This document shows, one piece after another, positions 1 through 64,000 of a stretch of DNA of 64,000 bases; position 1 is the stretch's first letter, and every line of letters begins with the position of its first letter. The translations under genes and the position numbers were made by a program. The notes beneath the pieces are model-generated. The model had not been told where the DNA came from, did no database searches, and saw only the letters and a list, made by a program, of their open reading frames with translations. Source of the stretch: Bryobacteraceae bacterium (GTDB taxonomy: Bacteria; Acidobacteriota; Terriglobia; Bryobacterales; Bryobacteraceae); NCBI GenBank assembly GCA_030041495.1, contig JASHNT010000141.1:1-64000 (forward strand), given 5' to 3'.

Positions 1-269
1 TGCTGAAATACGAAGCGGGCGGCCCGAGTCTCAAGGGCGTTTGCTCCAGCTATGAAAATCCGCGCTCGGTTGCGGCTTCTCCAGGAAATATAGGTGTTTC
101 GGCAGCTTGGCAGACGGACTTCGCGCCGCCCCCTGTCTGCGCCGCGGCTCTGGCTCAACCACTTTCGCTGCTCCGCACGCCGCTGGAATCGTCCCATCCC
201 AAGCGCGGACCTCCCGCTCTCCTCTCTTAAAGCCTCGCGCCCATTGCTTCCGCTCAGAAGAGAGGGGAT
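1..269 (+). other. Left-edge region and leader of the TonB receptor gene
   Basis: No gene can be assigned here. One plus-strand frame is open from base 3 to a TAA at about 230, without a start codon, so it could be the end of a gene entering from the left. Its translation resembles no family I recognise, and the base use is not clearly coding. The last 50 bases form a strong predicted hairpin with the Shine-Dalgarno of the next gene (separate entry). I see no cobalamin-riboswitch consensus despite the TonB receptor downstream. Confidence 0.35.
218..268 (+). promoter_or_regulatory. Hairpin covering the ribosome-binding site of the TonB receptor
   Basis: Bases 218-228 pair with 258-268 to give an 11-bp helix (ten Watson-Crick pairs and one G-U) with a 29-base loop. 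The right arm is the purine-rich Shine-Dalgarno AGAGGGGA, which ends one base before the ATG at 270. The pairing is seen directly in the sequence; that it controls translation is inference. Confidence 0.45.
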
Positions 270-2600
270 ATGTGTGTCTACAAATATCGAATAATATTGG
301 TCATTTTATTATCTATTAGCAGCTTATCCCGCGCCGAAATTTTCGGGAAAATACAAGGCGTGGTGCACGACCCGCAGCACCGGCCCATCGCCGCAGCCAC
401 GGTCCGCGTGCAGGCCGCCGCTTCGGACTGGTCCCAGACCGCGCAATCCGACGCTTCGGGCGAGTTCTCCTTCGTTAACGTCCCCCTCGGCGACTACAAG
501 ATCAGCGTCACGCTCTCCGGCTTCGCGCCCGCGGAGCAGACCGTGACGGTCGAGTCCGGCTCCGCGCCGGTGCTTCATTTTCAACTCACCCTTGGCACTT
601 TGAGCCAATCCACGGAAGTCACGGGCGAAGCCGGGACCCTGCCCATGGATTCCGTCACCCCTACCACGCTGGTCGACCGCCAGGACATCGCCGAAACGCC
701 GGGAGCGGACCGCACCAATAGCATGGCCATGATCACCGATTACGTGCCGGGCTCTTATGTCACTCACGATATGCTGCACATGCGCGGAGGCCATCAGACC
801 GAGTGGTTGATCGACGGCGTGATCATCCCCAACACCAACATCGCCACCAACCTGGGCCCGCAAATCGACCCCAAGGATATCGACTATCTGGAAGTCCAGC
901 GCGGCAGCTACGACGCCGGCTACGGCGACCGCACTTACGGCGTCTTCAACGTGGTCCCCCGGTCCGGCTTTGAGAGTAACAATGAAGGCGAACTGGTCAC
1001 GTCGTTCGGCAACTGGTATCAAACCAACGATCAGCTCAAGCTCGCCAGTCACACGCAGCGCTTCGCCTATTACCTGAGCTTCGCCGGCGACCGCAGCAAT
1101 TATGGATTGCAGCCGCCCATCGGGCAGGTGGTTCACGACGCGGAAAACGGCTACGGCGGATTCGCGTCGCTGCTGTTCAATGCGAGCCCCTCGAATCAGC
1201 TTCGCTTGGTCGCTTCGCTGCGCCAGGATTACTACCAGATCCCCATCGACCCCAACCCGAATTCATCCGGCAATCAGGTCTATCCCAGTTACGGCCTTCG
1301 CGATAGTGAGCGCGAACCGGATGGCTACCTCGCCTTTTCCTGGGTTCACACCTTCAACCACAACACGATTCTGACGGTGTCGCCTTTCTATCATTACAAT
1401 GAGGCCGCTTACAACGCCTCGCCCAACGACTATCCCGTTGTCACCGATGTGAACCAGACGGCCAACTACGTCGGCGCTCAAACCAGCCTGGCCACCACAA
1501 TCGCGAAAAAAAATGACATCGAGGTTGGAGCCTACGGGTTCGCCCAGCACCAGAGCAACACATTCAACAACATCTTCACCGATGGCTCGCCCAACTTCGC
1601 GCCGTCCTCCGCTGCCGTCACCGGCGGACTGGCTGAGGTGTTTGTGAACGACCGCTTCAAGGCTACCTCTTGGTTGACTCTGATCGCCGGCTTTCGCTAT
1701 TCGCACTTCGATTCCGGAACCTTCAGTGGAGCGCCCCAGCCCGCCGTGGTGGAAAATGCCCCCGACCCGCGCTTCGGCGCCGCGATCAGAATCCCGCGCA
1801 TCAACTGGGTCTTCCACGGATTCTATGGAGTCTACTATCAGGCTCCTCCGCTGTTGACCGCTACCGGGCCTCTGCTCAACCTGGCCAGCAGCCAGACCCT
1901 GGCGTTCGCTCCATTGCGCGGCGAGCGCGATCACGAATATCAGTTCGGCGTGTCGATTCCCTTCCCTGGACGGTTCCTCCAGGGCTGGGTGCTGGAAGAA
2001 GACACGTCTCAAACCAGCGCGAGAAACTGGCTGGATCACAGCAACATCGGCGAGTCGAATATCTTCTGGCCGCTCACTTGGGATCGAGCCCTGATTCAAG
2101 CGTGGGAGACCACGCTGCGATCCCCGCGGCTGTGGCGCAGGGGTCAGGTTCATCTGGCCTACTCGAATCAAATCGCGCAGGCCTCGTCTCCCTTCACCGG
2201 CGGACTCATCTGCCCCACTCCCATCCCCGCCGGCTGCGAGCCTCCTCCTGGATTCTCGCCCGTCGATCACGACCAGAGAAACACGTTGAATATCGGCGCG
2301 GATTCCAACCTGCCGTGGCGAATCTTCGCCGCCACCAACGTCTACTACGGCTCCGGATTCACCAACGGCCTGCCCGACGCCCAATACCCCGGCAATTATT
2401 TGCCTCAGCACACCACCTTCGATCTCTCGTTCGGAAAAACTTTCGGCGGAGCGGACGCTCAGCGCTACCGCATCTCCGTCAGCGCCCTGAACGTTGCCAA
2501 CCGGCGAGTGCTGCTCGACAACAGTCTGACCTTCGGAGGGTTTCATTACAACGACCCGCGCCAGATCTACGTGGAGTTCCGGTATCGCTTCCACTACTGA
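270..2600 (+). CDS. TonB-dependent receptor with carboxypeptidase-regulatory domain
   Basis: Outer-membrane beta-barrel transporter, 776 residues. A signal peptide of about 22 residues (hydrophobic stretch, then SRA) is followed by a carboxypeptidase-regulatory-like beta-sandwich at about 26-110, a plug domain at about 125-235 (ending in the DYLEVQRG-type segment), and a long barrel with alternating aromatic strands that ends in Tyr-776. Proteins of this type are numerous in Acidobacteria and take up oligosaccharides or siderophores; the substrate cannot be told here. It is shorter than the 1000-residue-plus versions usual in Solibacter. The ATG is chosen for its purine-rich Shine-Dalgarno and signal peptide. 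It stands alone, with 249 bases to the next gene. Confidence 0.9.
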   Translation: MCVYKYRIILVILLSISSLSRAEIFGKIQGVVHDPQHRPIAAATVRVQAAASDWSQTAQSDASGEFSFVNVPLGDYKISVTLSGFAPAEQTVTVESGSAPVLHFQLTLGTLSQSTEVTGEAGTLPMDSVTPTTLVDRQDIAETPGADRTNSMAMITDYVPGSYVTHDMLHMRGGHQTEWLIDGVIIPNTNIATNLGPQIDPKDIDYLEVQRGSYDAGYGDRTYGVFNVVPRSGFESNNEGELVTSFGNWYQTNDQLKLASHTQRFAYYLSFAGDRSNYGLQPPIGQVVHDAENGYGGFASLLFNASPSNQLRLVASLRQDYYQIPIDPNPNSSGNQVYPSYGLRDSEREPDGYLAFSWVHTFNHNTILTVSPFYHYNEAAYNASPNDYPVVTDVNQTANYVGAQTSLATTIAKKNDIEVGAYGFAQHQSNTFNNIFTDGSPNFAPSSAAVTGGLAEVFVNDRFKATSWLTLIAGFRYSHFDSGTFSGAPQPAVVENAPDPRFGAAIRIPRINWVFHGFYGVYYQAPPLLTATGPLLNLASSQTLAFAPLRGERDHEYQFGVSIPFPGRFLQGWVLEEDTSQTSARNWLDHSNIGESNIFWPLTWDRALIQAWETTLRSPRLWRRGQVHLAYSNQIAQASSPFTGGLICPTPIPAGCEPPPGFSPVDHDQRNTLNIGADSNLPWRIFAATNVYYGSGFTNGLPDAQYPGNYLPQHTTFDLSFGKTFGGADAQRYRISVSALNVANRRVLLDNSLTFGGFHYNDPRQIYVEFRYRFHY

Positions 2601-2782
2601 GCGAGGGCCACGAAATACGGCCGCCGAACACGATGGAACGCATCTCCAGCGTCCGCGTCAGATGTAGGTGGAGCTTCTGCCCATAAGGGGCGCCCGTAGG
2701 CCCCTGAAACGCCGTTGAAACGTCTCGCTCGTGCATGCAATCTACCGTGTTTGCGTGAGGTTTCCCGCGAGGATGGATGATG

Positions 2783-2788
2783 TATAAT
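2783..2788 (+). promoter_or_regulatory. Candidate -10 box of the GlcG-like/fdhA operon
   Basis: A perfect TATAAT hexamer sits 61 bases before the start of the GlcG-like gene, in the only AT-rich patch of the gap. No good -35 hexamer lies 16-18 bases upstream. If used, it would give a leader of about 55 bases carrying the AAGGAGAGA Shine-Dalgarno. Confidence 0.4.
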
Positions 2789-2849
2789 TGCTGAGGCCCC
2801 GAGCCCAAGAATCGCGCAAGAGGATCACACAACACACAAGGAGAGACGG

Positions 2850-3245
2850 ATGGTTACACTAGCGGATGCACGTAGAGTGATCGCGGCAGCGGAAAAGAAA
2901 GCCGCGGAAATCGGACAGCCAATGAACATCGCAGTCGCGGATGGAGGCGGCAACATTGTGGCGCATGTCCGCATGGACAACGCCTGGATCGGCAGCATCG
3001 ACATTTCTCAAAAGAAAGCCTATACTTCGCGGGCTTTCGACATCGCCACCAAGGATCTGGCCGAACATTCCCAATCCGGCGGCCAGTTCTTCGGAATCCA
3101 CGCTTCCAACAACGGCAAGATCATGATCTTCGCCGGCGGGATTCCGCTGAAGAAAGACGGTAAAGTCGTGGGCGCCATCGGCGTCAGCGGCGGATCGGGA
3201 GCGCAAGACCACGCGGTCGCCGAAGCCGGCGCCGCCGCGTTTTAA
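2850..3245 (+). CDS. GlcG/HbpS family protein (DUF336)
   Basis: 131-residue single-domain protein covering the whole GlcG/HbpS fold. The N-terminal helix carries the family pattern of a long Ala/Glu-rich stretch, followed by NIAVADGGGN and a C-terminal glycine-rich GAIGVSGGSG loop. Relatives bind haem or accompany glycolate, diol and alcohol oxidation genes; the biochemical role of most is unknown. There is no signal peptide, so it is probably cytoplasmic. A strong Shine-Dalgarno (AAGGAGAGA) precedes the ATG. The formaldehyde dehydrogenase gene follows after 27 bases and is probably co-transcribed, which suggests a role in alcohol or aldehyde oxidation. Confidence 0.88.
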   Translation: MVTLADARRVIAAAEKKAAEIGQPMNIAVADGGGNIVAHVRMDNAWIGSIDISQKKAYTSRAFDIATKDLAEHSQSGGQFFGIHASNNGKIMIFAGGIPLKKDGKVVGAIGVSGGSGAQDHAVAEAGAAAF

Positions 3246-3272
3246 TTCATAGCAGCAAAGGAGAGATACAAC

Positions 3273-4487
3273 ATGGCAACCAATCGTGGAGTCGCTTACA
3301 TTAAACCGGGCGTGGTGGAAGTTCAGTCCATCCCCTACCCCAAGCTGAGAATGCCCAAGAGTGAGAGCGATCCGTTCGGCGGCAAGGATGCCCCGCACGG
3401 AGTCATTCTCAAGATCGTGACCACCAACATCTGCGGATCCGATCAGCACATGGTGCGCGGACGCACCACCGCTCCGCAGGGTCTCATCCTGGGTCACGAG
3501 ATCACCGGCGAAGTCATCGAGAAAGGCTCCGACGTCGAGATGCTCAACGTCGGCGACATCGTCACCGTGCCCTTCAACATCGCCTGCGGGCGCTGCCGCA
3601 ATTGCCGCGAAGGCAAGACCGGCATCTGCCTGACCGTGAACCCGGCTCGTCCGGGCGCGGCTTACGGCTATGTGGACATGGGCGGATGGGTCGGCGGCCA
3701 GGCCGAATACGTCATGGTTCCTTACGCCGATTTCAACTTGATCAAGTTCCCCAATAAGGAAAAGGCGATGGCCAAGATCAAGGATCTCACGCTATTGTCA
3801 GACATCTTCCCCACCGGTTATCACGGCTGCATCCAGGCCGGCGTTGGACCAGGCACCACGGTCTACATCGCGGGCGCGGGACCGGTCGGATTGGCTGCGG
3901 CGGCGGGCGCGCAGTTGCTCGGCGCGGCCGTGGTCATGGTCGGCGACATGATCCCCGAAAGACTGGCCCAGGCCAAGAGCTTCGGCTGCGAGCCCATCGA
4001 CCTCCGCAAGGACGCCACGCTGGCCCAGCAGATTGAGCACATCGTCGGCGAGCCTCTGGTCGACTGCGTGGTCGATTGCGTCGGCTTCGAGGCGCACGGA
4101 ACGGGTAAGGACGCGGGCGTCGAGAAGCCGGCGACCGTGCTCAACCAGCTCCAGGAAGTGGTGCGCGCGGGCGGATCCATCGGCATCCCCGGCCTGTACG
4201 TTACCGGCGATCCGGGCGCGGTGGACGAAGCCGCCAAGATCGGCGCGCTCAGCATCCGCATCGGTCTGGGATGGGCGAAGTCCTGCTCCTTCCACACCGG
4301 CCAGTGCCCGGTGCTGCGCTACAACCGCCAGTTAATGATGGCCATCCTGCATGAGAAAGTGCATCCGGCCAAGGCCGTCAACGTCACCATGATCGGCCTG
4401 GACCAGGCTCCGCAGGGCTATAAGGACTTCGACAAGGGCGCGGCGAAGAAGTTCGTCATCGACCCGCACAGCTCGGTCAAGCACTAA
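3273..4487 (+). CDS. fdhA: Glutathione-independent formaldehyde dehydrogenase (zinc MDR family)
   Basis: 404-residue zinc-dependent medium-chain dehydrogenase, matching the roughly 400 residues of Pseudomonas putida FdhA, which oxidises formaldehyde to formate with a tightly held NAD. Visible features: catalytic-zinc region with Cys-54 in NICGSD and His-75/Glu-76 in GHE, structural-zinc cysteines at 105, 108, 111 and 119, and a Rossmann GAGPVGLAAA near 200. The AKSFGCEPIDL segment follows the nucleotide-binding region as in FdhA. It lies just downstream of the GlcG-like gene with its own AAGGAGAGA Shine-Dalgarno and ends at a strong terminator. A broader aldehyde or alcohol substrate range is possible. 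Confidence 0.88.
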   Translation: MATNRGVAYIKPGVVEVQSIPYPKLRMPKSESDPFGGKDAPHGVILKIVTTNICGSDQHMVRGRTTAPQGLILGHEITGEVIEKGSDVEMLNVGDIVTVPFNIACGRCRNCREGKTGICLTVNPARPGAAYGYVDMGGWVGGQAEYVMVPYADFNLIKFPNKEKAMAKIKDLTLLSDIFPTGYHGCIQAGVGPGTTVYIAGAGPVGLAAAAGAQLLGAAVVMVGDMIPERLAQAKSFGCEPIDLRKDATLAQQIEHIVGEPLVDCVVDCVGFEAHGTGKDAGVEKPATVLNQLQEVVRAGGSIGIPGLYVTGDPGAVDEAAKIGALSIRIGLGWAKSCSFHTGQCPVLRYNRQLMMAILHEKVHPAKAVNVTMIGLDQAPQGYKDFDKGAAKKFVIDPHSSVKH

Positions 4488-4510
4488 CTCACGCGAGTCC
4501 AAAAACACCG

Positions 4511-4540
4511 AAGGGCGGCTGGGGAACCAGCCGCCCTTTT
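4511..4540. terminator. Intrinsic terminator between convergent fdhA and the exopolysaccharide operon
   Basis: A 12-bp perfect inverted repeat (AAGGGCGGCTGG / CCAGCCGCCCTT) with a GGAA tetraloop, followed by T residues. The leading As make it work in both directions. It lies 23 bases after the fdhA stop and 16 bases beyond the stop of the convergent wbaP-like gene. Confidence 0.9.
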
Positions 4541-4556
4541 CATCTTCTAGCGGTCC

Positions 4557-5975
4557 TCAGTAAGCCCCGCGAGCCCTCAGCACCGCCGTTACCGTTCTTG
4601 CCAGGATGTACAGATCCAGCCACGGCGACCAGTTCCGCACATAGTACAGATCGAACGCGATCCTCTGCTGGTAGCTCAGCAGATTCCGCCCGGAGACCTG
4701 CCACATCCCCGTCAGCCCCGGCCGCACCTTTTTATACAGCGCGAAATCTCCGCCGTAGCGTGCGATCTCCGCCGCGATAATCGGCCTCGGCCCCACCAGG
4801 CTCATTTCCCCGGTCAGCACGTTCCACAACTGCGGCAGCTCATCCAGGCTCGTTCGCCGCAACAGCCGCCCCACGCGAGTAATACGCGGGTCGTCGTGCA
4901 GCTTCTGAGACCGCAGCCACTCTTTGCGCAACTCCGGATCCGCATCCAAATATTCCTCCAGAGCCTCGCTCGCATTCGCCACCATGGTCCGGAATTTCCA
5001 CGCGATGAACGCATCTCCGCCCCGCCCGTAGCGCTTGTGCCCATACAACACCGGCCCCGGCGAGCTCAGCTTGATCGCCGCCGCAATCGCCGCGATCAGC
5101 GGCAGCGCCGCGATCCCGATGGCGATCGTGAACGCCGCATCCAGTGCCCGTTTGACCATCCTCGATCCCGGCCGCAGCAAGCGCTGGTGCACCTCCAGCC
5201 CCAGCATCCCGCTCACATCCCGAGCCTCCACCCACAAGCTCGAAAACCCCGCCAGGTCCGGCAGCACGATCACGTTCGGAAACAGGTCGCTGCAATGGTT
5301 GAAGAAGCTCAGCGCTACGTGCCGCGGCATCTCCGCCATATCTAAAATCACGTGCCGCACCCGAGCCTGCTGAGCCCTTTCCGGATCGTTGAACACCGCC
5401 GCCGGCTTCAAGCCGAGACCTGGCTGGCCATCCAGCGTTTCCACAATCCGCGCCGCCGCCCGAGCCTCCGCGACAATCGCCACCGGATATCCCCACCACC
5501 TCTTGCGCGCGAAGGCTGCGCGAATCGCTCCGCGCGCCAGCGGAACCAGCGCCAGCGTCTGCGCCCACCCCAGCAGAAACACCGCTCGTGAATACGCCGG
5601 AGCATCCTTCATCAGAAACACCGTCACCGCCAGCGCTGCGTAGACCATGCTGGTCGACGCCGACAGCTTCCGCAGCTCCTCAACCGGACTCCGCCCAAAC
5701 CCCGGATACAGCCCAGCCAGCGCATACGCCGCCGGAAACAGCAGCAGCGCCGGCCATAGCCGCAAATAGAAATGTGGGCTGAGCAGTTCGGTGAAATGCC
5801 TCCAGCCCAGAATGCTCACCGCCGCCGCGAACCCGAGCGCCGCCACGTCCCCCGCCGCAATAATCCCCGCGCACAGCCACGGCCGCGCCGCATATACTGT
5901 TCGCGCGGGAACCGCAACCGGCCGTTCCCTCTGCAGCGCGACTCTGGCAATTGGATTGGGATGAAGCAGGGACAC
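4557..5975 (-). CDS. Undecaprenyl-phosphate sugar phosphotransferase (WbaP/EpsE-like)
   Basis: 472-residue initiating glycosyltransferase that transfers a sugar 1-phosphate onto undecaprenyl phosphate at the inner membrane. The N-terminal part (about 33-160) has several hydrophobic segments, the middle resembles the CoA-binding-like domain of the WbaP family, and the C-terminal 200 residues are the bacterial sugar-transferase domain, with KFRTM, the [11 protein letters not shown] motif, VGPRP and [13 protein letters not shown]. Full length for the family. It is the last gene of the exopolysaccharide operon, starting 2 bases after the stop of the upstream glycosyltransferase, so translation is probably coupled. 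The first sugar (galactose or glucose) cannot be told. Confidence 0.92.
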
Positions 5976-5977
5976 GT

Positions 5978-7168
5978 CTATCTGCCCACGGCCGCCGTCA
6001 TCTCCCGCGCGGGCCGCCCATCGCGTACGCCGCCGGCCACCTCGCGATACACCTCCAGCGTCCGCTCCACCATCCGGTCGACCGAAAACTCCTGCGCCAG
6101 CACCCGCGACATTCTCCCCATGCTCTCGCGCAGAGCCGAGTCATTCACCAGCGTGCGGAGAGAATTCGCAATCGCCGTGGCGTCACGGACCGGGACGATG
6201 AATCCGTTCACGCCCTCGCGCACAGCCCCGGGAACGATGCCCACCGACGTGGCGACGACCGGAAGTCCCCGCGCCATCCCCTCGAGCACGACCAAGCCCG
6301 CCGCCTCCGACTCGCTCGTCATCACGAGTATGTCGAAGGCGTGCATCATCGTCTTCGCGTCCTGCTCGCCCAGCCATACAACCCTCGCGTCAATCGCAAG
6401 CTGCTTCGCCAGCCTCCGGCACGCACCCGCCAGCGGTCCATCGCCGATCATGACGAGCTTGGCCGGAACCGCGGTCGGCGACTGCAGGAGCCGAGCGAAG
6501 GCGGCAACCATCGTCTCCGGCGATTTCACAGGGACCATGCGGGCTACAAATCCGACGCAAGTCTCGCCGTCGTGAAGCCCCCAGGCCTTGCGCAACGCGC
6601 CCCGCGGCAGAACCACTGCGGGATCGAGCGCGACTCCGTTGGGGACAAGACGCAGCACCGCCGGGGCAATCCCCAAATCGAGCGCGTGCTCGTACTCTTG
6701 ACGGGAAACGACGATGATGATGTCCCCGAGCCTCGACAGGGCTGTCTCAACGGCCGCAGCAGAGGAGCGAGCAAGCACATTACGCGTCTTGTCCATCGTA
6801 AAGAATCCGTGCGGCGTGTAAACGCCGGCGAGCGACGAGCCGACAAGGGCCAACCGCCCAATCAAGCCGGCCTTTGTGCTGTGGCAGTGCACCACATCGA
6901 ACGGCCCGCGAGTTTGGAGATACCGACGAAGAGATCGGGCGGCGAGGAGATCCCGCGCGTGCAGCCCGCGGCGCATCTGAATGCGGCGGGCGCGGAATCC
7001 CTGGCGATCGCCAAGCCAGCGTAGATCCTCCCAGAAAACCGTGTCCGACCGAAGGTCGGAATAGACGAGGTGAACCTCATGGCCACGATCGAGGAGCGCG
7101 GATATAAGGTCGGCGACATGCCGGCCTACGCCGCCGCCTGAAGACTCCACCAGCTCAAGAATGCGCAT
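5978..7168 (-). CDS. Glycosyltransferase family 4
   Basis: 396-residue GT-B glycosyltransferase. The N-terminal Rossmann half opens with a glycine-rich GGGVGRHV loop and contains VVHCHSTKAG and YTPHGFF, typical of GT4 enzymes acting on lipid-linked sugars. The C-terminal half holds VGFVARMVPVKSPE, a GDGPL phosphate loop and the E-x7-E region SESEAAGLVVLEGMA that binds the nucleotide sugar. The ATG is 6 bases after the stop of the GT2 gene. It probably adds a sugar to the growing repeat unit on the cytoplasmic face; donor and acceptor are unknown. Confidence 0.9.
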   Translation of the reverse strand: MRILELVESSGGGVGRHVADLISALLDRGHEVHLVYSDLRSDTVFWEDLRWLGDRQGFRARRIQMRRGLHARDLLAARSLRRYLQTRGPFDVVHCHSTKAGLIGRLALVGSSLAGVYTPHGFFTMDKTRNVLARSSAAAVETALSRLGDIIIVVSRQEYEHALDLGIAPAVLRLVPNGVALDPAVVLPRGALRKAWGLHDGETCVGFVARMVPVKSPETMVAAFARLLQSPTAVPAKLVMIGDGPLAGACRRLAKQLAIDARVVWLGEQDAKTMMHAFDILVMTSESEAAGLVVLEGMARGLPVVATSVGIVPGAVREGVNGFIVPVRDATAIANSLRTLVNDSALRESMGRMSRVLAQEFSVDRMVERTLEVYREVAGGVRDGRPAREMTAAVGR

Positions 7169-7174
7169 GAGCAG

Positions 7175-7969
7175 CTAGTTCATACCCGCGCGTTTGAATC
7201 CGGCAACAGCGGCCTGCGGAACTAGCATCGCCACCAGGGTCCGAGCCACCCCAAGGAAACTGAAGGGTGAACGAGGGTCGAAATACCGGAGCTGCAGTCT
7301 GAGCCGCGTGCGCTGTTGCTGACGTCGCCCCGCAATGCTGAGACCGCGGGGATCGTACGCCAAACGCGTCAGCATTTGCGGCAGAACCGCCAGGGTGTAG
7401 CGCTGCCCCATTCTCAGGAACAAATCGTAGTCCTCCGCCCCGGGCGCGTCCTCCCGATAGAGACCCGCTTCGCGGAACGCGCTAGCCCGAATAGTAGATG
7501 CGGGATGCATGAGGCAGCTATTAAGCCGCATTCGACGGAGAATCCTCGCGTGTTCACCGGGCGCGCGGTAGCGAAACAGGACGGACTGACTGGCGTCGAC
7601 AAAGTCCACGAAAGAGGAAACCACTGCGCAGGTTGGATTGCAGCCCAGGAACTCCGCCTGTCTTTCGAAACGCTCTGGCACGACCGTATCGCCAGCGTCC
7701 AGCCGGGCAATGTACTCATGGCCCCGTTCAAGAATGTGACGGAGTCCTACATTCAGGGCGGCAGCGATCCCCTGGTTACGGGTGAGCCTGAGCAGGAATA
7801 CGCGGACATCGTCTCGCAACGCGAGAGGCGCAGTAATTGGTTCCGGGCTACCGTCGTCGACGATAACCACATCGAACCTGCCGACCGCCCGTTGAAGACT
7901 CTGGAGGCTGCGGTCCAATCCGCTCTGGCTGCTGTATACCGGCAGAAGGACCGCAGTTCGGGCTGTCAT
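7175..7969 (-). CDS. Glycosyltransferase family 2
   Basis: 264-residue GT-A inverting glycosyltransferase. LLPVYSSQSG opens the domain, VVIVDDGS is the nucleotide-binding strand, and RLDAGD is the metal-binding variant of the DxD motif; EDYDLFLRM resembles the catalytic-base ED region. The frame is open 120 bases further upstream, but the ATG at 7969 is chosen because it overlaps the stop of the preceding gene as ATGA and puts the GT2 fold at the N-terminus. It is one of three glycosyltransferases that probably build the repeat unit. Confidence 0.88.
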   Translation of the reverse strand: MTARTAVLLPVYSSQSGLDRSLQSLQRAVGRFDVVIVDDGSPEPITAPLALRDDVRVFLLRLTRNQGIAAALNVGLRHILERGHEYIARLDAGDTVVPERFERQAEFLGCNPTCAVVSSFVDFVDASQSVLFRYRAPGEHARILRRMRLNSCLMHPASTIRASAFREAGLYREDAPGAEDYDLFLRMGQRYTLAVLPQMLTRLAYDPRGLSIAGRRQQQRTRLRLQLRYFDPRSPFSFLGVARTLVAMLVPQAAVAGFKRAGMN

Positions 7970-9153
7970 ACTTCCGGAAAGAGCCTTCCTGGCAGGCCAC
8001 GGGACCCGAAGGTGCGCTCTCCGAAAACGCGCCAGCTTATTTCGAACACGAATCTCCGGGCCGCCCGGCGTCCGCGCTCCGCGCCCCAAAACAAGACGCA
8101 GACGAACGCGAGTAGGTTCCGAAATCGCGCTAGGACAAAGCTGACCTCGTGACGGCGACCCGCGTCCGGAAAAGCGATCGCTAGCGGCACGCGCCTCCTG
8201 GCCCGCCGCGCCTCCAGCGCGAACTCAAGGACCTCCGCGATGCGTCGGTCGTAGGTGTGTTCGGTCCTTGTACGAGCGTGGCCGGCAGCCGCGATCGCGT
8301 CCCGCTGCTCCGGCTGCCGCTCCATCCGACGGATCTGAGCTGCCATCTGGTCGACCGTCTGGCATGAAAGAATCTCGGCGCCGATCCGATAGAAATTCTC
8401 GAGGCCCGGCGCATATTCCGTCAGGAGCAGCCCGCCCGCCCCTGGCACCTCAAATACGCGGGCCTTGATTTGGCGTTGCCCTCCCTTGAACCCGTCGGCA
8501 AAATTCAGGCTGATCGCCGATTCGCGCATAATCCTCGGAATTTCCCCGGCCTCAACCGGGCCGCGCGGCCAGCCATCCCCGAAGCACTCAACGGCGATGC
8601 CGCGCCGCGCCAGCGCCGCCACCAACTCACGCCGTCGGCCATACGCCGCTCCGACGAAGCTGACCCCATAGCGGCAACTTGCAGCCGGCAGGGGATCCCG
8701 CAACCAGTCGACGTTCGCGGCCCACTGCGTGAGCAGGACGGCCTCGATACCGTCGCGCCGGTAACACGGAATCACGCAATCGTACGTGGTTGCGATCGCA
8801 TCGTAGTGGCGTCCTAGAAAGCGAGACACCTCCCGGTACTTCCAGGAATCGTCGGTCGTCCAGGCGACCGTCGCCGTCGTTCCGAGTTCCCGGATCGCAT
8901 CAAGTGTCTCGATCCACACTTCGCAATCACGCTGGACTGCGAGGAGAACGCCGGGCCTCTCGTGTCGGACGCAATCCATTAGTCGGCTATTTAACGCCGC
9001 ATAACTGGTAAACGCCGCCCGATCCCAGGACTCGAAATGCAAAGCCTCATGACCGAGCCGCCGCAGCGCCGGCAAGAATGCCGTATACTCGATGCCCTCG
9101 CCCAGGGCCGCGCGGCCGTATTGATACCGCCCCAGAACGCACAGAACCTTCAT
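7966..9153 (-). CDS. CgeB-like glycosyltransferase (DUF3880 / GT1-like C-terminus)
   Basis: 395 residues from the ATG at 9153; the open frame extends upstream, but MKVLCVLGRYQYG is a natural start of the fold and lies 7 bases after the polymerase stop. The N-terminal half carries AWTTDDSW, as in CgeB/DUF3880 proteins, and the C-terminal half has the ISLNFADG and KARVFEVPGAGGLLLTEY elements typical of the GT1-like C-terminal domain of that family. A basic, hydrophobic tail of about 70 residues follows (RNLLAFVCVLFWG) that could bind the membrane. Probably a cytoplasmic sugar transferase for the exopolysaccharide. Confidence 0.8.
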   Translation of the reverse strand: MKVLCVLGRYQYGRAALGEGIEYTAFLPALRRLGHEALHFESWDRAAFTSYAALNSRLMDCVRHERPGVLLAVQRDCEVWIETLDAIRELGTTATVAWTTDDSWKYREVSRFLGRHYDAIATTYDCVIPCYRRDGIEAVLLTQWAANVDWLRDPLPAASCRYGVSFVGAAYGRRRELVAALARRGIAVECFGDGWPRGPVEAGEIPRIMRESAISLNFADGFKGGQRQIKARVFEVPGAGGLLLTEYAPGLENFYRIGAEILSCQTVDQMAAQIRRMERQPEQRDAIAAAGHARTRTEHTYDRRIAEVLEFALEARRARRRVPLAIAFPDAGRRHEVSFVLARFRNLLAFVCVLFWGAERGRRAARRFVFEISWRVFGERTFGSRGLPGRLFPEV

Positions 9154-9160
9154 CTGAGTC

Positions 9161-10444
9161 TCAAGCGCCCAAGGGACTGCGTCCGACCACAAAACCATCG
9201 CGCGACGCCCGCGCACGAGAAGAGGCCGGGCGTACTGGCTCGGTGAATACGACCGCCTTGAGCAAACACGTACAGACGAGCGGCACCGGAACGTACGCAA
9301 GAATTAAGACCTGGTTTGCCGTGTGTGCGAGCGCAAGGGCCACCGCCAGATAGCAGTACGAAAGGAGGCACGTCAAGCTCCGCAGCGAGCGGTTGTACAA
9401 CCACCGGGAGACGAGCCCTAGCAGAAGGGAGTACCCGATCACGCCGGGCATCCCCCAGCACCAGTGAATTTCTTCGTACATCCCGGCCGGCGAATCGCGA
9501 ATCGCCCTTGGCGCGGTGACCGCAAAGGAGTCATCCAACTCCATGTACTTGTATGGTGCCAGGAACCGAAACGGACCCAAGAGCCGGAAGTCGCCCGGGC
9601 CCAAACCGGCCGCGCGGCACTGGGTCTCGAAGTTTATCAGCGGCAACTGAAGATAGCTCAATATCTCGCCGGTCCCGTCTTCAACCCTGCCGCGGGTGCG
9701 AATGGAAGCGATGTAGCCGAACGCGAAAATTAGGCCGACCGGCACAGCCACAAGCACGCCCTTGGTGACGATACGCGACCGGCCAGGCAGAAGGGCCGCG
9801 ACCCCGCGCACGGGGTCGCCGAAATAAATGCTGAGCCCGACCAGAAGATAGAATATGGTCGAATAAAGCCCGCCCCGCTTTGCATTGATCAAATGCGCGA
9901 AGCCGACCACGAGGAAGAGAGCGGCCAGCACGACGCGCGAGCCCCGCCTCCACGTCACTCGTTGAAGAATGGCAACCAGGAAGATTGAATTGAGCGCGTA
10001 TAACGACGCAGTCAGCATCCCGAGCTGACCTGAGCCCGAGTATTGCTGTTGATCATTGGCCATGACCACGTCGAAATTGCCGCTGCTAGAAAGGTAATCG
10101 AGCAGGGGGAGGACCCCGTAGACATCTTGGATCGCCAGATACACCTGGGCCAAGGCGATTGCGCTCGCGAAAGACAGCAGCAGCGCCATCGGCATATTCT
10201 CTTGGCTCAAGCGAAACGTCGTCTCTTCGTCCAACCGCCCCGGTGCAAGCCGCGCCCCAACCAGGAACGATACAAACCCGCAGGCCCACACAACCACAGG
10301 AATGTAAGTAAGTTCGATGTGTTCTGCAGCGGGCATCCCGTAGCCGAACCGCCAAAGGACGTACGGGAACAGCGCCGCCGCAGCGGAAAATCCGAAGATG
10401 ACCTCCGGCGCGAAGACCCTCCGCCAGGGAATCGCCCCCCTCAC
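9161..10444 (-). CDS. Oligosaccharide repeat-unit polymerase (Wzy-like)
   Basis: 427-residue polytopic membrane protein with about ten hydrophobic segments and a large soluble loop toward the C-terminus, the usual layout of O-antigen/exopolysaccharide polymerases. These proteins have little sequence conservation, so the call rests on topology plus position between flippase and glycosyltransferase genes. The frame is open further upstream, but that part is a shadow of the flippase gene; the GTG at 10444 overlaps the flippase stop as GTGA and is followed by a hydrophobic segment, so it is the likely start. In the inner membrane it would join lipid-linked repeat units on the periplasmic side. 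Confidence 0.78.
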   Translation of the reverse strand: MRGAIPWRRVFAPEVIFGFSAAAALFPYVLWRFGYGMPAAEHIELTYIPVVVWACGFVSFLVGARLAPGRLDEETTFRLSQENMPMALLLSFASAIALAQVYLAIQDVYGVLPLLDYLSSSGNFDVVMANDQQQYSGSGQLGMLTASLYALNSIFLVAILQRVTWRRGSRVVLAALFLVVGFAHLINAKRGGLYSTIFYLLVGLSIYFGDPVRGVAALLPGRSRIVTKGVLVAVPVGLIFAFGYIASIRTRGRVEDGTGEILSYLQLPLINFETQCRAAGLGPGDFRLLGPFRFLAPYKYMELDDSFAVTAPRAIRDSPAGMYEEIHWCWGMPGVIGYSLLLGLVSRWLYNRSLRSLTCLLSYCYLAVALALAHTANQVLILAYVPVPLVCTCLLKAVVFTEPVRPASSRARASRDGFVVGRSPLGA

Positions 10445-11718
10445 GCCGCAACCTCCTCGACCATCTCCCTCCCCGGAATCAGCCCCCTCCGGCGGAGCGC
10501 TCCGAGCATAGCGCATGTCACTCCCAACTCCACCACCACAATCGCCACCGCAACTCCCACGTGCTGGAACCAGGCCCCCAACGCGAGCGACAACCCCGCA
10601 TTCAGCACTCCCGCGCCCAGCGTGATCCGGTTCAACTCCCGCTCCATCCCCAGCGCGAGCATCCATTGCGACCCGAACGCCGTGCTCAGTGCCACCAGCG
10701 GCGGAAGCAAAGCCAGAATCCGCAGCACGCCCACCGCTCCTTCGTATCCCGTCCCCAACAACAGCCGCACCAGCACCGGAGCGCCAAAAAACAGCAGGCA
10801 TCCCGCGCTCACGCCCACTCCCGCCATCAGCGCCACGGACACCCGGGCCGCCTTCGCCGCGGATGCCCGGTCATGCGTCATCAGGTGGCTGATGCGCGGG
10901 AAGAACACCTGCGTAATTGGCCCGGTCCCCTGCACCGCCGCGCGCGCAATCTTTTCGGCCCCCGCGTAGAACGCCACCATCACCGGCGCAGCCACCAGTC
11001 CCAGCAGCAGCACGTTCATGGACGTGTACAGGCTCACGCCCGCGCGGTACAGAAACAGCGTCCCGCCGGAGCACAGCGCGCGCCATCCCATCCGCAGCGA
11101 AGGCCACACCAAAGGCGTATCGCGGTACGCCAGCGCCAGCCCCACCGCCACCGAAAGAAACGGCGCGGTGCCCTGGATGAACAGCGCCAGCCAGCCGTCG
11201 CCCGGTCCGTGCACGAACACAAACAGTCCGATCGCGCCCGCAATCCGCGCCGCCACCCACAAAGCTCCCATCAGCTTCACCCGCTCGATGGCCTGGAAAT
11301 ACCACATCGGGTTCGCGCCCTGGCTCATGGCAAAGAACAAAGCTCCGGGCAGCAAACGCCGGTGCTGGGCGAACGCCGGAACCACGAGCCCCAGAATCAG
11401 CGTGAGGCCCACCGCGACCATGCCGAGCAATGCTTGGGCGCCCAGCACTCCCGCCAACTCCCTCCCGCGAGCCCGCGCATCGTTCCGTACCCGCGCAATC
11501 TCCCGCGTCGCCGAAAGCCCGAACCCGTATTCCACCGCAATCGCCACCAAGCGCCCGTAAGCGTCGGCGAACGCATAAGCACCCCACTCGGCCGGCCCGA
11601 GCACCCGCGCCAGATAGGGCAGCGTGAACAGCGGAACCAGGTAGTTGAACGCATGCACGCTGTAAAGCGATGCCAGGCTCTCCCACAGCGTGCGGTCGTT
11701 ACCCAGGCCGGACTTCAC
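10441..11718 (-). CDS. Polysaccharide flippase (Wzx/MVF-fold)
   Basis: 425-residue membrane protein with about twelve hydrophobic segments. The start has the family signature of a short helix followed by FNYLVPLFTLPYLARVLGPAEWG, typical of Wzx/RfbX flippases that move undecaprenyl-linked repeat units across the inner membrane. The GTG start at 11718 is the first in frame before this motif. It follows a 310-base gap after the tyrosine-kinase gene, the only large break in the operon, and overlaps the downstream polymerase by four bases. Confidence 0.9.
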   Translation of the reverse strand: MKSGLGNDRTLWESLASLYSVHAFNYLVPLFTLPYLARVLGPAEWGAYAFADAYGRLVAIAVEYGFGLSATREIARVRNDARARGRELAGVLGAQALLGMVAVGLTLILGLVVPAFAQHRRLLPGALFFAMSQGANPMWYFQAIERVKLMGALWVAARIAGAIGLFVFVHGPGDGWLALFIQGTAPFLSVAVGLALAYRDTPLVWPSLRMGWRALCSGGTLFLYRAGVSLYTSMNVLLLGLVAAPVMVAFYAGAEKIARAAVQGTGPITQVFFPRISHLMTHDRASAAKAARVSVALMAGVGVSAGCLLFFGAPVLVRLLLGTGYEGAVGVLRILALLPPLVALSTAFGSQWMLALGMERELNRITLGAGVLNAGLSLALGAWFQHVGVAVAIVVVELGVTCAMLGALRRRGLIPGREMVEEVAA

Positions 11719-11867
11719 TTAACCGCCGCCGTCCGAACAGGTTCCCTTCCACACCGCCAAACCGTTCCCGCTCCTCGTGCCTATCTTCGGCCGTATGGTC
11801 ACCACGAACTCACTCGCCGAATCCACTCAACCGGCGAGCGCTCGCCCGCCTCGGCCTTCTCAGAAGT

Positions 11868-11893
11868 GCGTATTTCCAAACGAACCCAACAAG
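11868..11893 (+). repeat. Direct repeat copy A (26 bp)
   Basis: Begins GCGTATTTCCAAACGAACCC and continues to CAACAAG at 11893. It matches copy B at 25 of 26 positions with a period of 111 bp, and the flanks also share TTGAAAACA about 4 bases after each copy. Read in one plus-strand frame it gives FQTNP, a string I recall from spurious proteins in planctomycete and acidobacterial genomes. Confidence 0.8.
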
Positions 11894-11978
11894 TTCTTGA
11901 AAACAATCAACCCGCCCCTAAAATCGACCCCGGGGAACCCAACCCTCACTCCTCGCCCGGCCCGCCCCGCTCAAAACC

Positions 11979-12004
11979 GCGTATTTCCAAACGAACCCAG
12001 CAAG
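11979..12004 (+). repeat. Direct repeat copy B (26 bp)
   Basis: Second copy of the 26-base repeat, differing from copy A only by G for A near its end, and followed by CCATTGAAAACA where copy A has TTCTTGAAAACA. It lies 25 bases beyond the 3' end of the tyrosine-kinase gene. Confidence 0.8.
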
Positions 12005-12028
12005 CCATTGAAAACACAACACCGGCCC

Positions 12029-14317
12029 TCAAGCGTCCCCGGTTTCCGGCCGCTTGTAGTATTTGCTGTAGTGCCCGTAGTAGTAGTAATACCCGGCGCT
12101 CACTTCGCGGTGCACTTCGTTCAGCACCACTCCCACCAGGTTCGCCCGCAGCCGCGCCAGCGTCGTAATCACCGAACTCAGCGCCTTCCTACTCGTGTCC
12201 CCCGCCCGAGCCACCACGATCACTCCATCCACCGCCGTCGCCATCTGCAGCGGCTCGGCGAAGCCCAGCAGCGGAGGTGCATCCAGCACCACCAGGTCGT
12301 ACTCCCGCGAGGCCTCTTCAATCAACTGCGCCAGCCCCATGCCCATCAAATCCGACGCCCGCCGCGTCGAAGGACCCGCCGGCAGAATGTCCAGGTCCTG
12401 CGGCTGCTCCACGCGAATCACCGCGTCGCGCCAGGAAATCTGGTTCAGCAGTACGTTGGAAAGGCCCACGCTGTTGGGCACCTGGTACAGCCGGTGCACG
12501 CTGGGCCGGCGCAGGTCGCCGTCGATCAGCAGCGTCCGTTTGTGCTGCCCCGCGTGCGTCGCCGCCAGATGCGCCGCCACCGTCGACTTCCCCTCGCTGG
12601 GCGATGCGCTGGTCAGCAGCACGCTCTTCAATCTCCGGTCGAAATCCGTCAACAGGATCGAATTGCGCAGCGTGCGGATGGCTTCTTCGTAAGTCGAAAG
12701 CGCCTGGTAGCCGTCCTCCTTCTCGCGCCTCATGAGTCCAGGTGTTTTCAAACCGGGCGATCCGCTGCCGTTCCGGTGTCCGTTCCCGTTGCCACTGGCA
12801 ACAGCCGGCCCATTGACTGCCGCGGGAAGAGACGCGGTATTCGCAATCGGGCTCAGCCGCCGCTTCCAATCCTTCACCGATGGCAGGCTTCCGATCACGT
12901 CCGTCTTCATCAACCGCATCACCTGGTCCGGATCGCGAATCGTGTTGTCCAGCACGTCGCTCAGCACCGCCGCACCCACGCCCACGAAGCTCGAAAACAG
13001 AAACGCCAGCAGCAGGTTCAGCCACAGCCTCGGGAACACCGGCTTCAATCCCGGCCTTGCCTCATCCGCGATCCGTATGGAGCTGTTCTGGAACCCCGCG
13101 TTGATCCCCGCCTCCTTGATCTTCCGCACCAGCTCTTCGTAGAGCTGCTTGTCGCTGTCTGCTTCCCGCTTCAGGGATTGGTAATTGAAGCTGCGCGCGT
13201 TCAAATCGTCGAAGTCCTTCTTGGTCTCCGCGACCTTCTGCTCCAGCATCGCCTCGCTGTCCGCTGCCTGGCGATACTCCGATTCGACGCGCTGCGCGAT
13301 ATCGGCCCGCGTGCGCGCAACCTGCGTCTGGATCTCGGCGATGAGGGCCTGCTCCTTCTGATACTCCGGATGGTTCACGCCGTAATGGTTCTTCATCTCG
13401 GCAAACTTCTGCTGCTCCTGATTCAGGCTCTCGGTCAGCTTTTTCAAAGCCTCGCCCTGGCTCGACGCCTCGGCCGATTCCAGCGACCCGCCCTTCACCG
13501 CGTCCCACGCGGCTTCCGCTTGTACGCGCTGGGCCTGCGCCTTGGTATAGGCCGTATTCAGCTCCAGCAGCCGGGCCGAAAGAATATTGGTCTTGTCTTC
13601 GGGGTTGATCACGTTCAAATCGCGCTCATACCGCGCCAGCGCTTCGCTGGATTTCTCCATCTGCGCCTTCAGCTCTTCCAGTTGCCGCTCCATGAACTCG
13701 CTCAAACTGGCCGTGGCCTTGTAGCGGATGCGGTAGCTGTGCGCCAGGTACGACGTCGCAATCTCGTTGGCCACGTCCGCCGCAAGCTGCCGGTTCGGCG
13801 ACCGGTAACTGATCTGCAAAATGTACGTGTTCGGCGGCCTCGTTACCTGCAGATGCTTCAAAATCACCGGCGCTTCCAGGCTGGTGGGCGAGTTGTCGAT
13901 CGCTTCCTCCAGCGCGTCCTTCTCCACCTCGCGCAGATGGAACTTGTCCACCACCGGCCGCAGCACGGAATCGGATTGAATCAGCTTCACCTGCGTCGCC
14001 AGGAACTGATCCGCGTCGTTGTTGACAATCTCCGAAGCTTCCTGCCCCAGCACTCCCGTCGGCATGCGCCGGTCGATGTCGATGGTCGCGGTCGATTCGT
14101 AAATCGGCGTCAGCCGCAGGCTGACGATCAGCGCCGCCGCCGTCGTCGCCGCCACCCCGATCGCGATCTTCCACGCGTGCCTCCGCAGAATCCACAGGTA
14201 GTGCGCCAGCGGAACGTGCGCCGCCTGCGGTTCAAACTCCGCGTCGATCACGCCCGGCATAACCGGCGCCGGCGACCGGTAGTTATCGGAAACAGCGGGC
14301 AAATTCTGAGGAGTCAT
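12029..14317 (-). CDS. Wzc/GumC-like chain-length determinant and tyrosine autokinase
   Basis: 762-residue inner-membrane co-polymerase. The N-terminal Wzz domain has a membrane segment at about 50-72, then a long coiled coil (about 215-410), a second membrane segment near 435, and a C-terminal BY-kinase domain. That domain shows Walker A (SEGKST, Lys-577), Walker A' (LLIDGDLRRP) and Walker B (VVLDAPP). The C-terminus has a tyrosine cluster with five consecutive Tyr plus three more, the autophosphorylation tail of these kinases. It works with the Wza-like protein to set chain length and export. The ATG is 6 bases after the export-protein stop. Confidence 0.95.
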   Translation of the reverse strand: MTPQNLPAVSDNYRSPAPVMPGVIDAEFEPQAAHVPLAHYLWILRRHAWKIAIGVAATTAAALIVSLRLTPIYESTATIDIDRRMPTGVLGQEASEIVNNDADQFLATQVKLIQSDSVLRPVVDKFHLREVEKDALEEAIDNSPTSLEAPVILKHLQVTRPPNTYILQISYRSPNRQLAADVANEIATSYLAHSYRIRYKATASLSEFMERQLEELKAQMEKSSEALARYERDLNVINPEDKTNILSARLLELNTAYTKAQAQRVQAEAAWDAVKGGSLESAEASSQGEALKKLTESLNQEQQKFAEMKNHYGVNHPEYQKEQALIAEIQTQVARTRADIAQRVESEYRQAADSEAMLEQKVAETKKDFDDLNARSFNYQSLKREADSDKQLYEELVRKIKEAGINAGFQNSSIRIADEARPGLKPVFPRLWLNLLLAFLFSSFVGVGAAVLSDVLDNTIRDPDQVMRLMKTDVIGSLPSVKDWKRRLSPIANTASLPAAVNGPAVASGNGNGHRNGSGSPGLKTPGLMRREKEDGYQALSTYEEAIRTLRNSILLTDFDRRLKSVLLTSASPSEGKSTVAAHLAATHAGQHKRTLLIDGDLRRPSVHRLYQVPNSVGLSNVLLNQISWRDAVIRVEQPQDLDILPAGPSTRRASDLMGMGLAQLIEEASREYDLVVLDAPPLLGFAEPLQMATAVDGVIVVARAGDTSRKALSSVITTLARLRANLVGVVLNEVHREVSAGYYYYYGHYSKYYKRPETGDA

Positions 14318-14323
14318 TCGAAT

Positions 14324-15259
14324 CTAATGCCAAATCAGTACGCCGGAGGCGGTGGAGGAGCCGAATCCGGCAATCCGGTCCAGCACGGTCGCCGTCAAGC
14401 GCTTGCCTTTGTTGTCGGGCACGTACAGAATGTCCCCAACCTCCAACGGCACGTCCTCCGCCTTGCGCTCCATGATCTTTCCCAGCGGCACGGAGATCTC
14501 CTGACGTTCTCCGCCTGCCTCCGGCCGGTAGATGAATGCGGTTTTGTACGCGTAGGGCGCCAGGCCTTCGGCCAGCGCCACCAGCTTCAGCACGGAATTC
14601 TCGCTGCCGTCGCGCACCAGGAACGCCCCGGACTTCTTCACGTTCCCTACCACGTAAATCTTGCCCGCCTCCGGCACCCGAATCTGCTCGCCTCCGTGCA
14701 GCACATAGTTCACCGCCGGATCGGCATCGTTCAAAAGCTGCTTCACCGAAACGCGGCTCACCGCGCCGTCACGGGTTACCAAAATTTCCGATCCCGCCAC
14801 GTCATTCAACCCTCCGGCCTTGGCCAGGGCGTCCAGCAGCGTCACCGCGCCGATGGCCTGAAACGTCAAAGGCTGTTTCACCGCGCCCATCACCGAAACC
14901 GGCCGGCTGTGATATTCCGCCACCGTCACCTTCACCACCGGATTCACCAGAATCTGCTCGCTCGCCAGCTCCGCCACAATCGCGGATTCAAGCTCGCCCG
15001 GATACAGCCCGGAGGCCTTGATGCCGTTCTCCAGCAGAGGCAGATGAATCGTCCCGTCCGCTTCCACGCGTACCGTCCGAGTCAGCTCCGGCGCGTCGTA
15101 AACCGACACTGCGACCAGATCGTCGACGCCCAACTGCTGCTCCGGCAGATTGTCCCGGCTCGCGTCGATCATCTTCGAGTTCATGGGCGAGATGGTCACC
15201 TGTCCCCATGCGGCGGCACACGCCGAAAGCAAAGCAATAGCCGTCGTGACGGCCTTCAT
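14324..15259 (-). CDS. Polysaccharide export protein (Wza-like, SLBB domains)
   Basis: 311-residue secreted protein with a signal peptide of about 19 residues (ending AAWG). The polysaccharide-export domain follows (GVDDLVAVSVYDAPELTR at about 44-62, then VEADGTIHLPLLENG), and then two SLBB-type beta-grasp domains (VSVMGAVKQPLTF and IYVVGNVKKSGAF). There is no lipobox cysteine at the cleavage site, so unlike E. coli Wza it may not be a lipoprotein. It should form the outer-membrane export channel. The ATG overlaps the stop of the upstream small gene as ATGA. Confidence 0.93.
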   Translation of the reverse strand: MKAVTTAIALLSACAAAWGQVTISPMNSKMIDASRDNLPEQQLGVDDLVAVSVYDAPELTRTVRVEADGTIHLPLLENGIKASGLYPGELESAIVAELASEQILVNPVVKVTVAEYHSRPVSVMGAVKQPLTFQAIGAVTLLDALAKAGGLNDVAGSEILVTRDGAVSRVSVKQLLNDADPAVNYVLHGGEQIRVPEAGKIYVVGNVKKSGAFLVRDGSENSVLKLVALAEGLAPYAYKTAFIYRPEAGGERQEISVPLGKIMERKAEDVPLEVGDILYVPDNKGKRLTATVLDRIAGFGSSTASGVLIWH

Positions 15260-15486
15260 GGCTTCAGCATCCTGGTCAGCCCTTCCACTGCCCCGGCCAG
15301 TTCGTCGAGCTTCTGCTTCAGCTCGGTAAGCGAAGGCTCGTCCCCCGCTCCGTGCAGCACCCGCGAGCGTGCGAATTCCGAGAGGCTCCTCGCGCCGCCC
15401 GCCGCCGAGACGGTTTCCAGTTGCTGGTACTCTTCCTGCGTCAGCCGGAAGATCACCAGGCGGTTACGAGGTTTAGTTACGGCCAT
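15256..15486 (-). CDS. Small ribbon-helix-helix-like protein in the exopolysaccharide operon
   Basis: 76 residues. RLVIFRLTQEEYQQLE followed by SLSEFARSRVL has the strand-helix-helix pattern of ribbon-helix-helix DNA-binding proteins such as CopG and MobC. The last 25 residues form a leucine-heptad helix that could dimerise. It overlaps the NusG-like gene by 14 bases and the export gene by 4, so it is clearly part of the operon. A regulatory role is inference; no partner toxin or relaxase gene is adjacent. Confidence 0.75.
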   Translation of the reverse strand: MAVTKPRNRLVIFRLTQEEYQQLETVSAAGGARSLSEFARSRVLHGAGDEPSLTELKQKLDELAGAVEGLTRMLKP

Positions 15487-15985
15487 ACAGACTTGTGTCC
15501 GGCGCGAGCGCGTCCGCGTCCACTTCCACCGCCACCGAGCTGCCCAGCGCCTCCACGCTCACCACCACCCGGCAGGAATCCTTCACGCGCACCACCACGC
15601 CGCGCAACTCCGCCAGAGGGCCGCGGTCGATCCTCACGTTCTGCCCGATGCGCAGATACGGCCACGGCAGAATCGGGCGCCCGGAGCTCACCAGAGCCTT
15701 CACCGCACAGATTTCGCTATCGTCCACCGGCGCGGGAGTTTTCCCGATGCCCACCACGGAGCGGACGCTGGGCGCGTTGAGCGCGCGCATCAGGTCCGAT
15801 TTTTCGAAGCGGCAGAAGACGTACCCGGGAAACAGCACCACGTCCAGCTCCTTCTGACGGTCGGACCAGCGGCGCTTCACCTTGTGCGTTGGAAGATATG
15901 CTTCCAGCCCGCGGTTGAGCAGGCCCCGCTCGGCCGTGCGCTCATGATTGGGCTGAACCGTGAGAGCGAACCAGTTTTGATTCAT
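15473..15985 (-). CDS. Specialised NusG paralogue (UpxY/RfaH/LoaP type)
   Basis: 170-residue NusG-like protein. WFALTVQPNHERTAERGL begins the NGN domain, which binds RNA polymerase, and FPGYVFCRF is its hallmark second half; a KOW domain follows (IGQNVRIDRGPLAELRGVVV). NusG paralogues at the head of capsule or exopolysaccharide operons act as processive antiterminators of that operon. The ATG at 15985 is chosen because GGAGA lies 10 bases upstream and the NGN domain starts right after it; the frame is open 17 codons further. It is the first gene of a ten-gene operon of about 11.4 kb. Confidence 0.92.
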   Translation of the reverse strand: MNQNWFALTVQPNHERTAERGLLNRGLEAYLPTHKVKRRWSDRQKELDVVLFPGYVFCRFEKSDLMRALNAPSVRSVVGIGKTPAPVDDSEICAVKALVSSGRPILPWPYLRIGQNVRIDRGPLAELRGVVVRVKDSCRVVVSVEALGSSVAVEVDADALAPDTSLYGRN

Positions 15986-16071
15986 CGAATCGGATTCTCC
16001 GGTCCGTTTGCACAGAGCTATCGCTACGTCTGTCACGGGGAGGGGGTGATCTGAATCGGGGGGGTACGCTT

Positions 16072-16101
16072 ATGATGTAGTCGATCTGTATACGAAGTCA
16101 A
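16072..16101 (-). promoter_or_regulatory. Candidate promoter of the exopolysaccharide operon
   Basis: In the AT-rich stretch upstream of the NusG-like gene, the minus strand has TTGACT (16101-16096), an 18-base spacer and CATCAT (16077-16072). The -35 is good and the -10 is poor, so this is only a candidate; it would give a leader of about 80 bases on which the antiterminator could load. Confidence 0.28.
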
Positions 16102-16168
16102 GAATAAAGTGGAAACAGATTCTTACCGCATTGTTTCTGAGGCCCTCGCGCTGGTCCGGCCGGGCCGC

Positions 16169-16579
16169 TCAAGCGGTGAGCGAAGCGCGAGCATTGGGTG
16201 CAATGATCCAGAACACGAGATCGGCGGATACGCCAGGCTTCGCGGCACAATGCCGCACGCGCATGCCGCGGTCCCGGGCTAGCAGATCGAGGCAAAACAG
16301 CGATGCCCGTGTCGTATATCCGGCCAGCGAAACCGGACCCTGTTTCCAGCGGAGGTCGAGGTCGTGAAAAAACAGTCTCGTAACATCACCACGAATCGCC
16401 GCGGTCGGTATCCCGCGTTCCGCCGCCGCGGCCGCAAACGCACACGCGTCGTCGAACCGCTGATCGAAGACAAACTTGTAGTAGGGAACAGCGCGAGTGT
16501 AGCCGGAAACAATGGACCCGATCGCGCCCATGGCGGAGACGCCCAAGGCAGCTTTCAAAAATGTCCGGCGGCTGGCCAT
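16169..16579 (-). CDS. Tat-exported protein of unknown function
   Basis: 136 residues. The N-terminus MASRRTFLKAALGVSAMG is a twin-arginine signal, so the protein is probably exported folded. The mature part (about 110 residues) is mixed alpha/beta with WIIAPNARASL near the C-terminus, and I recognise no family. The ATG at 16579 is preferred over the GTG nine codons upstream because it places the RR motif at the N-terminus; a TATAAT lies at 16595-16590, ten bases before the ATG. It is divergent from the flavoprotein gene with 77 bases between starts. Confidence 0.65.
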   Translation of the reverse strand: MASRRTFLKAALGVSAMGAIGSIVSGYTRAVPYYKFVFDQRFDDACAFAAAAAERGIPTAAIRGDVTRLFFHDLDLRWKQGPVSLAGYTTRASLFCLDLLARDRGMRVRHCAAKPGVSADLVFWIIAPNARASLTA

Positions 16580-16656
16580 GCTCGAACCGATTATAGCCCC
16601 GCGCACGGATCGTCTCTACGGGCTCGCGGTGTATACTGGCCGATTCAGGAGCATTC

Positions 16657-18240
16657 ATGCCGCTTCCTCCCGGTGTCAGCGCCAAGGATTTCCTCGCCGT
16701 CCTTCGCCAATTTGAAGGAGTGGTGGGCAAAGAGTGGGTCTTCTCTTCCGACGAAGACGTCGAGCTGTATCGCGACTCTTACTCGCCGTTCTGGCATGAG
16801 CCGGAAGATCCGGTGCCTTCGGCCGCGGTTGCGCCCGACGGCGTCGAACAGATTCAGCAAATCGTTCGCATCGCCAACAAGTACAAGGTCCCGTTGTGGA
16901 CCGTCTCCACCGGCAAGAACCTGGCGTACGGCGGTTCCGCGCCGCGGCTTTCCGGATCGGTGGTGCTCGACTTGAAGCGCATGAACCGGATTCTGGAAGT
17001 GAATGACCGCAACCACTACGCGCTGGTCGAGCCCGGCGTGAGTTATTTCGACCTGTACCGCTACACGCAGGAACACGGGCTGAACGTGTTCATCGACGCG
17101 CCCGATCCCGGCTGGGGAAGTCCTGTGGGAAATACTCTGGATCGCGGAGGAGGGCACACTCCGCTGCGCGATCACTTCTCCACGCTGTGCGGCATGGAGG
17201 TGGTGCTGGCCAATGGCGACGTGGTGCGCACCGGGATGGGCGCGCTTCCCAATGCCAAGACCTGGCAACAGTACAAGTACGGCTTCGGCCCGTACGTCGA
17301 TGGGATCTTCACGCAGTCGAATTTCGGAATCGTTACCAAGATGGGCGTTTGGCTTTACCCCATGCCGGAGATGCGCTTTAGCGGTACCGTGAGCGTGCCC
17401 AAACATGACGATCTGATTCCCATGGTCGACACGCTCTCCTACCTGATGAATTCGAACATCGTGCTGGGGACGACCAGGGTGTCCAGTCCGGTGATCGGCC
17501 AGGCGCGCGATGCGGAGCTGATCGCGCTGCGGGCCAAGCCGGGCGGGGCAAGCATCGCTGATCTGGAAGATTATCTGAAGCGCAAGAACCTTCCCTACTG
17601 GAGCATCGAGTTGCCGTTCTACGGCCCCACCGAAGTGGTTCCCGCGCAGTGGGCCTTCGCCAAACGGAAATTTTCCTCCATCCCCGGCGTGCAGTTTCGC
17701 GATGGCGCGACAACCAAGCTGCCGCCCAGCGCCGAGGACCTGGCGAAGGTGGCCAACACGGTGCCGCTGGGCGTGCCGAGTCTGGCGATCTTCGCTTCGA
17801 TTCCGCGGAACAGCTACGGGCATATCGGCCTGTCTCCGATCACACCGATGACCGGTGAAGCCGTATTCGAAGTGATGGATGTATTCGACAAAGTTTTTCA
17901 GGAAATGGGCATCGATAACGTAGGTGTGGTTCCCGCCGGAACTTACTATCCCCGCTCCTTCTTTTTCCTGTTCGTTCTCCCGACTGAGCACGACGTGGAA
18001 AAGAATCGGAAGATGCGCGCGGCATTCAAGCGCTTAGTGCAACTCGGTGCCGAGCACGGCTGGGGTGAATACCGCACCCACCTGGCCTTCATGGATGACG
18101 TGGCCAACACTTATTCGTTCAATAATCACGCTCTGCTGCGGCTGCACGAGACCATTAAAGATGCGCTCGATCCCAACGGCATTCTGGCTCCGGGCAAAAG
18201 CGGGATCTGGCCGAAGCAAATGCGAAAGGCTCGCGCATGA
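16657..18240 (+). CDS. VAO/4-cresol-dehydrogenase-type FAD oxidoreductase
   Basis: 527-residue flavoprotein of the vanillyl-alcohol oxidase family, which oxidises para-alkyl phenols. The PCMH FAD-binding domain covers about 40-270 and the cap the rest. His-389 in GHIGLSP aligns with VAO His-422, the residue covalently bound to FAD. The GEYRTHLAFMD segment matches VAO Tyr-503/Arg-504, which bind the phenolate, and DPNGILAPGKSGIWP closes the domain. The downstream cytochrome gene overlaps by 4 bases, as with the electron acceptor of 4-cresol dehydrogenase. So it is probably a cytochrome-linked dehydrogenase rather than an oxidase. There is no obvious signal peptide. The AGGAG Shine-Dalgarno supports the ATG. 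Confidence 0.9.
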   Translation: MPLPPGVSAKDFLAVLRQFEGVVGKEWVFSSDEDVELYRDSYSPFWHEPEDPVPSAAVAPDGVEQIQQIVRIANKYKVPLWTVSTGKNLAYGGSAPRLSGSVVLDLKRMNRILEVNDRNHYALVEPGVSYFDLYRYTQEHGLNVFIDAPDPGWGSPVGNTLDRGGGHTPLRDHFSTLCGMEVVLANGDVVRTGMGALPNAKTWQQYKYGFGPYVDGIFTQSNFGIVTKMGVWLYPMPEMRFSGTVSVPKHDDLIPMVDTLSYLMNSNIVLGTTRVSSPVIGQARDAELIALRAKPGGASIADLEDYLKRKNLPYWSIELPFYGPTEVVPAQWAFAKRKFSSIPGVQFRDGATTKLPPSAEDLAKVANTVPLGVPSLAIFASIPRNSYGHIGLSPITPMTGEAVFEVMDVFDKVFQEMGIDNVGVVPAGTYYPRSFFFLFVLPTEHDVEKNRKMRAAFKRLVQLGAEHGWGEYRTHLAFMDDVANTYSFNNHALLRLHETIKDALDPNGILAPGKSGIWPKQMRKARA

Positions 18241-18560
18241 GCAGGCTCCGCCTGTTACTGGCGCTGTTGGCGGCTGCGGTTGCGGCTGCTGCGGCAGACC
18301 CGCCCTCCGCGGAACGGGGACGCGCGGTGTATCAGAAGTGGTGCACGCCGTGCCACGGAACCGGGCTCGGGAAGCCGGGCACCGCAGCCGCCGCGGCACA
18401 TGGCGTAAAGACTCCGGTACTGGAACAGCGCCAGGATCTCAGTCAGAAGATGATCGAATCGGCGGTGCGTAAAGGTACGGGTATTATGCCGAGGTTTCGT
18501 AAGACCGAAATCTCGGACGCGGATCTCGCGGCCATCGTCGCTTATCTAGTGCACAAGTAA
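18237..18560 (+). CDS. Class I cytochrome c, partner of the flavoprotein
   Basis: 107 residues. A signal peptide of about 20 residues (Leu/Ala-rich, ending AAA) is followed by a single haem-binding CTPCH (Cys-36, Cys-39, His-40), with Met-84 in GIMPRF as likely axial ligand. It has the size of the cytochrome subunit of 4-cresol dehydrogenase (PchC). The start overlaps the flavoprotein stop as ATGA, so translation is coupled. It should accept electrons from the reduced FAD in the periplasm and pass them to the respiratory chain. A problem: the flavoprotein itself shows no clear export signal. Confidence 0.9.
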   Translation: MSRLRLLLALLAAAVAAAAADPPSAERGRAVYQKWCTPCHGTGLGKPGTAAAAAHGVKTPVLEQRQDLSQKMIESAVRKGTGIMPRFRKTEISDADLAAIVAYLVHK

Positions 18561-18582
18561 GTCGAGCGCTTCCGAGAAGTAT

Positions 18583-19590
18583 TTAGTTCTCAGTCGGACT
18601 CTTTTCGATGTGGTCGATGACCATCATGTCAATCGGCAGCTTGCGCGGCTCCAGGCGCAACCCGAGCTTCTGTACGGAGTCTTTAAGAGATGAGACGCTG
18701 CCCGGATCGGCAGCGGCAAATGCCGGACCTGCTCCAGGCGGCGCGCCGGGCATCGGGCCTGCGTTCACCCCCACCGCGCCGCCCAGCTTCTGCCCCACGG
18801 CCACAAGGTCCATGAGGCCGATTTCCAGGGGCAATTTATAGCCGCCCTGGAGCCCGGTCATGTCCACTACAGGTTTATCGAGCAAGGCCGAAAGCTGCCC
18901 GGCGAAAGCATCCATCGTGGCTTCCATCTCCATCGTCATCTTCATATCCATGGGATTGGCGCCCGGCTTGGGAGCATCCATCGTCATCCGGATATTGCCC
19001 AATCCCTTTGTGGCTGGGGGACGCATTTTCATCTCGAAGCCCCCGCCCGGCGTAACGGTTGCCTGCCCTCCGCCGGGGATCTGGATCACCTGCGCGCCTT
19101 TCGGCGCCGCCGGCGGAGCGGCTGACGGATCGGCCGGCTTGAAGTCCTCAATCTCCACCTGTTCCAACTTCAGCGGCTGCTTCGCCACCACCAGCGCATA
19201 AACATCTTTTTCCTGCTTGACCATGTGGTACTTCAGCCCGAAGCGATCCTTCAGCAGGTTCTGAAGCATCTCCGGGACCTGGCTTGGCTTTGCTCCCGCG
19301 GGCAAGGTTGCAACAATGTCGAAGGCTTGCGGATTTTTGATCATCGCATCCGGCGCCTGGATCTGATGCAGCTTGAGGTCGAAGGCTTGCATGATAAGCG
19401 TGAGCGGAATGCCATAACCGATGTCGACGCGAGCCCCATCGATCTGCATTCCGACGTGCATCTTGCCGCCCGCGAGGACGGCCTGAGGGTCCAGCGGCGG
19501 CGACGGCTTGATACTGGCCACTTCGAACGAGAGGCCCTGACCGAAGGCAAAGCCAGCGATCAACAACGGAAGAAGCGCAGCTTTTTTCAT
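18583..19590 (-). CDS. TIGR03435/DUF3738 secreted protein
   Basis: 335 residues with a signal peptide of about 18 residues. FEVASIKPS directly after it is the hallmark of the TIGR03435 family, which is expanded in Solibacter and other soil Acidobacteria. The GAKPSQVPEMLQNLLKDRFGLK segment is the second conserved block; the C-terminal LRLEPRKLPIDMMVIDHIEKSPTEN is the third. Two Met/Gly/Pro-rich stretches lie between. Function is unknown. It stands alone, convergent with the cytochrome gene 22 bases away. Confidence 0.93.
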   Translation of the reverse strand: MKKAALLPLLIAGFAFGQGLSFEVASIKPSPPLDPQAVLAGGKMHVGMQIDGARVDIGYGIPLTLIMQAFDLKLHQIQAPDAMIKNPQAFDIVATLPAGAKPSQVPEMLQNLLKDRFGLKYHMVKQEKDVYALVVAKQPLKLEQVEIEDFKPADPSAAPPAAPKGAQVIQIPGGGQATVTPGGGFEMKMRPPATKGLGNIRMTMDAPKPGANPMDMKMTMEMEATMDAFAGQLSALLDKPVVDMTGLQGGYKLPLEIGLMDLVAVGQKLGGAVGVNAGPMPGAPPGAGPAFAAADPGSVSSLKDSVQKLGLRLEPRKLPIDMMVIDHIEKSPTEN

Positions 19591-19686
19591 GTAACTGCCT
19601 TTCGTCGTATTCTACGATGATTGTTCGCCGAAAGTTCCCTTCACCTTCAGCGGCGGGCGCGCCGCGGATTGCCGGCCGAGCCGCAC

Positions 19687-19692
19687 TATACT
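19687..19692 (+). promoter_or_regulatory. Candidate -10 box for a leaderless transcript
   Basis: TATACT ends 6 bases before the ATG at 19699, a spacing that would start the transcript at or next to the A of the start codon. No convincing -35 hexamer is present. Confidence 0.4.
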
Positions 19693-19698
19693 AGGCAA

Positions 19699-21918
19699 AT
19701 GCAGCGGCTCATCTTTTCGTCCGCTCTTTTTCTTGCGTTCGGAGGCGCTACCGTTTTCGCCCAGCCGGTGGTGACGGAGCTTCAGAACAATTACAGCTAC
19801 ATCCAGCCGGGCCTTCCCAACTACGGGATTCCCCCAGGGTCGCTGTTCATCATCAAAGGGACCGGCCTAGCCTCCACGACCAACACCGCGGAGCAGTTCC
19901 CGTTGACAACCAATTTGAATGGAACCACCGTCTCGGTCACCGTGAACGGCGTCACCACCAACCCCACTTTGTACTACATTCTTCCAACCCAGATTGGAGC
20001 AGTCCTTCCGGAGGCCACGCCCGTCGGGACCGGAACGCTGACCGTCAGCAACGGAGGGCAGTCGAGCTCCGCCGTGCCGATTCAGGTGGTGCAGAGCGAC
20101 TTTGGAATCCTGACCTACAATGGCGCGGGATTCGGGCCTGCCTATGCCTTCGACGTCAATTACGTGCCGATCACCGCCACTCACCCCGCCACGCCAGGCG
20201 AACTTATCGTCTTTTGGGGAACCGGCGTCGGCCCGGACCCCGCCAATGACGATAAGACTGAGCCCCAGCAGGCCAACAATCTCACCAACATCGACATGCA
20301 GGTCTACATCGGTGGAGTTTCGGCGACGGTATATTACAAAGGCAGATCCCCGTATCCGGGGGTGGATGAAGTGTTCGTGTACGTGCCCGCGTCCGGCGCT
20401 CCCACGGGGTGCTATACGTCCGTGGTTACCCAAAGCGGCAGCTTGACCAGTAACTACACCACAATTCCCGTGGCTGGCACCGGCGCCGCCAATTGCGGGG
20501 ATCCGATCGCGATCGAAACCTCATGGAACAGCCTGCTGGGGCGATCTTCTGTCAACATCGGCGAGCTCAGCGTGATCGGAAAAACCGCGCAGACCGCGCT
20601 CGGCCCGCAGGACTCCTCGCAAGCCACAGGCATTTTCAAAACCGATAGCGCCGCCGAAATTTATTCCGAGCTGGTTTCCGACGGTTTTGTTTCCATTGGA
20701 AGTTGCATCGTGAGCCAGAACATTTCCCTGGGCGCGCCGGCGGTCCTCACGGCGGGCTCGAGCCTCACCTTGACGGGGCCGGGCAACGAACAGGCAGCGC
20801 TGAATTATACGGCGGGCAACAATCCGCCCTATGCGGCATCGCTTGCGGCCGACTTCATTCCCGCCGCTGGCGGAACCTTCACGTTTAGCGGAACCAGCGG
20901 AGCGCAAGTCGGGAACTTCAACACGGCCGTCACGGTTCCTCCCCCCGTTGTGTGGAGCAACATGAGCGCGGCGTCAAACATCAATGTTTCGCAAGGCCTC
21001 ACGCTGAACTGGACGGCTGGAAGCTTGAGCGGATTTGTGCTGATTTACGGCGACTCCTTGGGCGCCGCCGGAATCGATGTCAGCTTCGCTTGCATGGCGG
21101 ACGCGGTGTCGGGCAGTTTCACCATTCCTCCCCAGGTTCTGCAATCCCTTCCTTCGACCACCACCAGCGCCAGCCTCGGACTCCTGACTTTCGGTCCTTC
21201 GGCGACATTTGCGACCAATGGCTTGGATTACGGTTTCGCCTACGGAGGGTTCGAAACCGTGACCGAGCTTGCGAGCTACGGTTCCAATACGGGTCCGCAG
21301 ATTGCCAGCCTCACGCTAAACCCGTCGACGACCTCTGGAACTTCCGTCCAGGCGACCGTCACACTTTCCGGAGCGGCTCCGGCCGGCGGAGCGACGGTGG
21401 CGCTCTCGGCGAGTTCCACGCTGGTGTCGATACCCTCCACGCTAACGATTCCCGCCGGGTCGTCATCGGCCAATTTCACCGTGAACGTAAGTACGGCGAG
21501 CGCGACGCAGATGGTGACGCTCGCGGCGGCGTACCAGGGTAACTTCAGCCAAGCCGTGCTGACCGTGAATCCGCAGACCACCACGGTGACGGGTTTCAAC
21601 GGAACCTACACGGGATCGTATAGCGGGAAGACTTCAGGCGGGGCGTCCGTCTCCGGCTCGGTAACCGCCACGGTTAACAATGGCGCTCTGACAGTGACCC
21701 AACCCGGCTCCGGAAATGGAACCGTTTCAGCGAACGGGCAAGCCACGTTCGGTGTGGATCTGAATGGGACCGCCACCTGCAACTTTAGCGGAAGCCTGAC
21801 GGCGAGCGGCTCGGCCGTTACGGGAACTGGGACGTTTAGTTGCACCAATCCGACGATTACCGGGACCTGGACGGTTACGAGGGAAGCGGCCCCCGCCGTG
21901 ATCCTGGGGGTTCGCTGA
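19699..21918 (+). CDS. Secreted TIGR03437 (Solibacter C-terminal domain) adhesin-like protein
   Basis: 739 residues from the ATG at 19699. After a signal peptide of about 20 residues (ending FAQ) comes a TIGR03437 domain at about 25-255 (SLFIIKGTGLAS, FWGTGVGPDP and VDEVFVYVP are its usual blocks). A unique middle region and two Ig-like or cadherin-like repeats near the end follow (about 530-740, rich in Thr/Ser/Gly strands). Probably an extracellular or surface protein. The open frame extends upstream, but the signal peptide fixes this start. TATACT lies exactly 6 bases before the ATG and there is no Shine-Dalgarno, so the mRNA may be leaderless. Confidence 0.85.
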   Translation: MQRLIFSSALFLAFGGATVFAQPVVTELQNNYSYIQPGLPNYGIPPGSLFIIKGTGLASTTNTAEQFPLTTNLNGTTVSVTVNGVTTNPTLYYILPTQIGAVLPEATPVGTGTLTVSNGGQSSSAVPIQVVQSDFGILTYNGAGFGPAYAFDVNYVPITATHPATPGELIVFWGTGVGPDPANDDKTEPQQANNLTNIDMQVYIGGVSATVYYKGRSPYPGVDEVFVYVPASGAPTGCYTSVVTQSGSLTSNYTTIPVAGTGAANCGDPIAIETSWNSLLGRSSVNIGELSVIGKTAQTALGPQDSSQATGIFKTDSAAEIYSELVSDGFVSIGSCIVSQNISLGAPAVLTAGSSLTLTGPGNEQAALNYTAGNNPPYAASLAADFIPAAGGTFTFSGTSGAQVGNFNTAVTVPPPVVWSNMSAASNINVSQGLTLNWTAGSLSGFVLIYGDSLGAAGIDVSFACMADAVSGSFTIPPQVLQSLPSTTTSASLGLLTFGPSATFATNGLDYGFAYGGFETVTELASYGSNTGPQIASLTLNPSTTSGTSVQATVTLSGAAPAGGATVALSASSTLVSIPSTLTIPAGSSSANFTVNVSTASATQMVTLAAAYQGNFSQAVLTVNPQTTTVTGFNGTYTGSYSGKTSGGASVSGSVTATVNNGALTVTQPGSGNGTVSANGQATFGVDLNGTATCNFSGSLTASGSAVTGTGTFSCTNPTITGTWTVTREAAPAVILGVR

Positions 21919-21973
21919 GACTGCGAAGGGCCCGCCGCGGCGCGGCAACTAGGTGCGAGATCGGGAGGCCATC

Positions 21974-22180
21974 GTGGACGTATTGACGGAGAAACTGGAC
22001 GAGCGGTTGCGCCAGTGGAAGCCGGATACCGCGGCAATGGCCAGGGAGCGAATTGCAGAGCTGATAGAGCTCGCCGATCACGACATCCTCGATATCGCGC
22101 GCTCGCATGCGGCCGAACAGGAGGTCCTCGACCTGCTTGATGAACCCCCGAACCGGCTCGATGTTTCCTTAACCCGGTGA
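21974..22180 (+). CDS. Antitoxin of a MazF-type module
   Basis: 68-residue, all-helical, charged protein (VDVLTEKLDERLRQW start; LLDEPPNRL end) of the kind found upstream of PemK/MazF toxins in soil bacteria; I know the type from memory, not a search. The GTG at 21974 is chosen because GGGAGG lies 5 bases before it; a second GTG lies 7 codons upstream. The stop overlaps the GTG of the downstream frame (GTGA). The frame is intact, in contrast to the toxin. Confidence 0.65.
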   Translation: MDVLTEKLDERLRQWKPDTAAMARERIAELIELADHDILDIARSHAAEQEVLDLLDEPPNRLDVSLTR

Positions 22181-22482
22181 GGTCTGGCTGGCGGACCCTG
22201 GGACTCGCTGCCAAAACGCGTCCCGTTGTTATCGTTTCCCGGCAGGACCGCGACCCGCCACGATCTCTTGTCCTGTACGTGCCTCGCCACCCAACGGAGA
22301 GGCAGTCAGTTATGAGGTGCCTCTGCCGAGGCTTCCTCGATCGTGAATCCGTTGCCAACGTGCAAGGGTTAGGGCCTTTGCCAACTGTGCGTCTTGAGCG
22401 CAAGATTGGCAGGCTTTCCACGGAGACGATGGAACGTCTGAAGGATGTGTTGGCGTTTGCTCTGGATTTTAGGCGGGCTTAG
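22161..22482 (+). pseudogene. Decayed PemK/MazF toxin gene
   Basis: The frame starting at GTG 22177 encodes 101 residues with KTRPVVIVSR, YVP, VANVQGLG and VRLERKIGRLS of MazF/PemK RNases, but pieces of the expected protein lie in other frames. GEVWLAD, the usual start, is in another frame at 22176-22196 and returns to frame only if one C of 22196-22198 is removed; an in-frame TAA at 22170 separates it from the ATG at 22161. ATQRRGSQ (from about 22285) and YEVPLPRL (from about 22310) are in two further frames. At least four indels are needed to restore the toxin. Confidence 0.75.
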
Positions 22483-22494
22483 TGGGGCAATCAT

Positions 22495-23670
22495 CTATCT
22501 GTCGAAGAGCTCGAGGGCGCGGTCGATGGCGGGGTCTTCTTCCGTGCAATCGGGCCATGGGTGGTCCGACGCTGCGACCATGGTGAACCGGTAGGGCGGC
22601 CGGACGCGGATGAGGAAGTAATGAGGCTCAGGGGGCAGGCCGATCCCATAACCGGTTGCTACCTGCCAGAGATCTGTTTGACGCGTGCAGCGCCGACTGG
22701 GCAGTGCGAACTCCGAATTCCTGCCTTTGTACGACTGCCGCCAGGCCTCAAGCGTAGCGCGCCTAGCTGGGTCAGTCCATTCCGAGGCCTCGCTCCAGGG
22801 GCTCCGCAACCAGAAAGAGACGAAATCGGCCGGCGTGAGCGCTACTGGGTCAGTGCGCCGTAGGTCGCCTTCCTCGAGGACGTAATGCCGGAGCTGAGGT
22901 ACGCGATTTGCATCATCCCCGATTACGGAATATTGGAAGAAAACGTCGTTTTGACTCACTCGCGTGTGAATTGGGGAGGCGATATCCGCATCCTCACTTT
23001 CATCCAGGAGAAGAAGCGGCTCAAAATACGCGGACCTCGTTCGCCAAACGCGATAGTAGACCGGCTGCCATACGGACGTGCACCACGGAAAAACGCCGGT
23101 GGTGACGATGAGATGCTCGTTGCGGTCGGACCCCGGGAAAGAATTGGTTGGCGAGATCTTGACATCGACGAGTCTCTGCGGAGAGTACGCCTTTCCCGCA
23201 TAATTGTCCTGCTCACTCTGCCAGATTCGGCGCCAATGGTTCTCGGTCCGTTCATAAATGTAGGCGGAGTCATCATCCCCACAGATCTGGACGCCGACTG
23301 ACGTGCGGATCACCAGGAACCCAGATTGAATTTCGAGCGCGACACCGTTAAGAAAGCCGAGCCAGTCTTCCGAGCACCTCTGATCTTCTTCGCAAAGAAG
23401 GCCTGCGCGACGCAGTTCATCATTCAATTGTTCCTGAAGGACCTTGGGATCGGGGTCCCAGCGGTGACCCGTCCACTTCAGTTGGCCGAGGCGCGACTCG
23501 ATCCAGTCGCGGAACTCGTGCTTCACCTCCGTCAGCGCCGGGGTTGCGCCTCGGGCACTCGTCACCGGAGCTGTGCGCATCGGGACGAGCAGAGTGCGGA
23601 TGGCGGCCAAGCGCTCGTCAGCGGCCTGAGCGACAGACGCAAGCAGCAACAGAAGGGCGAGCCGGTTCAT
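22495..23670 (-). CDS. Secreted protein of unknown function
   Basis: 391 residues with a clear signal peptide (cleavage near AQA-AD at 17). The mature protein is mixed, with many Trp and Tyr, several Cys (VQICGDDDSAY, FPWCTSVW, SRRCTRQ) and a C-terminal LIRVRPPYRFTMVAASDHPWPDC block. I recognise no family. It is divergent from the carotenoid oxygenase gene with 68 bases between starts. It lies back-to-back with the decayed toxin, whose stop is 12 bases from its own. Confidence 0.7.
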   Translation of the reverse strand: MNRLALLLLLASVAQAADERLAAIRTLLVPMRTAPVTSARGATPALTEVKHEFRDWIESRLGQLKWTGHRWDPDPKVLQEQLNDELRRAGLLCEEDQRCSEDWLGFLNGVALEIQSGFLVIRTSVGVQICGDDDSAYIYERTENHWRRIWQSEQDNYAGKAYSPQRLVDVKISPTNSFPGSDRNEHLIVTTGVFPWCTSVWQPVYYRVWRTRSAYFEPLLLLDESEDADIASPIHTRVSQNDVFFQYSVIGDDANRVPQLRHYVLEEGDLRRTDPVALTPADFVSFWLRSPWSEASEWTDPARRATLEAWRQSYKGRNSEFALPSRRCTRQTDLWQVATGYGIGLPPEPHYFLIRVRPPYRFTMVAASDHPWPDCTEEDPAIDRALELFDR

Positions 23671-23738
23671 TTGACGATGATCCTATCGCATCTGCTCCCC
23701 ACCGGCGCACTCGGCGTAGACTGATCAAGAGGACAACC

Positions 23739-25184
23739 ATGGAGATTCGATTTCCGGACATCCCGCTCTATAAAGGCTGGGGCCATCCCTATCGCGTGGA
23801 GGCCACCATTCACGGCCTGGAACTGGTGGAGGGACACCTGCCTCCGGAAATCGAGGGAACTCTGCTTCGCTGCGGGCCGGACCGGCAGTATCCGCCCCGC
23901 GATGGCTCCGACGTCTTCATTGACGGCGAGGGCATGGTGCACACGTTTCGTTTTTCGGGCGGACAGGTGGATTACATGAGCCGGTGGGTCCGCACGGAAC
24001 GTTACATCCTTCAGGAGCAGGCCCGGCGCGCGCTGTTCGGCCGCTATCGCAACCGCTTCACCAACGACCCCGCCGCCGGCAACGCTCGCATGGGCACGGC
24101 CAATACGAACCTTGTGTTCCATGCGGGCAAGCTGCTCGCGCTCAAGGAAGACGATCTCCCGTACGAGCTCGATCCCGAGACGCTTGAAACCCGCGGCCAC
24201 TTCGATTTCAGCGGAGCCATCACCAGCGTGAGCTTGAGCGCGCACCCCAAGCTCGACCTGGTGCACGACGAAATGCTCACGTTCTCCTATCAGGCGAAGG
24301 GCGACGGCACCAAGGACATCGTCTTCTATGCGATCAATCGCGACGGCCGCGTGGTCGATGAAATCTGGTTCGAGATGCCGTGGCCTGGCATGGTCCACGA
24401 TTTTGCCGTGACCCCGAATTACGCGATTTTCCCCTTCTTCCCGTTCATCACCGATATGGAAGCGCTGCGGCGCGGCGCGCCTTTCTATCAGTGGCACCCG
24501 GAGGAGGAAACGCACGTGGCGATTGTGCCGCGCCACGGCACGGCTCGCGACATCCGCTGGTTCCAAGGCCCGACGATGAGCGCGGGTCACATGATGAACG
24601 CCTATGAGAATGGGGCGAAGCTGCATCTCGACGTGTGCCTGTATGACGGCCCCTGCTTCGACTTTTTCCCGACTCCTTCCGGGCAATCTTTCCCGGTACC
24701 TCCGCCCATCCTGACGCAATTCACCTTCGATCTTTCCAATGGCGATAAAGGCTATGCGTTGCGGCCGCTAGCGCGCATCCCGGGCGAGCTGCCGCGCACC
24801 GATGATCGTTACCAGGGTCACGGCTATCAGCACGGCTACATGGTGGCGGGGCGCGGAGCCGACGGCAGCTCTTCGGTCGGCCACGTGGATCACAACGCCG
24901 GAAAGATGGAGATGTGGAGTCCCGGACCGGCCAGCGCAGTGCAGGAATCGCAATTCGTTCCGCGCCGGCCGGATTCGCCGGAAGGCGACGGTTACCTGCT
25001 GACGGTGGTCAACCGGCTCGCCGAAAATCATAGCGACCTCGCCGTGCTCGATGCGCGCAACGTGAGCGCCGGACCCATCGCGCTGTTCCGCCTGCCGGTA
25101 CGCGTCCGGATGGCGTTCCACGGAACGTGGGTTCCGGCCGAGACGTTTCGCACCAAGCGCTACGGAATGGAGGTCGCTAAATGA
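23739..25184 (+). CDS. Carotenoid/stilbene cleavage oxygenase (RPE65 family)
   Basis: 481-residue non-haem iron dioxygenase that cleaves a double bond of carotenoids, apocarotenoids or stilbenes. The four iron-binding histidines are visible: His-169 (AHPKLD), His-220 (MVHDF), His-284 (SAGHMMNA) and His-461 (MAFHGTWVP). The N-terminal LPPEIEGTLLRCGP and FDGEGMVH-like FIDGEGMVHTF blocks are typical. No signal peptide. The ATG at 23739 has AGAGGA 5 bases upstream; the upstream extension of the frame is a shadow. It is translationally coupled to the esterase gene. Nearby phenol-oxidising genes favour a lignostilbene-type substrate, but this is inference. Confidence 0.9.
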   Translation: MEIRFPDIPLYKGWGHPYRVEATIHGLELVEGHLPPEIEGTLLRCGPDRQYPPRDGSDVFIDGEGMVHTFRFSGGQVDYMSRWVRTERYILQEQARRALFGRYRNRFTNDPAAGNARMGTANTNLVFHAGKLLALKEDDLPYELDPETLETRGHFDFSGAITSVSLSAHPKLDLVHDEMLTFSYQAKGDGTKDIVFYAINRDGRVVDEIWFEMPWPGMVHDFAVTPNYAIFPFFPFITDMEALRRGAPFYQWHPEEETHVAIVPRHGTARDIRWFQGPTMSAGHMMNAYENGAKLHLDVCLYDGPCFDFFPTPSGQSFPVPPPILTQFTFDLSNGDKGYALRPLARIPGELPRTDDRYQGHGYQHGYMVAGRGADGSSSVGHVDHNAGKMEMWSPGPASAVQESQFVPRRPDSPEGDGYLLTVVNRLAENHSDLAVLDARNVSAGPIALFRLPVRVRMAFHGTWVPAETFRTKRYGMEVAK

Positions 25185-26053
25185 GCCCCGCGACGACGAG
25201 CGATTTGCGCACTCAGATCCGACGCCTCGGATACGATTTGACGCCCACTCAGCTCGAAGCGACCAGAGCGCTGATGGGGCCGCTTGCGCCGCGGCTTGGG
25301 CCCGATGTGGCCGTGCATCGCGATGTGTTTTACGGGCCGGATCCACGCCATCGCTTGGACATTTTCGTTCCTGCCGTGGGCGTTGCTCGCGCGACGGTGC
25401 TCGTGTTTGTCCACGGCGGGGGCTTCGTCGGAGGCGATAAGGGGGCTCCGGACAAGCCGTTCTATGGCAACGTGGGGCTATGGGCGGCTCGGTCAGGATG
25501 TATCGGCGTGACCATGACCTACCGTCTTGCTCCCGCCGCGCCTTGGCCGGCCGGGAGCGAAGATGTTGGCGCGGCGGTGCGCTTTCTCCGCGATACCATC
25601 CAACGATATGGCGGCGATCCCAGCCGTATTTTCGTGATGGGGCAGTCCGCGGGAGCGGTGCACGTGGCGGATTATGTGGCGGCGTCTGGCGACGGCATCG
25701 CGGGAGCGATTATGGTCTCGGGCATCTACGACATAGCTTGCGCGGATCGCAATCCATTTCAAGCCGCGTATTACGGCGAAGACGCAACGCGCTTTTCGGA
25801 GCAGTCCACTCTGCGGCCATTGGCCGAAACTACGATCCCCTGCTTTTATATCGTCTCCGAATTCGATCCCCCCGATTTTCAGCGTCAGGCCGCGTGGCTG
25901 GTGGAAGCCTACACTACTCGCCACGGCCGCTGGCCGCGATTGATGCAATTGGCCGGGCATAACCATCTTTCGAGCGTGCTGCAAATTGGGAGCCCAGTGG
26001 ATACGCTGGGGCCGGAGCTGCTGCGGTTCATCCAATCGCCGGCTACCTCGTGA
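25181..26053 (+). CDS. Alpha/beta hydrolase (HSL/esterase family)
   Basis: 290-residue hydrolase. HGGGFVGG forms the oxyanion hole of the hormone-sensitive-lipase branch, GQSAGA holds the nucleophile Ser, and the acid (SEFDPPD) and His (AGHNHLS) are in the expected order. It lacks a signal peptide, so it acts in the cytoplasm. The ATG overlaps the oxygenase stop as ATGA. Together they could cleave an esterified or lactone-type product of the oxygenase; the substrate is not known. Confidence 0.9.
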   Translation: MSPATTSDLRTQIRRLGYDLTPTQLEATRALMGPLAPRLGPDVAVHRDVFYGPDPRHRLDIFVPAVGVARATVLVFVHGGGFVGGDKGAPDKPFYGNVGLWAARSGCIGVTMTYRLAPAAPWPAGSEDVGAAVRFLRDTIQRYGGDPSRIFVMGQSAGAVHVADYVAASGDGIAGAIMVSGIYDIACADRNPFQAAYYGEDATRFSEQSTLRPLAETTIPCFYIVSEFDPPDFQRQAAWLVEAYTTRHGRWPRLMQLAGHNHLSSVLQIGSPVDTLGPELLRFIQSPATS

Positions 26054-26076
26054 GGACGGAGTAAAATCAGGGTGCC

Positions 26077-26790
26077 GTGCGTCGGGTTGCCGCGTGTTTT
26101 ACGGTGCTCCTGCTTCCGCGATCCGCGCCGGCAGAATGGGTGGTCACCGGGTATCTCGGCGCGGCGCATACCGCGCAAACTTCACTCCAGTTTCAGGTCC
26201 CCGACGAATCGACTAACCTGACGCTCCATCCGATAGCCTATGCGGACAAGCCCTTCACCCCGGCGATCTATTATGGCTATCGGCTTGCTTATTTCTTCAG
26301 CCGTCGTTTCGGATTTGAAGGCGAGCTCACGCATTTGAAGGTTTACGCCGACACCAACCGCCTGGCGCAGATCTCGGGCGTGCTTTATGGCATGCCGGTG
26401 AACGAGACGGCGCTGGTATCGTCAGTGGTTGAGCAATTCAACATCACGCACGGAGTGAATCTTCTAACTGGAAATTTCATAGCGCGGAAGGCGCTGGGGC
26501 CGGAAACTGCGGCAAGGGTCGTACTCGATGCGCGCGTGGGTGCAGGGGCAACCATCCCGCAACCGATTAATGTGGTCCTCGGCGAGCCGAATGTTCAGGG
26601 GTATCAAATCGGCAGCCTGGCAATCCAGGCCGCGGGCGGAGTGGAGATACGGCTTTGGCGAGGGCTGTACGCAATTACCGAAGCCAAGTACACGCGGACG
26701 AATGAGACCGTCAACATTTTTCATGGAACCGCCGCCACGTTGCTGAACAGCGCGCACCTGATCGGAGGGCTGGCCGTACACTTCCGGTAG
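26077..26790 (+). CDS. Outer-membrane beta-barrel protein
   Basis: 237 residues starting at a GTG. A signal peptide (about 18 residues, ending APA) is followed by alternating aromatic/hydrophobic strands (GYLGAAHTAQ, YYGYRLAYFF, FEGELTHLKVY) and a C-terminus ending in VHFR preceded by a glycine-rich strand, the pattern of eight-stranded barrels (OmpA/OprF-like). Acidobacteria have many such proteins of unknown function. It follows the esterase after 23 bases and could be co-transcribed. Confidence 0.7.
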   Translation: MRRVAACFTVLLLPRSAPAEWVVTGYLGAAHTAQTSLQFQVPDESTNLTLHPIAYADKPFTPAIYYGYRLAYFFSRRFGFEGELTHLKVYADTNRLAQISGVLYGMPVNETALVSSVVEQFNITHGVNLLTGNFIARKALGPETAARVVLDARVGAGATIPQPINVVLGEPNVQGYQIGSLAIQAAGGVEIRLWRGLYAITEAKYTRTNETVNIFHGTAATLLNSAHLIGGLAVHFR

Positions 26791-26850
26791 CGGAGCGCTG
26801 CCGCTCTCCCGGACCGCAAGGGGTGGGAAAATGGTGTTCGAGGAAGTAAG

Positions 26851-27543
26851 ATGCGCCCTGCCGCCAGTGTCCGGCTTTTCTTATTGTCTTTCGCGTTCGT
26901 ATCGACAGGCTCCGCCGATACGCTACGCTTGCGCGACGGCTCCACGGTAAACGGAACCTTCGTAGGCGCCAGCGGCGACGACATCCGCTTTTCGGTGAAC
27001 GGGCAAGTGCAACATTACGCGCGCGCCAACGTGGAGGGGATCGACTTCAGCGCAGCGTCGAACAGCCCGGAGCAGAACGATGCGCCCGCGAACGGTTCGG
27101 AGCCGGACTGGGTGGTGCGCGGCCCCGATTACGTGAACGCGCCGTTTCTGCGCGGCGCGAACGGGTTTATTCCGCTGGAATATGAGGTGGCAACGGCGTC
27201 GCGCAGCGGCGGAATCTACGGCCTGGGTGGAGCAACCGTGTACCGGGTACAGGGCGCGCGTTCATCTGTGCGGGTACATCAGAGCGACCGTGTTGTATTC
27301 GTGGTGCGGTTGAATAACGGCTGGGACCCAAACCAGTTTCAGCTTTTCCGTTTCGATTCGCGGATGGGTTCGCGCCAGACGCAGCCGGCAATGGGCGGAG
27401 CGCCGCCGCTGGTGCCCTTAGCGATCAGGAAGGTCGCGGATTCGGTGTACGAGATTGCGCCATCGCGCCCGCTTCCACCCGGAGAGTACGCGGTGAGCCC
27501 AGTCAATTCCAACGACAGCTATTGCTTCGGCGTGGATTACTGA
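26851..27543 (+). CDS. Secreted protein of unknown function
   Basis: 230 residues with a signal peptide ending near GSAD. Directly after it is LRLRDGSTVNGTFVGASGDDIRF, an element seen at the start of many secreted acidobacterial proteins, where it forms a small beta domain. The C-terminal half is beta-rich (VVFVVRLNNGWDPNQFQLFRF). Function unknown. AGGAAG lies 5 bases before the ATG. Confidence 0.7.
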   Translation: MRPAASVRLFLLSFAFVSTGSADTLRLRDGSTVNGTFVGASGDDIRFSVNGQVQHYARANVEGIDFSAASNSPEQNDAPANGSEPDWVVRGPDYVNAPFLRGANGFIPLEYEVATASRSGGIYGLGGATVYRVQGARSSVRVHQSDRVVFVVRLNNGWDPNQFQLFRFDSRMGSRQTQPAMGGAPPLVPLAIRKVADSVYEIAPSRPLPPGEYAVSPVNSNDSYCFGVDY

Positions 27544-27607
27544 GGTCTTCCGCAGCATGGTGGCCTGATCGAGCTGGCCAGTTTACCGCGTGTGGTATAT
27601 AGGGCAC

Positions 27608-28435
27608 ATGCTTCTCGACTTGAAGGGGAAAACCGCGCTGGTGACCGGTGCGGGCCGCGGCATTGGGCGCGCAGTGGCGCAGAGGCTCGCCGAGGCGGGC
27701 GCCGCGGTGATGCTGAACGATCTGGATCGGGATCCGGTTTTCGACACCGGCATGCTCATCGATAAAGCCGGCGGCCGCGCCAAGGCCATGCCCGGCGATA
27801 TTACCGCGGCCGGATTCCCGGACAAGCTGGTGCAGGCGGCCGTGACCGGTTTCGGTTCGCTCGATATCATCGTCAACAACGCGGGCTACACCTGGGACAG
27901 CGTGATCCAAAAAACCACCGATGAGCAGTTTCAGGCCATGCTCGACATTCACGTCGTCGCGCCGTTCCGCATTCTGCGCGCCGCTTCAAACTGGATCCGC
28001 GAAACCGCCAAGCGCGAGGCTGCCGAAGGCAAGCCGGTGATGCGTAAGGTGGTGAACATCACTTCGATTTCGGGCGTCGATGGCATTGCGGGCCAATCCG
28101 GCTATGGCTCGGGCAAGGCCGGCATCGTCGGATTGACCAAGGTGCTGGCCAAGGAGTGGGGCCGCTACAACGTGAACGTGAACGCGGTGGGGTTCGGATT
28201 CATTGAAACGCGCCTGACGCAGGCACTCTCGCCGGAATCCGAAATCGACGTGCATGGACGCAAGATCAAGGTCGGCGTGCAGCCCGCGGCGATCGAGGCG
28301 ATAAAGCAGCTCTGTCCCTTGGGCCGTTTGGGGACGGTGGAGGAAGCCGCGGGGCCGGTGCTGTTCTTCTGCTCGGCTCTATCGGATTACGTGAGCGGCG
28401 AAGTGCTGATCTGCAGCGGCGGAGCTAGGCCGTAA
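27608..28435 (+). CDS. Short-chain dehydrogenase/reductase (FabG-like)
   Basis: 275-residue NAD(P)-dependent oxidoreductase. TGAGRGIG binds the cofactor, NNAG stabilises the central sheet, and the catalytic Ser (ITSISG) and YGSGK complete the active site. A long insert after the active site (residues around 205-230) is unusual. The ATG at 27608 is preferred to the GTG six codons upstream because AGGG lies 3 bases before it and the fold begins there. Substrate unknown. The 3' end overlaps the convergent aminotransferase gene by 11 bases. Confidence 0.88.
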   Translation: MLLDLKGKTALVTGAGRGIGRAVAQRLAEAGAAVMLNDLDRDPVFDTGMLIDKAGGRAKAMPGDITAAGFPDKLVQAAVTGFGSLDIIVNNAGYTWDSVIQKTTDEQFQAMLDIHVVAPFRILRAASNWIRETAKREAAEGKPVMRKVVNITSISGVDGIAGQSGYGSGKAGIVGLTKVLAKEWGRYNVNVNAVGFGFIETRLTQALSPESEIDVHGRKIKVGVQPAAIEAIKQLCPLGRLGTVEEAAGPVLFFCSALSDYVSGEVLICSGGARP

Positions 28436-29573
28436 GCTCCAGAATGCGGCGCACGCCTTCGGTGAAGAGATCCGGAGGCGTGAGCAGGCTCAGCACCAGA
28501 AATGCTTCGGATTCGAAATCGTAAAAGAAACCGGGCTGCACCAACACATCGCGGTCGCGCAGCAACGCAAGAGTCCACTCTTCCTCAGTTCGTGTGTGCG
28601 GGACTTGCAGAGTCGCGCACCAGCCGCCTTCGACGTTCAACACATTGAGTGCAGAGCCCGTAACGGCGGCGCGAAGCCTCGCTAAATTCGCCGCTGTCCT
28701 CTCGCGAATCTGCGGGCGAATTCTAGCGGACAGCTCCAAAAGTTTCGGCGCGGCAAGCTGAACCGGAGTCGCAACGGAGAGATAGGTGTCGGCGATCCAT
28801 TCCAATTTCTCGAGCGATTCCTCGGCCCGCGAACCCTCCGCCACGATCCAGCCGAGCTTCATTTGCGGCAGACCGGCGATTTTCGAAAGCCCGCTCATGG
28901 AGAAGACCATGGTCTCCGCGGAAAACGTGGGAGTGGCTACCGTTTCGGAAAAACCGTAGTCGGAGAAAACTTCGTCCATAAGAATCGTCAGGCGATGCCG
29001 CGCGGCAAATTCGCTTAGCTTCCGCGCTTCTTCCGCCTTCAGGAAGGAGCCTGTGGGATTGTTCGGGTTCACAATCACAACGGCGCGCGTGCTCTCCGAG
29101 GCTGCTCGCGTCAGCGAGTCGAAGTCGATATGCCACGCGCCGTCATAGCCGAGCGAGTATTGCTTCACGGGCACCGATTCCATTGCGGCCAGAAATTCGA
29201 ACAGAGGATAAGACGGGCGAGGAACCAGGATTTCGTCGCCAGGATCGGTGAGCAGCTTGAACAAGTACGCGTAGGCTTCGCTGGTGCTGGCAGTCAGCAC
29301 GAGGCGCGAAGCGGGAACGTCGCGCCCGCGCTGGGCGTAGTAACGCGAAACCGCTTCGCGAGTCGAAAGCAATCCGCGCGGTGAGGGATCGTAGCGCATC
29401 GCGGCGGGATCGGCGAATGCATCGAGAATTTCGCGTTCCGGATAAATAAATCCGCTGCGCGTCGGATTGGATCCGGTTAGATCCAAAATCTCCACCCCGG
29501 CGCGGCGCTTTTCCCCCAGCAGCAGCGAAAGTGGATTGGGGCGCTGATCGAACTGTAGCCGGGAGGAAAACAC
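28425..29573 (-). CDS. PLP-dependent aminotransferase, class I/II
   Basis: 382-residue fold-type I enzyme. NPNNPTG and the ILMDEVFSDYGF loop bind the cofactor, and the Lys of SMSGLSKIAGLPQ forms the Schiff base. C-terminal EAFLVLSLLT closes the small domain. Likely an aspartate/alanine- or aromatic-type transaminase; the substrate cannot be fixed. The start is a GTG at 29573 (TACGAT is 8 bases upstream, so a very short leader is possible). It is convergent with the SDR gene and divergent from the M1 peptidase gene. Confidence 0.88.
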   Translation of the reverse strand: MFSSRLQFDQRPNPLSLLLGEKRRAGVEILDLTGSNPTRSGFIYPEREILDAFADPAAMRYDPSPRGLLSTREAVSRYYAQRGRDVPASRLVLTASTSEAYAYLFKLLTDPGDEILVPRPSYPLFEFLAAMESVPVKQYSLGYDGAWHIDFDSLTRAASESTRAVVIVNPNNPTGSFLKAEEARKLSEFAARHRLTILMDEVFSDYGFSETVATPTFSAETMVFSMSGLSKIAGLPQMKLGWIVAEGSRAEESLEKLEWIADTYLSVATPVQLAAPKLLELSARIRPQIRERTAANLARLRAAVTGSALNVLNVEGGWCATLQVPHTRTEEEWTLALLRDRDVLVQPGFFYDFESEAFLVLSLLTPPDLFTEGVRRILELTA

Positions 29574-29605
29574 CTGGGGTTATCGTAACAAAGGCGTGAA
29601 ATAAA

Positions 29606-31996
29606 ATGATACATTTGAATCGCATGCGGTTCGTATTTTTTCTTGTGCCCATGGTACTAGCGGCCCAGTCCGTTTCGCCGCTGGCGAACACCGATCCCAT
29701 CTATGTGACCTTGCGCAACGCCGCGCCCACGGAATCCTATCTGGTCGAAAATATCGAGCTCAAGCGCGATGTGGGAACGATCACGCTCAAGAGCGGGCAG
29801 ATTTCGTTTCTTGCTCCGGTTCTGGGCCGTGTCACTACCGCGGTATTTTCCGGCGAGGGCCGCTTCCAGTTGAAACCCGCGGTACCGGTTGAAGCCGCGC
29901 ATCTCAATAAAGTACTCGGGCGGCCGGATGTGGATGAAACATTCGACTCGGCCATGTTTGCTTTCACTGACGAGACCCTGGCTGAGATCAAAGCTCAGGC
30001 GCACGCGGGCGCGCTGGATCCCAAGGCTGCCGAAACGCTCAAGGAGTTCCGCCGCAAGCTGCGCGAGAGGGCCTATTCCAATGTCGAAGCCGACCTGCTG
30101 GCCGAGTTGTACAATCCCGCGCGAGGCGGTTCCTTCCGGGCCTTCCTGCACGGCAAGACCGACGGCGATCTTCGGTTCCTGATCGTCCCTTCCGGAGCGA
30201 TGCCGGACCTGCCTTCGCCGGAAGAGGTCGGATTGATCAACGTCGACGCGAGCGGGGAGCGCGACGGCATCTGGTATCTGTCGCACCTGGAATCCGAAGG
30301 GAAGAGCGAGCGCGGAGCGGCGTCGATCGAAGACCACCGCGTCGCTTCGGCCGATCGCTATAAGATCGACACCACAATTGGGAACGGTGGGCAACTGGCC
30401 GCCAGCGCGCAGATCCAACTCACCGCCAAGGCCGATGGCGCGCGAATGATTCCTTTCGACTTGCTTCCCACTCTGCGCGTGGTCCGCGTCAGCGACGGGA
30501 AGGGGGAGCTCAGCTTCATTCAGGAACCAGCCAAGGACGATCCATTCTTCCGCGTGATCCTGCGCGATCCGACGGTGAAGGGGCAAGTCTACAATCTCAG
30601 CGTCGTCTACGCGGGAGGCCAAGTAATTCACAACGCGGGCGGCGGAAATTTTTCGGTCGGCGCGCGCACGAGCTGGTACCCGAGCTCGTACGCGTTTCTC
30701 GATCAAGCCACCTACGACCTGACCTTCAAAATTCCCAAGCAGTACACGCTGGTGAGCACGGGCACGCTGGTGAAGGAATGGCAGGAGGGGAACCAAGCCT
30801 GCTCAGAGTGGAAATCGGACGTGCCCCTGGCTGTGGCCGGATTCAATTACGGATCGTTCAAGAAGAAGTCGGTAACCGACAAGGCAACAAAATATACGAT
30901 CGAAGCCTATTCAACCGCGGAGGTTCCGGATTATTTGAAGCCGTACACTGAACAGCTCAACTTGACGACGGCCGGAATGGCGGATCGCGCGCTGGTGGAG
31001 GGCGAAAATTCGATCCGCCTGTTTGAACATTGGTTCGGCGAAGCTCCCTACGGCCGGATCGCCATCACGCAGCAGCCCGAGTTCGATTTCGGGCAGTCCT
31101 GGCCGACGCTGGTGTACCTGCCGATGAGCGCGTTTCTGGATGCGACGCAGCGGTACGCGTTGATGGGTCAAGAGGAGTTCCAGTTCTCCAGTTTCATTCA
31201 AGAAGTGACCCCGCACGAAATCTCGCATCAGTGGTGGGGGCACATGGTAGGATGGGCCAGCTATCACGATCAGTGGCTGTCCGAAGGGTTCGCGGAATTC
31301 TCCGCGGGCCTGTTTGTGGAAGCGACTTCCAAGCCGGACGAAACCGGCAAATTCTGGGACCGGCTGCGGGATGAGATCACGCAGAAGAACTCGTTTGGGA
31401 ATTCAGCGAATGACGCCGGTCCGGTGTGGCTGGGCCAGCGCCTGGATACGGCCAAGACGCGCGGCGCCTACAACCACTTGGTCTATGCCAAGGGCGCTTA
31501 TTTCCTGCATATGCTGCGCATGATAATGCGCGATCCGAAAACCGGGGACCAGGATTTTATCGATTTGATGCACGATTACGTGCAGACGTTCCTGCACAAG
31601 AACGCCTCCACCGAAGGGTTCCAGGCCGTCGTGGATAAACACATGAAACCGGCTCTCGACGCGGCGGGCGATCATAAGTCGGACTGGCTGTTTCAGGATT
31701 GGATTTATGGCACCGGCCTTCCTCGCTACCATCTGGAATACAGCGTCAAGCCGGCCGCGAACGGGATGGTTTCCTTTGACGGCAAGCTAACCCAGAGCGA
31801 CGTGCCGCCGGATTTTCTGATGACGGTGCCCCTGTACTTGGACTTCGACGGGCATTGGGTTTTGGCCGGCCGCGCGAGAGTGCTCGGAAGCGTGACGGCG
31901 CAGATTCACGCGACGCTGCCGAAATCGCCCAAGCGGGTTTCGATCAACGTGAATCACGATGTGCTGGCGGTAGAGGCCACGGTCAAGAAGCTCTAA
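29606..31996 (+). CDS. M1-family zinc metallopeptidase lacking GxMEN
   Basis: 796 residues with a short signal peptide (FFLVPMVLAAQS). The zinc site is HEISH at 537-541 with Glu-560 (HExxH-x18-E), as in aminopeptidase N. The GxMEN exopeptidase motif normally some 30 residues upstream is replaced by FDFGQSWPTLVYLP, so the enzyme may not be a standard aminopeptidase. The N-terminal 450 residues form beta-rich domains. Either ATG (29606 or 29624) is possible; the first has AAGG 11 bases upstream. It is probably periplasmic. Its stop overlaps the convergent PH-like gene by 4 bases. Confidence 0.88.
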   Translation: MIHLNRMRFVFFLVPMVLAAQSVSPLANTDPIYVTLRNAAPTESYLVENIELKRDVGTITLKSGQISFLAPVLGRVTTAVFSGEGRFQLKPAVPVEAAHLNKVLGRPDVDETFDSAMFAFTDETLAEIKAQAHAGALDPKAAETLKEFRRKLRERAYSNVEADLLAELYNPARGGSFRAFLHGKTDGDLRFLIVPSGAMPDLPSPEEVGLINVDASGERDGIWYLSHLESEGKSERGAASIEDHRVASADRYKIDTTIGNGGQLAASAQIQLTAKADGARMIPFDLLPTLRVVRVSDGKGELSFIQEPAKDDPFFRVILRDPTVKGQVYNLSVVYAGGQVIHNAGGGNFSVGARTSWYPSSYAFLDQATYDLTFKIPKQYTLVSTGTLVKEWQEGNQACSEWKSDVPLAVAGFNYGSFKKKSVTDKATKYTIEAYSTAEVPDYLKPYTEQLNLTTAGMADRALVEGENSIRLFEHWFGEAPYGRIAITQQPEFDFGQSWPTLVYLPMSAFLDATQRYALMGQEEFQFSSFIQEVTPHEISHQWWGHMVGWASYHDQWLSEGFAEFSAGLFVEATSKPDETGKFWDRLRDEITQKNSFGNSANDAGPVWLGQRLDTAKTRGAYNHLVYAKGAYFLHMLRMIMRDPKTGDQDFIDLMHDYVQTFLHKNASTEGFQAVVDKHMKPALDAAGDHKSDWLFQDWIYGTGLPRYHLEYSVKPAANGMVSFDGKLTQSDVPPDFLMTVPLYLDFDGHWVLAGRARVLGSVTAQIHATLPKSPKRVSINVNHDVLAVEATVKKL

Positions 31997-32487
31997 GGCT
32001 GGTTTTTGGCCTGCTCGTTTTTGACCTGCTGCGCGTCGTGGCTGCGGATATCTTCGAGCAACCGGTCGATCAGGGCTGACGCGTTGGGCGTGTCGTCCTC
32101 CAGATACGCCTTGGGCGCGTCGCGGAAAATGAGCTGGTAGCCCATCAAGCCGCCACGGCCAGTCCATTCACGAATCGCGGTGAGTTGCGAAGGAAAGCGC
32201 GAATGCAATTCGGTCAGCGATAAGGTCCGGTAGCGCAGTGTCGTGCCGTCGTACTGAAATTCGCGAATGATGCGGCGGCGAAACCAGACCTGCATTGCGA
32301 TCACGCCGATCGCCAGTAGGATGAACAGGAGCGCGACGACCCGCATGGCCGGGCTCACCGGAGGCTGGTGCGAAGGCATGAGGAGCGCGCCGTTCACGGC
32401 TGCTGCTGCCGCGAATACCAGGAAGATGAAGCCCGCCACGCAAACATGAAACCACCGCCTGCGCCTGGGCATGACTCCGGAAATCAT
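31993..32487 (-). CDS. Small membrane protein of unknown function
   Basis: 164 residues. Two hydrophobic segments near the N-terminus (about 15-32 and 48-66) are followed by a basic RRRIIREF stretch and a soluble beta-rich part of about 90 residues (YDGTTLRYRTLS, GYQLIFRDAPKAYL) reminiscent of bacterial PH-like domains. Two ATGs five codons apart are possible; GGAG precedes both. It begins 10 bases after the glutamate dehydrogenase stop and is probably in that operon. No function is assigned. Confidence 0.6.
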   Translation of the reverse strand: MISGVMPRRRRWFHVCVAGFIFLVFAAAAAVNGALLMPSHQPPVSPAMRVVALLFILLAIGVIAMQVWFRRRIIREFQYDGTTLRYRTLSLTELHSRFPSQLTAIREWTGRGGLMGYQLIFRDAPKAYLEDDTPNASALIDRLLEDIRSHDAQQVKNEQAKNQP

Positions 32488-32497
32488 TTGCTCCGGT

Positions 32498-33787
<1,290 letters not shown>

Positions 33788-33888
33788 GGCGGGATATCCT
33801 TCGGACCTATTATGAACCAGCGCAAGGGCGCCGCCGAGGATGGGCCGCCCACGCGCTGAGCCGTAACCACATGGGTTACACTACGCGT
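33788..33888. other. Gap between gdhA and the HigBA locus
   Basis: No gene is seen. It must contain the gdhA promoter on the minus strand; CATAAT (33812-33817 region) is the nearest -10-like hexamer and AGGA lies about 10 bases upstream of the ATG. Confidence 0.3.
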
Positions 33889-34166
33889 GTGGCGATCAGC
33901 GATTCCGGCACAAAGGGCCGGGGCGCTTTTCCGTCACCGGGGACCACTCTGGAATCCAGGCCAAGCACGCCAGCCGGCTGCGCCTGATTCTCGGCCGGCT
34001 CAACGTTGCGGGCTCCGAAAGACATGAACTTGGCTGGCCTCGAGTTGCATGAGTTGCGCGGAGATAGAAAAGGCACCTGGGCGGTGAATGTGACCGGCAA
34101 CTGGCGCAATACATTAAACCGGGCTGGCAAGGACGCTGATCGGGTCGACTCGAGGACTATCACTGA
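33889..34166 (+). pseudogene. Decayed HigB-type toxin gene
   Basis: A HigB/RelE-type toxin is spread over three frames. FRHKGPGRF and VTGDHSGIQAKHASRL up to NVA (33903-34010) lie in one frame; APKDMNLAG to VTGNWR and GKDADRVD (34012-34149) in the next, shifted by one base at 34011; and YEDYH followed by TGA, the usual end, requires a base missing at about 34150. The start also needs a shift between a GTG at 33889 and 33903. So at least three indels break the gene, while the HigA antitoxin following it is intact. Confidence 0.78.
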
Positions 34167-34176
34167 GCACTCTGAG

Positions 34177-34458
34177 ATGGTTAATCCGCCACATCCGGGC
34201 GAAGTTCTCAAGGAACTGTGCCTGAAACCATTGAATCTTTCTGTCACCGAAACAGCCGACGCGATGGGAGTGTCCCGGAAGACGCTCTCGGCCATCTTGA
34301 ACGGGCGCGCCGGGATCAGCCCGGAAATGGCTGTGCGGTTGTCCGTTGCGTTCCACACAAGCGCGGAGAGCTGGCTGAGCCAGCAGCTTCAGTTCGATCT
34401 GTGGCATGCAGAGAAGAATGGGAAGCGGCTCCGCGTTACACGGCTGACCGCTGCCTGA
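34177..34458 (+). CDS. higA: HigA-type antitoxin (XRE helix-turn-helix)
   Basis: 93 residues. [19 protein letters not shown] is the hallmark start of HigA/VapI antitoxins; the helix-turn-helix is [19 protein letters not shown], and [14 protein letters not shown] ends the domain. It would bind its own promoter and neutralise HigB. The ATG at 34177 lies 10 bases after the toxin's ancestral stop. A longer open frame that fuses a toxin fragment to this protein results from the toxin frameshifts and is not the natural start. Confidence 0.88.
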
Positions 34459-34490
34459 CCGGGCGCTCTGCGCCTCGAATGGAACCGGCG

Positions 34491-35174
34491 CTACTTCGCG
34501 GCGGTGGCCGCTTCGCGTGGGACCGGCTTGCCGTAGACTTCGATCCAGCCCATGTCGGTGTAGCCGCCGTTGCCGTGACCGCTCCCCGGACTCAGATCCG
34601 CGAAGCCGACCGCGTCTACTTTGCTCAGATCGACTTTATCCAGCACAGTACCCTTGGTCTGGACAGTCATGGGATCGAATTTCATCCAATGTACTTCGGA
34701 CAGGAAGAATTCGCTTTCCCGGTAATCCAGTGTGCTCGCGTCGGTATGATCGCCCACAAGGTAGGTTCCATCGGCCAGCTTCAACACGGGGCGGGCCTCA
34801 TGAAATCCGGAAGTCTTGACAATCCAGCGGATCTTCGCCTTACCAGTGAGATCCACGTAATTTGCCTTGTCGCTGAGCGTGAGCGCGCAGGCCGTGGCGC
34901 AGAGTCCGGTCCAAATATGCGGGACCCCGCCTTCGCTGGTCACTCCGAAATCCTGTTTGCCCGTGCCGTAAACGTTCAATTGCAGGTTCTGGTTGGTGAC
35001 GAACTCCTGGGTAACGGGCACATTGCCTTCCGCCTGCTTCCAGGCTTCCTTGAAGAAAAGCGGAGGAGGGGGCTGAGGGGCAAAGCCCCGGCCTCGGCCG
35101 CCGCCACGTCCCTCTGGCGCTTGTGCGAGCGCGCTTGCTGCCGTCAACAAGAAGATTAAAGTGAATCGCTGCAT
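34491..35174 (-). CDS. Secreted protein of unknown function (DUF1080-like)
   Basis: 227 residues with a signal peptide of about 18 residues (ending ALAQ), followed by a Gly/Arg/Pro-rich linker (EGRGGGRGRGF) and a beta-rich domain (NLQLNVYGTGKQ, PHIWTGLC, VHWMKFDPMT) with two nearby cysteines. Acidobacteria have several such proteins annotated as DUF1080/laminin-like; I am not sure of the family. GGAGG precedes the ATG. No operon partners on this strand. Confidence 0.6.
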   Translation of the reverse strand: MQRFTLIFLLTAASALAQAPEGRGGGRGRGFAPQPPPPLFFKEAWKQAEGNVPVTQEFVTNQNLQLNVYGTGKQDFGVTSEGGVPHIWTGLCATACALTLSDKANYVDLTGKAKIRWIVKTSGFHEARPVLKLADGTYLVGDHTDASTLDYRESEFFLSEVHWMKFDPMTVQTKGTVLDKVDLSKVDAVGFADLSPGSGHGNGGYTDMGWIEVYGKPVPREAATAAK

Positions 35175-35326
35175 GCAGCCTCCATTCGATAAACAACCGA
35201 CCTACAACGATATCACGGATCGGCCGTACTGTTCGCGATCCGGCGCATCAAATCGGTTGATGGGCGCCTTGATAAACCCAGGGAAGACAACCACCTTCCG
35301 CTGATATAGAATTTCTTTCAGCACAT

Positions 35327-37720
35327 ATGCTTGCCCGGACTCTGTGGTTGTCGGCGTTGCTCGCGTCTTCCGCGACGGTTCTTTCCGCGCAGACGGCGGC
35401 GACTGAGCGCGCCGTTCTGGATAAGTACTGCGTCACCTGCCACAACAGCAAGCTGCGTACAGGCGGCCTTTCGTTGCAGGATATGGACACGGCGAACGTG
35501 CCGGCGGGCGCGGAAACCTGGGAGAAAGTGATTCGCAAACTGCGCGTCGGTGCGATGCCTCCTCAGGGCATGCCGCAGCCGGACCAGGTCACAAGGAACG
35601 GATTGGCGACATATTTGGAAAATGCTCTCGACCGCGCCTATGAAGCGAGCCCGTCGCCTGGCCGAGCGGTGATGCACCGCCTCAATCGCGCCGAATACGG
35701 AAACGCGATTCGCGACCTGTTGTCACTGAACGTCGATGCCGAATCCCTATTGCCTCCCGATGATGAAAGCAGCGGGTTCGACAACATCGCCGACGTCCTG
35801 AAAGTTTCGCCGTCGTTGATGGAGCGCTATCTGTCGGCATCCTGGAACATCAGCCGCGAAGCCGTGGGCGATAGCCGCATCTCTCCCGTCACCGCAACGT
35901 ATCGGACGCGGCCAGACCTGTCCCAGGATCAGCACATCGACGGTCTGCCCTTGGGTACGCGCGGAGGAATCCTGGCGGAGCATACCTTCCCCTTGGACGG
36001 CGAATACACCATCAAGGTCCGGCTGTGGCGCAACACCTTCGACCTGATGCGCGGCATGGAAGACGAACACGAGATTGAGATCAACCTGGATGGCGTGCGG
36101 GTTGGCTCGGTCACCGTGGGAGGGCGCGACGACCTGATCCTGATGGCGGCCAATCCCGGCGCTTTCGACGCGGATCTTGACCGCCGGCTAACCGTCCGCA
36201 TTCCGGTGAAGGCGGGCGTGCATGCCGTGGCGGCCGACACCGTACTGCGGAGTCACGCCGTCAAAGACGACTTGGTCAAGCCCTTTCTGCGGACCAGCGT
36301 GGATGGCCTGGATATCACCGGCGATCCGACGGTTGACCGGATCACCATCGAAGGACCGTTTGACGCCACCGGCGCGGGCAACACGCCTTCCCGCAAGGCG
36401 GTCTTCATCTGCCGTCCCGCTAACGCGCAGCAGGAACTGCCCTGCGCGCGGCAGATTCTTTCCGCCTTGGCGCGCAAGGCGTATCGGAGGCCGGCCACCG
36501 ACACCGATCTCGAGACTCTGCTCAGCTTCTATCAGCGCCGCCGCAATGACGGAGGAAACTTCGAAGGCGGCATCGAGTCCGCGCTCCAATTCCTGCTCTC
36601 CAGTCCGGAGTTCCTGTTTCGCATCGAAGAAGATCCGGCCAACGTTGCCAACGGCGCGAGTTACAAGATTAGCGATCTCGACCTGGCCTCGCGGCTTTCG
36701 TTTTTCCTGTGGAGCAGCATCCCCGATGAGCAGCTCCTGACCCTGGCCCAGGAGAAGAAATTGCATGAGCCGGCGGTGTTGGAGCAGCAGGTCAAGCGCA
36801 TGCTGGCCGATCCGAAATCAGAGGCTCTGGTGCAGAATTTTGCCGAGCAGTGGCTGTTCCTGCGCAATCTGAAAAGTTCCGCGCCCAATCTCGATACGTT
36901 CCCGGATTTTGACGACAATCTGCGGCAGGCCATGAAGCAGGAGACCGAGATGTTCTTCTCCAGCATCATTCATGAAGACCACAGCGCGATGGATCTGCTC
37001 ACCGCGGATTACACCTTCTTGAATGAGCGTCTGGCGCGGCACTACGGCATTCCCGGGATCTACGGCAGCCAGTTCCGCCGCGTGCACATCGATAATCCGG
37101 AGCGCCGCGGATTGCTGGGGCAGGCGAGCATTCTCACGGTGACTTCCTACCCGGCGCGCACCTCGCCGGTGCAGCGCGGCAAATGGGTGCTAACCAACCT
37201 GCTGGGCATTCCGCCCACGCCGCCTCCGCCGAATGTGCCGGCGCTCAAGGAAAACGGCGATAGCGGCAAGGTGCTTTCGGTCCGCGAACGTATGGAAGAG
37301 CATCGCGCCAGCCCGGTCTGCGCGGGCTGTCACACGATCATGGACCCGATCGGCTTCGCGCTCGAAAACTTCGACGCCACCGGCCGCTGGCGCAACACCG
37401 ACGATGGCGCCAAGATCGACGCCTCCGGGACCTTGTTCAACGGCGCGAAGATCAACGGTCCGGCGGATCTGGACCAGATGATCGCTAGCCGGCCCGAAGT
37501 GTTCGTTGGCGTGATGACCGAGAAGCTGCTGACCTACGCGCTCGGGCGCGGCCTCGACTATACCGATATGCCCGCGGTGCGCAAGATCGTTCACGACGCC
37601 GAGGCAAATAATTTCCGGTTTTCTTCGCTGATCAACGGCGTGGTGGACAGCCCGCCGTTCCAGATGAAGGTGAAGAAGGCTCCCAGCAACAGCGCGCTCG
37701 CATTAAATAGCGCGAATTGA
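35327..37720 (+). CDS. DUF1592 planctomycete-type cytochrome c protein
   Basis: 797 residues with a signal peptide of about 23 residues. Domains in order: a cytochrome-like N-terminus with CVTCHN, then DUF1587, DUF1595, DUF1592 (central, e.g. [13 protein letters not shown]-like block), DUF1588 and DUF1585, with [17 protein letters not shown] in the DUF1588 part. Such proteins are common in Planctomycetes and Acidobacteria and are thought to be periplasmic electron-transfer or carbohydrate-related proteins; the function is not known. It is the first gene of a three-gene operon with the DUF1552 protein and the ankyrin protein. Confidence 0.9.
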
Positions 37721-37731
37721 AGGAGGTTCCC

Positions 37732-39084
37732 GTGAGGTTCGTCACTAAGAAACATATTCCGCGCCGGGCGTTTTTGCGCGGGATGGGCGTAACGCTATCG
37801 CTGCCGTTGCTGGATTCCATGATTCCGGCGCAGACGCCCTTGGCCAAAACCGCCGCCAAGCCGCAGTTCCGCATGGGGCTGTGCTTCATTCCGCACGGCG
37901 CGGTGATGGACAACTGGACGCCCAAAACTGAAGGCGAAAATTTTGAGATTTCGCGCACGCTGAAACCGCTGGAGCCGTTCAAGGACAACCTGGTGGTGAT
38001 CAGCAATCTGGCCCATCACAATGCCGCCCCAGGGGGCCCCGGCGATAATGGCGGCGATCACACCCGCTCGCCAGCCGTGTACTTGAACGGGGTGCATCCC
38101 AAGCGCACTGACGGCGCCGATATCCGCGCGGGCACCACCATTGACCAGATGGCCGCGCAACACATCGGCCAGGACACGCGGCTCCCTTCGCTGGAGCTCG
38201 CGATCGAAGATTACAGCGGCTTGGTCGGTTCCTGCGACGTTGGGTTCAGTTGTACCTACATGAACACGATCTCCTGGAGCACGCCGACCACGCCAATGCC
38301 CATGGAGATCAACCCGCGCGTGGTGTTCGACCGTCTGTTCGGCGACGGCTCCTCGGCCGAAGAGCGCCTGGAACGCATCGAGCAGGAGCGCAGCATCCTG
38401 GACGCCGTCACCAGCCAGATTCGCCGGCTGCAAGGCGACCTCGGCGCGGCGGATCGCAATCGCGTGGCCGAGTATCTGGACACGGTGCGCGAAATCGAGC
38501 GCCGCATTGTTCTTGCCGAAAAACAGAACTCCGTCTCCGGCATCGTTGTCCCGGCGACACCGGCCGGTATACCGGACGATCACGAAACCCACACCAAGTT
38601 GATGTTCGACCTGATGGCCGTCGCCTTCCAGGCGGACGTCACCCGTATCTCCACGTTCATGATGGCGCGCGAGGTCAGCTATCGCACCTTCCCGATGCTC
38701 GGAATCACCGAGGCGTTCCATCCGGCGTCGCATCACCAAAATAATCCGGCCCGCCTGGAGCAACTTACCCGCATCAACACGTACCACGTGGGTCTGATCG
38801 CCTACATGCTGGAGAAACTTCGTTCCATCAAGGACGGAGAAGGCACGCTGCTCGATCACACGCTGCTGCTTTACGGCAGCGGCATGAGCAACAGCAACGT
38901 GCACAATCACTCGCCTTTGCCGGTTTTCCTGGCCGGCGGAGCGGCGGGCCGCCTCAAAGGCAACCGGCATCTCAGCTATCCCGAGAAAACCCCCATGTCG
39001 AATCTGCTGCTCACGATTCTCCATAAAGCGGGAGTGGAAGAGGGCACCATTGGCGACAGCAGCGGTCCTCTAACGGAGGTCTAA
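37732..39084 (+). CDS. DUF1552 protein with Tat-type signal
   Basis: 450 residues. IPRRAFLRGMGVTLSLPLLDSM is a twin-arginine signal. The body matches DUF1552 (GLCFIPHGAVMDNWTP, SYRTFPMLGITEAFHPASHH and the final LLYGSGMSNSNVHNH). The family almost always follows a DUF1592 gene, as here, and its role is unknown. The start is the GTG at 37732 because AAGGAGG lies 5 bases upstream; the TTG at 37717 lies inside the stop of the previous gene. A 3-base gap separates it from the ankyrin gene. Confidence 0.92.
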   Translation: MRFVTKKHIPRRAFLRGMGVTLSLPLLDSMIPAQTPLAKTAAKPQFRMGLCFIPHGAVMDNWTPKTEGENFEISRTLKPLEPFKDNLVVISNLAHHNAAPGGPGDNGGDHTRSPAVYLNGVHPKRTDGADIRAGTTIDQMAAQHIGQDTRLPSLELAIEDYSGLVGSCDVGFSCTYMNTISWSTPTTPMPMEINPRVVFDRLFGDGSSAEERLERIEQERSILDAVTSQIRRLQGDLGAADRNRVAEYLDTVREIERRIVLAEKQNSVSGIVVPATPAGIPDDHETHTKLMFDLMAVAFQADVTRISTFMMAREVSYRTFPMLGITEAFHPASHHQNNPARLEQLTRINTYHVGLIAYMLEKLRSIKDGEGTLLDHTLLLYGSGMSNSNVHNHSPLPVFLAGGAAGRLKGNRHLSYPEKTPMSNLLLTILHKAGVEEGTIGDSSGPLTEV

Positions 39085-39087
39085 CGC

Positions 39088-40578
39088 ATGAGGAAAGCTT
39101 TTCTGGTGGCCGGAGTCTGTCTGGCGGCCAGCACGTTAGCCGCGTCCGCAGACGTCGCCGATGCCGCCCAGCATCGCGATTGGCAGACCGTGCGGAGCCT
39201 CGCCGCCAAGCACGCAGACGTGAATGGCGCGCAACCTGACGGCACCACCGCGCTCCAATGGGCGGCGCACTGGAACGATCTGGACGCGGTGAAATTGCTG
39301 CTGGACGCCGGAGCCAATCCCGCACTCACCAACCGTTACGGCGTCAGCGCGCTGTCGGAGGCGGCCGGAGCGGGCAACGCCGCCATGATCGAAGCTCTGC
39401 TCAACGCCGGTGCGGACGCGCGCACTCTGACCACCCCTGATGGGGAAACAGTGCTGATGACGGCGGCCCGGACGGGGAACGTGGACGCCGTGCGCGTGCT
39501 GCTAGACCACGGAGCCAACGTGAATGCGAAGGAGGATTATCGCGGCCAGACGGCGCTGATGTGGGCGGCGGCGGAGCACCATGCCGACGTCGTGAAGCTG
39601 CTGCTGGAGCGCGGCGCGGATTGGCGGGTGGAATCGGAATCGCGCGAAACCACCATCCCCAAACTGAGCGCCGCGTCTTCGATCACTCCGATGGCCCGCG
39701 GAGGGCTAACGGCCTTCCACTTCGCAGCGCGCGAAGGCGACGTGAAAACCGGACAAGTGATGGTGGACGCCGGAGTGGATATCAACCAGCTCGACGCGGA
39801 TCGCACCAGCGCGCTGGTGATCTCAATTCTGAACAAGCACTACACCTACGCGAAATTTCTGTTGGATCATGGCGCGGATCCAAACTTGGCCGACGTGCGC
39901 GGGCGCGCGGCTTTGTATGCGGCTATCGACATGCGCAATGAGGATTACTCCGCGATGCCAGCGCGGCCGGAAAGCGGTCCGCTCGCGAGCCTGGATTTGA
40001 TCAAGGCTCTGCTGGACCGTGGCGCAAAAGTGAATGAGGCGCTGACCAAGAATCTGCCGGGCCGCAGCGGCATGGACGCCGGCGATACGTCTCTGGATGC
40101 CGGGTCCACTCCGCTGATGCGCGCCGCCCGCGCGGGTGATTCCGCAACCATGCAACTGCTGCTGGATCACGGCGCCGATCCCAAGCTGGCGACCAAGGAC
40201 GGCAGCACCGCGCTGATGTTCGCAGCGGGCGTCGGCTATCGCGACAAGAACACCAAGGGGACGGAAAGCGAAGCCCTGGAAGCCCTGAAGCTGATGATGT
40301 CCCTCAATCTGGACATTAATGCGGCCAACAACCGCGGCGAGACTCCCTTGCATGGCGCAGCTCTGCGCGGCGCCGACACCATCGTCCAGTACCTGGTGGA
40401 TCACGGAGCGAACCTCAACGCCACGATGAAATCCGGATTCACGCCTCTGGACGTCGCCATGGGCAAGAGCGTCCTCGGCCAGCTTCCGGTACCGCATGAC
40501 AGCACGGTGGCTCTGCTGCGCAAGCTAGGCGGCGTGGAAGGCAAGCCGGTCGCGCATCAGCAGGCTCAGCGCCCGTAA
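39088..40578 (+). CDS. Secreted ankyrin-repeat protein
   Basis: 496 residues with a signal peptide of about 19 residues (SAD cleavage) followed by about ten ankyrin repeats. Each has the TALxxAAxxG-type core (GTTALQWAAHWND, GETVLMTAARTGN, GQTALMWAAAEHH, GSTALMFAAGVGY, GETPLHGAALRGA). Only about 25 residues follow the last repeat, so the protein is mostly a binding surface. It probably acts in the periplasm with the two preceding gene products. Good Shine-Dalgarno GGAGGT. Confidence 0.93.
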   Translation: MRKAFLVAGVCLAASTLAASADVADAAQHRDWQTVRSLAAKHADVNGAQPDGTTALQWAAHWNDLDAVKLLLDAGANPALTNRYGVSALSEAAGAGNAAMIEALLNAGADARTLTTPDGETVLMTAARTGNVDAVRVLLDHGANVNAKEDYRGQTALMWAAAEHHADVVKLLLERGADWRVESESRETTIPKLSAASSITPMARGGLTAFHFAAREGDVKTGQVMVDAGVDINQLDADRTSALVISILNKHYTYAKFLLDHGADPNLADVRGRAALYAAIDMRNEDYSAMPARPESGPLASLDLIKALLDRGAKVNEALTKNLPGRSGMDAGDTSLDAGSTPLMRAARAGDSATMQLLLDHGADPKLATKDGSTALMFAAGVGYRDKNTKGTESEALEALKLMMSLNLDINAANNRGETPLHGAALRGADTIVQYLVDHGANLNATMKSGFTPLDVAMGKSVLGQLPVPHDSTVALLRKLGGVEGKPVAHQQAQRP

Positions 40579-40600
40579 TCGTTCCGTCACTCTCGGCACG

Positions 40601-40606
40601 TATCAT
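40601..40606 (+). promoter_or_regulatory. Candidate -10 box, 6 bases before an ATG
   Basis: TATCAT ends 6 bases before the ATG at 40613; the intervening GAGGTG could also serve as a Shine-Dalgarno, so leaderless initiation is less sure here than at 19699 and 41660. Confidence 0.3.
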
Positions 40607-40612
40607 GAGGTG

Positions 40613-41620
40613 ATGCGATTTCCCGAAGGCTGTGCGATTCTCTTCGCCACAGGGGTGGGTGCGCTGCTGGCGCAAGGTCCGACGGCCGCGACGCTGCCAA
40701 CCGGCCAGTTGCTGAGCGAGCCGGGGCCGACATTCCGCATCGCGGACGGCGAATTGCAAACTCCTCTGACGCTGATCGCCTACGGCGACCAGCGCTTTAC
40801 CGATCCGTCGAACACCAAACAAACCGATCCGCGAATTCGCCAATGGCTGGTGGGCCAGATCGCGAAAGAGCATCCGGCTGCGGTAATCATGAACGGCGAC
40901 GTGCCGCTGGCCGGGGACAACGCCAAGGATTACGAGGTCTTTCAAGCCGAAACCGAGGCTTGGCGCGACCTGCATCTGTCCGTGTTTCCCACGCTGGGTA
41001 ATCACGAATTCCACGGCGATCCGCAGGAAGATCTCGAGAACTGGTGGAACGCGTTCCCGGACCTGCGCAACCGGCGCTGGTATTCCGCGCAGCTCGGATC
41101 GCGAGTTTATTTGCTCGCACTGGATAGCGACGCGTCGCTTGAGCCAGAGAGCGATCAGGCGCGCTGGATGGAGAAGCAAATCGACGCACTGCCGGCCTCG
41201 GTCGATTTCGTGATCGTGTCCTTGCACCATCCTCCGGTCGCGGATGTCCAGCAGCATATCGAGGTGGATCACAATCCGCGGCCCAATGAGATTGCTCTGC
41301 GAGATTATCTCTCGAAGAACGCGCCGCGAATACATGCAAGGTTTCTGGTCAGCGCCGGGCACATTCACAATTACGAACGCGCGGAGGTAGAAGGCGTCAT
41401 CTATCTGGTCTCCGGGGGCGGCGGCGCGCCGCCGTATTTCGTCGAGCGCACTTCGCAGGATCTGTACCGGAGCATCCTGTTCCCCAACTATCATTACGTG
41501 AAACTGACTCTCGAGAAAGACCGCCTGCATGCGGAGATGTACCGCGTGGCGGACCCGGAGGCTAAGATTCTGACGGTCGAGCTCAAGGACAGTTTCGATC
41601 TGACCGTGAAGCCCCGCTGA
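40613..41620 (+). CDS. Secreted metallophosphoesterase
   Basis: 335 residues with a signal peptide (about 19 residues, ending LLAQG). The calcineurin-like metal sites are visible in order: AYGDQR, NGDVP, GNHEF, SLHHPP and AGHIHNYE. This is the layout of purple-acid-phosphatase-like enzymes that bind two metals. Probable substrates are phosphomonoesters or phosphodiesters in the periplasm. ATG at 40613 or GTG at 40610 are both possible. Confidence 0.9.
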   Translation: MRFPEGCAILFATGVGALLAQGPTAATLPTGQLLSEPGPTFRIADGELQTPLTLIAYGDQRFTDPSNTKQTDPRIRQWLVGQIAKEHPAAVIMNGDVPLAGDNAKDYEVFQAETEAWRDLHLSVFPTLGNHEFHGDPQEDLENWWNAFPDLRNRRWYSAQLGSRVYLLALDSDASLEPESDQARWMEKQIDALPASVDFVIVSLHHPPVADVQQHIEVDHNPRPNEIALRDYLSKNAPRIHARFLVSAGHIHNYERAEVEGVIYLVSGGGGAPPYFVERTSQDLYRSILFPNYHYVKLTLEKDRLHAEMYRVADPEAKILTVELKDSFDLTVKPR

Positions 41621-41647
41621 ATAGCACGCGGAGGGTTCCCATGACGC

Positions 41648-41653
41648 TATGAT
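41648..41653 (+). promoter_or_regulatory. Candidate -10 box for a leaderless transcript
   Basis: TATGAT ends 6 bases before the ATG at 41660, and the six bases between (AAACAG) are not a Shine-Dalgarno. Confidence 0.38.
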
Positions 41654-41659
41654 AAACAG

Positions 41660-42367
41660 ATGTACTTTGGAGGGCAGATCGCGCGGGCCTTCTTGTGTCT
41701 AGCCTGCGTGGCGACAGGCGGCGCGCGGTTGAGCGCGCAGGACCCTCCGGATGCTCCGCTATCCACCGGCGGCAAGTGGTATTTCGGCACGACCGAGACC
41801 TTCGATCCGTTAAGCATTTTGGCCTTGGGCGCAGCGTCCGGGTTCCGTCAGCAGCAGGATCAATTCCCCACATTTGGACAAGGAGTGTTCGGCTACACCA
41901 AGCGCTTTGGAGTGGCTTTCGCCAATCACGCCGGCAGCGATTACATGACCGGCGCGATCTTCCCGATTTTGTTTAAGGAAGATCCGCGCTATTTTCGCAA
42001 GCAGCACGGCGGCATCTTCCGCCGCCTGATCTACGCGGGCAGCCGGATCAGCATCACGCGCACCGATAGCGGAAAGGATCGCTTCAATTTTTCCGAATTC
42101 TTGGGAAACGCCACGGCGGCGACCCTATCAAACGTTTATCTTCCGCACGGCGACCGGACCACCAGCTATTCGGCGCAGACCTTCGGGCTGTTCTTGGCTT
42201 CCGACGCGCTCACCAACGTAGCGTATGAATTCTGGCCGGACGTGAAGCGGGCGCTGTTTGGGCGCCACAAGGCGGGGCACAACGCGTCACAATCCCTGGG
42301 AACCAGCTCTCTGAAACCGCGCCGGGGTATCATCAAGGCGTGGGAAGCGGGATCGGACGGGCGCTGA
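41660..42367 (+). CDS. Secreted protein of unknown function, acidobacterial type
   Basis: 235 residues with a signal peptide ending LSAQ. The mature part contains GFRQQQDQFPTFGQGVFGYTKRF, ILFKEDPRYFRKQHGG and FNFSEFLGNATAA, conserved blocks I associate with a widespread acidobacterial protein family of unknown function; it may sit at the outer membrane. Length is typical. It overlaps the next small gene by 28 bases in a different frame. Confidence 0.75.
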   Translation: MYFGGQIARAFLCLACVATGGARLSAQDPPDAPLSTGGKWYFGTTETFDPLSILALGAASGFRQQQDQFPTFGQGVFGYTKRFGVAFANHAGSDYMTGAIFPILFKEDPRYFRKQHGGIFRRLIYAGSRISITRTDSGKDRFNFSEFLGNATAATLSNVYLPHGDRTTSYSAQTFGLFLASDALTNVAYEFWPDVKRALFGRHKAGHNASQSLGTSSLKPRRGIIKAWEAGSDGR

Positions 42368-42561
42368 TTGCGCTGGGCCTACTGCTGATTGCGACGGGCG
42401 TGCTGGTCATCCTCGGCGGGCGCCTGCCGCTGCGTCTGGGGCGTCTGCCCGGCGACATCGTCATCCGCGGCAAGAACGGCGCGTTCTACTTTCCCATCGT
42501 CACCTGCCTGATCATCAGCGTAGCGTTGTCCGCGCTGCTGTGGCTGCTGGGACGACGGTAA
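42340..42561 (+). CDS. DUF2905 small membrane protein
   Basis: 73 residues with two hydrophobic helices (about 9-25 and 51-68) and the DUF2905 core LPGDIVIRGKNGAFYFPIVTC between them. It starts at a GTG inside the previous gene. These proteins are inner-membrane proteins of unknown function, conserved in many bacteria. Confidence 0.9.
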   Translation: MGSGIGRALIALGLLLIATGVLVILGGRLPLRLGRLPGDIVIRGKNGAFYFPIVTCLIISVALSALLWLLGRR

Positions 42562-42570
42562 CGCCCGGCA

Positions 42571-43185
42571 TTAGTGTAGTAAACCCAGCCGATCCAGCGG
42601 CCAATACACGAACACGGCCTTGCCGTAAATGTAGCTGCGCTTGACGGGGCCCCAGTTGCGGCTGTCGTTGGAGGAGTTCCGATGGTCGCCCATCACGTAA
42701 TATTCGTCTGACTTGAGGGTGACGCGCCCGGCGCTGTGCACGTCGCGCATCTCCTCAGGCACGTATGGCTCATTGAGAGGTTGGCCATTGACGAAAACGG
42801 TTCCGCTAATTACTTCCACCGTGTCGCCGGGCATGCCGATCACGCGCTTGATGTAGGATTTGCTGGGATCCTGCGGGAACTGAAAGACCACCGTGTCGCC
42901 ACGCTGAACCGGCGAAAACCGGTATACGAACTTATTGATGAAGATGCGCTCCTGGTTGACCAGGCTGGGCATCATGCTGGTACCTTCGACCTTGACTGGC
43001 TGGTACAAGAATAGGATCACGATGATGGCGATCACCACGCTGAGAGCCAGGTCGCGCAGCCAGGAGAAGGCGGCTTTGGCGGTGGAGGGTTGCGAGGAGC
43101 CCTGCTGTTGTGCCAAGCTCATTTGCTGCGCTGGGCTTGACTGTTCCGGAGACGCGGGCGGGGCAACAGGATCGCCAGAGTCCAT
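42571..43185 (-). CDS. lepB: Signal peptidase I
   Basis: 204-residue membrane serine protease that cleaves secretory signal peptides. One membrane segment (about 45-63) is followed by the catalytic Ser in EGTSMMPSL and the catalytic Lys in YIKRVIGMPGD, and the GDHRNSSNDSR box. The ATG at 43185 is the natural start before the proline/glutamine-rich cytoplasmic tail; the TTG upstream is less likely. TATAGT lies 6 bases before the ATG and no Shine-Dalgarno is present, again suggesting a leaderless message. It is divergent from the small His-rich gene. Confidence 0.93.
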   Translation of the reverse strand: MDSGDPVAPPASPEQSSPAQQMSLAQQQGSSQPSTAKAAFSWLRDLALSVVIAIIVILFLYQPVKVEGTSMMPSLVNQERIFINKFVYRFSPVQRGDTVVFQFPQDPSKSYIKRVIGMPGDTVEVISGTVFVNGQPLNEPYVPEEMRDVHSAGRVTLKSDEYYVMGDHRNSSNDSRNWGPVKRSYIYGKAVFVYWPLDRLGLLH

Positions 43186-43191
43186 ATACTT

Positions 43192-43197
43192 ACTATA
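43192..43197 (-). promoter_or_regulatory. Candidate -10 box for a leaderless lepB transcript
   Basis: On the minus strand TATAGT ends 6 bases before the lepB ATG at 43185. TTGTTG lies 15 bases upstream of it, a short but possible -35. Confidence 0.38.
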
Positions 43198-43354
43198 GCG
43201 GACGGGAAATCCCAACAACCCCCAGCATCCAGCGGTTTCTGAAAATCGGCGTGGGAAGAAGTAACTGGGCCGCGGCGCGGAGTAGTTCTACGGAAATCGC
43301 TCTAGTCCGCAAAATTTGGCGCAGGTCCAGCCGATGAGATAATTGAGGTGTAGC

Positions 43355-43801
43355 ATGTCTATCTCTCCGCTTTCATCGGTTTTGAGCACGTACTCGTCCG
43401 CGCAAAGTTCGCAGGGCTCCGGAAACGCTCGCTGGCAGGAATTCACGGAGCTATCGAACGCCTTACAGTCGGGCGACCTGAGCGAGGCGCAGCAAGCCTA
43501 TTCGGACTTGCAGCAGACGGGCGGGCTGCCGTCGAGTGCGGCTTCCAGCGACAGCCCGGCCGCGGCTGACTTCGCGGCACTGGGCAAGGCTCTGGCGTCC
43601 GGCAATCTGAGCCAGGCGCAGAGCGCATTTTCCCAGCTTCAGAGCGATATCAAAAGAGCACAAGCCACCCCGAGCCAAGGCTCGACGGCGGAGCAGGTTC
43701 ACGGACATCACCACCATCACTACGGCGGCAGCGACATCGATCAGTCCAGCGGCAGTGCGGCGAACACCTCGACGGGGAGCACGGTCAACTTACTCGGTTG
43801 A
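43355..43801 (+). CDS. Small histidine-rich repeat protein
   Basis: 148 residues without a signal peptide. Two similar helical repeats, LQSGDLSEAQQAYSDLQQ and LASGNLSQAQSAFSQLQS, lie at about 33-50 and 75-92, followed by a His-rich stretch (HGHHHHHYGG) and a Ser/Thr/Asn-rich tail. The repeat spacing and Ala/Gln content suggest a helical bundle, and the His cluster suggests metal binding. The ATG has GAGGTG 5 bases upstream. I know of similar small proteins in Acidobacteria but not their function. Confidence 0.6.
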   Translation: MSISPLSSVLSTYSSAQSSQGSGNARWQEFTELSNALQSGDLSEAQQAYSDLQQTGGLPSSAASSDSPAAADFAALGKALASGNLSQAQSAFSQLQSDIKRAQATPSQGSTAEQVHGHHHHHYGGSDIDQSSGSAANTSTGSTVNLLG

Positions 43802-43848
43802 TAGTGCTGGGTCATTCATCACTTCCGCTCATCGAGCCTCGATTTGCA

Positions 43849-43877
43849 TTGACATACGGGGCAATTTCGCGTACAGT
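43849..43877 (+). promoter_or_regulatory. Sigma-70-type promoter of the Tat-aminotransferase operon
   Basis: A perfect TTGACA (43849-43854) is followed by a 17-base spacer and TACAGT (43872-43877). It would start a transcript at about 43884 with a leader of about 200 bases before the ATG at 44085. I see no recognisable riboswitch in that leader. Confidence 0.6.
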
Positions 43878-44084
43878 GAAGCTTGATCATGGCTGCTCCG
43901 GCAGCACGGCTCTGACACGTAGCCAGAAAGCCCCGTCCGCTCAAAGCCGATTCCGATCATCCCCCGTCAGGTACTTCCGCTGCAGGTGTCTTTAACCGCT
44001 CTCCCGTTTGGAGCGCACGCGTAAGCTCAAGGGCTGTACGTGTGTCTGCCGGTGCGCTGTTCAAAACCGAAAAGGAGAACGCGC

Positions 44085-45227
44085 ATGACGCTCACCCCAA
44101 AACTGGAACAGGATTTTTTGAAACGAGGTTTCTCGCGGCGGAACTTCGGCCGGCTGGCGACGATGATTGCCGCCGGTTCCACTCTGCCTTTCTATAACGA
44201 ACCCGCGCTGGCGCAGCTATCGCAGGTGCGCGGCGCGCCGCCGGACGCGGTGATGATCAACGCCAACGAAAACCCGCTGGGTCCATGCGCGGAAGCCGCG
44301 GAGGCGATGCGCAACATCATCCAGAAGGGAGGCCGCTACAACTACGGCGAAACCGACGATTTCAAATCGACTCTGGCGGAGCAGGAAGGACTGAAGGCCA
44401 ACTACGTTCAGGCTTTTGCCGGATCGAGCGCGCCACTGCATCAATCCGTGCTCGCGTTCACCTCGCCCGCGAAACCGTACGTGATGGCGGATCCGGGCTA
44501 TGAAGCGGGCGGAAACGCGGCCCGTTTTATCGGCGCGAAGGTCGTCAAAGTTCCGCTGACCAAGGACTACAAGCACGACGTAAAGGCCATGGCCGCAGCC
44601 GATCCCAACGCGGGCTTGATTTATATCTGCAATCCCAACAATCCCACCGGCACTCTGACGCCGAAGGAAGACATTGAGTGGCTGGTGAACAACAAGCCTG
44701 CGGGTTGCATCGTGATGATCGATGAGGCTTATACGCACATCTCCGGCGCGCCGTTCAATTCGGAGTACGTCGCCATGGACAAGGACGTCATCATCCTGCG
44801 GACGTTTTCGAAGATATACGGAATGGCGGGTTTGCGCGCGGGAGCAGCTATGGCGCGACCGGACATACTCGAAAAGATCGGCCACTATAGCGCCGGCGCG
44901 ATGCCGATCACGGGAATGATCGGAGCGCGGGTGAGCCTGGGCGTGAGGAACTTGGTGCCGGAGAGACGCAAAATCATCAAGGGCGTTCGCGAAGACGTGT
45001 TCGCGTTTATGGACAAGAACAACTTCAAGTACGTTCCTTCGGTGTCCAACAAGTTCATGGCGGACACCGGCAGGCCGGCCAACGAGGCGATCATGGCTCT
45101 GCGCATGGAGAAGGTCTACATCGGACGCGCGTGGCCGGTGTGGCCGACGCATGTGCGTGTGTCGATCGGCACACAGGAGGAGATGAACAAATTCAAGGCC
45201 GCGTATCTGAAGGTGATGAAGGCCTAA
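44085..45227 (+). CDS. Tat-exported aminotransferase, HisC-like
   Basis: 380 residues. The N-terminus has a twin-arginine signal (FSRRNFGRLATMIAAG). The body is a class I/II aminotransferase of the histidinol-phosphate type: ANENPLGP, NPNNPTG, MIDEAYTH and TFSKIYGMAGLR with the PLP Lys. HisC enzymes are normally cytoplasmic, so export of one in the folded, cofactor-bound state would be unusual. The ATG at 44085 has AGGAG 10 bases upstream; extending upstream gives no signal. The SulP gene follows after 11 bases. Confidence 0.85.
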   Translation: MTLTPKLEQDFLKRGFSRRNFGRLATMIAAGSTLPFYNEPALAQLSQVRGAPPDAVMINANENPLGPCAEAAEAMRNIIQKGGRYNYGETDDFKSTLAEQEGLKANYVQAFAGSSAPLHQSVLAFTSPAKPYVMADPGYEAGGNAARFIGAKVVKVPLTKDYKHDVKAMAAADPNAGLIYICNPNNPTGTLTPKEDIEWLVNNKPAGCIVMIDEAYTHISGAPFNSEYVAMDKDVIILRTFSKIYGMAGLRAGAAMARPDILEKIGHYSAGAMPITGMIGARVSLGVRNLVPERRKIIKGVREDVFAFMDKNNFKYVPSVSNKFMADTGRPANEAIMALRMEKVYIGRAWPVWPTHVRVSIGTQEEMNKFKAAYLKVMKA

Positions 45228-45238
45228 GGGACGATGGC

Positions 45239-46549
45239 ATGTTGGACCGCACAGGGAAGAGCAGTTGGAAAAAATACAATTGGAAGCTGTTTTTGGGCGA
45301 CTGTGGAGGCGGGGCGATCGCGGCTTTGATCGCCCTGCCCTATGGCCTTTCCATGGCGACGCTGATGGGCCTGCCGCCGATTCTGGGGATTCTGACCTCG
45401 GTTTTGACGGCGCCCATCATCGCCGCGCTGGGACGCAATGCGATGTTGATCGGAGGAACCGGCAGCGTCACGGTGCCGTTTATCGCGGCCGCGGTGCGCA
45501 GCCAGGGAATCGGCGGCGCGGCCAAGGTTTCGATTGTCGCCTCAGTACTAATGATGGCGTTCTGCGTGCTTCGTCTGGGGAGGCACGTGAGCAAGGTGCC
45601 GCACGCTGTCGTAGCGGGATTTTCCGTGGGGATCGGCGGGATCATGGTGATCTCGCAGTTGAACGTGATTCTGGGAGTCGGCGCGCCGAAAGGCGACGCG
45701 GCGCTCTCGCAGTTGATACAGGTGCTGGCGCAGATCGGCCACGCGCGCCTGGCTCCCCTGGTGCTGGGAGGAATCGTGATTGCCGCGGCGGCGGTGTGCG
45801 GGCGTTTCGCCCCGCGAGTTCCAGCACCGCTCGCCGGTGTCGTTTTGGCGGGCGTGGCGGCGACCGTGTTGGGATTCCATGAAGCGCAGGTAGGCTCACT
45901 CAAGTTGGAACTGCCACCCTTCGCCGGCTTCGCCTGGAATCCGCAGGACGTTGTGCAAGTGATCCCGTCCGGGCTAGCCCTCGCGTTCGTGACGTCAGTC
46001 AATCTGCTGATGACCTCGCGCGTGGTCGAGCATTTTCGCGGCCGGCATCAGCACGTGAAGCGAGCCGATGCGGACGCGGAACTGGGCGCCTACGGCATCG
46101 CCAATCTGTGCGCCGGAGTTTTCGGCGCGCCGATGAGCGTGGGCATTCCGGCGCGAAGCCTGGCGGCGGTGCGCTGCGGCGGGACGACGCGCATGTCCAA
46201 TCTGCTGCACGCCGTGTTCCTATTCGTCCTGGTGAAATTGGGCTCGGGTTATCTGGCGCACATTCCTTTAGCCGCACTGGCAGGGGTAACGGCGTGGATG
46301 GGCTTCTGCCTGCTTGACTGGAGCGCCTGGCGGAGGCTCGGCAGGATGCGGGCGCTCGACGCCAGCGCGTTTCTAGCGACCGCGCTGGCGGTGCTGGTGG
46401 TTAACGCCGTCGCGGCCGTGCTGATCGGATGCTCGCTCTACGTAGTGGAGTATGCACGGACGCGCACGAAGGTTTTCGGCGCTGGTCTACGGCCGAGCCC
46501 GCAGACGCTCAATGTCGGCGGGGCTCAGCGGCAGTTCTCCCGCCACTAA
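45239..46549 (+). CDS. SulP-type anion transporter without STAS domain
   Basis: 436 residues with about eleven hydrophobic segments. GLSMATLMGLPPILGI and the later NLLMTSRVVEHF block are typical of SulP transporters, with the sulfate/anion core of that fold. The C-terminal STAS domain of full SulP proteins is absent: only some 45 residues follow the last membrane segment. Substrate may be sulfate, bicarbonate or another anion. Probably co-transcribed with the aminotransferase. Its 3' end overlaps the convergent gene by 63 bases. Confidence 0.82.
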   Translation: MLDRTGKSSWKKYNWKLFLGDCGGGAIAALIALPYGLSMATLMGLPPILGILTSVLTAPIIAALGRNAMLIGGTGSVTVPFIAAAVRSQGIGGAAKVSIVASVLMMAFCVLRLGRHVSKVPHAVVAGFSVGIGGIMVISQLNVILGVGAPKGDAALSQLIQVLAQIGHARLAPLVLGGIVIAAAAVCGRFAPRVPAPLAGVVLAGVAATVLGFHEAQVGSLKLELPPFAGFAWNPQDVVQVIPSGLALAFVTSVNLLMTSRVVEHFRGRHQHVKRADADAELGAYGIANLCAGVFGAPMSVGIPARSLAAVRCGGTTRMSNLLHAVFLFVLVKLGSGYLAHIPLAALAGVTAWMGFCLLDWSAWRRLGRMRALDASAFLATALAVLVVNAVAAVLIGCSLYVVEYARTRTKVFGAGLRPSPQTLNVGGAQRQFSRH

Positions 46550-47086
46550 CTGCTCCACCGTCAGTCCCGGCTCGAACACCCCTTCGCGGCTGTGCTTCTT
46601 CTGGCCGGTAAGCATGTGGACCAGTTCATGCGCCACCACCCGGCCCAAGGCGCGGCCGATGAGCAGGTCGGCCTTCTTGAAATCGCCGCCGTTCAGGCCG
46701 GAGCGCACGAACGCGCCCACGCGGTCGCAGGCGACATCGCTGAATGGCTGCACCTGGCCGTCGGTGGTGTAGGTGGAGGCGAGCGGGCCGATCTCGCCCA
46801 GTTCGTCGTAAAGCGGCGGCGGAGGCAGTTCACAGGAGCCGTTAAAGCGCACGACTACCAGATCCGGCGATGAAGATTGGGAGGCTTCCTGGCGCGATTT
46901 CCAATCCAGATGCAGGCCGGCTCCCTTGAGAATATTCTGCGTTTCCTGCTTCATCGCCTCGACCGAGGCCGGCGAGTACTGACCCTTGAAGTCAAGGACC
47001 ACGGTGAGATTGCTGCCGTTCGCCCCTGCCATCGCGGGCATGGCGGCAACTACCAGGGCGATCCATCGGGCTGGGACGTGGCGCAT
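46487..47086 (-). CDS. Secreted HExxH protein of unknown function
   Basis: 199 residues with a signal peptide of about 20 residues (AMAG cleavage). HELVH (His-153, Glu-154, His-157) is a zinc-metalloprotease motif, followed by a second His at about 165 that could be the third ligand. The VVLDFKGQYSPASVEAMKQE start and PPPLYDELGEIG block are of a kind I have seen in other acidobacterial secreted proteins. It is probably an active or degenerate metalloprotease; the substrate is unknown. Shine-Dalgarno AGGTGA. Confidence 0.7.
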   Translation of the reverse strand: MRHVPARWIALVVAAMPAMAGANGSNLTVVLDFKGQYSPASVEAMKQETQNILKGAGLHLDWKSRQEASQSSSPDLVVVRFNGSCELPPPPLYDELGEIGPLASTYTTDGQVQPFSDVACDRVGAFVRSGLNGGDFKKADLLIGRALGRVVAHELVHMLTGQKKHSREGVFEPGLTVEQLVAGELPLSPADIERLRARP

Positions 47087-47141
47087 ATTCTCACCTGGGA
47101 GAACGAAAGGCTACTAGGCTCCGAAAGTATTATACCGGAAA

Positions 47142-47471
47142 CTAGCGGAACGGGATGTCGACTTCAGTGTAGCCGGCAGGCATGGCCCCGTTCACTGCAG
47201 CGGCGATCCGTTCGAAGTGCAGCCGGACGCGCGACCACTTTGTAGTTCCTGTCAGCACCACAATCGCGATCCTTCTCCCTGCCAGGTTCTGTTGATACCG
47301 GATCCTTCGGTCGGTAGTAACGAAGAGGTCAATCGCCGCTTCCTCAGCTGCCTTCAATAGTTCGCCGTTCGTCAAGCGGTCCCAGCCACGGGCCTGGGCC
47401 GTGACCACCGTATGACCTGGAAGAGCGCGGATCAGACCGCGGGGTGTTCCGTGGTCAAAGAGAATGAGCAT
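47142..47471 (-). CDS. DUF5615 PIN-like toxin
   Basis: 109 residues. LILFDHGTPRGL and VTTDRRIRYQQNL carry the acidic residues of the PIN-like active site (DUF5615), a toxin class predicted to cut RNA. It is intact, unlike the other two toxins in the window. The start overlaps the antitoxin by 17 bases in a different frame. No Shine-Dalgarno is needed if translation is coupled. The rest of the fold is seen in IVVLTGTTKW. Confidence 0.88.
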   Translation of the reverse strand: MLILFDHGTPRGLIRALPGHTVVTAQARGWDRLTNGELLKAAEEAAIDLFVTTDRRIRYQQNLAGRRIAIVVLTGTTKWSRVRLHFERIAAAVNGAMPAGYTEVDIPFR

Positions 47472-47706
47472 CGGCCGGTACGGGTGGCACGGGGGCCTTT
47501 AAGCTCTGCGCGACGAACTCCAGCACGGCAGCGATCTGTTCGCGGCTGACGTCGAACTGCTCCATCACTTCTTCGATGCTCAAGTCCTCTAGGTTTTCGA
47601 TGACTGTTGCAACGGGCAGGCGAGTGCCGCGGAATACCCACGCTCCGCTCACTCGGTCTGGGACGCTCTCCACCGCAGGGCATTGGGACCAGTCGATTGC
47701 GGGCAT
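47455..47706 (-). CDS. DUF433 antitoxin
   Basis: 83 residues. The DUF433 core WVFRGTRLPVATVIENLEDL followed by SIEEVMEQFDVSREQI is that of the antitoxins paired with DUF5615 toxins. It precedes the toxin gene, as is usual, and overlaps it. The ATG at 47706 has AGGAGG 9 bases upstream. Confidence 0.9.
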   Translation of the reverse strand: MPAIDWSQCPAVESVPDRVSGAWVFRGTRLPVATVIENLEDLSIEEVMEQFDVSREQIAAVLEFVAQSLKAPVPPVPADAHSL

Positions 47707-47833
47707 GCGTGTCCTCCTGCCTCCAGGATACGCTGCCGAACGCGAGCCGCTAGGCCACCGTTCCAGTCATCCCTGAGCAGTCGCTCGGTGTACGCTTGGA
47801 GGCAGGGGTGCCGGCAGGGTGGCCGAGGACGCG

Positions 47834-48799
47834 ATGAACTTCGAAGACTATAAGGAAATGCGGAATTCGCCGCTAGAGGACTTTGCGACCATTCACAATG
47901 TATCCGAGGGCGCCGAATTATTCAGGCTTTTTGAGTCTTTTCAAGAGGCTCGGTGGGCCTTTCGTGGTCAAGGTAGCGACCGCGCGCCCGCGGCGGGAAT
48001 AGAGAGGGTTGCGGTCAAGCCGGGCGTGGCCGAAGACTTTGTGATGCGCGAATTCAGGCGGCGCGCCCACCAGTATGTTCGGGATTTACCCGACATCGAC
48101 GACGATCTTGAATGGCTCGCTCTAATGCAGCATCACGGCGCCCCAACACGATTGCTTGACTGGACCCGGTCCCCACATGTTGCGGCATTCTTCGCGGCGG
48201 AGTCGTCCAATTGGAAACCGTCCCACAAGGCGACGGCAGGAGATCCAGTCGGTCCGTTCATCATATGGACGGTTGACACTGACAAGGTGAACGCCGAGGC
48301 AGCGCTGATGCTGGGCCTGCCGGAAAACTCGGACCTATCGTCCCGCGAAAACTTCAGGCGAATCTATTGGACGCGGCCGCCGGAGGGTATTTACCTGGTG
48401 GCAGCCGTTCAGCCCCACAGGATGAATGAGCGCCTCACCATCCAGCAGGGAGTGTTCCTTATGGCCAACCACGTTCTGTTCTCCTTCAGGGACTGTCTAA
48501 AGGGCCTCCTGCTTCACGCAAGGAGGAAACACAGCAGAAAGTGGCTACATAAGATCGTCTGCGCGCCCGCCATGCGCCTTGACGTGCTCAGCGCGCTTGA
48601 TCGGGTCAACATCAGCTCCGCGACGCTATTCCCGGGCTTAGATGGCTTTTGCAAGTCACTTTACGTCACTCCTCAGATCCGGGAGACCGAGGACTGGCCG
48701 CGAGTTTCCCAGACCAGCGATCGGGAGCATTGGGTCAAAGGCGCCCCAGCGCGCTCCGGCCCACCTATAGCGCGGCGTCGCCCCGGTCGTCGTTCCTAA
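47834..48799 (+). CDS. FRG-domain protein
   Basis: 321 residues without signal or membrane segment. WAFRGQGSDR and LMQHHGAPTRLLDWTRSPHVAAFFA are the two signature blocks of the FRG domain (named for Phe-Arg-Gly), found in proteins linked to phage defence and toxin-antitoxin genes in some genomes. A second conserved block ERLTIQQGVFL follows in the C-terminal half, and the tail is basic. It is next to an intact toxin-antitoxin pair. The ATG at 47834 (GAGGA 4 bases upstream) is preferred over the GTG at 47819. It ends 35 bases into the convergent glnK gene. Confidence 0.85.
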   Translation: MNFEDYKEMRNSPLEDFATIHNVSEGAELFRLFESFQEARWAFRGQGSDRAPAAGIERVAVKPGVAEDFVMREFRRRAHQYVRDLPDIDDDLEWLALMQHHGAPTRLLDWTRSPHVAAFFAAESSNWKPSHKATAGDPVGPFIIWTVDTDKVNAEAALMLGLPENSDLSSRENFRRIYWTRPPEGIYLVAAVQPHRMNERLTIQQGVFLMANHVLFSFRDCLKGLLLHARRKHSRKWLHKIVCAPAMRLDVLSALDRVNISSATLFPGLDGFCKSLYVTPQIRETEDWPRVSQTSDREHWVKGAPARSGPPIARRRPGRRS

Positions 48800-49103
48800 T
48801 CCGGATCGCATCGGCGACGTTGTACACGAAAATCTTGCCGTCGCCGATCTTGCCCGTGCGGGCGGCTGTGGTGAGTGTGCGGAGCACCTCGTCCTGGCGC
48901 GCGTCGGCGATCACCAACTCGACCTTCACCTTAGGGAGAAGATCGACCTGGTATTCCATGCCGCGGTAAACCTCCTTGTGACCCTTCTGGCGGCCGTGCC
49001 CGCGCACCTCAGTGATGGTCATTCCGTCCACGCCGATGGATTTGAGCGCTTCCTTCACGTCTTCCAGCTTATGGGGTTGGATGATGGCTTCAATTTTCTT
49101 CAT
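48765..49103 (-). CDS. glnK: PII nitrogen regulatory protein (GlnK type)
   Basis: 112 residues, exactly the usual PII length. The T-loop has the uridylylation Tyr-51 in RGMEYQVD; the B-loop is TAARTGKIGDGKIFV. The protein senses ATP/ADP and 2-oxoglutarate and binds AmtB to close the channel when nitrogen is plentiful. The ATG at 49103 is chosen because AGGAGG lies 6 bases upstream. It follows amtB, which starts upstream, so the order is amtB-glnK. Confidence 0.95.
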   Translation of the reverse strand: MKKIEAIIQPHKLEDVKEALKSIGVDGMTITEVRGHGRQKGHKEVYRGMEYQVDLLPKVKVELVIADARQDEVLRTLTTAARTGKIGDGKIFVYNVADAIRIRNDDRGDAAL

Positions 49104-49129
49104 GGTTTCCTCCTGGTGAGACGGGGCGC

Positions 49130-50545
49130 TCACGCCTCGAGTGTGTATCCTTCCTCGCCGTGCATGCTGAGGTCGAGACCTCCGAGTTCATCGGCCTCGC
49201 TGGCGCGAACGCCGACGATCAGGTCGCAGACCTTGAGAATGATCAGAGTCCCGACAATCGCCAGCACCCAGGATACGCCAACCGCGGCGGCCTGATTCAG
49301 CACCTGCCCGGGGTTGCCGTCGATCAGCCCCATCGGCTTGCCGGAGTACACATCATTGATCTCCTTGGTGGCGAAGACGCCAGTGAGGATCGCGCCGAGA
49401 GTGCCACCGATGCCGTGTACCCCGAAGGCATCCAGAGCGTCGTCGTAGTTGAACTTCTTCTTCACCGCTGTGACCATCAGGAAGCACACCACGCCGGCTG
49501 ATGCGCCGATCAGAATCGCAGGGAAAGGTTGCACGAAGCCGGAGGCGGGAGTGATCGCGACCAATCCCGCGACGCATCCGGAGATTCCACCCAGCATGCT
49601 GGGCTTGCCCAGGTGAATCCACTCCGCGAACATCCAGCCCAGCGCGGCCGCCGCGGCACCGAAGTGGGTCGCGACGAAGGCGCTGGAGGCGAGCGAGCCG
49701 GCGCTAACCGCGCTGCCTGCGTTGAATCCGAACCAGCCCACCCACAGTAAGCACGCTCCTACGGTGCTGAGGACCAGGTTGTGCGGCCGCATGGATTCGT
49801 CGGGGTAGCCGACGCGCTTGCCCAGATACAGCGCGCATATCAATGCCGAAACGCCGCTGGTGATATGCACCACCGTCCCGCCGGCGAAATCGAAAGCCGG
49901 GATCTTGCCGCCCAGGCTGGCGTTGAACAATCCGCCCTTGCCCCACACCATGTGCGCCATGGGGAAGTAGACGATCAGCGACCACAGCGTAGTGAACAGC
50001 AGCATCGCCGAAAATTTCATGCGTTCCGCAAACGCGCCCGAGATCAACGCCGGCGTGATGATCGCGAACATCAACTGGTAGACCATGTAGGTCGTCTGCG
50101 GAATGGTCGCGCCGTAGTCTGCGTTGGGCGCCGCGCCCACGCCTCGTAAGAAGAGATATCGCAGGTCGCCGAAGAAAGGAGTTCCTGCGGCGAAGGCAAT
50201 ACTGTAACCCACCACCGCCCACAGCATGGTCACCACCGCCATCAGGATGAAGCTGTGCATCATGGTGCTGAGCACATTCTTGCGGCGGACCAGGCCTCCG
50301 TAAAATAGCGCAAGCCCCGGACCGGTCATCATCAGCACCAGAGCCGCGCTGGTCAGCATCCAGGCGTTGTCGCCCGCCATTTGCGCAGCTTTGGTGGCTT
50401 TGTCGAGATCGGCCAGGCGTTTCTCCAGCTCGGGCGGCACATTCTGCGCCAGTGCGGCCATCGCGCAGAGTAGTGAGAGCAGGCACACACGGAGCCCGCG
50501 TGGCGGAACAAACCTGGTTCCTATTTCCAAAGATGTCTTCAGCAT
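49130..50545 (-). CDS. amtB: Ammonium transporter
   Basis: 471 residues with eleven or so membrane segments. The N-terminal signal-like segment (about 15-33, ending ALAQ) is followed by a soluble helix and then the Amt core (VLMMTGPGLALFYGGLVRRKN, SGVSALICALYLG, DALDAFGVHGIGG with the twin-His pore). It forms a trimeric channel for ammonium uptake. Divergent from the C1 protease gene with 78 bases between starts. Confidence 0.95.
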   Translation of the reverse strand: MLKTSLEIGTRFVPPRGLRVCLLSLLCAMAALAQNVPPELEKRLADLDKATKAAQMAGDNAWMLTSAALVLMMTGPGLALFYGGLVRRKNVLSTMMHSFILMAVVTMLWAVVGYSIAFAAGTPFFGDLRYLFLRGVGAAPNADYGATIPQTTYMVYQLMFAIITPALISGAFAERMKFSAMLLFTTLWSLIVYFPMAHMVWGKGGLFNASLGGKIPAFDFAGGTVVHITSGVSALICALYLGKRVGYPDESMRPHNLVLSTVGACLLWVGWFGFNAGSAVSAGSLASSAFVATHFGAAAAALGWMFAEWIHLGKPSMLGGISGCVAGLVAITPASGFVQPFPAILIGASAGVVCFLMVTAVKKKFNYDDALDAFGVHGIGGTLGAILTGVFATKEINDVYSGKPMGLIDGNPGQVLNQAAAVGVSWVLAIVGTLIILKVCDLIVGVRASEADELGGLDLSMHGEEGYTLEA

Positions 50546-50623
50546 TTCCTGTCAGTATAAGCACATTCGAGATCGTGCGTATTTTCATAAGTTTTTCAAC
50601 CCGCACTGCTAGGATGGAGCCGT

Positions 50624-52003
50624 ATGTCCCAAGACTCGGCTTGGCCTTACCGGATGGATGACGATGACGGCGGCGGATTCTTCGATGGGTTTGACGATGG
50701 CTCCAGCGGTCAGGACGACGGCTCCTACGACGATGGGCAGGACGATTCTTACGACGATCAAGATGAGTCCTACGAAGACGATACTGGCGACACGAATGAT
50801 TCCGAGGACTCGGACGGTTCCAGTAACGGCGGCGATGGTAATGACAGCAACGGCGACGACGGCAGTGACGATAAAGGCGACTTTGACGATCCTGATAATC
50901 TGATCGGTCTCGACCATGGCACCGCGCTCTCCGCGGCCGATTTCCCCAACTCGACCGACGCAGATTTTCAGGACGACGATGGATCCTGGACCCCCGATGA
51001 TTACCAGCAATCCGCCGCCAATCTTTTCGGCGATCACGAATTCTTCGGCGATACGATGGCCACGCGGCGCGCCGACGAAGGTTTTGCTCCGTTCGCCGAG
51101 CCCGGCTTCGCACTGGGCTTCGAGCAGGTCGCGCCCGGCAGTTCGGAAACCCTGCAATTGTTCGAGCGCGACGGGCAGTTGCACGCGTTCGGCTTCGTCA
51201 CGCAGGCGATGCTCGCGTACTTGACGGCGCGGTATACGGGCATCGATTTCAGCAATGTGGACGTATCCGTGCCGCAACGAGGAGAGCCGGTTCCACCACA
51301 GCCTCTGCCGCCTGCCTTCGATTCCGTTCCGGTGCAGGACGCGGTGGACCTGCGCAAATACTGCTCGCCGGTCGGCGATCAGGGGCAGACCTCGCGCTGC
51401 TCCGCCTTCGCTTGGACTCACACGGCCGAGCTGGTGGCGAACATGAAGACCGGCGAAGCTCCGCGCCTATCCTCGACTTTTGCGATGCTCGAATTTCAGC
51501 GGATGCAAGGCGACGCGCAGGATTACGCCTACGCGTATTCGGGCGGCGACGGAACCTCGGGAGGTCCTGATCCGGGGCGTGTGCTCGCCGAGGAAGGCAC
51601 CTGCCGGCAGGAATTGTGGCCGGACGACAGCGAGAGGCCGCTGAGCTCCGAACGTAATTTGGCCACGGATGCCGAGCGGCACAGACTGGATGCAACGCCC
51701 CATCCGATTGCGCTCGAAGACATCCGTAAGGCGTTAAGCGCCGGATGTCCCGTGCATGTCGCGATGAACACGGGTCCCGCGTTTGCCAATGTCGGCCGCG
51801 ACGGGTTGTTCAACGCGTCTGAGCCTCCCAGCGGCAGGCATGGCCGCCACGCCATGTTGATTGTCGGCTACACCGGCAATTTCTACACGCTCAAAAACTC
51901 GTGGGGTGAATCCTGGGGCGATAAAGGCTACGGCTACGTCCCGCAAAGCGTGCTCGCCAATTCCGATGCCGAGTTTGTCGCGGCTCTGGTAAAACGAGAC
52001 TGA
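50624..52003 (+). CDS. Papain-like (C1) protease with an Asp-rich N-terminus
   Basis: 459 residues in two parts. Residues 11 to about 105 are dominated by Asp with Gly, Ser and Glu, with no signal peptide. About residues 230-459 form a C1A protease: Gln-251 in GDQGQ, catalytic Cys-259 (SRCSAFAW), His-409 (GRHAMLIVGY) and Asn-425 (KNSWGESWG). The linker (about 120-230) resembles no domain I know. Bacterial C1 proteins usually carry an export signal; here the acidic region could be a propeptide, a calcium-binding stretch or a secretion element. TAGGAT lies 8 bases before the ATG. Confidence 0.82.
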   Translation: MSQDSAWPYRMDDDDGGGFFDGFDDGSSGQDDGSYDDGQDDSYDDQDESYEDDTGDTNDSEDSDGSSNGGDGNDSNGDDGSDDKGDFDDPDNLIGLDHGTALSAADFPNSTDADFQDDDGSWTPDDYQQSAANLFGDHEFFGDTMATRRADEGFAPFAEPGFALGFEQVAPGSSETLQLFERDGQLHAFGFVTQAMLAYLTARYTGIDFSNVDVSVPQRGEPVPPQPLPPAFDSVPVQDAVDLRKYCSPVGDQGQTSRCSAFAWTHTAELVANMKTGEAPRLSSTFAMLEFQRMQGDAQDYAYAYSGGDGTSGGPDPGRVLAEEGTCRQELWPDDSERPLSSERNLATDAERHRLDATPHPIALEDIRKALSAGCPVHVAMNTGPAFANVGRDGLFNASEPPSGRHGRHAMLIVGYTGNFYTLKNSWGESWGDKGYGYVPQSVLANSDAEFVAALVKRD

Positions 52004-52042
52004 ATCCGATTGAAGGCGCTGCGGACGCTGTTAGAATCAGAT

Positions 52043-53719
52043 ATGGTCCGGCCCGGACTGATCCTGTTTTTGACAGCCTTGTGCGCCTGGCTCCCCGCGC
52101 GCCAGCCCGAGCACGCGCGGCACGCCATGGTGGTGGCCGGGGATCCTCTCGCAGCCGATGTTGGCGTCCTGATTCTTCAAAACGGCGGCAATGCGGTGGA
52201 CGCTGCCGTCTCCATCGGATTCGCGCTGGCTGTCACCTATCCTTACGCGGGAAATATTGGCGGCGGCGGCTTCATGCTGATCCGGTTTGCCGACGGCCGC
52301 TCGACGTTCATCGATTTTCGCGAAGCCGCGCCTGGCAAGGCGTCGCGCAACATGTATCTCAATGCGCAAGGCAATCCCACGCGTGAAAGCATTGAAGGCT
52401 GGCGTAGCTCCGGCGTGCCGGGAACCGTGCGCGGCTTTGAGTTGGCCCAGCGCAAATACGGCAAGTCGAAATGGGAAACCCTGGTGGAACCGGCGGTAGA
52501 GCTCGCATCGAAGGGTTTCCATGTGAGCTACAGTTTCGCGGAAATGCTCAAGAATTCGCGGAATCTGGCGAGCAACGCGCAATCGAAGACAATTTTTCTG
52601 AAAAACGGCGCTAATTATGAGGCAGGTGAGACATTCATGCAGCCGGAGCTGGCCCGCACGTTGCAGCGCATCGCCAAGTCCGGGGCCAAGGATTTCTATG
52701 AAGGCAAAACGGCTGAACTGTTGGCCGATGCCATGGCCAAGAACGGCGGTTTGATCACTTTAGAGGACTTGAAGAAGTACGCTGCCGTTGAAAGGGCGCC
52801 GCTCACCGGAAAATATCGCGATTTCGGCGTCATCACCGCGCCTCCGCCCAGTTCCGGAGGCATTACCCTTCTGCAGATGCTGGGAATGCTGGATGGCTCA
52901 GGCTATGGGAAAACGGGGGCGGGCTCGGCCGCGACCATCCATTACATGGCCGAAACCATGCGACGCGCCTTTGCGGATCGAGCGCAATATTTGGGCGATC
53001 CGGACTTCGTCAAGGTTCCAGTGGGGCGGCTGATCGACCCCGCCTACCTTCGCATGCGCCGCGCGACTATCGACCCGGCGCACGCCACTCCCAGCCAACA
53101 GGTGCTCCCCGGCGGACCGTTCCCCGCGGAGACTACGGAGACCACGCACTACAACGTGGTGGACACGGAAGGCAACGCAGTCGCGGTTACATATACCCTC
53201 AATGGAGGCTTCGGCAACGGGATCACGGTTCCCGGCGCCGGATTCCTGCTGAATAACGAAATGGACGATTTTTCAGCGAAACCGGGCGCCCCGAACATGT
53301 TCGGCCTGACCGGCAGCGAAGCCAACGCGATTCAGCCCGGCAAGCGTCCGGTCTCATCCATGAGCCCCACCATTCTCACCAAGGGCGGCCAATTCTTCAT
53401 GGCCGTGGGAGGGCCTGGCGGCTCGCGCATCCCCACGGCCGTGCTTCAGGTAATCTTGAATGTGGTCGATTTCGGCATGAACGCGCAGGACGCCGTGGAC
53501 GCGCCGCGCTTCCATCATCAATGGATGCCAGACCGCATTTCCATGGAACGCGGATTTTCACCGGACACGATCGCGCTGCTCAAAGCTCGCGGGCACCAGA
53601 TTGACGAAGCCGGCGGCAGCGGATCGGTGGCGGCCGTGGTGGAGGCGATCGTCAAGGACGGAGAGTGGCTCGAAGGCGCGGCTGACGGACGCCGCCCAGG
53701 GAAGGCCGCGGGATACTGA
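52043..53719 (+). CDS. ggt: Gamma-glutamyltransferase
   Basis: 558-residue enzyme that cleaves the gamma-glutamyl bond of glutathione and related peptides. A signal peptide of about 18 residues precedes HAMVVAGDPLA; the precursor is cleaved at the conserved Thr-367 in TETTHYNVVD, which becomes the N-terminal nucleophile. The LLNNEMDDF and final FHHQWMPD blocks follow. Probably periplasmic. The ATG at 52043 has TAGAAT 5 bases upstream and no clear Shine-Dalgarno; the frame extends upstream to a TTG. Confidence 0.93.
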   Translation: MVRPGLILFLTALCAWLPARQPEHARHAMVVAGDPLAADVGVLILQNGGNAVDAAVSIGFALAVTYPYAGNIGGGGFMLIRFADGRSTFIDFREAAPGKASRNMYLNAQGNPTRESIEGWRSSGVPGTVRGFELAQRKYGKSKWETLVEPAVELASKGFHVSYSFAEMLKNSRNLASNAQSKTIFLKNGANYEAGETFMQPELARTLQRIAKSGAKDFYEGKTAELLADAMAKNGGLITLEDLKKYAAVERAPLTGKYRDFGVITAPPPSSGGITLLQMLGMLDGSGYGKTGAGSAATIHYMAETMRRAFADRAQYLGDPDFVKVPVGRLIDPAYLRMRRATIDPAHATPSQQVLPGGPFPAETTETTHYNVVDTEGNAVAVTYTLNGGFGNGITVPGAGFLLNNEMDDFSAKPGAPNMFGLTGSEANAIQPGKRPVSSMSPTILTKGGQFFMAVGGPGGSRIPTAVLQVILNVVDFGMNAQDAVDAPRFHHQWMPDRISMERGFSPDTIALLKARGHQIDEAGGSGSVAAVVEAIVKDGEWLEGAADGRRPGKAAGY

Positions 53720-53725
53720 CACCGA

Positions 53726-54580
53726 ATGCAACGGGCCCTTTCGACTCACCTGCTGGTGAACCATCACCTGACCACCGTGTGGCTGGACCGCATTTGGAAC
53801 GCGGGAATTCCGCTGGTGGAAATGTTTTGCGCCCGCCAGCATCTGGATTACCGGGATAAGGCGCAGGTGACGGAACTCGGCTACTGGTTCCGCGATTCGG
53901 AGTTGAAGCTGCATTCGCTCCATTCCCCCATGTATTCCGATGATGCCTGGGGCCGCACTGGGCCGGATTCAGTGATGGATATCACGGAGCCAGTCAAGAT
54001 CAAGAGCGTGCAAATCGTGGACGAGATCAAGCGCGCCTTGGAAATCGCCGAGACCATTCCGTTCCGCTATTTGATCCAGCATCTGGGCGTCGCCGATGAG
54101 GAGTTCGAAGAACGCAAGGTGGAAGCCGCGTTCGCGGCGCTCGAAGAGATCAGCCTGTTCGCCAAGCAGCGCGGCGTAGAGGTGCTACTGGAGAATATTC
54201 CCAACGCGTTGTCGAGCGCGCAGCGGCTCCGTTACTTTCTCGAAAGCACCCACCTCGGCCTAAATGTGTGCCTGGACTTGGGCCACGCGCACATGAACGA
54301 GGGCGTGGAAACCGCGTACCGTTTGCTCGCTCCGCGCATCCGCTCCACGCATATCCACGATAATGACGGAAAGATGGACCTGCATCTGTTCCCGTTTGTC
54401 GATCCCGGCGGCACCATCGATTGGGAAGGCGCGATGAAAAACCTGTGCTCGGCGCCGGCGGAACAATATCCCATGGTGCTGGAGCTGCGTTGTGCGCCGG
54501 ACGTGGAAAAGCCCGTGGAACGCGCGTTGCGCGTCTTCCAGCACCTGGAGAGCCTCAATTCAAGAAAACATGAATCCTGA
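53726..54580 (+). CDS. Sugar phosphate isomerase/epimerase (xylose-isomerase-like TIM barrel)
   Basis: 284 residues of the AP-endonuclease-2/xylose-isomerase-like TIM-barrel superfamily. Visible metal-site motifs include [26 protein letters not shown] and [12 protein letters not shown], whose Glu/Asp/His bind a divalent metal. Substrate unknown. It begins 6 bases after the ggt stop and overlaps asnS by 11 bases, so it is probably in one transcript with both. Confidence 0.85.
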
Positions 54581-55886
54581 AATCCCGCGGATCACGATAG
54601 CCGAAGCCGGCCGTCATGCCGGCGAAACCGTGGAGATCGCGGGCTGGTTGTACAACCTCCGCCGCGGCGGCAAAATCTGTTTCCCACAGGTGCGCGATGG
54701 CTACGGCACCATCCAGTGCGTCGCAGTCAAAAGCAACCTGCCGGAAGAGACTTTTGAAAAATTGAAGGACTTGACGCAGGAATCGTCGCTGATTGTGCGC
54801 GGCAAGATTCGCGCGGAGTCGCGCGCGCCGGGAGGTTTCGAGCTTGACGTGGAATCGGCCGACATTGTGCAACGGGTGCCGGAATCCGATCCCTATCCAA
54901 TCACGCCGAAAGAGCACGGCATCGACTTCCTGATGGATCATCGCCACCTGTGGCTGCGTAGCCGCCGCCAGCACGCGGCCCTCAAAGTACGTCATCAGGT
55001 GATTAAGGCTCTGCGCGATTACTTCGATTCGCACGGCTTCACGCTGGTGGATACGCCGATCTTCACTCCGGCGGCGTGCGAAGGGACCACGACGCTATTC
55101 GAGGTGAAGTATTCCGACGAAGAGAATGTTTACCTGGCGCAGTCCGGCCAGCTCTATAGCGAAGCCACAGCGGCGGCCTTTGGGAAAGTGTACTGCTTCG
55201 GCCCGACTTTTAGAGCAGAGAAATCCAAAACGCGCCGACACCTAACCGAGTTCTGGATGGTGGAACCGGAGATGGCCTACTCCGATCTCGAAGACGTGAA
55301 GCGCGTGGGCGAGGAAATGGTGCTGTTCGTGATCGCTGGCGTGCTGGAGAATTGCCAGGAGGATTTGAAGGCACTGGAGCGCGACGTCTCGAAACTGGAA
55401 GCCGTGAAGGCTCCGTTTCCGCGCATGAGCTACGACGACGCCGTGAAGAAGCTGCAATCGAAAGGCAGCGAGATTCAATGGGGGGGAGACTTCGGCAACA
55501 CCGATGAGACTCTGTTGACCGACGATCTGGACCGGCCGCTGATGGTGGATCGCTATCCCGCCGCCGTCAAGGCGTTCTATTTTCAACCTGCGCCGGAACG
55601 GCCGGAGCTGGCTTTGGGCGTCGATTTCATTGCGCCGGAAGGTTACGGCGAAATCATCGGCGGAGGCCAGCGAATCCATGACCTGGACCTGCTGCTGAAG
55701 CGCCTGGAGGAGCACGATCTGCCGCGCGAAGCCTTCGATTGGTACATCGACCTGCGCAAGTACGGCTCGGTTCCGCACGCTGGTTTCGGCATGGGCGTGG
55801 AACGCTTCACAGCGTGGATGTGCGGACTGGAGCACATCCGTGAGACCATCGCGTTTCCGCGGATGCTCTACCGCACGCGGCCCTGA
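54570..55886 (+). CDS. asnS: Asparaginyl-tRNA synthetase
   Basis: 438-residue class IIb synthetase. The N-terminal OB-fold anticodon-binding domain ([18 protein letters not shown]) is followed by the catalytic domain with motif 2 ([21 protein letters not shown]) and motif 3 ([15 protein letters not shown]). VGFDG-like aspartyl features are absent and length matches AsnRS (about 430-465). The ATG at 54570 is inside the end of the isomerase gene; the open frame extends upstream but the synthetase begins there. A nondiscriminating AspRS is the main alternative and less likely. Confidence 0.93.
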
Positions 55887-55907
55887 CGGTCTCAGCGATT
55901 AAGCGCC

Positions 55908-56750
55908 TCAGTGCGTCAAATCGTAAGTCACGTAGTTCACTCCGAGCTTGATGCCGAGGGAAGAAAATTTCTCCGGGTAACAGGGCACGTCGGCCCACTC
56001 CCATGAATCGCCGACATCGGAGTTGAACGTCATGGCGACCATCAGCCGGTTATGGTCGTCGTAAATTCCCTTCCACTGCGCATGTGTGCCGATCCAGCGG
56101 TCGGCCTGGCCGAAACCGCCTTGCCCGCACAGACCGATGGCCCACGACCCCAGAATCTGAAACCGGTCGTCCAGATCGTAGACCGTGTGAAAAATTGCAT
56201 CTTTATTGGGAATCTCCACGATGGGCCGGTCGGGAAAAACCTCGCGCATGCTCTCATCGAAGCGCTCCCACTCGGCTGTGTTCCAGAAATCGTCCAGGTA
56301 CAGGAATCCGCCGCGGAGCAAATAATCCCGCAGCTTCGCTGCCTGGGCATCGGTGAGCTTCCAATCGCCCATTTCTCCGGCGGCGAGCCACGGCCAGTTG
56401 AAAACGTCGTCGCCGTCGTCAAGGTTTACGGGCTGCTCCACGGACCGAACGTTCATGGTGGTGAGGCGGCGCAGGGCCTGCGCGAAATGCCTGTCCGCGC
56501 GCGGATAATCCTGACTCCAACTGGTGCCCCCGTAGTGCCAATCGGCGAAAGTCCGGAAGCGGGCGCGGGGGTGCGGAGGGTACATCAAACGCGCGAACAC
56601 CCAGTCGCTAGCAACGTTGTAGTCGGCCGGCACAGCGACGTCGTCATAGCCTTCGAGGCTCCGGTACACGCGCCAGGGCATCTGCGCGGCCAGCACCGAA
56701 GCGAACACCAGTGCGCCTGCCAAGGCCCAGATCCATTTTTGCGAGAACAT
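55908..56750 (-). CDS. Secreted DUF4159 protein
   Basis: 280 residues. The signal peptide is about 22 residues (ending LAAQ) and the DUF4159 body (about 40-270) includes FARLMYPP and RTFADWHYGG near the start and LRDYLLRGGFLYLDDFW at the middle. Such proteins are common in Acidobacteria and are of unknown function. The ATG at 56750 is preferred to a start 49 codons upstream because it puts the signal peptide at the N-terminus. It follows xylulokinase after 34 bases and may be the last gene of the xylan cluster operon. Confidence 0.85.
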   Translation of the reverse strand: MFSQKWIWALAGALVFASVLAAQMPWRVYRSLEGYDDVAVPADYNVASDWVFARLMYPPHPRARFRTFADWHYGGTSWSQDYPRADRHFAQALRRLTTMNVRSVEQPVNLDDGDDVFNWPWLAAGEMGDWKLTDAQAAKLRDYLLRGGFLYLDDFWNTAEWERFDESMREVFPDRPIVEIPNKDAIFHTVYDLDDRFQILGSWAIGLCGQGGFGQADRWIGTHAQWKGIYDDHNRLMVAMTFNSDVGDSWEWADVPCYPEKFSSLGIKLGVNYVTYDLTH

Positions 56751-56784
56751 TCTGCCTAACACGAGAATAGCATCCGCATCGGAT

Positions 56785-58269
56785 CTAGGCTCCCGCAAGC
56801 GCGGAGCGCAGCACCGGATACAGCGCGCGGTAAGTGCGGTGCGCCTCGGCGTACAGCGCCGCTTCCCGAGGCCGGGGCGCCAGCGTTTCGCGCTCATGGA
56901 TCACGGTGCGGCATACCTCCGGAACGCTGGAATACTCTCCCGTGCCCACCATCGCCAGCAAAGCGGCTCCATAGGCCGAGCCCTCTTGCGTTTCCAGGCT
57001 GGCCACCGGTTTGTTGAAAATATGGGCCAGAATCTGCCGCCAGAACGCGCTGCGCGCTCCGCCGCCGGAGAGGCGCACGGAGTTGACCGGCACGCCCAAC
57101 TCCTCAATGATGTCGAGGCAATCCTTCTGGCTGAACGACACGCCTTCGATGACCGCTCGAATCAAATCCGCGCGACTATGGCGCGCGGTAAGGCCGATCC
57201 AACCGCCGCGCGCATGGGGGTCGAGATGCGGCGTGCGCTCGCCCATCAGGTACGGCAGCCAGAACAGACCCTGCGAGCCCGGCTCCGCCGTGGCGGCTTC
57301 GGTAGTTAGCGCTTCGTACGTCAATCCCGGAGCCAGTTGGTTGCGCACCCATTGCAGGCTCAGGCCCGCACCTTGTGTCACGCCCATCACATGCCACTTG
57401 TCGCGCACCGCGTGGCAGAAGGTGTGCACGCGGCCCTGCGCATCGTAGGCGACGTCATCCATGTGCGCGAACACCACGCCGGACGTTCCCAGCGTGCAGG
57501 AAACGATACCCCGTTCCACGATGCCGTTGCCGACCGCGCTGGCTGCCTGATCGCCGCCTCCACCAACCACCGGCGTTCCCGCGGCGAGGCCCGTCAGCTC
57601 CGCCGCGCGCGCTGAAATCGTTCCCGTGATCTCGCTCGATTCGCACACGCGCGGAAGAATCGAAGCGTCCAGATCCAATCCATCCAGCATAGTCTTGGAC
57701 CAGCGCCGATGCAGCACGTCCAACAGCGCCGTGCCGGAGGCATCGGACACTTCCGTGGCGAAATCGCCGGTCAATTTGAAGCGGACATAATCTTTCGGGA
57801 GCAGCAGCTTCCGCACGCGGTCGAAATTGTCAGGCTCATGATCGCGGACCCACAGCAGCTTGGGTAGGGTGAATCCGGTCAGCACTGGGTTGGCGATAGC
57901 TGCGACCACGTTTTCGCGCCCCAACTTCGAGTGAATAAAATCGACCTGAGCCTGTGAGCGTTGATCGCACCAGATCAGCGCGGGCCGGATGACGCGATTC
58001 GCCGCATCCAGAATTACGCACCCGTGCATCTGGCCGGAGAGGCCGATTGCTTGAACTTCGGCGCCGCTGGCGCCGGCCGCGGCCAAAACACCTCGAATTG
58101 CGGCCTGCGCCGCCTCCCACCAGTTTTCGGGCCGCTGCTCGGCGTAGAGCGGCTGCTCCATCAGGATGTCTTCGTGCGGCGCAGTGACGGCCGCGATCTG
58201 CCTGCCATCGTGATCCACCAGCAGCGCGCGCGAGCCGCCGGTGCCGATATCGAGACCTAGCCAGTACAT
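56785..58269 (-). CDS. xylB: Xylulokinase
   Basis: 494 residues of the FGGY kinase family; LGLDIGTGGSRALLVD holds the phosphate loop and GLSGQMHG the substrate site of xylulokinases. GGGGDQAASAVGNG and LSGGGARSAFWRQILA are the second ATPase-domain motifs. It phosphorylates D-xylulose with ATP in the cytoplasm, feeding the pentose phosphate pathway. The ATG abuts the stop of the alpha-glucuronidase gene. It is the only pentose-catabolic enzyme seen here; xylose isomerase must lie elsewhere. Confidence 0.95.
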   Translation of the reverse strand: MYWLGLDIGTGGSRALLVDHDGRQIAAVTAPHEDILMEQPLYAEQRPENWWEAAQAAIRGVLAAAGASGAEVQAIGLSGQMHGCVILDAANRVIRPALIWCDQRSQAQVDFIHSKLGRENVVAAIANPVLTGFTLPKLLWVRDHEPDNFDRVRKLLLPKDYVRFKLTGDFATEVSDASGTALLDVLHRRWSKTMLDGLDLDASILPRVCESSEITGTISARAAELTGLAAGTPVVGGGGDQAASAVGNGIVERGIVSCTLGTSGVVFAHMDDVAYDAQGRVHTFCHAVRDKWHVMGVTQGAGLSLQWVRNQLAPGLTYEALTTEAATAEPGSQGLFWLPYLMGERTPHLDPHARGGWIGLTARHSRADLIRAVIEGVSFSQKDCLDIIEELGVPVNSVRLSGGGARSAFWRQILAHIFNKPVASLETQEGSAYGAALLAMVGTGEYSSVPEVCRTVIHERETLAPRPREAALYAEAHRTYRALYPVLRSALAGA

Positions 58270-60720
58270 TTATTGGTGAGGAGCAATCTCAACGTAGTCG
58301 AGCGCCGCGGTCGCACGGCCCTCGGGGATGCCTTCGATGCGAATTGTGTCGCCGCCGTGCAAGGTAGCGTTCCGTGTCAAGCGCCGAGTAGATGTGGTGG
58401 AATCCAAGCGAGCATCCGTCCGCCCCGGCAGTAGACGCATATTCGCGGTCCAGTCGTCGATCATCTTGCCATTCAAGGACACACGATAGTGCGCTACACC
58501 GGTGTTCTGGTCGAAGTATTCGACGCGCAGGTCATAATCGCCGGGCCGGCCTTCGTAAGTGAAACTGGCCGTGCACTGGTTCACTGGGCATGAAACCGCT
58601 TTGCCGCCGGAGGCGTCTTCGGGCGGCGTCACGTCGACAACCGTGTAGCCATCCAGCATCATGGCTTCCGCTTCTGTGCGCCCGGGGTAATGCCCCACGC
58701 GCCCTTTTGCGTCCGGAATATTCGACTCCTTCCAAAACCAGGTGCAGACAGCGTCGCGCCAGACCTCGGCCTGTCCGGCTTGATATTCGAGCTGCATCAG
58801 GATCGCCTCATAGCGGGGCTGATCAATCTTGCCCTGCAGCGTTCGCCAATCGCGCACATAACCCTCCACGGCATCTTGTCCTTCGTAATGCAGATCGTAA
58901 ATCGTCTGGATCGCGGTCTTGCCGTTGTGCAGTACATATGTGTAAGGCACGTGATGGAAGAAGAGAACTATGTCATCCGGAGTCGTCGCCAGATTCTCAA
59001 ACACCCGCTCAGCTTCCGGCGAGTATTGCCCGGTAAAACCCGTGCCGGTGGCGACTGTTCGATCCATCCCCACGCCCTTCTGATCGGCTCGATGCCACTG
59101 CCCCCAACCGTTGCGCTCCGAAGCCTCCACTTTCACGCCGTAATGATTGCCGGTGATGTCGGTCAGCGTTTGAAGGCCAAGCGGGCCGGTGTAATCTTCA
59201 TAGGTCCGCCACGAGGTGAGCTGAATTTTGGAAATGACATCGAGCACCTTGGGATCGTCTCTGAAGGTCATCCGCATCCACTCATCGTTAATCTCCTTGG
59301 CGCTCAAATCCGGATTCCACGCCAGGCGTCCGAAGCCGTAGAGATTCGCCTGCGAGAGGAAATTACCGGTCCAGTTTTCATCCAGCCCGGCGTTCGCGAC
59401 GCCTACGAATCCTCCTAACGGCCGACTGAAAACCTTACCCGCCACCAGAGCCTTGACCGGAGCCGCCGCACCGGGCTTGGCATGCATGTCGAAATCCAGC
59501 GTCGACTTCCAATACGGCACGAGGAAGATCGTGTGGTGCGCTTGGCCGAAATATTCCTGCGTGATCTGGAGCTCGATGGCTTGATTGGTGTGTTCCAGAG
59601 CCCCGAATAGCGGCGACGCCGGCTCGCGGACCTGAAAATCAATGGGACCGTTTTTGATCTGGATAATGACGTTGTCGTCGAATTTCCCATCGAGAGGTTT
59701 GAAATTGTCATATGCAGCGCGAGCGCGGTCATTCTTAGGATTGTTCCAATCCATGTGATGGTCGTAAACGAAGCCGCGGTAAAAAATGACGCCGCCGTGC
59801 GGTTTCAGCGCGCGAGCCACCACATTGGCTGCGTCTGCATGAGTCCGGCCGTACGTTGACGGCCCCACTCGGCCTTCGGAATCGGCCTTCAAAACAAATC
59901 CGGCGAAATCGGGAATGGCCTTGTAGATCGCATCCGTTATTGTCTTCCACCATGCCGCCACGCGAGCATCCTCCGGATCGAAGGTATCGAGACCGCCGAC
60001 GCTCATCGGGCTCCCGAAGTCGATCGCGATCGCCGCGCGCACTCCCCACGGCCGCATCGCATCGGCGATGCGCGCGATGTCGGGAATCATTTCGGGCGAA
60101 AGCAGCTTGGGATTGGCGTTGACGTTATTAATCGAGCAAGCGTTGATGCCGACTGATGCCAGGAGCCGCGCGTATTCGCCGACTCGAGTCAGATCCGCGC
60201 GGGCGCGGCCGTTTTCCCAAAAAATCGATCGCCCTCCGTAGCCCCGCTCGATCGATCCGTCAAGGTTGTCCCACTGATTCACCCAGCGCTCCGGCGCGTA
60301 CGGAACTTCGCGATCGTCAAGCTTGGCGATCGATTCGCCAAGCTGGATTCGCCGCAGCAACGCGAACATGCCGTACAGCACACCGCGCTCATTCGATCCG
60401 GTGACCAGAGTTACGCGTTTGCCGCCGACCGTGTCGGCTTTGAGCAAAAATGCGTCAGGAGGCAGATTCGCATCTGTGCGGATATTGAATTCGACGGTCC
60501 CGTCTTCCGGAGACGTCACGGCGCGAGCCGGTTGCGCGCTCATGGCTCGAACTGCTCTCGCCCATTCGTCGCGAACGCTATTCATCACCGGCGACCGGTC
60601 ACTGGTCATGAACGTCAGCGGAACGTTCGCGTGCGGAGTGTAGCGCAGCCATGCGTCCTCGCCGGTTTCGGCCTGAAGCGCGGCGCCGCAGAACAGAAGG
60701 GAAACCAGTATTCGGGTCAT
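58270..60720 (-). CDS. aguA: GH67 alpha-glucuronidase
   Basis: 816 residues. A signal peptide of about 17 residues (ending LQA) is followed by the GH67 N-terminal beta domain and the TIM-barrel catalytic part (WVNQWDNLDGSIERGYGG, FVLKADSEG and KNGPIDFQVREP are its signature blocks). A carbohydrate-binding module-like beta domain follows at the C-terminus (about 690-816), which the best-known GH67 enzymes lack. It removes 4-O-methylglucuronic acid from xylo-oligosaccharides. The ATG overlaps the upstream SDR stop as ATGA. Confidence 0.93.
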   Translation of the reverse strand: MTRILVSLLFCGAALQAETGEDAWLRYTPHANVPLTFMTSDRSPVMNSVRDEWARAVRAMSAQPARAVTSPEDGTVEFNIRTDANLPPDAFLLKADTVGGKRVTLVTGSNERGVLYGMFALLRRIQLGESIAKLDDREVPYAPERWVNQWDNLDGSIERGYGGRSIFWENGRARADLTRVGEYARLLASVGINACSINNVNANPKLLSPEMIPDIARIADAMRPWGVRAAIAIDFGSPMSVGGLDTFDPEDARVAAWWKTITDAIYKAIPDFAGFVLKADSEGRVGPSTYGRTHADAANVVARALKPHGGVIFYRGFVYDHHMDWNNPKNDRARAAYDNFKPLDGKFDDNVIIQIKNGPIDFQVREPASPLFGALEHTNQAIELQITQEYFGQAHHTIFLVPYWKSTLDFDMHAKPGAAAPVKALVAGKVFSRPLGGFVGVANAGLDENWTGNFLSQANLYGFGRLAWNPDLSAKEINDEWMRMTFRDDPKVLDVISKIQLTSWRTYEDYTGPLGLQTLTDITGNHYGVKVEASERNGWGQWHRADQKGVGMDRTVATGTGFTGQYSPEAERVFENLATTPDDIVLFFHHVPYTYVLHNGKTAIQTIYDLHYEGQDAVEGYVRDWRTLQGKIDQPRYEAILMQLEYQAGQAEVWRDAVCTWFWKESNIPDAKGRVGHYPGRTEAEAMMLDGYTVVDVTPPEDASGGKAVSCPVNQCTASFTYEGRPGDYDLRVEYFDQNTGVAHYRVSLNGKMIDDWTANMRLLPGRTDARLDSTTSTRRLTRNATLHGGDTIRIEGIPEGRATAALDYVEIAPHQ

Positions 60721-61490
60721 GAGTTCACGCCGGAAGCCAGATAGCCTCCGTCCACCACGATACACTGCCCGGTCATGAAACTGGCGCCATCCGAGGCCAG
60801 CAGCACTGCGGCTCCGCAAACTTCTTCCGGTTTTCCGAACCGGCGCATCGGCGTCCGTTGTAACAACTCCTGCCCGCGCGGCGTTCCCAGCACGATATTG
60901 CTGGTCATCTCCGTGGGGAAAATTCCAGGCGCGATCGCGTTGACCATGATTCCATCGCGAGCCCATTCCACCGCCAGGCTGCGCGTGAGCGAAAGAAGGG
61001 CGCTTTTCGAAGCGCAGTACGCCGTGACTTCGTGAAATCCCAGATAGGACCCGAGGGACGCAATGTTGACGATACGTCCGTGGCCGCTCGCTTTTAGCGG
61101 TTCGTAAAATGCCTGGCAGGCCCGCAGAGGACCGTTCAGATTGGTGTCCATCAGCCCGGACCATTGCTCCTCGGTGACTTCGACGGTCGGCTTGCGGAAG
61201 GTAAACCCGGCGGCGTTCACCAGAATATCCACACGTCCGAATCGCGCGAGCACCGCGTCTCGTAGCATTTCGATCGACCAGCGATGCGCGACGTTGGTGG
61301 TCTGCGCCAAAGTGTGCCGCCCGCGCGCCTCGATTTCGCGACAGGCGCTTTCCACCAATTCTTTCCTGCGGCCCGTAGGAATGGCGTCTGCGCCATGCTC
61401 CGCGAGCGCCAGGGCGATAGCCCGGCCGATGCCGGAGGTCGCTCCAATCACCACCGCGATCCGGCCTGACAAATCAAAGATGGGCGACAT
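60717..61490 (-). CDS. SDR oxidoreductase (KduD/gluconate dehydrogenase-like)
   Basis: 257 residues. IGATSGIG binds NAD(P); NAAG, the IASLGSY region and YCASK complete the SDR active site, and the VVDGGYLASG tail is typical of sugar-acid SDRs such as KduD and Gno. It lies between the acid-sugar dehydratase gene (3 bases) and the alpha-glucuronidase gene (4-base overlap), so it probably acts on the uronic acid released. The exact reaction cannot be told. Confidence 0.88.
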   Translation of the reverse strand: MSPIFDLSGRIAVVIGATSGIGRAIALALAEHGADAIPTGRRKELVESACREIEARGRHTLAQTTNVAHRWSIEMLRDAVLARFGRVDILVNAAGFTFRKPTVEVTEEQWSGLMDTNLNGPLRACQAFYEPLKASGHGRIVNIASLGSYLGFHEVTAYCASKSALLSLTRSLAVEWARDGIMVNAIAPGIFPTEMTSNIVLGTPRGQELLQRTPMRRFGKPEEVCGAAVLLASDGASFMTGQCIVVDGGYLASGVNS

Positions 61491-61493
61491 TGT

Positions 61494-62738
61494 TCAAAAC
61501 GGAATCGATGGCACCCGCGTATCGTTTGGATCGGCCCAGCGGCCGTTCGGGACCAGCGGGGTCCATCCGGGTCGCAGCGGATCTTGATCGTATGGGTAGC
61601 CGCCCAGGCGCTTGTACAGTTGGCTGTATTCGCGCACCTTTTCGGGATTCAATCTAACGCCGAGACCCGGCCCATCCGGCACGCGAATCGCCCCTCCTTC
61701 GTAACGCATCAAGCCGCCTTCGATAATGTCATCGGTCAAATGATGATAATGCGCATCAGCAGCGAAGGTAAGGTTCGGCAGAACCGCTCCCAAATGCAGC
61801 ATCGTCGCGAGCTGAATGCCCAGCTCACCTGAAGAATGCACGGCCACGCCGAGTTGGAAGGTCTCGCAAATCCCGGCGGCTTTCAAACACGGCCGGATGC
61901 CGCCCCAGAACGTCGTGTCGAGCAGGATCACGTCCACAGCGGTATTCAGCACGTTCGCGGAAAGCTGCTCGAAGCCGACGACCACGGTATTGGTCGCCAT
62001 CGGAATCCGCACCATCTCGCGAGTGCGGCGCATGCCGTTCAGGCCGAACACCGGGTCCTCGTAATAGTCGTTGCGGATATCCTCGATCGCCTGGCCGAAG
62101 CGAATGGCCTGCTCGGTGGACCAGACCGCATTGGGATCGAAGCGGAAGGAATCGCCAGGAAACGCCGCGGTCAGCGCTCGATATGCTTCCAGCTCAAAAT
62201 CGGGATGAAACACACCGCCCTTGAGCTTATGAGTGGTGAATCCGTAGCGCTGTTTCATCGCGCGCGTGGTCTCGACCAATTGATCGATGGTTCGCACTTC
62301 GCCGGCTCCGGTGCGGGGATTTGGATAGCGGAAGAAACAATAGGTCGCAAAGGGCACTCGATCGCGCAAGCGCCCGCCCAGAATCTCGCTCACCGGCACT
62401 CCCCATGCCTGCCCCAAAATATCGAGGCACGCAAATTCGAGCGCGGCGAGAACCTGGGTGCGATTGTTGTACAAGGACGCGGTGGGGTTCGCGATCAGGA
62501 ATCGCATCTCCTCAAGCCGAGCCGGATCGCGGCCGACTAGATAGGCCTTCATCGCCCGGAACGTTGCTTCGGCCGACTCGCCTCCGCCGCCCATCTCGCC
62601 CAGGCCGATCAGGCCGTTGTCGGTCTCCACTTCGACGATAGTGCGCACGAGACGCCCCCAATGGCAGCCATTGGCGTGGCGCAGAGGAGCTTCCAGAGGA
62701 ACAGTGACCGTGGTGGAGCGAATATCGCGAATTTGCAA
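61494..62738 (-). CDS. Enolase-superfamily acid-sugar dehydratase (glucarate-dehydratase-like)
   Basis: About 414 residues from a [13 protein letters not shown] near the start is the capping-domain loop, the KLKGG motif holds the catalytic lysine pair, FDPNAVWS and YYEDPV carry the metal ligands (Asp and Glu), and [11 protein letters not shown] has the catalytic His. This layout is closest to glucarate dehydratase of the mandelate racemase subgroup. The start is uncertain: no ATG is in frame near the fold start, and the frame stays open upstream over the divergent GH3 gene. TTG 62738 is the best placed. It probably dehydrates a uronic or aldaric acid. Confidence 0.82.
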
Positions 62739-62783
62739 GCTAAGGTCAATCGTACAACAATGGACCTTTGGAGGCCCCTCCAA

Positions 62784-64000
62784 ATGTTCCGATCCGCCTT
62801 CGTTTTTCTGATCAGCGCAGGGGTATGGGCGCAAACTCCGGCGTATTTGAATCCCGATCTGCCGCCGGAGCAGCGCGCCGCAGATCTGGTTTCGCGCATG
62901 ACGCTCGAGGAAAAGGTTCAGCAGATGGAAGACAACTTCGGCGGACGCAATGGCGGCGAGCCGGGAATTCCGCGCCTGAACATCGCCCCGTACGATTTCT
63001 GGAACGAAGCGCTGCATGGAGTCGCGCGGGCCGGGCAAGCAACTGTTTTCCCCCAGGCTATTGGTCTCGCCGCGAGTTGGGACACGGACATGATGCATCG
63101 CATCGCCGACGTGATCTCGACCGAAGCTCGCGCCAAATACAATGAAGCCCAGCGCGATAAGGATTACAGCCGCTATCACGGCCTCACCTTCTGGTCGCCG
63201 AACATCAACATTTTTCGCGATCCTCGCTGGGGCCGCGGCCAAGAAACCTACGGCGAGGACCCGTTTCTCACGGCGCGGATGGCCGTTGCCTTCATTAAAG
63301 GGATGCAGGGCGACGATCCGCATTACTTCAAAGTGATCGCGACGGCGAAACACTTCGCCGTGCACAGCGGACCGGAATCCACCCGTCACACGGTTGATGT
63401 GAAAGTGAGCACTCGCGATCTCGAAAGCACCTATCTGCCCGCATTTCACGCCGCCGTGGTCGAAGGCAAAGTCGATTCCGTCATGTGTGCCTACAACAGC
63501 ATTGACGGCATGCCCGCGTGCGCCAATCAGACTCTGCTCGAAAACTATTTGCGCGGCAAGTGGGGATTTCAGGGCTACATCGTCAGCGATTGCGGCGCGG
63601 TGACCGATATTTTCCGCGGCCACAAATATGAGCCCGATGCACCAGCGGCGGCGGCTGTCGCCGTGAAGACCGGCACGGATTTTGCCTGTGACACGCAATA
63701 CGCCAACTTGCCGGAAGCCGTTAAGCAGGGGCTGATCACGGAAACTCAGATCAATAAATCTTTGGAGCGATTGCTCGTCGCCCGAATCAAGCTGGGCATG
63801 TTCGACCCTCCGGAGCGCGTGCCGTTCTCCAAAATTCCTTATTCCGAAGTCGATTCCGCGGAGCACCGCAAGCTCGCCCTGGAAGCAGCGCGCAAGTCGA
63901 TCGTGCTGCTGAAGAATCAGAATCTGATTCTGCCGGTGAAGGCTTCCATCAAGAAGATCGCCGTAATCGGACCCTCGGCGGATGACGTTGATGCGTTACT
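62784..64000 (+). CDS. GH3 beta-xylosidase/beta-glucosidase, N-terminal part
   Basis: About 405 residues before the window ends. A signal peptide of about 17 residues (ending VWAQ) is followed by the GH3 N-terminal barrel: [44 protein letters not shown], and IVSDCGAV, where Asp-269 is the nucleophile. The pattern [15 protein letters not shown] is typical of plant-cell-wall beta-xylosidases of GH3. The ATG at 62784 has GGAGG 9 bases upstream; an in-frame ATG at 62760 would add 8 residues. It removes xylose from the end of xylo-oligosaccharides outside the cytoplasm. It is divergent from the dehydratase gene by 45 bases. Confidence 0.9.

Follow-up and report, generated by a model that had tools for sequence, protein, structure and literature searches.

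The gene at positions 50624-52003 of the forward strand encodes a papain-type C1A protease in which a family-specific, prosegment-like domain and an acidic tail, conserved in composition and carrying a conserved tip, precede the catalytic domain. Here, "the window" means the whole stretch of DNA analysed, that is, 64,000 nucleotides of contig JASHNT010000141.1 from a Bryobacteraceae bacterium. The C1A class itself is known; it is the combination that is new, and the layout is undescribed in the literature that we searched, which takes in few subscription journals. The layout has three parts, and the middle one was overlooked in the initial annotation. Our preferred reading, which we put forward tentatively and rate slightly below even, is that of a xylellain-type C1A protease of the cytoplasm that is kept in check by the prosegment-like domain fused to it, with the tail acting as a charged arm for docking and solubility.

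The ORF begins with ATG and encodes 459 amino acids, and the description first given of it, an Asp-rich start on a C1 protease, was borne out by both the ORF and the PF00112 match given below. The sequence GGAG lies 4 nt 5' of the ATG, and no sigma-70-like site was found 5' of the gene within the stretch scanned. An in-frame TAA is located 11 codons upstream (50588-50590, forward strand), and neither the sequence nor the ORF scan of the window offers an ATG, GTG, or TTG between this stop codon and the ATG. An N-terminal extension carrying a signal peptide is, therefore, ruled out for the window protein, and the protein lacks a signal peptide, as initially stated. This is ordinary among bacterial C1A enzymes; C1A proteases that stay in the cytoplasm are common among bacteria.

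The C1 catalytic domain occupies residues 237-457 (51332..51994, forward strand). Peptidase_C1 (PF00112) matches residues 239-439 with an E-value of 2.2e-13 and a score of 51.2 bits (the cut-off being 20.7) and is the sole Pfam family to match above its cut-off in the full protein. The active-site set of peptidase family C1 (Gln, Cys, His, and Asn) is complete. Cys259 (51398..51400, forward strand) and His409 (51848..51850, forward strand) are kept in all 25 aligned orthologs, as is Gln253, while Asn425 (51896..51898, forward strand) and Trp427 are kept in all 24 that reach these columns, the 25th ortholog being cut by the end of its contig. Conservation among the aligned orthologs thus upholds the intact triad that had been proposed. 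Identity to the window protein across this domain is 63-84% in the 23 other complete rows. The only invariant cysteines are Cys259 and Cys327 (Cys247 occurs in 17 and Cys375 in 19 of the 25 aligned orthologs); no conserved pair of non-catalytic cysteines could, therefore, form a disulfide, in keeping with a cytoplasmic location.

Orthologs were found in a narrow group of bacteria. Searching 61 near genomes with the full-length protein returned 10 places at 58-100% identity (window included), together with 14 other C1 places at 23-33% identity to the full protein. When the species genomes of GTDB were scanned with peptides from the C1 part, 14 loci were found at 65-84% (best segment), all of them in Acidobacteriota and most in Bryobacterales or Bryobacteraceae; the same scan returned 12 distant C1 relatives, none of which has an acidic start when translated and read by eye. 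Within the Bryobacteraceae, 25 of 237 genomes, from 8 of 76 genera, encode this C1 protease (15/148 if one counts the better genomes). The initial annotation knew of no example with this architecture, and the genome searches agree, in that the combination was not found outside one family.

The tree of the C1 part puts the 25 orthologs together to one side of a weakly supported branch (63/53; found in 60% of bootstrap trees), a single very long row (L001) being placed next to them; within the group, they sort mostly by genus. From this, we infer a single origin with inheritance that was mainly vertical and numerous losses. Some loci are irregular. One ortholog (L040; L089/L091) is split over two frames in its assembly, owing either to decay of the gene or to an error of assembly, and genome G497 (94% complete, 8% contamination) has two copies of the protease on two contigs (L087 and L090).

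The middle domain, residues 85-236 (50876..51331, forward strand), is a conserved, family-specific domain in a position like that of a prosegment, and it ends in a Pro-rich linker. Residues 103-236 have a mean column identity of 71%, and the 23 other complete rows are 47-81% identical to the window protein in this domain. The predicted secondary structure includes helices at 124-135, 145-151, 160-169, and 194-203 and strands at 177-182, 185-193, and 207-216. The linker residues P217, G220, P227, L228, and P229 are invariant in a 16-row alignment. Judged from the sequence, such conservation would be unusual for a cleaved activation site and speaks against a propeptide that is cut off.

Database searches gave this domain no name. 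The middle domain of the window member has no Pfam match, and Inhibitor_I29, which we take to be the family name for the papain-type prosegment, matches neither the full protein nor any of 16 middle-domain members at E-values up to 1. Two Pfam families match one middle-domain member each, with E-values of 0.1 and 0.14, which we took as chance; we treated in the same manner the PDB profile matches to WD-40-type repeat chains (whole-chain E-values down to 1.1e-4, with no single stretch passing), to one surface protein (0.093), and to viral glycoproteins (1.2-1.9). No sequence match to any known inhibitor domain appeared in Pfam or in the PDB profile search, the best match in PHROGs had an E-value of 0.24, and PADLOC and NCBIfam returned none. 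No copy was found in plasmids, phages, or viral contigs. Of 399 genomes of the class, 8 have the domain, in every case within the family of the window and inside this C1 protease; of 396 genomes drawn from the phylum, one has it, namely the window's own. So far, it has been found only inside the C1 protease of Bryobacteraceae.

Two AlphaFold2 models were made. The first (16 rows) was poor, with a mean pLDDT of 63, and was superseded by a second built from 42 rows that included distant C1 enzymes, which reached a mean pLDDT of 86 and a pTM of 0.81. In the latter, the block means for the middle domain are 89-97 from residue 91 onward. The pTM lies near the value of 375/459 = 0.82 that corresponds to all but the tail being confidently placed, which suggests that both domains are placed with confidence. 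The two-domain fold and its packing are predictions of this model. Structure searches were queried with the full-length model, the middle domain included. Xylellain (3ois) was the best match in VIA-align, with a Z of 22.1 and an rmsd of 3.1 over 239 residues (model residues 168-459; the next match has a Z of 20.1), and it also ranked first by Foldseek. In a viral fold library, the strongest matches were mostly C1-type enzymes.

What sets the zymogens apart in VIA-align is the length and start of the alignment, not its rank. Nine pro-form or zymogen entries (1xkg, 6czk, 6czs, 3tnx, 4qrx, 7pck, 5egw, 4i04, and 3qt4) align over 235-249 residues, whereas mature enzymes align over 194-213 residues with nearly equal Z. 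Among the zymogens, pro-Der p 1 has a Z of 20.1 (238 residues), procathepsin H 19.8 (247), propapain 19.8 (239), procathepsin K 19.1 (237), the proform of Amb a 11 19.0 (244), and the cathepsin B1 zymogen 18.9 (249). The surplus over mature enzymes is roughly 25-45 residues: 44 for cathepsin H (mature form, 203 aligned residues), about 30-37 for cathepsin K (202-207) and Der p 1 (201-208), and 23 between the zymogen of cathepsin B1 and its intermediate (226). The zymogen alignments begin at model residue 123-152, that is, within the domain 85-236. Because these longer alignments reach into the domain, the model would place it roughly where prosegments sit; the ranges from VIA-align give only first and last residues, so contacts in the cleft are not visible from them.

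The blocking of the active site that the initial annotation had proposed is, therefore, plausible for the domain 85-236 rather than for the acidic part to which this role had been assigned. The strongest rival to our reading is that the enzyme is constitutively active, with the middle domain as a structural extension and the tail as no more than an electrostatic tag for solubility or spacing. An invariant linker is what one might expect of a fixed joint, and by Foldseek TM-score over the query, the zymogens (about 0.36-0.42) hardly stand apart from the mature enzymes (about 0.34-0.39). The longer VIA alignments with zymogens speak against it, as does the tip of the tail described below, and we consider it unlikely, the most credible of the alternatives nonetheless.

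The acidic tail comprises residues 1-84 (50624..50875, forward strand) and is rich in Asp, Gly, and Ser. It is predicted to be disordered, with pLDDT below 50 for residues 1-84 in the first model and block means of 44-50 for residues 1-80 in the second, after which the block means rise to 71 (81-90) and 95 (91-100). An acidic part of about 95 residues had been described as preceding the C1 protease. The acidic character and the N-terminal position were correct; the length was not, as the disorder ends near residue 84, and the acidic part does not directly adjoin the protease, as the conserved middle domain intervenes. Residues 1-102 of the window protein contain 36% Asp+Glu and have a net charge of -35, and Pfam predicts no unrelated domain in the acidic region.

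Every one of the 24 aligned orthologs whose start is complete has a strongly acidic tail, these starts having been picked by us. Counted to the column of residue 103, the 24 tails are 53-120 residues long, with 35-57% Asp+Glu and net charges of -25 to -54, whereas identity to the window protein is 19-51%, with many gaps, in the 23 other complete rows. We also ranked 482 mechanical six-frame ORFs of at least 100 aa, taken from the window and nine ortholog loci, by their most acidic 80-residue stretch. The top ten were the window protein and its nine orthologs (D+E fraction 0.375-0.54; next ORF 0.24), and the acidity is, therefore, more than chance. In four of five pairs, the dN/dS of the tail was 0.19, 0.03, 0.19, and 0.20, values that are rough as they come from low-complexity alignments; the dS of the fifth pair was unmeasurable, and in all but one of the other four, the tail exceeded both domains. 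The tail keeps its composition and charge while its length and sequence drift, as would also be seen if it were a solubility tag and nothing else.

The exception to this drift is the extreme N terminus, where residues 7-20 (50642..50683, forward strand) form a tip consisting of an aromatic residue, a run of Asp, and another aromatic residue. The aromatic-DD-aromatic pattern occurs in 22 of the 24 complete starts (L037 and L088 being the misses) versus 2.6 expected from shuffled tails; since the pattern was written after the data had been seen, and since the orthologs are related, this count is descriptive and not a test. Phe, Trp, and Tyr make up 111 of 600 residues at positions 2-26 but 39 of 1074 in the remaining tail. 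It is this tip that a pure solubility tag would not need.

The tip may also be a tag common to further proteins. A first pattern matched only three orthologs in 26 genomes. A second was found at 43 places in 17 genomes, and among the 30 loci that were read, six were ortholog starts. A further nine had a start codon no more than 12 residues upstream (L095, L098, L100, L108, L109, L110, L112, L117, and L122); we rejected these by eye as gene starts, the mechanical ORFs that contain them being either long or very short.

Another reading is that the tail itself folds back over the active site in the manner of an acidic propeptide. Its N-terminal position would suit this role, and the aromatic residues of the tip could conceivably fill a hydrophobic subsite. 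The catalytic domain (net charge -2 to -13 in 25 rows) and the middle domain (-16 to -22 in 25 rows) are both net negative, however, so that attraction of the tail by overall charge is unlikely, and it is the middle domain that is confidently placed while the tail is predicted to be disordered. We give the idea very little weight.

The initial annotation also suggested that the acidic part may bind calcium, for which we found no support. On this account, the tail would resemble RTX, dockerin, or thrombospondin type 3 repeats, and calcium would gate folding or activity. The Asp and Gly content is indeed high, and DxDxDG-like matches occur in 8 of 16 rows; the window protein, though, has neither these nor the RTX nonapeptide GGxGxDxux, and there is a single RTX-like match in the 16 rows. 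The lack of sequence conservation in the tail and its predicted disorder (in AlphaFold2 models run without calcium) point in the same direction, and we regard calcium binding as the least probable of the readings weighed here.

A third role proposed for the acidic part was secretion by a route not based on a signal peptide. In this case, the tail would be an export signal for a route other than Sec or Tat, such as the type VI secretion system (T6SS) or an extracellular contractile injection system, and the protease would be secreted. A conserved N-terminal tip is compatible with such a signal, and within the genus, TssB is present in 6 of 8 carriers of the protease versus 3 of 15 non-carriers. 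This trend is gone across the family, where TssB is found in 16 of 25 carriers versus 162 of 237 genomes (the nine carriers counted as lacking it, namely G008, G017, G451, G025, G296, G502, G343, G514, and G516, are those absent among the matches listed). These numbers show no association with T6SS, and we rejected secretion by T6SS; a phage-type contractile sheath was found in 0 of 23 genomes of the genus.

The gene neighbourhood also bears on export, and we compared it in 15 loci (the window and 14 others), several with short flanks. In the window, the protease gene is flanked on one side by the AmtB and GlnK genes, which are divergent, and on the other by a gamma-glutamyltranspeptidase gene. 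The AmtB-GlnK pair lies beside 4 of the 15 loci, a PilZ-like gene beside 5, and in 3 the next gene downstream is STAS-like (Pfam bears out PilZ in L029 only and STAS in L041 only), and other neighbours are common to two to four loci. With a maximum of 5/15, no neighbour is general, and we rejected the neighbourhood as a means of naming a partner. The lack of a general neighbour speaks for a mere solubility tag and against export; the proposed secretion went unsupported, and we judge export improbable.

Some neighbours deserve recording in their own right. The STAS-like gene follows the protease gene immediately in three related loci (L039, L040, and L041); in L039, the two genes overlap by 4 nt, and in L041 (6731-7099), the product matches PF01740 with an E-value of 4.6e-13. 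In the window, positions 47142-47706 of the reverse strand hold a DUF433 gene (PF04255, E 9.6e-11) followed by an overlapping gene for a 109-aa protein with no Pfam match at E 0.001, an arrangement that we take to be laid out like a toxin-antitoxin pair. These two small genes adjoin an FRG-domain protein gene (PF08867, E 4.9e-20) at 47819-48799 of the forward strand; FRG proteins occur in defence islands.

Our preferred reading, restraint by the middle domain together with docking by the tail, would work as follows. In the cytoplasm, where the protease probably resides, residues 85-236 would pack on the catalytic domain near the classical prosegment site and, by covering the cleft, hold the enzyme in check. 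Residues 1-84 would form a disordered, polyanionic arm that keeps the enzyme soluble and, through both its charge and its aromatic tip, docks it on a partner or substrate of positive charge. Docking, or a cleavage, would then shift the middle domain and open the cleft. To our knowledge, the restraint of a papain-type enzyme inside the bacterium's own cytoplasm has been little studied. Since a self-contained domain is predicted near the prosegment position, and since the charged arm carries a conserved tip, both restraint and targeting can be tested in one protein by truncation.

Among known systems, xylellain and the short bacterial C1A enzymes are the nearest, sharing the C1 fold and the triad and supplying the top structural match. 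A short relative (L020), 28% identical to the window protein, is encoded in the same genome, and xylellain-like short relatives such as L002, L014, L042, and L044 have no obvious signal peptide by eye, their starts again being picked by us. They differ in that none of those read has an acidic tail, while those aligned, at 22-29% identity, lack the 85-236 domain. Xylellain-type enzymes have a single domain and a short N-terminal segment, whereas the window protein has 236 residues, including a separate predicted domain, ahead of the catalytic domain. Unlike the window protein, the distant C1 relatives L001, L049, L050, and L052 look exported by eye. The zymogens of papain and the cathepsins (1xkg, 6czk, 3tnx, 7pck, and 4i04) have an N-terminal domain on the catalytic domain, as is predicted here; in contrast to them, the window protein has no I29-type match, no signal peptide, and a conserved linker.

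The acidic tail recalls a different protease, GCNA/ACRC, whose protease domain is presumably a SprT-type metalloprotease. The N-terminal region of GCNA is described as disordered and as acidic in mouse and human, with a composition that is kept and a sequence that cannot be aligned; it holds short conserved motifs and, in human, is found on a protease (PMC5098910). By this analogy, the arm might mimic nucleic acid and capture basic proteins that bind nucleic acids, with the middle domain as a latch that opens on capture, which would make the enzyme a counterpart of GCNA and Spartan in its working, not in its descent; to this we assign a low probability. GCNA/ACRC is eukaryotic, has a SprT-type fold, and bears a zinc finger and SUMO motifs, whereas Peptidase_C1 is all that Pfam finds in the window protein. 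The likeness is one of layout, an analogy and not homology. The protease family also offers a bacterial case of an acidic, predicted disordered tail in which the charge and a short motif have persisted through the drift of the sequence.
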